A DNA stretch of 33,741 nucleotides from Ilumatobacteraceae bacterium (GTDB lineage Bacteria; Actinomycetota; Acidimicrobiia; Acidimicrobiales; Ilumatobacteraceae). The notes below the pieces were generated by a model, which did not search any database, had not been told where the DNA came from, and was given only the letters and a program-made list of their open reading frames with translations. Location: contig SHUW01000006.1 of the NCBI GenBank assembly GCA_009694465.1, forward strand, positions 1 to 33,741, in the 5' to 3' direction. Shown here one piece after another: positions 1-33,741 of the stretch; the first letter of the stretch is position 1; each line of letters begins with the position of its first letter. The translations under genes and the position numbers were made by a program.

Positions 1-51
1 ACCATCAATCTCGAAACACCCAGCCTCAATTCGTTGATCTACGAGGACTGA
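1..51 (+). CDS. C-terminal tail of an unidentified upstream gene (partial)
   Basis: Frame 1 is open from the first base and gives 16 residues (TINLETPSLNSLIYED) before TGA at 49-51. The tail is too short to assign. Its polarity agrees with the downstream RNA gene, and the fragment ends just where the rnpB upstream region begins, which is why I take it as a real gene end. A chance open frame of 16 codons cannot be excluded. Confidence 0.35.
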   Translation, partial: TINLETPSLNSLIYED

Positions 52-56
52 GATGG

Positions 57-80
57 CGAGCCTGATTTGGCTCGTACACT
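57..80 (+). promoter_or_regulatory. Hairpin and -10-like element ahead of rnpB
   Basis: CGAGCC (57-62) and GGCTCG (69-74) are a perfect 6-bp inverted repeat with a 6-nt loop, right after the stop codon of the upstream reading frame. TACACT at 75-80 fits TANNNT and lies 7 nt before the predicted 5' end of the RNase P RNA at about 88, the expected distance for a -10 box. I see no convincing -35 hexamer at 16-19 bp, so the promoter call is tentative. The hairpin has no T-run and would be a weak terminator. Confidence 0.35.
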
Positions 81-87
81 GCACTCC

Positions 88-451
<364 letters not shown>

Positions 452-461
452 ACCTCAAATT

Positions 462-764
462 TTATTGATCATCGTCGCGAGCAAGGGCTGCCGCCCGTAC
501 ACGACCAAGTTCTTCGAGCTGCATTTCCTCCTTGATGTTCAACAACTTGGCGTAGAACATCAGACCCCGTGCCGTACCGGTGACGCGAACTGGGACGCGA
601 TCTCCTAGATCACCAGCAAATCCCTTGGGGATCTCCACCTTGTAGACCCCAGCATCGAAAAGATCACTCTCGTCAGCTGCCAAAGCAGCGGCCTCGTATC
701 CCCCACCACCAAAGACTTCGGCGTCGACAAAAAAGGTGAACATAGTGACCGTTTCGTTACTCAC
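462..764 (-). CDS. Conserved-looking small protein of unknown function
   Basis: A 100-residue acidic protein that I do not recognise. It starts with a GTG at 764; an AGAGGT stretch about 14 nt upstream is a weak ribosome-binding site. An internal ATG at 743 would give a protein starting MFTFFVDAEVFG and has no better site. The N-terminal part has a beta-like FTFFVDAEVFGGGGYEAAAL segment, the middle (residues 40-75) looks like alternating strands with many V/G/R residues, and the C-terminal 25 residues are helical and charged. There is no signal peptide, membrane span or cysteine. It converges on rnpB and diverges from the P450 gene, with 95 bp between the divergent starts. Coding character is supported by the fit between two well-defined neighbours and by normal composition; function is unknown. 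Confidence 0.65.
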   Translation of the reverse strand: MSNETVTMFTFFVDAEVFGGGGYEAAALAADESDLFDAGVYKVEIPKGFAGDLGDRVPVRVTGTARGLMFYAKLLNIKEEMQLEELGRVRAAALARDDDQ

Positions 765-859
765 GATTGCATCTTGCCACCTCTGAATTTCATTGTCTCG
801 CTCGACTCACGAATTGCCGAACAGACGATTGCGGTTCTCGACGACTACGGTTACTACCC

Positions 860-2134
860 ATGAGCAAGATCACAGCCGAATCCCTCCCCAAAGTCAGCCT
901 CTCTGACATCGACCTTTCATCGCCCGAGTTCTGGCTCAAGGACCGCCTCTTTCGCGAAGGTGCTTTCAAAACCCTACGCGACGAATCCCCCTTTGCTTTT
1001 TTCAAAGAACTCGTTATTGAAGACTCACCCTTCCCCACTGGACCTGGGTATCGCGCTATTACGCGACATGACGACATCTGGCAGATCAGTCGTAATCCAC
1101 AACTTTTCTGCAGCGGGAAAGGCTCCAATATCGGAGACCTACCGATGGAGATGAACGAGTTCTTCGGCTCCATGATCAACATGGATGACCCTAAGCACTT
1201 CCGCTTACGCAGCATCGTCTCGCGCGGATTCGCCCCCAAGGAAGTCGCCCGCATTGAAGACCAAGTGCGCTCCCGTGCCGAGCGACTAGTCACCGAACTC
1301 ATTGAGCGCTTTCCCAATAGTGAATGCGATTTCGTTGAGGAGATTGCTGCAGCCTTGCCACTCGGGATTATCTGCGACATGATGGGCATCCCCGAAGAAG
1401 ATCACAAGCAAATCTTTCATTGGACCAATGTCATCTTGGGTGTCGGGGATCCAGAGTTCGGCTCATCGCTTGAAGACCTGATGAAGGTCGCTTTTGAAAT
1501 GTTCACCTACGCTCAAGCCCTCGGTGAAAGTCGAATCGCTCATCCACAAGATGATGTGACTTCGGCAATGATGAATGCCGTTGTTGATGGTGAGCGACTC
1601 ACTGCCCAAGAGTTCGGTTCTTTCTTCATCTTGTTAGTCGTGGCCGGTAACGAGACGACGCGTAATGCAATCAGTCACGGCATGAAATTGCTCACTGACA
1701 ACCCAGCGCAGAAAGATCTGTGGTTCACCGATTTCGATGCCAACACTAAATCTGCAGTTGAAGAAATTGTGCGTTACGCAACGCCAGTGATCCACTTCCG
1801 CCGCACAGTTACAGAAGACACCGAGTTGTCAGGACAAAAACTTCTTGCCGGTGAAAAAGTCGTGATGTGGTACTGCTCAGGCAACCGCGACGAGCGCTCT
1901 TTCAACGACCCCTTTGCTTTCGACATCACCCGTTCGTCAAGCACAGCTCAGGTTGGCTTTGGTGCAGGTGGCCCACATTTCTGCCTCGGTGCAAATCTGG
2001 CCCGCCGAGAGATCTCCGTGATGTTTGACGAAATTCGCCGCCGCCTCCCAAAGATGCGCATCACGGGTGAGCCAGCCCTGTTGCAGAGTTCATTCATCAA
2101 CGGCATCAAGCGCATGCCTTGCGCTTGGCACTAA
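860..2134 (+). CDS. Cytochrome P450
   Basis: A soluble heme-thiolate monooxygenase of 424 residues, the usual bacterial length. It shows the I-helix oxygen-binding motif AGNETT (262-267), the K-helix ExxR (E302 to R305) and the heme loop FGAGGPHFCLG (367-377) with C375 as axial ligand. MDDPKHFRLR near 108-117 is the family's [M]DPP.H..LR element with the second proline replaced. The start is taken at ATG 860 because the open frame running back to a TTG at 767 adds residues with no P450 character. The style resembles actinobacterial CYP families acting on sterols, fatty acids or terpenoids, but the substrate cannot be read from sequence. No ferredoxin or reductase partner lies nearby. Its stop overlaps that of the convergent thymidine kinase gene by two bases. 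Confidence 0.93.
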   Translation: MSKITAESLPKVSLSDIDLSSPEFWLKDRLFREGAFKTLRDESPFAFFKELVIEDSPFPTGPGYRAITRHDDIWQISRNPQLFCSGKGSNIGDLPMEMNEFFGSMINMDDPKHFRLRSIVSRGFAPKEVARIEDQVRSRAERLVTELIERFPNSECDFVEEIAAALPLGIICDMMGIPEEDHKQIFHWTNVILGVGDPEFGSSLEDLMKVAFEMFTYAQALGESRIAHPQDDVTSAMMNAVVDGERLTAQEFGSFFILLVVAGNETTRNAISHGMKLLTDNPAQKDLWFTDFDANTKSAVEEIVRYATPVIHFRRTVTEDTELSGQKLLAGEKVVMWYCSGNRDERSFNDPFAFDITRSSSTAQVGFGAGGPHFCLGANLARREISVMFDEIRRRLPKMRITGEPALLQSSFINGIKRMPCAWH

Positions 2135-2742
2135 AAAGTTTTTTCTTGTCCCATATCGCCACGCACATAATGGCGGCGACAGAGAAGTTCATAGCGCACG
2201 ACATCGCCGAACAATGGCGTAGCGACATCATTAGTGTCGCCCACAACGACGGTTTCACCTTCATAGACAACAACACCGTTTATCACACGGGCATTGTGTG
2301 TAGCCCGCGAACCACACCAACAACGCGCTTCAACTTGCATCTCAACTCGCTCATCAGCAACTTCAAGCATTCGCTTTGTGCCCTCAAACAATAAGCCTTT
2401 AAAGTCAGTGATCAGACCAAAGGCGTAGACATCTACCCCGAGATCATCAACAATGCGCGCTAACTGGTCACACTGCTCAACTGAATAGAACTGCACTTCA
2501 TCGCAGACAATAAAATCGAGCGGCATTCTTGTTTCAGCAAGAGCGAACAAATCAATGGACTGTGAAACCTCAACGGCAGGTGCCGAGACTCCAAGGCGAC
2601 TCGTGACCTGAGTTCCATCGCGGTCAAGTTTGGTCAGTAGCAGACCTCTGCGATCTCTCACCGCCAAATTAAAATGAATCTGCAAAGCAAGCGTACTTTT
2701 GCCAGAACCCATCGTGCCGAAACTGAAACGTAAAGTAGCCAT
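2131..2742 (-). CDS. tdk: Thymidine kinase
   Basis: Phosphorylates thymidine to dTMP with ATP in the nucleoside salvage pathway. The 203-residue protein is a type II (bacterial) enzyme: P-loop GTMGSGKST at 9-17, the DEVQF motif at 81-85 that holds the catalytic/Mg-binding acid, and a zinc-binding lobe with C141, C143, C188 and H191. The tighter C-x-C spacing at 141-143 is, as I recall, usual in actinobacterial members. The ATG at 2742 is preceded by CAGG 4 nt upstream. It lies 38 nt downstream of the EEP gene on the same strand and is probably cotranscribed with it. The stop codon TAG (minus, 2133-2131) overlaps the P450 TAA in the shared sequence CTAA. Confidence 0.95.
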   Translation of the reverse strand: MATLRFSFGTMGSGKSTLALQIHFNLAVRDRRGLLLTKLDRDGTQVTSRLGVSAPAVEVSQSIDLFALAETRMPLDFIVCDEVQFYSVEQCDQLARIVDDLGVDVYAFGLITDFKGLLFEGTKRMLEVADERVEMQVEARCWCGSRATHNARVINGVVVYEGETVVVGDTNDVATPLFGDVVRYELLCRRHYVRGDMGQEKTF

Positions 2743-2780
2743 GACCTGACCGAACTTACTCGCTCAGAGGGACTGACGAA

Positions 2781-3587
2781 CTAAGAGGAGGGAGTCGCCC
2801 CCGAAAGAATTTCTGGGACTCGAACATCGGCGACGACGGCGTAGTGATCGCTACCCTGAACCCCATCAATCGGGTGGACTCCCGCAAGCCAAATCTTTGA
2901 CGGATGTCCAGCAGGCTTGGGTCTCGGCCAACTCACGAACAGATAATCAAGGCGGCGATTTGGCCAATTGGCATCCGCTAGATACGGATTATCGCTACTC
3001 CACGTATGACCACTGTGCTCACCGCGTAATTCCCACATATCAGCAAACACTAAATTCGGGTGTCTCACTGATGTACGACCGGTCAAACGTCGGATCTCGT
3101 CGCTATCGGGCACTGCATTGAAGTCACCACCAAGTAGAACTGGCAAATCTATTTTCGGATCTCCGCGTAAACTCAAAGCAAGATCGGCGATTGCATCAAC
3201 CTGCAACATTCGTACATTTGATTCATCGAAGCGATGATCGAGATGGGTACAGATCACTGGCCAAGGTCCCCAGGGAGAATCAAGTACCGCAAATAATGCT
3301 CGACGGTGAGCGGGGTCGCCCTTGGCATTAGGTAACGCAATTTGACCATGACGAATAATCGGCCAACGCGACAAAATGGCATTACCCATCTGCCATTCAC
3401 TTTGAGTGACGACAACTTGGTAATTCAGTGTGGCGGCAAAATCTTGCGCCTGTTGCTCCGTGGTGTGTACCTCTTGCAAGAACACGACATCAGGATTCTC
3501 ATCGCGCAGAACCTCTTCAATGACGCTCTGACGTTCTTGCCATGGACCGAAGTGCCACCAAAGATTCCAAGTCAGAACCCTGATCAA
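2781..3587 (-). CDS. Endonuclease/exonuclease/phosphatase (EEP) family protein
   Basis: A metal-dependent phosphodiesterase fold of about 268 residues. All signature elements are present in order: LTWNLW at the N-terminus, LQEV with the metal-binding glutamate, ICTHLDH, GGDFNAVPDS, RRLDYLFV and a C-terminal SDHYAVVADV. There is no signal peptide, so it should act in the cytoplasm. Substrate is open: DNA, phospholipid head groups and nucleotide phosphates are all cut by this family. A longer frame to 3650 adds basic residues outside the fold; I prefer TTG at 3587, because it gives MIRVLTWNLW and overlaps the stop of the upstream small gene as TTGA, a typical coupled junction. Together with that gene and tdk it forms a three-gene minus-strand unit. 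Confidence 0.88.
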   Translation of the reverse strand: MIRVLTWNLWWHFGPWQERQSVIEEVLRDENPDVVFLQEVHTTEQQAQDFAATLNYQVVVTQSEWQMGNAILSRWPIIRHGQIALPNAKGDPAHRRALFAVLDSPWGPWPVICTHLDHRFDESNVRMLQVDAIADLALSLRGDPKIDLPVLLGGDFNAVPDSDEIRRLTGRTSVRHPNLVFADMWELRGEHSGHTWSSDNPYLADANWPNRRLDYLFVSWPRPKPAGHPSKIWLAGVHPIDGVQGSDHYAVVADVRVPEILSGATPSS

Positions 3588-3721
3588 GGCGTGGTCAGCA
3601 TCGCCAGCACGATGACGCCGTAGGCGACAAAGGCAATCGACAGCATGCACGGGGCGAAACGAAAGTTTCGTGGGGGCTTCACTTCGCTCGTCTCAAGATT
3701 CTCAAAAAACTGTTGGCTCAT
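3584..3721 (-). CDS. 45-residue single-span membrane protein
   Basis: A short gene of 46 codons: ATG at 3721, TGA at 3586-3584. The product starts MSQQFFENLETSEVKPPRNF, a polar N-terminus rich in acid and then basic residues, followed by one hydrophobic helix (residues 23-42, FAPCMLSIAFVAYGVIVLAM) and ends TTP. By the positive-inside rule the N-terminus (KPPRNFR just before the helix) should be cytoplasmic. The stop codon overlaps the TTG start of the EEP gene in the sequence TTGA, so the two are likely translated as a coupled pair. I see only a weak GAGG ribosome-binding site. Function is unknown; tethering or regulating the EEP enzyme at the membrane is a guess from position alone. Confidence 0.62.
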   Translation of the reverse strand: MSQQFFENLETSEVKPPRNFRFAPCMLSIAFVAYGVIVLAMLTTP

Positions 3722-3866
3722 CACGATAAGAGTTATCGGTCCATCCTCGTCGGGCCTTGAGACATTTCCAAGAATATCCCCTCACGCTGGGTAAATGCAC
3801 ACTTCGACCGACTTGCGTCGTTACTACCACTAGAGATTTTTACCCCAACAGAAAGAAGAAAAAATC

Positions 3867-5138
3867 ATGAAACCACTAGTCCGCCTCGATCAATCAATCA
3901 TCCTCGTGCGACACGACGAGATCGTCAACATGATGCTCGAACTCACCGCACCACCTTCCCCTGCGACTGAGCGAGCCCCCCTGGATATCGCCTTGGTCGT
4001 TGACCGTTCAGGTTCAATGGAAGGAGAACCACTTGATTCCGTGCGTCGCGCAGTTCTCGAACTGATCCGTGTCGCTGGCCCCAATGATCGCATTGCGGTG
4101 ATCAGTTTTGATACAGCCATCGATGTTGTGCTGCCCCTCGCGCACCACAGCCTGCCTGCGGTCCGCGATCGCATTCTGAATATTCACAGCGGTGGCTCAA
4201 CGAATTTATCGGGTGGCTGGCTGAAGGGATTTGAAATTCTGAACTCGGCCACACCAAACACGGGGTCATTACCGGCGATTAAACGAATCATCGTCCTCAC
4301 CGACGGACATGCCAACTCCGGCGTGACTGATAGCGACGAATTGTGCACCATGGTCCGCGGAGCTACATCTCATAGTGTCTCCACTTCAATGATCGGTTTT
4401 GCCGACGGATATGACGAAAAATTGTTGGCTGCCATGGCAGATGCTGGGCGTGGTAACGATTATTGGTGCGCCGGCCCCGATCAAGCACTCAATGTTTTCA
4501 ATGCTGAGTTTGATGGGCTGGCCTCAGTCGTTGCGCAAAATATCTCTTTGGAGATTCAACCCACTGAGGCCACCGCCGCGTTTGAAGTTCTCAACGAGTT
4601 CGACGGCGTTGACGTCCCCGGAGCTCCAGGGGCTCGTCAGATCATGATCGGCGATGCCTTTAGTGATGAGGTGCGACGTGTTGTCGTACGTTTCACATTG
4701 CGTCCCCGACTGGGAGTCGGCACATTCACAGTTGCCCACTTGGTTCTACGTTGGGCCTCAACCATTGGATCAGTTGAACTCCATGAATTGACGATCCCAA
4801 TCGACCTCGAGTCCACGGAAAATGCCAGCGACCTCCGCGAGATGGATATCGAGGTCACCAAGCAGGTCCTTTTATTGCAGATTGCCGACTTGCGCAAAGC
4901 AGCGATCAAGCACGCTCGGGAAGGTCATATTGACAAAGCCCGCATTCTTCTCAACCAGGTAGTGGCCATCTTGGTTGCGACAGGTGCTGATCAGCGGGAA
5001 ATTGACGAGATCAATGAACTCACTCAACGCCTTGAGCATTTCGGTGAACGCGATATGAAGATGCTGCATTCGATGTCTCGTAGCTCCAATAAAGGTCGCA
5101 ACAAGCGCTTTGACCCGAACGACCCGTTCAAGTCCTGA
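3867..5138 (+). CDS. von Willebrand factor A (VWA) domain protein
   Basis: A cytoplasmic protein of 423 residues with no signal peptide or membrane span. The VWA domain occupies about 38-215 and has a complete metal-ion-dependent adhesion site: D46-R-S48-G-S50, T112 in GGSTNLSGG, and D146 in VLTDGH. Residues 225-330 look like a beta-rich domain and 335-400 are helical with a possible coiled coil (DLRKAAIKHAREGHIDKARI region), ending in a basic, serine-rich tail. This layout resembles YfbK/inter-alpha-trypsin-inhibitor-like VWA proteins. The ATG at 3867 has an AGAAAGAAG purine tract upstream. It is divergent from the 45-residue membrane protein gene across 145 bp and 52 bp ahead of an SDR gene. 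No MoxR-type AAA ATPase, the common partner of VWA proteins, is present here. The role is unknown; protein-protein scaffolding is the family's usual theme. Confidence 0.88.
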   Translation: MKPLVRLDQSIILVRHDEIVNMMLELTAPPSPATERAPLDIALVVDRSGSMEGEPLDSVRRAVLELIRVAGPNDRIAVISFDTAIDVVLPLAHHSLPAVRDRILNIHSGGSTNLSGGWLKGFEILNSATPNTGSLPAIKRIIVLTDGHANSGVTDSDELCTMVRGATSHSVSTSMIGFADGYDEKLLAAMADAGRGNDYWCAGPDQALNVFNAEFDGLASVVAQNISLEIQPTEATAAFEVLNEFDGVDVPGAPGARQIMIGDAFSDEVRRVVVRFTLRPRLGVGTFTVAHLVLRWASTIGSVELHELTIPIDLESTENASDLREMDIEVTKQVLLLQIADLRKAAIKHAREGHIDKARILLNQVVAILVATGADQREIDEINELTQRLEHFGERDMKMLHSMSRSSNKGRNKRFDPNDPFKS

Positions 5139-5190
5139 GTCAGCCGACTAAGTTCTAGAGTCAACTACTCATTTTAAAGTGGAGAGACTC

Positions 5191-6171
5191 ATGAGCGAAC
5201 GTTTTGAAAATGGATTCACCGGCCGAGTTGCCGTCGTCACTGGCGGCGGCACCGGCATGGGTCGTGAGTTGGTTCGTCAACTCACCGCCGACGGATGTGA
5301 TGTGGCGACCTGCGATGTCATGGAGGACACCCTCGCGGAGACCGCATCGATCTGTGCATCTGACGGAAACTCGGGACACATACTGACCTTCATTGCCGAT
5401 GTCTCGATTGAGACGCAGGTTCTCGCATTTCGTGATGCCGTGGCGGCATGGCGTCCACATGTCAACTTGTTATTTAACAACGCTGGCATCGGCGGTGGCG
5501 GCAGCATTATTGAGGAGGACCGTCACGACTGGGAAAAAACCTTTGGTGTGTGCTGGTACGGCGTGTACTACAACACTCGCGCCTTCTTGCACATGTTGCT
5601 CGATGCCCCGATCGGTCATGTGATTAATACGAGTTCAGTCAATGGTTTTTGGGCGTCGCTCGGGCCGAACGTTCCTCACACGGCTTACAGCGCCGCCAAG
5701 TTCGCGGTCAAGGGTTTTACTGAAGCGCTGATCACTGACTTTCGGATGAATGCGCCGACGCTACGCGCTTCGCTTGTCATGCCCGGCCATATCGGAACCT
5801 CAATCGCCATCAACTCGCGCAAGTTGCTGGGAGCTGATCCAAAAGAGATGACCGCAGAGCAAATCGCACAGATGCGCTCCCGCTTCACCAAGGCTGGCAT
5901 CGATCTCAGCGGCGCCAGCGACGAAGATCTTCGTGTAGGAATTCAAGCTCAAGGTGAGGCTTTTCGCGACAATGCTCCGATGTCGGGATCCGAAGCGGCA
6001 ACTATTATTTTGAATGGAGTCAAACGAGGTGAGTGGCGTATCTTGGTGGGCGCTGACGCCGTGATTCTTGATGAAATGGTGCGCGCGCATCCAACTGATG
6101 CCTACCTCCCCGATTTCATGGAACGGGTGCAGGCCCGTGGCGCACTCGGTGGTATCCCCAGCAGTTTGTGA
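5191..6171 (+). CDS. Short-chain dehydrogenase/reductase (SDR)
   Basis: A classical SDR oxidoreductase of 326 residues. It has the NAD(P)-binding TGGGTGMG (17-24), the NNAG structural motif (96-99) and a full catalytic set: S148/S149, Y166 and K170 in YSAAK. ATG 5191 is chosen over the in-frame GTG at 5179 because GGAGAG ends 4 nt before the ATG and would lie inside the longer version. The C-terminal 110 residues extend past the usual 250-residue core and contain a helical, acidic insert (LLGADPKEMTAEQIAQMRSR region) of the kind seen in SDRs annotated as fatty-alcohol, steroid or acyl-substrate dehydrogenases; the substrate is unknown. It follows the VWA gene by 52 bp and converges on the small gene that stops at 6191. 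Confidence 0.92.
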   Translation: MSERFENGFTGRVAVVTGGGTGMGRELVRQLTADGCDVATCDVMEDTLAETASICASDGNSGHILTFIADVSIETQVLAFRDAVAAWRPHVNLLFNNAGIGGGGSIIEEDRHDWEKTFGVCWYGVYYNTRAFLHMLLDAPIGHVINTSSVNGFWASLGPNVPHTAYSAAKFAVKGFTEALITDFRMNAPTLRASLVMPGHIGTSIAINSRKLLGADPKEMTAEQIAQMRSRFTKAGIDLSGASDEDLRVGIQAQGEAFRDNAPMSGSEAATIILNGVKRGEWRILVGADAVILDEMVRAHPTDAYLPDFMERVQARGALGGIPSSL

Positions 6172-6190
6172 AATCAACTCGCCGGCGGTG

Positions 6191-6391
6191 CTACGAGTAA
6201 TTCGGGCAGCGCTTGGCAGAGTCGTGAGAATGCTGACTGAAGTGATAGCCGCATGTTGGGCACAACGGATCGGTACGACGAAGACGACGGGCATCACGTT
6301 CAGCCTCAATCTCACTCGCTAACTGGGCCTTTCGCTGACCCTTCTTTTTTCCATGTCGGTACGACAGGTATGCCCCAAAGAGACCCATCAT
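6191..6391 (-). CDS. Small protein with C-terminal zinc-ribbon-like motif
   Basis: A 66-residue protein. The N-terminus (MMGLFGAYLSYRHGKKKG) is a short hydrophobic segment followed by lysines; residues 17-40 form a charged helix (KAQLASEIEAERDARRLRR); the end carries CPTCGYHFSQHSHDSAKRCP, a C-x2-C with a further cysteine and several histidines that could bind one zinc. The start ATG (or the second ATG one codon on) follows directly on the TGA of the upstream gene at 6392, so translation is probably coupled. I do not recognise the family. The arrangement (hydrophobic anchor, basic linker, charged helix, metal knuckle) suggests a small membrane-associated protein, but that is inference. Confidence 0.66.
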   Translation of the reverse strand: MMGLFGAYLSYRHGKKKGQRKAQLASEIEAERDARRLRRTDPLCPTCGYHFSQHSHDSAKRCPNYS

Positions 6392-6727
6392 TCAGCCGAT
6401 CACTTGTGGAAAGTCGGTGGCTCGACGGAGCCACAAAATGGATAAGCCAGAGCGCTTCTTGGGCCAAAAACTCTCATCTTCGACATTCGGATCGCGCCAT
6501 CCAAGAGGTTCCTCACACGGTGGCAATTGGATGAACTGGCGCAACATAAATCCACGTTCAGCGGGCATACCCGCAGCCTCCCAGATTTCCAAGTTAAATC
6601 TGGGATCTGCCAATATTTGCGCAGTCCGGCGCTCGGCCTCGCGGAGCATCGCAACTGGCACACGCCTGCGCTTGTCGGTCCGCTTCTTGACCACCGACTT
6701 GGGCCGAGCATCAAATTTCTTGGTCAT
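6392..6727 (-). CDS. Small basic protein of unknown function
   Basis: A 111-residue protein starting MTKKFDARPKSVVKKRTDKR; the first 25 residues are strongly basic, followed by a helix (PVAMLREAERRTAQILADP) and a tryptophan-rich C-terminal half containing EIWEAAGMPAERGFMLRQF and LGWRDPNVEDESFW. The start at 6727 is preferred because GAGGGG lies 5 nt upstream; an ATG at 6730 is too close to it and one at 6742 contains it. The stop is immediately followed by the start of the 66-residue gene. Basic N-terminus and small size would fit an RNA- or DNA-binding protein, but I recognise no domain. It is divergent from the acyl-CoA dehydrogenase gene across about 130 bp. Confidence 0.66.
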   Translation of the reverse strand: MTKKFDARPKSVVKKRTDKRRRVPVAMLREAERRTAQILADPRFNLEIWEAAGMPAERGFMLRQFIQLPPCEEPLGWRDPNVEDESFWPKKRSGLSILWLRRATDFPQVIG

Positions 6728-6821
6728 CATTACCCCTCTCATTGACTATGAATCTCACATCTCTTAAACGACCGTAACTCGCCATTTTGTGCGCTGATCA
6801 GATGTTTTTTACTCGTTGCGC

Positions 6822-6851
6822 TTGAGAGTTCGCCCAGTCAGCGTGTAAGAA
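6822..6851 (+). promoter_or_regulatory. Candidate promoter for the acyl-CoA dehydrogenase gene
   Basis: TTGAGA (6822-6827) and TAAGAA (6846-6851) are separated by 18 bp. The -10-like box ends 7 nt before the ATG at 6859, and no ribosome-binding site is visible, so transcription may start at or next to the start codon. The -10 hexamer does not end in T, which lowers the score. Confidence 0.3.
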
Positions 6852-6858
6852 TTAATGC

Positions 6859-8070
6859 ATGACTACGACAACTCTTGATACATCACGTGCGCTTGTAGAG
6901 AATGCTCTCGCCGATTTTCTCGCCGCCCACGATCCGAAGAAAATGGACAATGTCACCTTTCGTGGTCTGCGTTTTGACGCAGGTTTAGCCTGGGTGCATT
7001 TTCCCGTGGGCCGTGGCGGACTTGGCGTACGCCCTGATCTCAATCGCCTTGTTGAAGAGGGTTTACGCAAAGCGGGAGCGGCCCCTCAAGACCCAGCCAC
7101 ATTTTTCATTGCCTTAGCGGGTCCCACCATTGCCACTCACGGATCCGATGAGGTGCAGAAGCGTTTCTTGCGACCGATGTTCACTGGCGAAGAGAAGTGG
7201 TGCCAGTTATTCAGTGAGCCAGGTGCTGGATCCGACTTTGCCGGCCTTGGTACACGTGCAGTTCGCGATGGCGATGAATGGGTCGTCAACGGACAAAAGG
7301 TCTGGAATACTTTGGCGCACTTGGCGGACTGGGGCATGCTCGTGACACGCACCGATCCCGAACAGCCCAAGCACAAAGGCATGACATATTTCGCGATCGA
7401 TATGCATTCACCCGGTGTTGAAGTTCGACCGTTACGCCAAATTACTGGCGAAGCCGAATTTAACGAGGTCTATATGACCGACGCACGTGTGCCTGATACA
7501 CAACGTGTCGGCGATATCGGCGACGGTTGGCGAGTCGCACTCACAACTTTGATGAATGAGCGCACCGCTATTGGTGGCGGTGGCGGTGGTAATAGCAAGC
7601 GTCGGGGTCCAATCGATGAAACAGTGCGTATCTGGAACGAACTTCCAAGCGATCTACAAACGGGAGCTCATAAGGATCAGATGATGAGGTTGTGGTGCCG
7701 TAGTGAAGTACTGCGCCTCACTAACGCCCGTGGAGCGGCGGCGGCCAAGGCAGGTAACCCCGGACCAGAAGGTTCCATCGCCAAGTTGATGCTCGCCGAA
7801 TTCAATAAAGACGTCACCGCTTTCACAGTTGGATTGCTCGGTGCCAACGGAATGATTGATTTCGACTTCACTTTCCGTCGCCCTGACGGTCTCTCTGTGG
7901 ATGGCGCAGAAGGTGGCGTACGACATTCGTTTTTGCGCTCACGGGCAAACTCCATCGAGGGTGGCACGAGTGAGATCATGCGCAATATCTTGGGCGAACA
8001 AGTTCTTGGCCTGCCCGGCGAACCTCGCGTGGATAAAGCCATCCCGTGGATCAAAGTCCCCCGCAACTAG
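6859..8070 (+). CDS. Acyl-CoA dehydrogenase
   Basis: An FAD enzyme of 403 residues that introduces the alpha-beta double bond in acyl-CoA thioesters. Visible are the mid-domain flavin motif LFSEPGAGSD (118-125 region), WVVNGQKVWNT, and the C-terminal IEGGTSEIMRNILGEQVLGLP, where E367 aligns with the general base of medium-chain enzymes. A glycine-rich loop (IGGGGGGNSKRRG, about 235-247) precedes the C-terminal helical domain. The form matches the FadE paralogues common in actinobacteria that act on branched, sterol-side-chain or unusual acyl groups; chain length cannot be told. Start is the ATG with no good Shine-Dalgarno sequence. The only downstream gene in reach is arfB, but a long inverted repeat separates them. 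Confidence 0.93.
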   Translation: MTTTTLDTSRALVENALADFLAAHDPKKMDNVTFRGLRFDAGLAWVHFPVGRGGLGVRPDLNRLVEEGLRKAGAAPQDPATFFIALAGPTIATHGSDEVQKRFLRPMFTGEEKWCQLFSEPGAGSDFAGLGTRAVRDGDEWVVNGQKVWNTLAHLADWGMLVTRTDPEQPKHKGMTYFAIDMHSPGVEVRPLRQITGEAEFNEVYMTDARVPDTQRVGDIGDGWRVALTTLMNERTAIGGGGGGNSKRRGPIDETVRIWNELPSDLQTGAHKDQMMRLWCRSEVLRLTNARGAAAAKAGNPGPEGSIAKLMLAEFNKDVTAFTVGLLGANGMIDFDFTFRRPDGLSVDGAEGGVRHSFLRSRANSIEGGTSEIMRNILGEQVLGLPGEPRVDKAIPWIKVPRN

Positions 8071-8075
8071 CCAAG

Positions 8076-8144
8076 CGTTCTCGGTAGAAAAATCGTCTGA
8101 GGTAGATTCCCGAGCGTAAAACACTTCTTTACCTACCGAGAACG
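8076..8144 (+). repeat. 12-bp perfect inverted repeat in the leader of arfB
   Basis: CGTTCTCGGTAG (8076-8087) and CTACCGAGAACG (8133-8144) are exact reverse complements with 45 bp between. The first arm begins 5 nt after the acyl-CoA dehydrogenase stop and the second ends 14 nt before the arfB start. No T-run follows, so it is a poor intrinsic terminator. A third GGTAG at 8101-8105 could pair with CTACC of the second arm as a short alternative stem. It may be a long hairpin protecting mRNA, a protein-binding operator, or a leader structure. Confidence 0.6.
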
Positions 8145-8158
8145 GTCAAGATGGCAGG

Positions 8159-8551
8159 GTGCAGACGTCACGCGGTATTGAAGTTCCCGAGGATGCCATC
8201 GCCTGGTCCTTCGCTCGTTCAACGGGTGCTGGTGGTCAAAACGTCAACAAGGTCTCCTCTAAGGCCACGCTCAGCGTGTCTACGGCTGCTTTGTTGGGTT
8301 CGCCCACCAAATTGGCTCGGGTGATCGAAGCCCTCGGCGAGACGATCACCGTCACCTGCCAAGAAAGCCGGAGTCAGTGGCGTAACCGTCAATCCTGCGT
8401 CCAGAAACTCAGTGAGATGATTGATGCCGCTGCTGCGCCTCCCGCTCCGCCGAGACGCAAAACCAAGCCAAGCAAAGGGGCCGTTGAACGGCGTCTTGCG
8501 GGGAAGAAAAAAGACGGTGAGAAAAAAGCTGGGCGACGCGGCGATTGGTAA
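8159..8551 (+). CDS. arfB: Alternative ribosome-rescue factor / peptidyl-tRNA hydrolase ArfB (YaeJ/ICT1 type)
   Basis: Frees ribosomes stalled at the 3' end of broken mRNA by hydrolysing peptidyl-tRNA. The 130-residue protein has the catalytic GGQ at 25-27 in the context STGAGGQNVNKVSSKATL and lacks the codon-recognition domains of RF1/RF2. The C-terminal 35 residues are strongly basic (KTKPSKGAVERRLAGKKKDG region), the tail that in E. coli ArfB enters the empty mRNA channel. The canonical ...R-S-[ST]-GPGGQ has A24 in place of proline. The start is a GTG at 8159; an ATG at 8151 is in another frame. The nitroreductase-family gene follows after 19 nt. Confidence 0.93.
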   Translation: MQTSRGIEVPEDAIAWSFARSTGAGGQNVNKVSSKATLSVSTAALLGSPTKLARVIEALGETITVTCQESRSQWRNRQSCVQKLSEMIDAAAAPPAPPRRKTKPSKGAVERRLAGKKKDGEKKAGRRGDW

Positions 8552-8570
8552 CGCCGATACCGTAAACGCT

Positions 8571-8999
8571 ATGCCGAGCCGATTCACTCTCAAGACCATG
8601 AACGCCCTCCACAAATCCTTGCTTGCGGTGTCCTTCGGCAAATTCGGCTGGGACGCGGGCAAGATGCCCGTTCTCAAACTCACCACAACTGGTCGTAAAA
8701 GTGGTCAGAAGCGCACCATCATGTTGACCTCGCCGATGCAATTGGGTGAAACCTGGGTCATCGTGGCATCTAAGGGCGGCGATGATGATCATCCCGCATG
8801 GTTCTTAAACCTTCAGGCCGACCCAAACGTTGAAGTGGACATTCGCGGCAAGAAGTCAGTGCGCACAGCCCGTCTTGCGACGCCCGAAGAGCGATCCACA
8901 ATGTGGCCCCAGATCACGTCGGTGTACACCGGTTATGCCGGCTACCAAGAGCGGACGCAACGCGAAATTCCTTTGGTGTTGCTCGAACCTCAAGCCTGA
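8571..8999 (+). CDS. F420H2-dependent nitroreductase-family protein (Ddn/DUF385 type)
   Basis: A 142-residue split-beta-barrel protein of the deazaflavin-dependent family. The diagnostic stretch LTTTGRKSGQKRTIML (residues about 37-52) and the PAWFLNLQADPNVEVD segment (about 70-85) are present. Members of this family use reduced coenzyme F420 to reduce quinones or nitro compounds, which implies that this organism makes F420 or scavenges it; no F420 biosynthesis gene is in the window. The ATG at 8571 begins the recognisable N-terminus; the open frame continues backward across arfB in another phase and is not used. It lies 19 nt after arfB and 10 nt before the SDR gene. Confidence 0.88.
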   Translation: MPSRFTLKTMNALHKSLLAVSFGKFGWDAGKMPVLKLTTTGRKSGQKRTIMLTSPMQLGETWVIVASKGGDDDHPAWFLNLQADPNVEVDIRGKKSVRTARLATPEERSTMWPQITSVYTGYAGYQERTQREIPLVLLEPQA

Positions 9000-9009
9000 A
9001 AATCTGTCA

Positions 9010-10575
9010 ATGTCGGACGAAGCACCTACATACGACGACATTGACTCTGAGGTAGAAGCGACTGTTGCGTTGCTGCAGATGCTTGTCGCAGATCGTGGCC
9101 TTTTGGCTGATATCCCCACCGAGTTAAGGGTTCAATTACTGAGTTTGGCTGGCGATCTTTACGAACCTGACCTCACCCTGCGCCGTCGTTTAATCAAAGA
9201 TCAGCGTCGCAACGACAAGAATGAGAAAACTGCTCGCCACCAAGAAAATCTCGCACAAGCCGCCATTCGCGCCCTACGCGCCAAACCAGTATTTGTGACT
9301 CCCAACGTTTTTCCGCCCGAACTTATTGAGGGTGACGAGATCAACGACACTGACGAAACCAGTGCGGCCTTTGCTGAGACCAATAAAGAACAACACTGTT
9401 ACGTCTGCAAGGTGAAGTACACGCTGATTCATTTCTTTTACGATCAACTCTGTCCTGAGTGCGCCGAGTTCAATTACAACAAACGTGGGGAAACAGCGGA
9501 TTTGAGTGGCCGTGTTGCATTACTCACTGGTGGCCGAGTCAAAATTGGTTACCAGGCCGGCATCAAGTTATTGCGTGCTGGAGCGCACCTGATTGTCACC
9601 ACTCGTTTTCCCCGCGATTCGGCCATGCGTTATGCATCCGAAGCCGACTTCGCCCAATGGGGTCATCGCCTGGAGATCTATGGGCTCGACTTACGCCACA
9701 CACCGAGTGTTGAAGCCTTTTGTCAGCATGTGATGGCCACATACGATCGTCTCGACTACATCGTTAACAATGCCTGTCAAACGGTGCGCCGCCCACCCGA
9801 GTTCTATCGCCACATGATGGAACTGGAGAATGCGTCAATTGCCGATATGCCACCACATGTGCGCGAACTCGTGGGTGCTTACGAAGGTTTGCGGGGTTAC
9901 AACATGTTGCCCTCGGCCGAAGACGGCGCGCTGGAACTTGCTGGCCTCGCTCCCGTAACAGCCCCAGGAATTACTCGTTCGGCCGAATTATCACAGGCCG
10001 AACTGATCGCTGAAGATCACGACTTGCCATCCCATCTATTTCCAGAAGGTCAACTCGATCAAGACTTACAACAAATTGACTTGCGCGATCGCAACTCATG
10101 GCGACTCACACTTGCGGAGGTGTCATCAGTTGAGTTACTTGAAACGCAACTCGTGAATGCTGTTGCACCATTTGTTCTCAACGCTCGATTGAAGCCATTG
10201 ATGTTGCGCACTGAGAACCGCGATAAGCACATCGTCAATGTGTCAGCGGTTGAGGGTCAGTTTTACCGCAAACTAAAAACCACTCGTCACCCCCACACCA
10301 ACATGGCTAAGGCTGCGCTGAACATGATGACACGAACATCTGCGGCTGATTATCATGCCGATGGCATTCATATGAACAGTGTTGATACTGGCTGGATCAA
10401 TGACGAAGATCCAGCGCATCTCGCCGACCGCAAGCGATCCGAACATCACTTTCATCCACCGCTCGACATTGTTGATGGTGCCGCCCGCATCGTTGACCCC
10501 ATCATTGATGGAGCAAATACTGGCTCGCATATTTGGGGGCAGTTCCTCAAGGACTACAAACCAACTGACTGGTAG
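9010..10575 (+). CDS. SDR-family protein with N-terminal helical region and zinc ribbon
   Basis: A 521-residue fusion. Residues 1-125 are helical and charged. C130, C133, C148 and C151 (two C-x2-C knuckles, CYVC and CPEC) form a probable zinc ribbon. The Rossmann part starts near 165 with TGGRVKIG (173-180) and NNAC (253-256). There is a long insert (about 260-370) before the catalytic region. There S412 (VSAVEG) is kept and K434 is kept, but the residue four before the lysine, normally tyrosine, is T430. I recall similar zinc-ribbon SDRs in other bacteria and plants, so the fusion is not new, but the substrate is, to my knowledge, unassigned. ATG 9010 is used; an upstream extension to 8830 overlaps the previous gene. 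It is 10 nt from that gene and 9 nt from the patatin gene, so the four form one transcription unit. Confidence 0.9.
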   Translation: MSDEAPTYDDIDSEVEATVALLQMLVADRGLLADIPTELRVQLLSLAGDLYEPDLTLRRRLIKDQRRNDKNEKTARHQENLAQAAIRALRAKPVFVTPNVFPPELIEGDEINDTDETSAAFAETNKEQHCYVCKVKYTLIHFFYDQLCPECAEFNYNKRGETADLSGRVALLTGGRVKIGYQAGIKLLRAGAHLIVTTRFPRDSAMRYASEADFAQWGHRLEIYGLDLRHTPSVEAFCQHVMATYDRLDYIVNNACQTVRRPPEFYRHMMELENASIADMPPHVRELVGAYEGLRGYNMLPSAEDGALELAGLAPVTAPGITRSAELSQAELIAEDHDLPSHLFPEGQLDQDLQQIDLRDRNSWRLTLAEVSSVELLETQLVNAVAPFVLNARLKPLMLRTENRDKHIVNVSAVEGQFYRKLKTTRHPHTNMAKAALNMMTRTSAADYHADGIHMNSVDTGWINDEDPAHLADRKRSEHHFHPPLDIVDGAARIVDPIIDGANTGSHIWGQFLKDYKPTDW

Positions 10576-10584
10576 ACATTGACC

Positions 10585-11307
10585 ATGACCGAAAAAGCCA
10601 ATGTTCCACTCGCTGGCGCCTTCGGTGGCGGTGGCTTATTCGGTATCGGATATGCCATGGGAGTCATTGAAGGACTGCGCCAACAAGGTATCGATCTTTC
10701 AACAGCGCCAATGCTTGGTACGTCGGCAGGCTCGTGGGCGGCGGCGGCCACTGCTCTCGGCGTGACCTTTTCCGACCTTAAAGACGTCAAGATCCCGCGT
10801 TTTCCAAATTTTCGCGCTGGAATTCTTACTCAGTCAACACATCAGGTTTTCGGAGATGCAATGCGTTCCAATGTCCATGTTGTGGCCTGTGCTGTGCGAG
10901 GTTTAAAGCGCACCGAGCTAGATGGTGCGTTGATTCCTCTCGCGACGATGGTCGCTGCTTCGTCCGCAGTACCTGGCTTATTTGCTCCACAGCCAGTCAA
11001 TGGGCGTTTGTATATCGACGGTGGCGTGCGCTCAGGGGTGAGCGTCGACATAGCGGCGTCGGCAGATGTACTGATTGTGATCGCCCCGCTTGCAGGCGCA
11101 ATGTTTGGACCATTCAACAACATTGTGGAGCGCAATACTCAACGTGAAATTGACCAGTGGCAAAAGACCAATCTCGGAAAGGTGCGACTTTTCGCTCCGA
11201 ATACCACCACAGCAAAAATCGCCACGATGCCCCAACATCTCTTTGACCAAGCACGTGCCGTGGAGGCCTACGAGCAAGGTCTCGTTGAGGGGCAACAGGC
11301 CATATAA
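10585..11307 (+). CDS. Patatin-like phospholipase
   Basis: A serine lipid acyl hydrolase of 240 residues using a Ser-Asp dyad. The oxyanion glycine loop is FGGGGLFGIG (13-22), the nucleophile elbow is GTSAG (45-49, S47) and the partner aspartate is D145 in YIDGGV. At 240 residues it is short for the family, close to the minimal bacterial patatin domain, and no membrane anchor or signal peptide is seen. The substrate could be phospholipid, lysolipid or another acyl ester. ATG 10585 is used; a TTG two codons earlier is possible. It closes the arfB-nitroreductase-SDR unit and is followed by a convergent terminator. Confidence 0.9.
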   Translation: MTEKANVPLAGAFGGGGLFGIGYAMGVIEGLRQQGIDLSTAPMLGTSAGSWAAAATALGVTFSDLKDVKIPRFPNFRAGILTQSTHQVFGDAMRSNVHVVACAVRGLKRTELDGALIPLATMVAASSAVPGLFAPQPVNGRLYIDGGVRSGVSVDIAASADVLIVIAPLAGAMFGPFNNIVERNTQREIDQWQKTNLGKVRLFAPNTTTAKIATMPQHLFDQARAVEAYEQGLVEGQQAI

Positions 11308-11308
11308 A

Positions 11309-11356
11309 AATCTCGGTGCCGAGAGCGGAGAATTCTCCACCAACGACACCGAGATT
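11309..11356 (-). terminator. Intrinsic terminator of nrdJ with nested palindrome
   Basis: AATCTCGGTG (11309-11318) and CACCGAGATT (11347-11356) are a perfect 10-bp inverted repeat. Read on the minus strand, after the nrdJ stop, the stem runs into TTTTTATA, the usual U-tract. The loop contains the perfect 12-bp palindrome GGAGAATTCTCC (11327-11338). On the plus strand the stem lacks a T-run, so termination of the patatin unit here is less certain. Confidence 0.65.
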
Positions 11357-11374
11357 ATCTAGACCATGGCATTA

Positions 11375-14212
11375 TCAGCTACAGCCGCTGGTGCTCCCAC
11401 ACGATGGGCATGCGTGACATGAACCGGCACGGTTCATCTGCACACCACATTGCATGCACATCGGCGCATCGCTGTGCTTGAGCGCCTTGCGAGCAATCTC
11501 TGCCGAATGATCACTCACGGGCGCCACAGGTGCAATACCCATTGACAACTGTGTGACTAATTCTTCGACTGATGGAATGCTCTTAGGATCCGTAGCTACA
11601 TCGGCACCATTTGACGACTGGTACGAAGTTTCTTCAACACCAGGCAAGGTCGGTTGTAGACGCTCGTCCACAGAGAAGATGCCCATTTCTTCGCGCTCGT
11701 CGTAGGTCAAATATTCCAAGGCCAAACGACGGAACAAATAGTCCATGATTGAAGCAGCGAAACGGATGTCTGGATCGTCAGTCATGCCGGCTGGCTCAAA
11801 GCGCATGTTGACGAAAGCTTCAACAAAGGCACGCATTGGCACGCCGTACTGCAAGCCGTAACTGATGCTCTTAGCGAAGGCATCCATAATGCCCGACAAC
11901 GTTGATCCCTGCTTCGAGACCGTCAAGAAGACTTCACCCGGACGACCATCTTCGTATTCACCAATCGTTGCGAAGCCCTTGCAATCGGCCACGCGGAATT
12001 CGAAAGTGCGACCGCGGCGACTGCGTGGCAACTTCTGACGAACCGGCTTGGAGATCACTCGCTCAACGATCTTTTCTACAACGGCGGTTGCCACTGCCTC
12101 AGGAGCATCGGCCTTAACATCATCTTTCTTGGCAGTTGACAAAGGCTGACCGACTTTGCAGTTGTCGCGATATATAGCCACAGCCTTGATGCCCAGTTTC
12201 CAGGACAACATGTGCAGTGCTTCAATCTCTTCAACCGTGGCTTCTTCTGGCATGTTCACGGTCTTCGAGATCGCTCCCGACAAGAACGGTTGCACAGCGC
12301 CCATCATGCGCACGTGGCCTTCGTAATGAATCGTATTGTCGCCCATTGAGCAAGCAAAAACTGGCAGATGCTCAGTTTTCAAATCAGGCGAATCAACGAT
12401 GCTCTTATTGGTGTCGATATAAGCGATGATCCGATCCACAACAGGACCCTCATATCCGAGGTTCGTCAAGGCTCGGGGCACCGTCTGATTGACGATGACC
12501 ATGTTGCCGCCACCCACCAACTTCTTGAACTTGACAAGACCTAAGTCTGGTTCAATGCCCGTTGTATCGCAGTCCATCATCAGACCGATTGTTCCAGTCG
12601 GTGCCAAAACAGTGGCCTGAGCATTTCGCACGCCATACTCCTCGCCGTCGCGGACTGCAGATTCCCATGACTGCGAAGCAGCAGCTACTAGATCGGGTTG
12701 CACGATCTCAACGTTGTCGATTTCTTGATCAGCGTCACGATGCATCCGCAACACGTTGAGCATGTAGCGCTCATTCTCCGCGAAGCCGGCGTGTGGCCCC
12801 ATGCGACTTGCTGTGCGAGCGCTTGTGGCGTACGCATGGCCAGTCATCAAACTCGTCAAAGAAGCAGCCCACGCACGACCTTCAACAGAATCGTAAGCCA
12901 AACCAAGAGCCATCAACAACGCTCCGAGGTTGGCGTATCCAAGACCTAGCTGGCGGAACTTGCGACTGTTCTCACCGATCATCTCCGTTGGATAGTCGGC
13001 ACGACCAACCAAGATTTCTTGAGCGGTGAACATTGTTTCAATGGTGTGCTTATAAGCCTCAACATCAAAAACATCTTGATCATCGAGGTACTTCAATAAG
13101 TTGATTGAAGCCAAGTTGCATGCCGAGTTATCAATGTGCATGTATTCGCTGCACGGATTGGATCCGTTGATCCGACCAGATGCATGAGACGTGTGCCATT
13201 TGTTGATTGTGGTGTCGAACTGCAAACCGGGATCAGCGCAATCCCACGAGGCTTCTGCTATCTGACGCCACAAGTCACGAGCCTGCACAGTGCGCACTGG
13301 TTCGCCTGTCTTGACCGCTCTGAAGGACCACTCTTTACCTTCAACAACTGCGTTCATGAAATCGTCGGTGATACGCACCGAGTTATTGGCGTTCTGATAT
13401 TGCACGCTGAATGAATCCGAGCCATCAAGATCCATATCAAATCCAGCGTCACGCAAAACGCGAGCCTTCTTTTCTTCTTTGGCTTTGCACCAAATGAATT
13501 CTTCAATGTCTGGGTGATCAACGTTAAGGATGACCATTTTCGCTGCCCGACGAGTCTTGCCACCAGACTTAATCGTTCCGGCAGAGGAGTCAGCACCACG
13601 CATAAAACTGACTGGACCCGAAGCGGTTCCACCACCCTGCAAAAGCTCAACGCTGGATCGAATCTTTGAGAGGTTGATACCCGAACCAGATCCGCCTTTA
13701 AAGATGATTCCTTCTTCGCGATACCAGTTAAGGATGGCATCCATCTTGTCTTCAACGGCCAAGATGAAACAAGCACTAGCTTGCTGTGGCACACCCTTGA
13801 CTCCGATGTTGAACCACACTGGACTGTTGAACGCAGCGCGTTGCGTGACGAGAATAAACTTCAATTCATCACTGAAGTTTTCTGCCTCGGCTTGATCGAC
13901 GAAATAACCTCCCTCGACACCCCAAGTAGTGATTGTGTCAGCAACTCTGTCAATAACCTGACGCAGCGAAGTTTCGCGTTCTTCAGTTCCTGGTGTGCCA
14001 CGGAAATATTTCTGAGACACGATGTTGGTGGCGTTCAGCGACCAGCCAACGGGGAATTCCACATCGAGTTGTTCAAAGGCAACCGAACCGTCCTTCCAGT
14101 TGGAAATACGCGCATCGCGCTTCTCCCAGGCCACTTGGTCATAGGGGTGGACCCCAGTAGTGGTGTAGTGACGGCGGATTCCGATAGCGAGACGATCCGG
14201 GGCAAGTGACAT
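11375..14212 (-). CDS. nrdJ: Adenosylcobalamin-dependent (class II) ribonucleotide reductase
   Basis: Reduces ribonucleotides to deoxyribonucleotides using a radical generated from vitamin B12 coenzyme. The protein has 945 residues. The catalytic core shows the NPCSE segment (in NGSNPCSEYMHIDNSACNL) and the large-family motif GGGTASGPVSFMRG. The C-terminus carries a cysteine cluster (CMQCG ... CPSCGS ... C) that serves as the redox shuttle/zinc ribbon of long NrdJ proteins. The start is ATG 14212, with AAAGGA 6 nt before it; the longer frame to 14296 would run through the leader and the NrdR box and is rejected. There is an unusually long 515-bp gap upstream. Control by NrdR is likely (box at 14293-14308, and nrdR nearby). 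The B12 requirement matters ecologically, as no cobalamin gene is in the window. Confidence 0.96.
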   Translation of the reverse strand: MSLAPDRLAIGIRRHYTTTGVHPYDQVAWEKRDARISNWKDGSVAFEQLDVEFPVGWSLNATNIVSQKYFRGTPGTEERETSLRQVIDRVADTITTWGVEGGYFVDQAEAENFSDELKFILVTQRAAFNSPVWFNIGVKGVPQQASACFILAVEDKMDAILNWYREEGIIFKGGSGSGINLSKIRSSVELLQGGGTASGPVSFMRGADSSAGTIKSGGKTRRAAKMVILNVDHPDIEEFIWCKAKEEKKARVLRDAGFDMDLDGSDSFSVQYQNANNSVRITDDFMNAVVEGKEWSFRAVKTGEPVRTVQARDLWRQIAEASWDCADPGLQFDTTINKWHTSHASGRINGSNPCSEYMHIDNSACNLASINLLKYLDDQDVFDVEAYKHTIETMFTAQEILVGRADYPTEMIGENSRKFRQLGLGYANLGALLMALGLAYDSVEGRAWAASLTSLMTGHAYATSARTASRMGPHAGFAENERYMLNVLRMHRDADQEIDNVEIVQPDLVAAASQSWESAVRDGEEYGVRNAQATVLAPTGTIGLMMDCDTTGIEPDLGLVKFKKLVGGGNMVIVNQTVPRALTNLGYEGPVVDRIIAYIDTNKSIVDSPDLKTEHLPVFACSMGDNTIHYEGHVRMMGAVQPFLSGAISKTVNMPEEATVEEIEALHMLSWKLGIKAVAIYRDNCKVGQPLSTAKKDDVKADAPEAVATAVVEKIVERVISKPVRQKLPRSRRGRTFEFRVADCKGFATIGEYEDGRPGEVFLTVSKQGSTLSGIMDAFAKSISYGLQYGVPMRAFVEAFVNMRFEPAGMTDDPDIRFAASIMDYLFRRLALEYLTYDEREEMGIFSVDERLQPTLPGVEETSYQSSNGADVATDPKSIPSVEELVTQLSMGIAPVAPVSDHSAEIARKALKHSDAPMCMQCGVQMNRAGSCHACPSCGSTSGCS

Positions 14213-14292
14213 TTTGATTCCTTTTCTGAAAATGCGTAGAAGGTGAAGTTTACAACTTGATTGCTTGAAGGTTCTAGATCTTGACACATCAA

Positions 14293-14308
14293 ACACAAGA
14301 TGTGGTGT
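14293..14308 (-). promoter_or_regulatory. NrdR box upstream of nrdJ
   Basis: ACACAAGATGTGGTGT on the plus strand agrees with the NrdR consensus ACACWATATATWGTGT at 13 of 16 positions, with both ACAC and GTGT ends intact. It is 81 bp upstream of the nrdJ start. NrdR boxes usually come in pairs about 31 bp apart; I do not see a clear partner at that distance. A weaker match (12 of 16) is at 14475-14490. Confidence 0.6.
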
Positions 14309-14446
14309 ATCCCGCCCCCCACCACCGATGTCGCCACAAGCAGTAGTGATATTACAGCAGTGTAACTACATCCTTGTCAACGATCCTCAAGAAATCCCTG
14401 CTCAGAGGCATAAAAAAGACCGTTTTGATGCATTCAATATGGCGTA

Positions 14447-14498
14447 CGTCACACAAATACTGTTGAGAAAAACTACACAAAATATTGAAGGTGTGACG
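14447..14498. repeat. Inverted repeat enclosing ACACAAA elements
   Basis: CGTCACAC (14447-14454) and GTGTGACG (14491-14498) are exact reverse complements 36 bp apart. Inside are ACACAAATACTG (from 14451) and ACACAAAATATTG (from 14475), the second resembling half to three quarters of an NrdR box. It may be an operator or part of the nrdJ promoter; position relative to the transcription start is unknown. Confidence 0.4.
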
Positions 14499-14648
14499 CT
14501 GTATCGCAGGTCCGGGAACTGTGAGGCCCTAATTGCTCCGCATATTTCTTGTTGCTTTTCAACGACCTTTTTATGCGATTCACTATCCGAGACACAACGT
14601 CACTCCCTTCGTGGGGTGAAGAATAAACCATGTGCCCTGTGGGGAGGA

Positions 14649-14713
14649 AGTGGATAAACATGTGAATTACCACTTTGTTTAGGGGAAAACCCTGTGCAAA
14701 ACCCTGTGGAAAC
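14649..14713. repeat. Tandem 12-mers and DnaA-box-like sequences
   Basis: AAAACCCTGTGC (14686-14697) is followed at once by AAAACCCTGTGG (14698-14709), 11 of 12 identical; a third CCCTGTG is at 14635-14641. AGTGGATAA at 14649-14657 is the complement of TTATCCACT, one base off the classical DnaA box TTATCCACA; TGTGGAAAC at 14705-14713 and TGTGCAAAA at 14693-14701 are weaker (7 of 9). None of the usual origin genes (dnaA, dnaN, rpmH) is near, so I do not call an origin. Confidence 0.4.
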
Positions 14714-14727
14714 TGGTTTTTGGTGAT

Positions 14728-17016
14728 TTAGGCCGGAATCGACTCAATTGTCACCGGAATCCCATTCAAAACCGAAGTTCCGGACAGTGGATCCATAGCG
14801 AGATGATCCGACAAAATGTTCGAATTCACACCAGCCCGTGTGGCCGCGACATTCATCTTTGTGCCTGGGTGATCGTGACCCCAACCATGAGGCAAACTCA
14901 CCACACCAGAACGAATGTCATGAGTGAGTTCAACATCCACTTCAAGTGATCCAACGCGCGAACTCACCATCGCCCGCGCACCATCGTTCAAACCTAAATG
15001 TGCAGCATCATCTGGATGCATCAACAACGAACAACGCATACTGCCCTTTGTCAACACATCAATGTTGTGCATCCATGAATTGTTTGACTTGAGATGACGG
15101 CGACCGATCAAAACTAAACCGCGTTGTGATAACTCACCGATTGCTGCATGCAATCGATCCACATCGGCCAATAATTCTGGCGGAGCTAACTCAATCATTC
15201 CACTGCGTGTGCGCAGAGCGTCAGGTAAACGCGGTTCAAGTGCGCCGAAGTCAACTCCGTGAGGATGTGACAACAACAGCTCAATGCTCGCTCCATCGGG
15301 ATTTAATCCAAAGCCAGCCCCATAGGGACCGGTTTGCAACATCATGTCTAACATTCTTGCTGGTCCAAATCGCCCGTCTTTATTGAGTAATTCAATAATC
15401 TCATCGGCATCACGTCCGTGAATCGGAGATGATGGATCGCCGACACTGTGACGAACTAATCCATCAATAGCGAGATCGTCAGCCTGAGCAGGATCAACAT
15501 CGGGCCCGAAACCTTGAGCTATCAATCCCAACTTCGCAAGTATCTCCCACTCATCAGGCTGTCCATCATCGAGAGGTAAAACCGCTGGGCTGTAGTTCGC
15601 TACATTGCGAATCGCAAATTGCAAAAGCAGTACATCGTAATGATCGCGCTGTAATTGCGAAGGTGAAGGAAGAATGATGTCGGCATGACGCGTCGTTTCA
15701 TTGAGATAAATATCAACACTGATCATCAGTTCAAGTTGCTCAAGGGCGCTTGACAACTGGCGCGAATGGGGAGTTGACAAGACTGGATTACCAGCAACGG
15801 TGATTAAAGCTTTGATCCCAGACTCGCTGACGTGAGTGATCTCCTCAGCTAAAGCTGCGGCTGGATATTCGCCCATGACTTCGGGGTATCCGTTGACTTT
15901 GGTCTTTCCCCCACCCCGTCCGATACGAAAACCTGAACCCTTACCAGAGGTTCCGCGCGTGGTGGGTCCACCGAGTACTGGCTTGGCAAACATTGCTCCG
16001 CCGACGCTGTCCAAATTGCCTGTCAGGATATTCACGACATCCACGAGCCAACTTGCGGTTGTCCCAAATTCGGTTGTCGTTGTACCGATGCGTCCGTACA
16101 CCGCGGCACTTGAGGCTGCGCTCATATCGCGCGCCACTTGACGAATGACTTCAGCATCAAGACCCGTTGCATCGCTCACTGCCTGCGGTGTAAAACGCTG
16201 ACACACTCGACGAATATCCTCAAGCCCATTCAGTAAGACGGCTATGCGATCTTGAATCTTCACTAAGTTCTCGGCAAACAAAACATTGACCACGGCCATC
16301 AGAAATAGGGCATCGCTCGCTGGTCGAATTGCCAACCATGTATCAGCCTCTTGAGCCGTACGAGTAAACCGGGGGTCAACCACAACGACCGTTCCGCCAC
16401 GAGCCCTAATAGCTTCAATGCGTCCAGGGAAATCTGGTGCCGTGCACACACTGCCGTTTGAAGCGTACGGATTAGCACCCAAAATCATCAGGAAATCTGT
16501 GCGATCCAAGTCAGGCACTGCAACATGGACGCCAGTGCCAAACATGTAACCAGCGGCGACTTGTTTTGGAAGTTGATCAACCGTCGAGGCACTAAAACGG
16601 TTGTGGGTGCCCAGACCCTGAAGCAGAGTTCGGTTGTACAGCATGGCCGACAGGCTGTGGGCATTGGGGTTTCCGAGATAGACGGCCACAGCATCACGGC
16701 CATGTCGTTCGATGAGATCTTGTAGTCGCCCAGCCACTTCAGCCCATGCTTCATCCCACTCAACTTCAACATGCACACCATTGCGCTTAATCAGTGGTTT
16801 ACGTAAACGATCTGGATCTTCATGAAGTTGCTTGAGTGTTGAACCTTTTGGACAGATAAACCCGTGTGAAAAAACATCATCCATATCACCGCGGATACGA
16901 CCGATGCTTTCGGTCTTGTTGATGACTTGCAAGGGCGAAGTTTGGACTGCGATCTCTAAACCACAACCCGCCTCACATAACGGACATGTTCGAAAAGCAA
17001 GTCGGGTTTCACTCAT
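14728..17016 (-). CDS. Molybdopterin-dependent oxidoreductase with N-terminal 4Fe-4S cluster
   Basis: A 762-residue member of the DMSO reductase superfamily, of the formate dehydrogenase/NapA-like shape. C11, C14, C18 and C55 (CPLCEAGC and GFICPKG) bind a 4Fe-4S cluster. Molybdopterin-binding stretches include LGANPYASNGS, VVVDPRFTRTAQEAD and a C-terminal dinucleotide-binding domain (SLPHGWGHDHPGTKMN region). At the place of the Mo-ligating Sec/Cys, the motif is STVDQLPK; alignment by eye puts D147 at the ligand position, so Cys or Sec is not used. No Tat signal, so it should be cytoplasmic. The substrate is unknown; similar stand-alone actinobacterial proteins are annotated as formate dehydrogenase or nitrate reductase without proof. 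It lies 29 nt after nrdR and is likely cotranscribed with it. Confidence 0.9.
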   Translation of the reverse strand: MSETRLAFRTCPLCEAGCGLEIAVQTSPLQVINKTESIGRIRGDMDDVFSHGFICPKGSTLKQLHEDPDRLRKPLIKRNGVHVEVEWDEAWAEVAGRLQDLIERHGRDAVAVYLGNPNAHSLSAMLYNRTLLQGLGTHNRFSASTVDQLPKQVAAGYMFGTGVHVAVPDLDRTDFLMILGANPYASNGSVCTAPDFPGRIEAIRARGGTVVVVDPRFTRTAQEADTWLAIRPASDALFLMAVVNVLFAENLVKIQDRIAVLLNGLEDIRRVCQRFTPQAVSDATGLDAEVIRQVARDMSAASSAAVYGRIGTTTTEFGTTASWLVDVVNILTGNLDSVGGAMFAKPVLGGPTTRGTSGKGSGFRIGRGGGKTKVNGYPEVMGEYPAAALAEEITHVSESGIKALITVAGNPVLSTPHSRQLSSALEQLELMISVDIYLNETTRHADIILPSPSQLQRDHYDVLLLQFAIRNVANYSPAVLPLDDGQPDEWEILAKLGLIAQGFGPDVDPAQADDLAIDGLVRHSVGDPSSPIHGRDADEIIELLNKDGRFGPARMLDMMLQTGPYGAGFGLNPDGASIELLLSHPHGVDFGALEPRLPDALRTRSGMIELAPPELLADVDRLHAAIGELSQRGLVLIGRRHLKSNNSWMHNIDVLTKGSMRCSLLMHPDDAAHLGLNDGARAMVSSRVGSLEVDVELTHDIRSGVVSLPHGWGHDHPGTKMNVAATRAGVNSNILSDHLAMDPLSGTSVLNGIPVTIESIPA

Positions 17017-17045
17017 AGAAGAACTCTAGAGCCCGGTGGGGTCTA

Positions 17046-17507
17046 TCAACTGACGGGCGACTTATCCAGCAGAGCAGCTTCTCGCTGAAAGTCTTGCGCT
17101 CCATCGAAGTTTTTATAGACGCTTGCGAAACGCATATAGGCAACTTCGTCAAGTTCACGCAGACGTTCAAGGACCGCAAGTCCGACTCGGGTACTTGGCA
17201 CATCGCCACCGCCACCAAGTCGCAATTCTTCTTCAACCGAGTCTGCTAGAGCGTTCACCGCGTCATCATCAATGGGTCGACCCTTGGCCGCAGCCATCAC
17301 CCCAGAAATGAGTTTGCCGCGATCAAAGGACTCACGCGTGCCCCTGGTCTTGGTGATCATCAAAGGAACTTCGTCCATCCGCTCAAAAGTTGTAAACCGA
17401 TGCATGCACTGCGGGCATTCCCGACGACGTCTAATTGCCCCGCCATCTTCGGCAGTTCGAGAGTCCACTACTTTGGTGTCTTCATGGCGACAAACAACGC
17501 AACGCAT
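17046..17507 (-). CDS. nrdR: Transcriptional regulator NrdR
   Basis: A repressor of ribonucleotide reductase genes that senses (d)ATP. The 153-residue protein has the zinc ribbon C3/C6/C31/C34 with the DNA-binding DSR and RRRRECPQCMHRFTTFER segments, followed by an ATP-cone domain (about 45-140; KTRGTRESFDRGKLISGV and the VGLAVLERLRELDEVAYMRFASVY end). ATG 17507 is used because every NrdR begins M-[RK]-C-x2-C; the longer frame to 17534 adds nine unrelated residues. Its likely target is nrdJ, whose upstream region has an NrdR box, although nrdJ is not immediately adjacent. A terminator-like hairpin lies just upstream, so nrdR should have its own promoter in the short gap to 17576. Confidence 0.97.
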   Translation of the reverse strand: MRCVVCRHEDTKVVDSRTAEDGGAIRRRRECPQCMHRFTTFERMDEVPLMITKTRGTRESFDRGKLISGVMAAAKGRPIDDDAVNALADSVEEELRLGGGGDVPSTRVGLAVLERLRELDEVAYMRFASVYKNFDGAQDFQREAALLDKSPVS

Positions 17508-17523
17508 GTCCACAGCGTAGTGT

Positions 17524-17549
17524 AAAAGTCTCAATAAAACTAGACTTTT
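17524..17549 (-). terminator. Terminator-like hairpin after the LysM gene
   Basis: AAAAGTCT (17524-17531) and AGACTTTT (17542-17549) are a perfect 8-bp inverted repeat with a 10-nt loop. On the minus strand it lies 28 nt after the LysM stop; the stem itself contains A4 and T4. On the plus strand it is followed by more T (six in total), but no plus-strand gene precedes it. The AT-rich stem makes it only moderately stable. Confidence 0.5.
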
Positions 17550-17576
17550 TTCGCCAATCAGCTGAGTATTGCCGTG

Positions 17577-18032
17577 CTATTCGGTGGGCAACACAAGGCG
17601 TTGGCCAATATCCACAGAAGCCCCGCCATTGAGGTTCACAAGCTCGTCGACATAGTTTCGCAAATTGCCGTCTGTCAGCGATGAGGCGATGGACCACATG
17701 GTGTCACCTTGTTGCACGATGTAAAAATCAGTCCCCTGAACATAGGCCAGCGATAGATCAAGAGAGACTGGATTTATTGCCGCGTTGTCAATGCTCAGCG
17801 ATTGGGGCGTCACCGCGGGGAGAGAGGCAGTCCCATCCCCACGGCTCGCCAAAGTGCGGATGCCGAGGCAGACGGCAACCACAACTGCTAGGACGGCCAG
17901 ACCTGCAACAACTCGCCGACGAAGATAGACGTCGTGCGACACATTGCCAGTTGGAGCCGAAGAAAACTGGATGGCCGAGCCCCTATTAGGGCGGATTTCA
18001 ATGATGTAACGAGGATCAAGTGCGAGGGCCAT
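17577..18032 (-). CDS. LysM-domain membrane protein, Rv2719c/ChiZ-like SOS cell-division protein
   Basis: A 151-residue protein: cytoplasmic N-terminus (1-38), one membrane span (about 41-59, VVAGLAVLAVVVAVCLGI), an extracytoplasmic linker and one LysM peptidoglycan-binding domain (about 103-149, YIVQQGDTMWSIAS to GQRLVLPTE). Position between nrdR and divergent lexA matches mycobacterial Rv2719c (ChiZ), reported to be SOS-induced and to affect cell division at the septum; functional equivalence is inferred from this layout. AAAGG lies 7 nt before the ATG. The upstream gap holds a promoter with an SOS box inside its spacer, so LexA control is very likely. Confidence 0.88.
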   Translation of the reverse strand: MALALDPRYIIEIRPNRGSAIQFSSAPTGNVSHDVYLRRRVVAGLAVLAVVVAVCLGIRTLASRGDGTASLPAVTPQSLSIDNAAINPVSLDLSLAYVQGTDFYIVQQGDTMWSIASSLTDGNLRNYVDELVNLNGGASVDIGQRLVLPTE

Positions 18033-18120
18033 GATGTACCTTTCGAATCTGTGTAATGGGTTGAAAACTTGTGATTTGAGATTGCCGCAGGGGTGTGGCA
18101 GGAATTGTCAATCCCTGAAC

Positions 18121-18134
18121 CGAACGCCTGTTCG
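18121..18134. promoter_or_regulatory. SOS (LexA) box 1
   Basis: CGAACGCCTGTTCG, a perfect match to the actinobacterial core CGAAC-N4-GTTCG. It lies just downstream of the predicted start site of the LysM gene promoter, about +5 to +18, where bound LexA would block RNA polymerase. Confidence 0.85.
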
Positions 18135-18145
18135 TACTGTCAAGT

Positions 18146-18174
18146 AGGTTATGCGAACGCCTGTTCGGTGTCAA
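18146..18174 (-). promoter_or_regulatory. Promoter of the LysM (ChiZ-like) gene
   Basis: On the minus strand, TTGACA (18174-18169) and TAACCT (18151-18146) are separated by exactly 17 bp. SOS box 2 lies wholly inside the spacer, which is a textbook arrangement for LexA repression. The start should be near 18139, giving a leader of about 107 nt before the ATG at 18032. Confidence 0.7.
18154..18167. promoter_or_regulatory. SOS (LexA) box 2
   Basis: CGAACGCCTGTTCG, identical to box 1 including the N4, and 33 bp from it (about three helical turns, same DNA face). It occupies the -35/-10 spacer of the LysM gene promoter. Confidence 0.85.
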
Positions 18175-18220
18175 CCTTCGTTTAAAGATTGATCTCTGAC
18201 CAGCGATTTTGCAGAAAATA

Positions 18221-18234
18221 CGAACAGGTGTTTG
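18221..18234. promoter_or_regulatory. SOS (LexA) box 3
   Basis: CGAACAGGTGTTTG has one mismatch to CGAAC-N4-GTTCG. It overlaps the -35 hexamer of the lexA promoter (18232-18237). Confidence 0.75.
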
Positions 18235-18260
18235 ACTCCTGGGGCGAACACCCGTACGAT
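18232..18260 (+). promoter_or_regulatory. lexA promoter, probably giving a leaderless mRNA
   Basis: TTGACT (18232-18237), a 17-bp spacer and TACGAT (18255-18260), which fits TANNNT. The -10 box ends 6 nt before the lexA ATG at 18267, so the normal start site is the A of the start codon, and no Shine-Dalgarno sequence exists. SOS box 3 covers part of the -35 and box 4 part of the -10, giving autorepression. Confidence 0.72.
18245..18258. promoter_or_regulatory. SOS (LexA) box 4
   Basis: CGAACACCCGTACG has one mismatch to the core. It covers the promoter spacer and the first four bases of the lexA -10 box. Its start is 24 bp from that of box 3. Confidence 0.7.
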
Positions 18261-18266
18261 GCTCCC

Positions 18267-18899
18267 ATGAGCGAACTCACCCTCACCCTTCGTCAGCGCA
18301 GCATCCTTGAATGCATTGAGACCAGCATGGAGGAGCGTGGCTTTCCCCCCTCCGTCCGAGAAATTGGCGAAACAGTCGGTCTCAACTCTCCGTCGACAGT
18401 TCATAATCACCTCAGCACCTTGCAACGCCTGGGTTATCTCGAACGAGATCCCAACCTGCCGCGGGCCATCAAAGTCAACTGGGATCGCAACAGTGGAGCA
18501 ATCATTTCGCGTAGCAAGGTCAACCATGTACCACTGATCGGTGATGTCGCCGCCGGAACTGATGTTCTTGCTCAACAAAATGTTGAAGAGCTACTACCTC
18601 TGCCCGCTGACTTCACTGGCGATGGTGATCTCTTTATGTTGCGAGTGCGCGGTGACTCGATGATTGACGCTGGAATTCTCGACGGTGATTACATCGTGGC
18701 CCGCCAACAAGTCACGGCTAATAATGGCGACATTGTTGTGGCTGGTATTCCAGGTGACGAAGCAACCGTCAAAACATTTACTCGCAAGGGTCGCGAAATT
18801 ATTTTACTACCAGCTAACCCGCGCCTTGAACCGATGCATTTCCCCGCTGACGAGGTACACGTTTTCGGCAAAGTAGTCACCGTTTTACGACGATTGTAA
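18267..18899 (+). CDS. lexA: SOS repressor LexA
   Basis: Represses DNA-damage genes and cleaves itself when RecA is activated. The 210-residue protein has the winged helix-turn-helix (about 1-70, with PPSVREIGETVGLNSPSTVHNHL as the recognition part), the self-cleavage bond A96-G97 in GDVAAGTD, and the catalytic dyad S131 (RGDSM) and K169 (ATVKTF). ATG 18267 starts the conserved MSELTLTLRQRSILECI; the frame runs back to 18189, but that extension would translate the operators and promoter. Divergent from the LysM gene across 234 bp with four SOS boxes. It is convergent with the dapC gene, 17 bp between stops. recA itself is not in the window. Confidence 0.97.
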   Translation: MSELTLTLRQRSILECIETSMEERGFPPSVREIGETVGLNSPSTVHNHLSTLQRLGYLERDPNLPRAIKVNWDRNSGAIISRSKVNHVPLIGDVAAGTDVLAQQNVEELLPLPADFTGDGDLFMLRVRGDSMIDAGILDGDYIVARQQVTANNGDIVVAGIPGDEATVKTFTRKGREIILLPANPRLEPMHFPADEVHVFGKVVTVLRRL

Positions 18900-18916
18900 A
18901 ATCGCAGCAGATCTCG

Positions 18917-20077
18917 TCAGGCAACGCCGAGTCGTTGTGCGAGCTGTTCAATAGCGTCGTCACTTTGCACGACAGCAACGCGAATGAAGCCGCTTCCTTG
19001 GGTTCCGTACAAATCTCCGGGGCTGACCAATGCTCCTGCCGTACGCACTAATTTCTCGGTGTAACCCCAAGCATCTCCAACGTGGAACCACAGGTAAAAG
19101 CCACCCGCAGGTAAGGGCACTTCAACACCCGACCACTTCGACAAAATATCGGCCATCCGCTCAAGGCGATGGCGATAACGATCGCGTTGGAGAAGAACGT
19201 GCTGGTCATCATCTAACGCTGCGACACCGGCGGCTTGTGCAGGTCCTGGAACCATCATCCCGACATGTTTGCGCACCTCAGACAAATAGTGCACGAGTTC
19301 ACTGTCACCTGCGTATGCGCCAACCCGTAGACCAGCCAAGTTTGAGCGCTTGGACAAGGAATGCACGGCGATCACTCCCTGTGGACCATGTTGCAAAATC
19401 GATTGAGTGCGGGCCTTCCCATTTTCTTGCGCCCAAATAAATTCGGCATAACACTCATCGCTAAAAACAGGAACTTGATGTTCCCGACCCCACTGTGCGG
19501 CCGCACCCACATCATCCACAGCGCCGGTTGGATTAGACGGACTGTTGACCCATAACAAAAGAGCGCGTTTAGCGTCATCGGGACTGATTGCCGACAGATC
19601 AATTCCGCCATTTTCATTTGTCGGGACGCTGACAGCCCGGCAGCCAGCCAAAGTGGCTCCCATTTCATAGGTTGGGTAGGAAACTGCTGGATACAGGACC
19701 GTATCCAGCCAGGGCGTCCTCAACTTCATCCATTGTGGCAATGTGCCAACGAACTCTTTGGTTCCAATACAGGCGGCAATATCGCTTGGTTTGATGGTGA
19801 CCGCGAAACGGCGATCCATCCAACTGGCGAATGCCTCTCGTAGGGCTTGCGAGCCGATTGACGCTGGGTAACCGCGTTCGCTGTTGCTCACTGCCAGGGC
19901 CTCAAGTACACATGCTGGTGGCGGATCACACGGTGTACCGATGGAGAGATCAATCAATCCCCCAGGAAAAGCTGCTGCTAGGGGTTTGAACGAGTCCAAG
20001 CGCTCATAGGGATACGGAGGTGGTTCAAAACCAGCAGGGCGATCAGATGCATTCATACTGCCTTCATTTTGTCTCAT
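18917..20077 (-). CDS. dapC: Pyridoxal-phosphate aminotransferase, N-succinyldiaminopimelate aminotransferase DapC type
   Basis: A fold-type I aminotransferase of 386 residues. Visible are WVNSPSNPTGAV (cofactor-binding Asn), SDECYAEFIW (Asp/Tyr contacts), SLSKRSNLAGLRVG with the Schiff-base lysine, and the substrate carboxylate arginine in GSGFIRVAVV. The overall form matches the actinobacterial DapC group, which makes N-succinyl-L,L-diaminopimelate for lysine and peptidoglycan. Its location next to dapF (two genes upstream) supports this over a general aspartate aminotransferase. The ATG at 20077 overlaps the hflX stop as ATGA; an alternative ATG at 20056 has GAAGG 4 nt before it. The gene is last in the long minus-strand series. 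Confidence 0.82.
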   Translation of the reverse strand: MRQNEGSMNASDRPAGFEPPPYPYERLDSFKPLAAAFPGGLIDLSIGTPCDPPPACVLEALAVSNSERGYPASIGSQALREAFASWMDRRFAVTIKPSDIAACIGTKEFVGTLPQWMKLRTPWLDTVLYPAVSYPTYEMGATLAGCRAVSVPTNENGGIDLSAISPDDAKRALLLWVNSPSNPTGAVDDVGAAAQWGREHQVPVFSDECYAEFIWAQENGKARTQSILQHGPQGVIAVHSLSKRSNLAGLRVGAYAGDSELVHYLSEVRKHVGMMVPGPAQAAGVAALDDDQHVLLQRDRYRHRLERMADILSKWSGVEVPLPAGGFYLWFHVGDAWGYTEKLVRTAGALVSPGDLYGTQGSGFIRVAVVQSDDAIEQLAQRLGVA

Positions 20078-21411
20078 GCGACCGGTGGTTGAGCGCCTTC
20101 AAGAACAATAAATTCACTTAAGCGCCCACTTGAGGCGTCGGCCAAACGGGCTCGCACCCGCACCCCGTCAGTTTCATGCGTGGTGGAAACAACTTCTCCC
20201 TCACGGTGCACTGCAGCCAAAGCATCACCGCGGTCATAGGGGAAAAATAGTTCGATCACCTTGCTGACTGAACGGAGTCGATCTGACAGCGTGCGCAAAA
20301 ACAGTTCAATGCCCTCGCCCGTCTGGGCGCTCAGGGCTACAGAACCCGGATGCCAAGAGACAACATCACTCACCCCGACCGGGTCTAGGTCGCTCTTGTT
20401 GAAGACTAAAAACTCGGGCACTTGATCAGCCTTGATCTCGCGCAGAACAGTCCGCACCGCATCAATCTGACCTTCGGGATCAGGTCCCGATCCATCCACC
20501 ACATGCACCAAATAATCTGCGCGCGTAGCGACTTCGAGGGTGCTCTTAAAAGATTCGACGAGACCGTGCGGAAGACGACGTACGAATCCCACGGTGTCGG
20601 TCACTAGCACTGGTTCACCGCCGGGAAAAGATAAGCGTCGTGTCGTCGGATCAAGGGTGGCAAAGAGTCGATCTTCAACGAGCACACCAGCGTTAGTCAG
20701 GCGATTCAATAGTGTTGACTTGCCGGCGTTGGTGTAACCGACAATCACCACATTGGCAAGTCCACTACGCGACCGACCTTTACGTTGTAGATCGCGGGTA
20801 TGACCTAAGTCAACAAGTTCATGTTCAAGACGAGAAATCCGATTCTTGATGCGTCGGCGATCAACTTCAAGTTTTGTTTCACCACTACCAAAACGCGATC
20901 CCACGCCACCTCTTTGTTGCGACATGTTGGCTTCGGCACCGCGACGCAAACGCGGCAGTCGGTAACGTAAAAGGGCAAGCTCCACTTGAGCTTTACCTTC
21001 AAGGGTGTGTGCATTTTGGGCGAAGATGTCAAGAATGACAGCAGTTCTATCAATTGCTGTGCGTCCCAACATTTTTTCTAAGTTGTACTGCTGGCCGGGA
21101 GATAGTTCGTTGTCGAAGACGACTGTGTCAGCGTCAACCGCCAAACATAAATCACGTAATTCTTCGGCTTTGCCTTTGCCCACGAACCACGTGTGATCTG
21201 GAGTATCGCGCTTTTGTGTGAGACGGCCCGCTTCATCGGCGCCAGCGGTGTTGATCAACAGGCTTAACTCGTCAAGACTTGACTCAGTTTCTTCTTCGCT
21301 GTGACCATGCAAAGTGACGCCGACAAGAACAATGCGTTCTCGAATACTGCGCTCGATGAGGGTTTGACCGAGGGCTTGGTTGTACGGCGAATTAGGACTT
21401 GAGTTGGTCAC
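20074..21411 (-). CDS. hflX: Ribosome-associated GTPase HflX
   Basis: A 445-residue GTPase that binds the 50S subunit and splits or rescues stalled ribosomes under stress. The N-terminal HflX domain (about 1-200) contains VGKGKAEELRDL and the coiled RLRRGAEANMSQQRGGVGSRFGSGETKLEVDRR region. The G domain follows with the G1 motif VGYTNAGKSTLLN, the G2 region DPTTRR, G3 DTVGFV and G4 NKSDL. The start is a GTG at 21411 whose sequence GTGA contains the dapF stop, so translation is coupled at both ends of the gene. The position miaA-dapF-hflX is common in actinobacteria. Confidence 0.96.
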   Translation of the reverse strand: MTNSSPNSPYNQALGQTLIERSIRERIVLVGVTLHGHSEEETESSLDELSLLINTAGADEAGRLTQKRDTPDHTWFVGKGKAEELRDLCLAVDADTVVFDNELSPGQQYNLEKMLGRTAIDRTAVILDIFAQNAHTLEGKAQVELALLRYRLPRLRRGAEANMSQQRGGVGSRFGSGETKLEVDRRRIKNRISRLEHELVDLGHTRDLQRKGRSRSGLANVVIVGYTNAGKSTLLNRLTNAGVLVEDRLFATLDPTTRRLSFPGGEPVLVTDTVGFVRRLPHGLVESFKSTLEVATRADYLVHVVDGSGPDPEGQIDAVRTVLREIKADQVPEFLVFNKSDLDPVGVSDVVSWHPGSVALSAQTGEGIELFLRTLSDRLRSVSKVIELFFPYDRGDALAAVHREGEVVSTTHETDGVRVRARLADASSGRLSEFIVLEGAQPPVA

Positions 21412-22223
21412 ACATGCACCGACAGTGAAGCAATGAAAACACTGGGACCAATCAAGGTGGCGGTCCGTGAGGCCAAGTCAATGCGGACTCGCGCATCACC
21501 ACCAGCCATATGCACAATGACCTCTGGAGTTGACGCTGGTACGAGGCCCCAGGCAAGGGCTGCCTCAGCGGCGGCGCAGGCCCCCGTCCCACAGGCCAAG
21601 GTGATTCCCGCGCCTCGTTCATGTACGCGCATCGTGATGGCATCAATTTCTGGTCCAGCAGCAATAATTTCCAAATTCACTTGGGGTACAAGAGCACCGA
21701 GTTTTTGCAAATCCACATCTTCGAGATCATCAACGCCCACGACTGCGTGAGGATTACCTAACGAGAGGTGGCGCACTGGACGATCTGGGTTGCATTGAAG
21801 TTCAGACCAATTCTGAGGCTCACTTACATCAGTGATCTGACCCATGTCAACACTGATCTGCAAAGTCTCACCCTCATCTCCACCTTCAACGCGTACGACC
21901 CGCTGCCCAGCGTCGGTTTCCACGGTGTAGGTCGTCGCCGAGGAACTTGAAGCATTCGCTTGGCGATGTGCCGCTTGGACTAGACAGCGAATGCCGTTGC
22001 CACTCATTTCAGCGCGACTTCCATCAGCATTGAATAGCACCATGCTCAGATGTTGAGGACCTTGAATATCCAAAAGTAAAAGTCCATCAGCGCCCACGCC
22101 GAAACGCCGATCACACCACCGACGCGCGAGTTCGGACCATTCAACTTGCGGAGTTCCCTGAGCCAGATCCACGACGAGGAAATCGTTGCCAAGCCCATGG
22201 TGTTTTGTCAGTCTGATATCCAT
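21408..22223 (-). CDS. dapF: Diaminopimelate epimerase
   Basis: Converts L,L- to meso-diaminopimelate, the precursor of lysine and of peptidoglycan cross-links. The 271-residue protein has the two catalytic cysteines, C80 in SGNGIRC and C211 in LACGTGAC, and the signature GLGNDF near the start. ATG 22223 gives the canonical start MDIRLTKHHGLGNDF; the frame extends to 22256 into miaA but adds nothing conserved. There is 16 nt between it and miaA, and a 4-nt overlap with hflX. Confidence 0.96.
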   Translation of the reverse strand: MDIRLTKHHGLGNDFLVVDLAQGTPQVEWSELARRWCDRRFGVGADGLLLLDIQGPQHLSMVLFNADGSRAEMSGNGIRCLVQAAHRQANASSSSATTYTVETDAGQRVVRVEGGDEGETLQISVDMGQITDVSEPQNWSELQCNPDRPVRHLSLGNPHAVVGVDDLEDVDLQKLGALVPQVNLEIIAAGPEIDAITMRVHERGAGITLACGTGACAAAEAALAWGLVPASTPEVIVHMAGGDARVRIDLASRTATLIGPSVFIASLSVHV

Positions 22224-22239
22224 AGCGATGAATCTCAGG

Positions 22240-23163
22240 TTACGCCAAAAGCCCAATGAGTTGGGGTGCCACTTCGGTCACTGGGTCACTTTCGATGTCG
22301 AACCAGTTGATTCGTGGATCCCGACGGAACCAGCGCTCTTGACGAACTGCGAACTGGCGAGTTTTCACGACAATGGTGGCTATGACTTCTTCAAGTGACA
22401 TGCGCCCCTCAATGTGTTCAACCATCTCCTTGTAGCCCAAAGCCTGCAGGGCTGTTGGAGACAGACCTTGAGTGAGAAGATTCTCTACTTCGGCTTGCAG
22501 TCCCCGCTCAATCATCACTCGAACGCGATCTTCAATACGTCTCGCTAAAACATCGCGGGGCCAGCGCAAAGCGACTTGTTGGACCTCGCTCGCAGGGTAA
22601 GTATCCACGCCGGGACCAAACGATGAAAAAGGGCGTCCACTCCCCTCACACACTTCTAGGGCACGAATGATTCTTCGCGAATTACTCGGCTCCATCTTGC
22701 TCCCCGCCGTGGGATCAAGTTGGCAGAGACGTTGATGCAAGGCTTCCGGTCCAATAGCAATCAACTCATCATCAAGTCGTGCCCGAACCTCGGGCCACTG
22801 GCCAGGCAAGGTCAGACCGTCAACCACAGCGCGCACATACAGTCCGGTCCCACCGACTAGCAGTGCCCTTCCACCACGGCTCGTGATGTCGTCAACCGCA
22901 TGTTGATACGCGATTTGAAATTGTGCCACCGTAAATGCTTGCGTGGCATCCACTAAGTCAATGAGATGGTGTCGCACCAAAGTTTGTTCGCTGACGGTCG
23001 GCTTAGCAGTTCCAATATCCATACCGCGATACACCTGCATGGCGTCAATGGACAGCAGTTCAATACCCAAATCACGACCAGCATCAGATGTCGCCAAAGC
23101 CATTGCCAACGATGATTTTCCACTGGCCGTGGGGCCCAATATGACCAATGAACGAAACGTCAT
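22240..23163 (-). CDS. miaA: tRNA dimethylallyltransferase
   Basis: Transfers the dimethylallyl group to A37 of tRNAs reading UNN codons. The 307-residue protein has the P-loop GPTASGKSS (10-18), the DAMQVYRGMDIGTAKP motif, GGTGLYVRAVVDG and the insertion with EPSNSRRIIRALEV. Its product is the substrate of MiaB, whose gene lies 7 nt upstream, so the two act in sequence and are cotranscribed. Confidence 0.97.
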   Translation of the reverse strand: MTFRSLVILGPTASGKSSLAMALATSDAGRDLGIELLSIDAMQVYRGMDIGTAKPTVSEQTLVRHHLIDLVDATQAFTVAQFQIAYQHAVDDITSRGGRALLVGGTGLYVRAVVDGLTLPGQWPEVRARLDDELIAIGPEALHQRLCQLDPTAGSKMEPSNSRRIIRALEVCEGSGRPFSSFGPGVDTYPASEVQQVALRWPRDVLARRIEDRVRVMIERGLQAEVENLLTQGLSPTALQALGYKEMVEHIEGRMSLEEVIATIVVKTRQFAVRQERWFRRDPRINWFDIESDPVTEVAPQLIGLLA

Positions 23164-23170
23164 CGAATGC

Positions 23171-24598
23171 TCACAGCGAAGCGACTGGAATACGTACTTT
23201 GTGTGAGGGGTCTGCCGTCACTTCAACGAGCACTCCACGCAAGTGGTGCGGTGCGGCACTGGTGATTTCCACCAAACCGTAACTTCCCGTGCGGATTGGT
23301 TCTGTGGGAGTGAAGTGCACCACTTTATTCTGGCGAGTACGAGCTTGGTAGACCACAGGGTTGCGCCGTGAAGGTCCTTCAATCAAAACGTCTTCAATTC
23401 GTCCAATGCGTGCTTCGTGCTTGAGCACGGCCGAATGTTCAACGACGACACGTAGACGAGCATATCGATCAGCTATGACGGCTGGGTCTACAAAAAGATC
23501 TGTCATGCGCGCCGCCTCAGTGCCCTCACGCGGAGAAAACATGTAGGTATAGGCGTAGTCATATTCGGCTGTTGCCGACACCTCAAGAGTCTGTTGAAAG
23601 TCTGCCTCTGTTTCACCAGGAAAGCCGACAATGATGTCCGTGCTAATCGCTAGATCAGCAATGAGTCCCCTGGCTTCAACGATTTTTTCAAGATAACGGC
23701 GCGCCGAGTAACCACGGTGCATCATCGCCAATATGCGATCGCTCCCTGATTGCAATGGGTAATGGAGATGCTCGCAGACCGAAGAAACCTCTGCCATCGT
23801 GGCAAAAGTTTCTGGCCGCATGTCTTTGGGATGCGGACTAACAAATCGCAGGCGACGAAGACCTTCAATACTGCCAACCTCGCGCAACAGTTCACTAAAT
23901 CGCGGCGCAGCGGAAACAGATTCGCCAGATCGGCGCCTATCCAACTGCAGATCACGTCCGTAGCTATTCACGTTTTGGCCTAACAGCGTTACCTCTGTGA
24001 CACCTTGGGAGACCAACATTTGAACTTCATTGACAATGTCCGCGTATGGGCGACTGATTTCTGCTCCGCGTACTGTGGGAACGATGCAAAAGGCACAGGA
24101 ATTATCACAACCAATTTGAATAGTGACCCAGGCGTCGTAGGAATTTACCCTCTTGGCGGGAAGAGCCGAAGGGAACATGGCATGGTCATCGAGAACTGCT
24201 TCTTGAAGAATCTCTGTCACTGGACCTGAGGTGCGCGCTTGCTCAACGAGTTCAGCGGCACGATGAACATTGTGGGTCCCCATCACGACATCAACCCACG
24301 GGGCACGGTCACGCACTATGTCGCGATCCTTCTGCGCTAAGCAACCAGACACCACAATCTGGCGACCTTCACGAGCGTCTTTCCAGCGCTTCAACATCCC
24401 AAGATTGCCGTACAACTTGTTATCCGCATTTTCACGAATACAACATGTGTTCAGAACAACAATGTCCGCATCGTCTTCGTCCTGCACAGGTACTAGGCCG
24501 TCAGTCTCCAAAAGACCGGAAATTCGCTCCGAATCATGGTCGTTCATCTGACACCCGAAGGTTCTGACGATATAAGAGCGTTCTTCCCGTTGTGACAT
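23171..24598 (-). CDS. miaB: tRNA-2-methylthio-N6-dimethylallyladenosine synthase
   Basis: A radical-SAM methylthiotransferase acting on i6A37 of tRNA. The 475-residue protein has the N-terminal UPF0004 cysteines C16, C52 and C86, which hold the sacrificial 4Fe-4S cluster, the radical-SAM triad C164/C168/C171 (CDNSCAFC), and a C-terminal TRAM domain (about 405-470). No Shine-Dalgarno sequence is visible. TATCCT on the minus strand (24613-24608) fits a -10 box ending 9 nt before the ATG, so a short-leader transcript may begin here in addition to readthrough from the sigma factor gene. A clear -35 is missing. Confidence 0.97.
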   Translation of the reverse strand: MSQREERSYIVRTFGCQMNDHDSERISGLLETDGLVPVQDEDDADIVVLNTCCIRENADNKLYGNLGMLKRWKDAREGRQIVVSGCLAQKDRDIVRDRAPWVDVVMGTHNVHRAAELVEQARTSGPVTEILQEAVLDDHAMFPSALPAKRVNSYDAWVTIQIGCDNSCAFCIVPTVRGAEISRPYADIVNEVQMLVSQGVTEVTLLGQNVNSYGRDLQLDRRRSGESVSAAPRFSELLREVGSIEGLRRLRFVSPHPKDMRPETFATMAEVSSVCEHLHYPLQSGSDRILAMMHRGYSARRYLEKIVEARGLIADLAISTDIIVGFPGETEADFQQTLEVSATAEYDYAYTYMFSPREGTEAARMTDLFVDPAVIADRYARLRVVVEHSAVLKHEARIGRIEDVLIEGPSRRNPVVYQARTRQNKVVHFTPTEPIRTGSYGLVEITSAAPHHLRGVLVEVTADPSHKVRIPVASL

Positions 24599-24646
24599 AA
24601 CGATGTCAGGATACCCGTGAAGAAGCCCTCAATAGGTCAGTAGGCA

Positions 24647-25906
24647 CTAGTCGACAAAGTCTCTCAACGTCGCACTCGCAGTCACGTGCCGCAAACGAAA
24701 CAAAGTACGGACTTCAATCTGGCGGACACGCTCGCGGGTGATGTTAAAGGCCTGCCCCACCTCCTCAAGAGTGGCATTTTCCCCGCCACCAAGCCCGAAC
24801 CGCATCCTCATGACTTCTTTCTCACGCTCTGGGAGATCATTCAGTACAAGTTGCAGGGCCTCACGTAGATCTAAATACTGCAATCCATCACTTGGATCGA
24901 CACTGTCTGTTGACGCCAAATTGTCAGCGTAGGTCGCATCCCCCTCACTACGCGTTGGTTGATCAAGGCTTTTAGTATCAGCAGCAAGATTGAAATACTC
25001 AGCCACCTTTCTCGGAGATTCTCCGAGTACTTGCGCAATTTCAATCAATGATGGTTCGCGCTGAAGCTTCTGCGATAACTCTCGTTGAACCCGCAATGCA
25101 CGATTGATGCTCTCCATTACATGCGCTGGGATACGAATATTGCGTGTCTCTTCAGCTACTGCGCGAGCTATGGACTGTTTAATCCACCATGTTGCATATG
25201 TAGAAAATTTGAAACCACGGGTGTAGTCATACTTCTCAACAGCGCGGATCAGACCAATGTTTCCGCTTTGAATCGCATCCGCCAAAGGCATTGATGACCG
25301 TGCATAGCGCTTGGCGATACTGACGACTAAACGCAGATTGGCCTGCGTCATTTCTTCGCGCGCTTTTCGTCCGTTATCAATCAGGCGCTTCAGCCGACGT
25401 CGATCCAAAACGGAAACATCATCACCTAAAGCCAGCAATTCAGCCTGCGCATGAACACCATCGGTCATACGACGACCAAGAAATTTCTCCTGATCGGCGG
25501 TCAATAATGCAATGCGACTGATCTCTTGTAAATACAGGCGGACGGCATCCTGACTTCCTGAGTCGCCTTCTTCATGTGATGCGGAACGGGTACCACCAGC
25601 AGCTCCTTTGCCTGAACGTGTGAGCGAGCCTTGCAGTTGTGGCCGACGCAATTCACCGCTGTCATCAAGATCAAATGACTGATCAACCACAATGCCAAAA
25701 TCTTCAATGGCCTCCCGCACGGCGTCAATCACAGCAGGTGACAATTCAACGTCGTGAAGAACATCAACGATTTCTTCTGTCGACAATTCTCCGCGACGAT
25801 GACCGTACGCCAAAAGGCCAATCCACTCGCGCAAGTCAATCCCTGGCACCGGCACCGAGGTCACCTTGAGAGGTGCATCGCAAGATTCGGCACTGTCGAA
25901 TGTCAC
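24647..25906 (-). CDS. rpoD: RNA polymerase sigma-70 factor, RpoD/SigA family
   Basis: A 419-residue promoter-recognition subunit with region 1.2 (SQDAVRLYLQEISRIALLTADQE), region 2 (ANLRLVVSIAKRYA ... SGNIGLIRAVEKYDYTRGFKFSTYATWWIKQSI), region 3 and region 4 (LPEREKEVMRMRFGL ... LEEVGQAFNITRERVRQIEVRTLFRLRH). The acidic N-terminal 110 residues resemble region 1.1. Adjacency to dnaG, 2 nt apart as in the E. coli rpsU-dnaG-rpoD operon, favours the principal sigma. Against this, the 2.4-3.0 sequence AVAEETRNIRIPAHVMESIN and region 3 resemble group 2 sigmas. The start is a GTG at 25906 with GGGGTAAGG upstream, which overlaps the dnaG stop. Confidence 0.93.
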   Translation of the reverse strand: MTFDSAESCDAPLKVTSVPVPGIDLREWIGLLAYGHRRGELSTEEIVDVLHDVELSPAVIDAVREAIEDFGIVVDQSFDLDDSGELRRPQLQGSLTRSGKGAAGGTRSASHEEGDSGSQDAVRLYLQEISRIALLTADQEKFLGRRMTDGVHAQAELLALGDDVSVLDRRRLKRLIDNGRKAREEMTQANLRLVVSIAKRYARSSMPLADAIQSGNIGLIRAVEKYDYTRGFKFSTYATWWIKQSIARAVAEETRNIRIPAHVMESINRALRVQRELSQKLQREPSLIEIAQVLGESPRKVAEYFNLAADTKSLDQPTRSEGDATYADNLASTDSVDPSDGLQYLDLREALQLVLNDLPEREKEVMRMRFGLGGGENATLEEVGQAFNITRERVRQIEVRTLFRLRHVTASATLRDFVD

Positions 25907-25908
25907 CC

Positions 25909-27681
25909 TTACCCCCGAGTTGTGGTTCCCCTAATACCTAGCCACCTTAGCAATGACTCAGCAGTCACAAAACCAGTTTTCGGATCGTCAAGTTTCTCAA
26001 GTTCTAAACGCGCCGCGCGATCTTCGAGAATCTCCACAGGGTCAATGATGCCGGTGCGCTGACTCAATGTTCGACGCACGCCAACCGCAATCAGACTGAG
26101 AGCAACCGATGGCGGATCAATGTCTATATCTGCGACAGCGGCACGTTCTAAAAGTTCACGCACTTCAGGATCTGCGCTTGCCAAGGCGTTATTCAACAGT
26201 GAGCCTTGCTCAACTTCGGCAGCACGAGCCAAATTGAGGAATGCCCGGCGTGGAATCTCCGAGTAAAACAGATCTTCAATCAACCACGGCGCTATGGCAT
26301 CCCATGTCTGCAGTAATAAGGCGATGGCTATGAATTCGGCACTATCACTGTCTCCCGAGGCACGAGGTGCGGGTGCAGCAACGACAGGTTGAGTTGAACG
26401 ACGTTCGGCCAGGCGAGTCAAATCGGCTACGGGAAGACCAACAATGGTCGCTACTTCGCCGGCATATAGTTTGCGGACATTGACATCGGGATGCTCATTG
26501 ATTACCTGCATTGCGAGAGATGCCAATCGTGCCCGATCTTCGGGAGTTCGTAGGGGCTGAGCGGCGATGACTCTGTCCAATCTAAAACGAAGAAATGGCA
26601 CAGCATCCTTAATCGCTAAGGCCAGCGCCTCAGGATCTGAACTGGCTAAATCACCTGGGTCTTTGCCGTCAGGGAACCGCGCCACAGATACTCGTACCTG
26701 ATATTTCTCTTCCCAAGCGTAGAACTTCTCGGCCGCACCTTGGCCAGCCTTGTCAGCGTCAAAAGCCAACACGACTTTTGTAGCAAACCTCTTCATCATC
26801 CTGACATGCTCTTCGGTCAGCGATGTCCCACATGTGGCAACAGCGCGCGGCACACCCGAACGGTGGAATCCGATGACATCGGTATAACCCTCGCAGACGA
26901 TGACTTGGTCATCTTTGACGACATCGCTCTTGGCCCAGTTCATGCCGTACAGAGTTTTCGATTTGAAGTAAATTTTCGTTTCTGCGGAGTTCTTATATTT
27001 GGCTGGATCTGTGCTTCCGGGAAGAATGCGTCCACCGAAGGCAACAGCGTCTCCATTGTCGCTAAAAATCGGAAACATGATTCGAGCGCGAAACGAATCT
27101 TGCAGACGGTTGGATTTATTCGTGAAAGCCAGACCCACATCACTCAGCACATCGGCCTTAAAACCTTGCTCCGTGAGATAACTGCTCAAAGCATCCCATT
27201 CATCGGGGGCATAACCCAAACGGAACTGGCGAGCAACATCTCCCGCCAATCCCCTATCGCGTAAATACTCACGAGCAGAACGGGCATCAGGTGAATTGAG
27301 TAAGCGTTGGTGATACCACTCAACGGCCGACTCCATAGCGCCGAGTAATTGCTTACGCCGAGAACGATCTTGACCTTCGCCACCCGTGGTGTAGGTCAGG
27401 GTGATATTCGAACGCGCAGCTAATTTTTCGACCGATGCCGGAAAGTCAATATGTTCAATCTCTTGCACAAAAGTAAAGACGTCCCCGGCAGCTTGACAAC
27501 CGAAACATTTGTAACGCGATGTTTCTTCACGCACGTTGAATGAACCACTTTTTTCGGCGTGGAATGGACACAAGCCAACCCAGTTGCGACCTGCTTTTCG
27601 TAACGCGACATATCCCTGGATAACTTCAACAATCGAGGTGGCGGCCCGCACCCGCTCGATGTCCTCTTCCACAAAACCCAT
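25909..27681 (-). CDS. dnaG: DNA primase
   Basis: Makes the RNA primers for DNA replication. The 590-residue protein has the CHC2 zinc domain (C38, H41, C59, C62), the RNA-polymerase core with GGRILPGSTDPAKYKNS, and the Toprim domain with E in VIVCEGYTDVIGFH and the DAD motif in VLAFDADKAGQG. The C-terminal domain (about 420-590) is the helicase-binding part and is divergent. There is no clear ribosome-binding site. It follows the TerC-family gene by 9 nt and is followed by the sigma factor after 2 nt. Confidence 0.96.
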   Translation of the reverse strand: MGFVEEDIERVRAATSIVEVIQGYVALRKAGRNWVGLCPFHAEKSGSFNVREETSRYKCFGCQAAGDVFTFVQEIEHIDFPASVEKLAARSNITLTYTTGGEGQDRSRRKQLLGAMESAVEWYHQRLLNSPDARSAREYLRDRGLAGDVARQFRLGYAPDEWDALSSYLTEQGFKADVLSDVGLAFTNKSNRLQDSFRARIMFPIFSDNGDAVAFGGRILPGSTDPAKYKNSAETKIYFKSKTLYGMNWAKSDVVKDDQVIVCEGYTDVIGFHRSGVPRAVATCGTSLTEEHVRMMKRFATKVVLAFDADKAGQGAAEKFYAWEEKYQVRVSVARFPDGKDPGDLASSDPEALALAIKDAVPFLRFRLDRVIAAQPLRTPEDRARLASLAMQVINEHPDVNVRKLYAGEVATIVGLPVADLTRLAERRSTQPVVAAPAPRASGDSDSAEFIAIALLLQTWDAIAPWLIEDLFYSEIPRRAFLNLARAAEVEQGSLLNNALASADPEVRELLERAAVADIDIDPPSVALSLIAVGVRRTLSQRTGIIDPVEILEDRAARLELEKLDDPKTGFVTAESLLRWLGIRGTTTRG

Positions 27682-27690
27682 GTGGACAGG

Positions 27691-28671
27691 CTAATGCATG
27701 GGTGGCTGAGCAGATTTAGCGCGATCGGCTTTGATCGACAAAACGACAGCAAGGAACAGAACCACGATGATCACGGCAAGGGAAATCACTGTCGGAATGT
27801 GATACCACTCAAGAATGATCATCTTGATCCCAACAAAAGCCAAGATCACAGAGAGTCCCTCTTTGAGGTATCTGAACCGAGCGTGGGCATCGGCTAATAG
27901 GAAATACAACGCTCGTAGCCCGAGAATGGCGAAGGCATTGGAGGAAAAGACAATGAACTGTTCACGACTGACGGCCAAGACCGCAGGTACCGAGTCCACC
28001 GCAAAAATAACATCAGTGAATTCAATCAATAGCAGAACCGCGAACAAGGGAGTCGCAAGACGCACCCCGTTCTTACGGGTGAAGAGCTTCTGACCATCAA
28101 GTTCAGGAGTGCTTGGCACAACGCGGTTCACCAACTTCATGAACCGACCCTCGGACGGATTGCTTGCGTTCTCAGGTTCAATCACTAACTTGACTGCGGT
28201 ATACAACAAGAAGGCTCCGAAAATGTACAGCACCCACGTGAACTTTTCGATCAGTGCGACGCCGGCAAAAATGAAGACCGCACGCAGCGCAAGTGCGCCG
28301 AAGATGCCCCAGAAAAGAACTCGATGCTGATACTTCAACGGAATCTTGTAAAAACTCAAAATAAGAGCCCAGACAAACACGTTGTCAATACTCAAACTTT
28401 TTTCAATCAGATATCCACTGATGTATTCGCTCGCTGCCGCACCGCCAAAGCCCCAAGCGATGATGCCCGTGAAGGCTACGCCCAGCGAAATCCAAGCAGC
28501 GCTTTCAATCAGGGCTTCGCGTGGACCCACGTCATGGGCCTTGCGGTGAATAACCAGAATATCAAATGCCAACAGCAGAAAAATAAAACCAATCAGCGCC
28601 ACCCAAGCCCAGCCTGGAACGGAGAGATCAACAAAATTGCTTTTATCTGACACTTCGGAAATTAAGTACAT
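27691..28671 (-). CDS. TerC/Alx-family integral membrane protein
   Basis: A 326-residue polytopic protein with about eight or nine hydrophobic helices. The family signatures FDILVIHRKAHDVG, EKSLSIDNVFVWALI and EFTDVIFAVDSVPAVLAVS, with conserved membrane aspartates, are all present. Characterised homologues (Alx, MntX/TerC types) export manganese and help metalation of secreted proteins; the substrate here is inferred from that. Only 45 nt separate it from ppdK, so there is no room for the manganese (yybP-ykoY) riboswitch that often controls such genes. ATG 28671 is the only start upstream of the first helix; no ribosome-binding site is clear. Confidence 0.9.
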   Translation of the reverse strand: MYLISEVSDKSNFVDLSVPGWAWVALIGFIFLLLAFDILVIHRKAHDVGPREALIESAAWISLGVAFTGIIAWGFGGAAASEYISGYLIEKSLSIDNVFVWALILSFYKIPLKYQHRVLFWGIFGALALRAVFIFAGVALIEKFTWVLYIFGAFLLYTAVKLVIEPENASNPSEGRFMKLVNRVVPSTPELDGQKLFTRKNGVRLATPLFAVLLLIEFTDVIFAVDSVPAVLAVSREQFIVFSSNAFAILGLRALYFLLADAHARFRYLKEGLSVILAFVGIKMIILEWYHIPTVISLAVIIVVLFLAVVLSIKADRAKSAQPPMH

Positions 28672-28716
28672 TATTTCGTTATCTTAGGGCACGAGTGCTC
28701 ATCTTGAAAGTCAGGA

Positions 28717-31392
28717 CTATTTAGTTTCCGTCTTTTTCTTGCCAGCACTCGCAAGAATTGACTGCGCAACAGCTAGACGAGCGATCGGCACTCTGAATGG
28801 GGAGCAACTGACATAATCAAGACCAGCGCGATAGAACAGGTCAATCGATTCTGGATCGCCGCCGTGTTCACCGCACACACCCAACTTGATACCAGGCTTA
28901 GCCGCTCGGCCACGTTGAGCGGCAATCTCCACCAATTCACCGACTCCGTCTGGGTCAATAGTTTCAAATGGGTTGCGCTTGAGTAAACCATTTTCTAGAT
29001 ACGCCGGCATCATTCGACTTTCAACATCGTCGCGACTGAAACCGAATGTCATCTGCGTGAGGTCATTGGTTCCAAAGCTAAAAAAGTCGGCTTCTTGTGC
29101 CAACTGATCTGCTCGCAATGCTGCGCGCGGTGTTTCAATCATCGTTCCGATGGAGACCCTTGGTTTTTTCGCTGATCCCTTCGTGGCATCAGCGATTCCC
29201 TTCACAACCCATGAACGCGCTAAAGCCAATTCTTCGCGGGTCACCGTGAGCGGGATCATAACTTCGACAATCGGCTTGCCACCCTTAGCGACGCGATCGG
29301 CGGCAGCTTCCATTAACGCCTGTACCTGCATTGCATAGAGACCAGGCTTAACGACTCCGAGACGCACACCACGGGTACCTAGCATCGGGTTGTGCTCTGA
29401 CCACTCGTGGGCGGCCTTCAGCAACTGCTCTTGTTCGCTGGACCAAGCGCCGGCAGCTGCTGTGGCTTTTTCGATTTCCAGTTCATGGACATTGGGCAGG
29501 AACTCGTGTAGCGGTGGATCCAAGAGACGTACAGTCACCGGCAGACCATCCATGGCTTTCAAGATTTCAATGAAGTCCTTCTTCTGTACCTTGCGTAATT
29601 CTTCAAGGGCTTTAGCTTCATCGGCAGGGGTTTGAGCCAAAATCATGCGTCGTACGACGGGCAAACGATCGGGAGCCAAGAACATGTGCTCAGTACGACA
29701 CAGTCCAATACCTTGAGCGCCCAACTTGCGGGCGTTAGCCGCTTCTTCTCCTGTATCGGCGTTAGCACGCACTGCCATCTTGCCCTTACGAACCTGATCG
29801 CACCACTGCAAAATAATGTCAAACTCTTTGGGTGGTTTGGCTTGCGATAACGCCAGTGATCCAACAACAACTTCCCCTGTCGTGCCATCCAAGGAAATAA
29901 TGTCACCTTCAACAACGGTGACCGACCCAGCAGTGAACTTTTTCCCATCAATTTTGATGGCTTCGGCACCAACCACGGCAGGGGTTCCCCAGCCACGTGC
30001 GACAACGGCGGCATGGCTGACAAGGCCACCACGGGCCGTCAGAATGCCTTCAGCGATCATCATCCCGTGCACATCTTCAGGACTAGTTTCGCTGCGCACC
30101 AAAATCACTTTTTCTCCGCGATCAGATGCATCCACGGCATCATCGGCAGTGAAATACACCTTGCCGACTGCCGCACCAGGTGATGCCGCTAAACCTTTAG
30201 CGATCACCTTTTTCACTCCTGCTTCAAACTGCGGATGTAAAACCTGATCAAGATGTTCAGCAGCCACTCGAGTGATGGCTTCTTCGCGAGAGATCTTCCA
30301 CACACCCTTAGGTCCCTTGGTCCCCTTGGTCATGTCCACGGCCATACGCAACGAGGCCGCCCCTGTGCGCTTGCCGACGCGTGTCTGCAACATCCACAAC
30401 TTGCCCTGTTCAATAGTGAACTCGGTGTCGCACATATCTTTGTAGTGCGCCTCAAGGCGCAGAAAAACACCCATCAATTCTGCGTGAATCTTCGGGAACT
30501 GAGATTTCAAAGCATCAAGATCTTCGGTATTGCGAATTCCGGCAACGACATCTTCTCCTTGAGCATTGACCAGGAAGTCGCCGTAAGGAACATTTTCACC
30601 AGTTGCTGCGTTGCGCGTGAAGCCAACTCCAGTACCAGAATTTTCATCACGGTTACCAAAAACCATGACTTGCACATTGACGGCAGTCCCCAAATCGTGG
30701 GCAATCTTTTCACGCACGCGATATGCAATAGCACGCGCTCCATTCCAACTTTTAAATACAGCTTCAACTGCCCCACGCAATTGCGCCTCGGGCTTTTGCG
30801 GGAATGCCTTGCCAGTTTCCTTTTTCACTATTGCCAAGTAACGAACACATAATTCTTTGAGTACGGCGGAAGTGAGTTCAGAGTCAGTCTTGACTTTGGC
30901 TTTGTCTTTTGCTGCCTCAAGCGGATGCTCGAAATGCGATCCTTCAACGCCCAAAACAATACGTCCATACATCGCAATAAAACGACGATACGAGTCATAG
31001 GCGAAACGCTCGTTTCCTGTGGCGCGGGCAAGACCTTTCACGCTTTGGTCGTTCAAGCCCAAGTTCAGGACGGTGTCCATCATCCCTGGCATGGAGAACT
31101 TTGCCCCAGAGCGCACGCTGACCAATAACGGATCACTCGGATCGCCAAGTTTGCGCTTCATGGCTTTTTCAAGTTTGGTGACTTGCGCCCTAATCTCAGC
31201 GTCAATGCTCTTAGGCCATCCACCCACCATGTAATCGCGACAAGCATCGGTACTGATGGTGAAGCCAGGAGGAACGGGGAGTTTCAAAACACTGGTCATC
31301 TCCGCCAGGTTGGCGCCCTTTCCTCCCAGCAGATCCTTCATCTGCATCGGAGGACGGCGGTGTTTGTGATCAAAAGAGTAGACGTAAGGCAC
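28717..31392 (-). CDS. ppdK: Pyruvate, phosphate dikinase
   Basis: Interconverts pyruvate + ATP + Pi and phosphoenolpyruvate + AMP + PPi, at the junction of glycolysis and gluconeogenesis. The 891-residue protein has the N-terminal nucleotide-binding domain (KDLLGGKGANLAEMT, MPGMMDTVLNLGLN), the phosphohistidine swivel domain with RGGLVSHAAVVARGWGTP (catalytic His) and the C-terminal PEP/pyruvate barrel (LGTRGVRLG, FSFGTNDLTQMTFGFSRDD, GVCGEHGGDP). I choose GTG 31392 because the family begins with the YVYxF segment; a TTG at 31422 is possible but its AGGAG is too close. It heads the nine-gene minus-strand series and diverges from the M50 gene across 48 bp. Confidence 0.95.
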   Translation of the reverse strand: MPYVYSFDHKHRRPPMQMKDLLGGKGANLAEMTSVLKLPVPPGFTISTDACRDYMVGGWPKSIDAEIRAQVTKLEKAMKRKLGDPSDPLLVSVRSGAKFSMPGMMDTVLNLGLNDQSVKGLARATGNERFAYDSYRRFIAMYGRIVLGVEGSHFEHPLEAAKDKAKVKTDSELTSAVLKELCVRYLAIVKKETGKAFPQKPEAQLRGAVEAVFKSWNGARAIAYRVREKIAHDLGTAVNVQVMVFGNRDENSGTGVGFTRNAATGENVPYGDFLVNAQGEDVVAGIRNTEDLDALKSQFPKIHAELMGVFLRLEAHYKDMCDTEFTIEQGKLWMLQTRVGKRTGAASLRMAVDMTKGTKGPKGVWKISREEAITRVAAEHLDQVLHPQFEAGVKKVIAKGLAASPGAAVGKVYFTADDAVDASDRGEKVILVRSETSPEDVHGMMIAEGILTARGGLVSHAAVVARGWGTPAVVGAEAIKIDGKKFTAGSVTVVEGDIISLDGTTGEVVVGSLALSQAKPPKEFDIILQWCDQVRKGKMAVRANADTGEEAANARKLGAQGIGLCRTEHMFLAPDRLPVVRRMILAQTPADEAKALEELRKVQKKDFIEILKAMDGLPVTVRLLDPPLHEFLPNVHELEIEKATAAAGAWSSEQEQLLKAAHEWSEHNPMLGTRGVRLGVVKPGLYAMQVQALMEAAADRVAKGGKPIVEVMIPLTVTREELALARSWVVKGIADATKGSAKKPRVSIGTMIETPRAALRADQLAQEADFFSFGTNDLTQMTFGFSRDDVESRMMPAYLENGLLKRNPFETIDPDGVGELVEIAAQRGRAAKPGIKLGVCGEHGGDPESIDLFYRAGLDYVSCSPFRVPIARLAVAQSILASAGKKKTETK

Positions 31393-31440
31393 GGTAGACA
31401 AGTCTAGAACCCGAACCCGCAACTCCTAACATGCTTAATC

Positions 31441-32694
31441 ATGCGAATCTTTGGTTTTCCGATTCAAGTTCGACCAGGTTTTGCCATGTTCATGTTGCTG
31501 ATCATCATCATCAACGGCATTCCCATGGGCCCCTGGCTTGCGGGGTCAGTCGCATTCTTCACAGTCCTGCATGAACTCGGCCACGCCTTTGCAGCACGCC
31601 GAACAGGTGCCAATGCCCGCATTTCCTTGGAGTTTTTAGCGGGATATGCCTCATTCACCCCAGTGCGCCCCCTTCAGCGCTGGGAAAAAGCCGGTATTTC
31701 GTTGGCTGGACCTCTGGTACAAATCATCACTGGTGTCGCCGTTCTTCTGGCGATGGGGGTCAACCCCTTAGCCCACGATCAATACGCCGCCGACTATTCG
31801 TCGTTCGCTATCTGGTGGGCTGGGCCCGTCATCGGGGTCGTAAATCTGATCCCCGTTCTGCCGCTCGATGGAGGCAATATCGCCAGCGAGATCATTGACT
31901 TCTTTGCTCCAGGACGTGGGCGCGCACTCATGATTCGTCTCAGTGTCCCGCTCACCGCTCTGGCGTTGATGGCGATGGTTCTCGTAGACAATCTGCGACC
32001 ACTCGTGGTCTTCGCCGCGCTTCTGCTGTTTCTGCAACTGCAAACGCTTTCGCAACTCTCCTCAGCCTCGCCAGACAAGCGTCGTCAAGCGCATATCTTG
32101 CAGCAAAAAATTCTCGCTGAAGCTGAAGACAATGCTTGGCGCAGCGGCCGCCCAAGTCTTTTGCACGGGCAGCAGGTGATGTCACCATGGTGGAATGCAC
32201 ATTGCCGATATCGCGCCGGTCACTCCTCGGCGACTTCAGTGATCATCGAGGATTTACTCAACACCTCAACACAGCGCGCACCATGGTGGCCCCCACACGC
32301 TGCTTCAGTGGAGCAGCTTGAACCGCTTGTCTCGGGTCTTCAACGTCCGTTACCTGAACCAACAGCAGAGACCGATGAACTCAGCGCCTGCACTTTGCTC
32401 TGCGTGCTACGCCGCACTTCACGGTTTGAAGAGGCCGCACGTTATGGGGCCGCGTTATTTACTCAACGCCCGTCATCAAGTGTGGCAGTTGAAGTCGCGC
32501 GCAGTATCTGCGCCATGGGGTACTTCGATTCCGCTGCGCAGTGGATCACCGTTGCTGGCCGAGTGGATGAGGAATCGTCACTTCTTTTACTCGCTCTGGA
32601 GCAGTTCTCCGATTTTCAAGTTTTGCGCGGGCGAGCCGATATCGAAGAACTTGTCGCCCAACTTCGCTCCGAGGTCACTCCACCGAATCGTTAG
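31441..32694 (+). CDS. M50-family (site-2-protease-like) membrane metalloprotease with C-terminal helical-repeat domain
   Basis: A 417-residue protein. The first 205 residues are the membrane protease: HELGH (44-48) binds zinc, AGPL follows at 90-92, and NLIPVLPLDGG (135-145) supplies the third zinc ligand D143, with about five hydrophobic segments. Residues 205-417 are soluble and cytoplasmic by the family's topology; the last 110 residues resemble tetratricopeptide-type helical pairs (LSACTLLCVLRRTSRFEEAARYGAAL and VEVARSICAMGYFDSAAQWI regions). Such proteases cut membrane-bound regulators such as anti-sigma factors; no candidate substrate is adjacent. It lacks PDZ domains and the CBS pair of other subfamilies. 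The ATG is at 31441. The 3' end overlaps ygfZ by 20 bp. Confidence 0.9.
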   Translation: MRIFGFPIQVRPGFAMFMLLIIIINGIPMGPWLAGSVAFFTVLHELGHAFAARRTGANARISLEFLAGYASFTPVRPLQRWEKAGISLAGPLVQIITGVAVLLAMGVNPLAHDQYAADYSSFAIWWAGPVIGVVNLIPVLPLDGGNIASEIIDFFAPGRGRALMIRLSVPLTALALMAMVLVDNLRPLVVFAALLLFLQLQTLSQLSSASPDKRRQAHILQQKILAEAEDNAWRSGRPSLLHGQQVMSPWWNAHCRYRAGHSSATSVIIEDLLNTSTQRAPWWPPHAASVEQLEPLVSGLQRPLPEPTAETDELSACTLLCVLRRTSRFEEAARYGAALFTQRPSSSVAVEVARSICAMGYFDSAAQWITVAGRVDEESSLLLLALEQFSDFQVLRGRADIEELVAQLRSEVTPPNR

Positions 32695-33493
32695 CGGACC
32701 CCACAAGAACACCAATATCAACAGCGCGAGCCACATAGCCCAAGGCATCGCCCTCGCCCACTGATGTAAACACTCCAACCTCAACCCCGTCGACGATGAT
32801 CGCACCTCCGGCGACTGCTCCAACAATTCTTTCGCCTTGCAAAAGACGCAAAGTCTTTGGTGCTGTCGAGCCTCGACTATCCATTCGTTCAACCAATTCT
32901 TGCCCGGGGTAACAACCCTTGGTGAAACTCACTGCACGGCTGACGACACCGGTTGCCGCAGGCAAGGTTTCACCAGAGATAATTTCGCGCCCCATCATCG
33001 GCCAGCCAGCACGAATACGCAAGACCTCAAGGACTTCGCCAGTTACTTGTTCAATGCTCTCAGGGTGACCCAAGTCAACTGTTCCTAGCGGTGCATCAAC
33101 CGCCAAACCATTACCCCATTGAGCAGGGATACCTCCCTCAACTTCAAGCGATGAGCCATCGGTACTGCGAATACAGAGATATTTTTCCGTTGAAACAACA
33201 ATCTCGGCTTTGACGCGAATCTTAAAACGATTGAGGCGTTCCAATAACTGATCCGATAGTGCCTCGACTGCATCGGTATCAAGAACGAAAACCTCTTCGC
33301 TGACACGCGTGACGCGAACTAAGGCGATGACTTTACCCATGGGTTCAAGGACAAATGAATAGCGCGACTGACCGACTAAGAGCGAGGCAACATCATTGCT
33401 CAATTGCGAATGCAAATATTTCCCAGCATCCGGTCCACTGACCGTGAACACCAAACGTTCAATCTCACTGGCGACAATTTTTGTGACGGTCAT
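32675..33493 (-). CDS. ygfZ: Folate-binding protein YgfZ (GcvT-like)
   Basis: A 272-residue tetrahydrofolate-binding protein that supports assembly or repair of certain iron-sulfur enzymes. The family signature K-G-C-Y-x-G-Q-E is at 192-199 (C194), followed by RMDSRG. In E. coli, loss of YgfZ lowers MiaB activity, and miaB is in the same window, although not in the same operon. ATG 33493 overlaps the stop of the upstream chorismate-binding gene as ATGA, so the two are coupled. The last 20 bp lie antisense to the end of the M50 gene. Confidence 0.93.
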   Translation of the reverse strand: MTVTKIVASEIERLVFTVSGPDAGKYLHSQLSNDVASLLVGQSRYSFVLEPMGKVIALVRVTRVSEEVFVLDTDAVEALSDQLLERLNRFKIRVKAEIVVSTEKYLCIRSTDGSSLEVEGGIPAQWGNGLAVDAPLGTVDLGHPESIEQVTGEVLEVLRIRAGWPMMGREIISGETLPAATGVVSRAVSFTKGCYPGQELVERMDSRGSTAPKTLRLLQGERIVGAVAGGAIIVDGVEVGVFTSVGEGDALGYVARAVDIGVLVGSANDSVE

Positions 33494-33741
33494 GCCTTTG
33501 TTCCACCTTCAATGCGACGCATCGTCATCCGACGCGCCGCTGGTATTGCAGCCAATAAGCCCGCTGCCTTATTGCGACATTCTAAATCTTCATCATCGGG
33601 TTCACTGTCGGCCACGATCCCAGCACCAGCCTGCAAATATGCTGCCGATGGACCAATGAACATGGTCCGAATTGCTATCGCCGTGTCTAGGTTGCCGCTG
33701 AAATCGACGTAACCCACAACTCCTGCATAGGGGCCGCGCTT
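33490..33741 (-). CDS. trpE: Anthranilate synthase component I-type protein, C-terminal part (5' end beyond the window)
   Basis: The last 83 residues of a chorismate-utilising enzyme. KRGPYAGVVGYVDFSG, DTAIAIRTM and QAGAGIVADSEPDDEDLECRNKA are the C-terminal motifs of TrpE/PabB/MenF enzymes, including the glutamates that bind magnesium. GPYAGVVGY fits TrpE best, the first step of tryptophan synthesis, but aminodeoxychorismate synthase (PabB) cannot be excluded from this piece; next to the folate-binding ygfZ a folate role is also conceivable. The reading frame is open to the window edge on the minus strand. Its stop overlaps the ygfZ start. Confidence 0.9.
   Translation of the reverse strand, partial: KRGPYAGVVGYVDFSGNLDTAIAIRTMFIGPSAAYLQAGAGIVADSEPDDEDLECRNKAAGLLAAIPAARRMTMRRIEGGTKA

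Follow-up and report, generated by a model that had tools for sequence, protein, structure and literature searches.

A Probable LexA-Controlled Divergent Promoter Region with Four SOS Boxes between lexA and a LysM Gene in Ilumatobacteraceae

The window analyzed here is a stretch of 33,741 nucleotides from an Ilumatobacteraceae genome (assembly GCA_009694465.1, contig SHUW01000006.1), in which lexA and a divergently oriented gene for a LysM protein are separated by a gap of 234 bp (18033-18266). The LexA protein scores 225.3 bits against its curated family model, above the cut-off of 110.95, and contains both the DNA-binding and the S24 peptidase domains. In the LysM protein, the LysM domain occupies residues 104-149 and is preceded by a hydrophobic stretch, as judged by eye; no NCBIfam equivalog scores above its cut-off for this protein, and no PDB entry matches it up to an E value of 0.1. 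The gene sits between nrdR and lexA and is divergent from lexA, which is the architecture of the ChiZ/Rv2719c type, and we refer to its product as ChiZ/Rv2719c-like, a likeness of position and architecture. The placement of nrdR beyond the LysM gene is also the mycobacterial gene order, Rv2719c being a LysM protein followed by nrdR in M. tuberculosis. The divergent neighbor was examined within the genus (g1), where a LysM homologue is divergent from lexA in all nine loci that have a match to the LysM gene. The features of the locus, with promoter elements as predicted from the sequence, are the following.

17046..17507, minus strand: nrdR (NCBIfam TIGR00244, E 1.4e-49); TACGCT 6 nt before ATG, weak -35
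17577..18032, minus strand: LysM-protein gene, ChiZ/Rv2719c-like by position and architecture, 151 aa (Pfam LysM, E 3.5e-07)
18079-18100, minus strand: candidate PafBC-type promoter element of the LysM gene, TGCCAC-N10-CAATCT, read 18100-18079
18121-18134, no strand assigned: SOS box 1, perfect, CGAACGCCTGTTCG; directly downstream of the LysM-gene promoter
18146-18151, minus strand: LysM-gene -10, TAACCT, read 18151-18146
18154-18167, no strand assigned: SOS box 2, perfect, CGAACGCCTGTTCG; within the spacer of the LysM-gene promoter
18169-18174, minus strand: LysM-gene -35, TTGACA, read 18174-18169; its 17-nt spacer encloses box 2
18221-18234, no strand assigned: SOS box 3, CGAACAGGTGTTTG, one core mismatch; right half, GTTTG, runs into the lexA -35 and forms its beginning
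18232-18237, plus strand: lexA -35, TTGACT, 17 nt from the -10
18245-18258, no strand assigned: SOS box 4, CGAACACCCGTACG, one core mismatch; right half, GTACG, runs into the lexA -10 and forms its beginning
18255-18260, plus strand: lexA -10, TACGAT, followed by GCTCCC (6 nt) and ATG at 18267
18267..18899, plus strand: lexA, 210 aa, start ATG 18267 (NCBIfam TIGR00498, E 5.4e-67; Pfam LexA_DNA_bind and Peptidase_S24)

Four 14-bp SOS boxes thus lie in the gap, starting at 18121, 18154, 18221, and 18245, two of them perfect and two with one mismatch, exactly as a sequence-only reading of this DNA had placed them. That reading had also described a -35/-10 pair for each direction with 17-bp spacers, box 2 inside one spacer and boxes 3 and 4 on the -35 and -10 of lexA, as well as a lexA -10 located 6 nt before ATG; all of this is borne out by the letters, and reading the window by eye we find no Shine-Dalgarno sequence before lexA, again as described. 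Its term "interlocked" for the two promoters does not hold, as they do not overlap; they stand back to back and point in opposite directions, their -35 boxes being 57 bp apart. On the far side of the LysM gene, nrdR may likewise be leaderless and have its own promoter, judging from the TACGCT that stands 6 nt before its ATG (17505-17520, minus strand) with a weak -35. An inverted repeat, AAAAGTCT/AGACTTTT, is visible by eye between nrdR and the LysM gene.

The perfect palindrome CGAACN4GTTCG occurs at only four sites in the 1.48 Mb of this genome that was searched, and two of these are in the lexA gap. When the letters of 90 gaps from the family were shuffled, a single box arose in 6 of 1800 trials and two or more never did, and 142 of the 144 tiles of 234 nt that make up the window contain no box. 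Loose matches with two mismatches number 170 across the window, with 170.4 expected; they are at chance level, so that only the near-perfect cluster counts. The same four boxes are present in three other public records, whose LexA is 98-99% identical, which excludes an assembly artefact. A perfect GAACTGATGTTC within lexA (18556-18567) was considered as a further site and rejected as probably due to chance; 7 of 11 relatives have lost one or both half-sites, and four keep them.

Within the genus, where LexA is 82% identical or more, none of the 22 different upstream sequences has fewer than four boxes, and the distance between boxes 1 and 2 is 23, 32, or 33 bp. The sequence-only reading had proposed comparing the gap in related genomes, and in the family the layout is indeed kept. 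We searched 121 genomes, of which 110 matched; two (G060 and G085) were left out because the match spans only the 3′ part of lexA, and the sample consists of 108 loci from 25 genera, 90 collected first and 18 added later. In every one of the 108 loci, a TAnnnT hexamer precedes an in-frame lexA ATG by 6 nt (81 loci) or 7 nt (27 loci). TAnnnT at this distance was the pattern sought, hence itself chosen, and it appears in 121 of 4500 trials with shuffled upstream DNA, a control that preserves letter composition alone, with a single start tried at each locus. Furthermore, where a locus offered several TAnnnT/ATG pairs, we chose the pair that had the best -35, a choice that biases the count toward finding a promoter. 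A stricter script recovers 88 of 90 loci, the remaining two (L107 and L130) having TAGAAT or TAGGAT at 6 nt and no good -35 at 17 nt. TTGACN stands 17 nt upstream of the -10 in 100 of the 108 loci. Four or five boxes are present in 89 of 105 loci, three having been dropped from this count for offering less than 234 nt. Two strict boxes lie in the last 60 nt in 67 of 90 loci, and in 65 of these 67 they are 24 bp apart, the spacing that separates boxes 3 and 4 in all 22 genus sequences. A box within the spacer of the divergent promoter is found in 9 of 9 loci of genus g1 and, by a strict pattern, in 23 of 90 family loci.

The mismatches of boxes 3 and 4 are not decay, as the odd letters are those of the promoter hexamers and are conserved: the right half of box 3 is GTTTG in 104 of 108 family loci, and that of box 4 is GTACG in 77 of 90. 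The simplest reading is that they would represent a compromise between operator and promoter. Where the left half of box 4 is intact, the -10 reads TACGnT without exception (95 of 95 loci), as against 1 of the 13 loci where this half is absent; the other 12 have a different hexamer in the same place, a TAnnnT ending 6 nt before ATG. A LexA tree built from 90 family loci plus five outgroups requires two or three changes of this trait, and three independent pairs (two in agreement, one without a difference) are a number with which significance is unreachable. With so few changes on the tree, the association between the left half of box 4 and a TACGnT -10 is suggestive rather than statistically shown. 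Eleven of the 13 loci without the left half belong to genera g13, g17, and g18 (for example L144, L132, and L155), in which box 3 is mostly GTACN4GTTTG, boxes are few, and the leaderless -10 stays at 6 nt. Little LexA operator is visible at lexA in these genera, and LexA control may differ there; the weakened box 3 and the scarcity of boxes count against strong autoregulation everywhere. In genus g22 (L092 and L108), box 3 appears by eye to be shifted by about 11 bp, or one helical turn, upstream of the -35.

We conclude that the gap very probably holds divergent promoters under LexA control, of the actinobacterial lexA/Rv2719c type. From the elements, their spacing, and their conservation, we infer LexA occupancy, the assignment of boxes to promoters, the transcription starts, and the use of PafBC as follows. 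LexA dimers on boxes 3 and 4 would cover the -35 and -10 of lexA and thereby repress it, and LexA at boxes 1 and 2 would cover the spacer and the early transcribed region of the LysM-gene promoter. Upon damage, self-cleavage of LexA would open both promoters, and lexA would then be read from a leaderless mRNA beginning at its ATG. The LysM gene, probably equipped with an extra promoter of PafBC type, would in addition be inducible without LexA cleavage. Control of both genes by LexA from paired operators and a leaderless lexA had both been suggested in the first reading; the conserved paired boxes and the -10 at 6-7 nt throughout the family argue for these two suggestions. Its further idea, that a leaderless message would free the recovery of lexA from normal initiation during damage, gained no support here.

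lexA shows the sequence traits of a leaderless gene, a TAnnnT 6-7 nt before the start and no Shine-Dalgarno sequence, and its message probably starts right at the start codon, with transcription predicted to begin at or beside 18267. Within the window, a leaderless-type hexamer precedes 4 of 27 long ORFs (81 candidate starts), including lexA and nrdR, and is accompanied by a good -35 for lexA only. For comparison outside the family, we used 41 of the better-scoring loci among 69 other genomes of the class with a match, and 59, again better-scoring ones, among 132 matching genomes from beyond the class, neither set being random; L200, a class locus, was left out of the counts. It could be argued that lexA starts further upstream and is not leaderless, with TACGAT being an operator half-site that merely resembles a -10, as GTACG serving as an operator half alone would leave TACG at this position. 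However, the 13 loci that lack the left half of box 4 still have TAnnnT there, nearly always in letters other than TACGnT, and the TTGACN at 17 nt is widely kept. Moreover, a Shine-Dalgarno-like sequence precedes lexA in only 9 of 90 family loci, versus 47 of 59 in other classes (for the rest of the class, the figure is 25 of 41). We therefore regard an upstream, leadered start as very unlikely. A leaderless-looking lexA is seen in 4 of the 59 loci of other classes, all four from one family, f49, which may be mycobacterial, a guess from its layout.

The single core mismatch in each of boxes 3 and 4 could also mean that these boxes are weak or idle, that LexA binds only boxes 1 and 2, and that lexA is hardly autoregulated, and the decay of the lexA-side boxes in g13, g17, and g18, where the start remained, points the same way. 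Yet the letters that boxes 3 and 4 do not share with the promoter are kept as well, the left half GAAC being present in 89 of 108 loci for box 3 and in 95 of 108 for box 4. The pattern GAACN4GTTTG upstream of lexA extends beyond the family (84 of 90 loci within it): it occurs in 36 of 41 loci from the rest of the class and, among those from other classes, in 32 of 59. In M. tuberculosis, lexA is reportedly regulated by one SOS box (PMC8151990). Idle lexA-side boxes thus seem unlikely to us. That the four boxes are kept together in most family loci would fit cooperative binding of them all in a single looped repression complex, instead of pairs that act separately, but the distance between boxes 2 and 3 within the genus is 67, 29, 43, or 69 bp without a steady helical phase, against the fixed 24 bp between boxes 3 and 4, and we consider such a complex distinctly unlikely. 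Two independent pairs remain our reading. One could go further and propose for the family both that the lexA promoter is built from its own operators, whose right halves start the -35 and the -10 so that repressor and RNA polymerase would read overlapping letters, and that the invariant leaderless start is kept so that, as the cell recovers from damage, new LexA can be made from a message with no 5′ leader; as a joint proposition, this is doubtful.

On the LysM side, a second, LexA-independent promoter of PafBC type is likely; its candidate element had been overlooked in the sequence-only reading. Taking the PafBC/RecA-NDp pattern TGTC(GG/AG/AC)-N10-TAnnnT for comparison, we note that the M. 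tuberculosis PafBC motif also allows TGTCAC-10xN-TA-3xN-T (PMC8151990), and that the window element is two letters off this variant; some relatives have TGTCAC-N10-TACGGT at this element. The pattern TG[CT]CA[CT]-N10-[TC]AnnnT is present on the LysM strand in 8 of 9 loci of genus g1 and in 14 of 108 family loci, versus 1 of 108 on the opposite strand. TGNCACACCC-N6-YAnnnT has 53 matches in 11 genus genomes versus 15 for a reversed control, the pattern being drawn from these sites and the comparison hence not independent. The genome encodes PafB and PafC homologues side by side, as tandem WYL genes (G000:C103): the PafC homologue matches chain 7p5x (E 5.8e-22) as well as 6sj9, and the PafB homologue matches the first half of the PafBC chain 6sj9 (E 5.1e-15). 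A search for recA gave no hit in this genome, whose completeness is 69%, and found the gene in 9 of 13 genomes of the genus. In all nine of these loci, recA is preceded by the same boxes, one of them within a TTGACC-17-TACGCT promoter, so that the GAACN4GTTC palindrome of the actinobacterial SOS box is kept upstream of both lexA and recA. Five of the nine recA loci, counted by eye, also have TG[CT]CAC-N10-TAnnnT upstream.

In E. coli, lexA has two operators over an autoregulated promoter, with an operator sequence that differs from the one described here, and its mRNA is leadered. Dullaghan (2002) reportedly described multiple SOS boxes ahead of lexA in M. tuberculosis. The M. tuberculosis gap has four known SOS boxes, of which one regulates lexA and the other three act, alongside a PafBC motif, on the divergent operon (PMC8151990); the operon is named Rv2019c, Rv2018c, and Rv2017c in one sentence there and rv2719c in a supplement legend, and we adopt the latter. 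Translation of LexA in M. tuberculosis begins with a codon located at the transcription start (PMC2897130). The locus studied here is like that of M. tuberculosis in its divergent lexA/Rv2719c-type pair, its four boxes, its candidate PafBC-type motif toward the Rv2719c-like gene, and its probably leaderless lexA. Four operators had been called more than usual for this locus in the sequence-only reading, an argument from rarity that fails given the M. tuberculosis precedent for both the four boxes and the leaderless start, and given the box numbers in the family. What is new is the apparent allocation of the boxes, judged by position, as two and two instead of one and three, and the fusion of one box to the lexA -10.

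In other families of the class, too, a box ending in GTTTG covers the -35 and another box comes after it, and 12 of the 41 loci have a leaderless-type start. In those leaderless loci that were read by eye (e.g., L187 and L188), unlike here, this other box follows the first at about 17 bp and falls within the spacer, instead of over the -10 at 24 bp. In S. venezuelae, two LexA sites are predicted in the lexA promoter region and bound in vitro (PMC9380542), which is similar to the two sites that we recognize at lexA from sequence alone; the word "leaderless" is absent from the main text of that paper. Our literature search found no paper on LexA in Ilumatobacteraceae. The locus would extend the M. 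tuberculosis type of divergent lexA control region, with inputs from LexA and probably PafBC, to a distant class of freshwater Actinobacteria. Furthermore, the family offers a natural set of lexA promoters, some with an operator over the -10 and some lacking it, in which to study how the same letters serve both repressor and RNA polymerase and what difference, if any, a leaderless lexA makes.

Elsewhere in the genome, 20 stretches around other box-like sites were taken out, and the one analyzed is the box on contig C44 (L275, G000:C44, about 1030-1058). There, a perfect SOS box precedes an ORF that has no Pfam match and looks ImuA-like by eye, with TATAGT 7 nt before its ATG.
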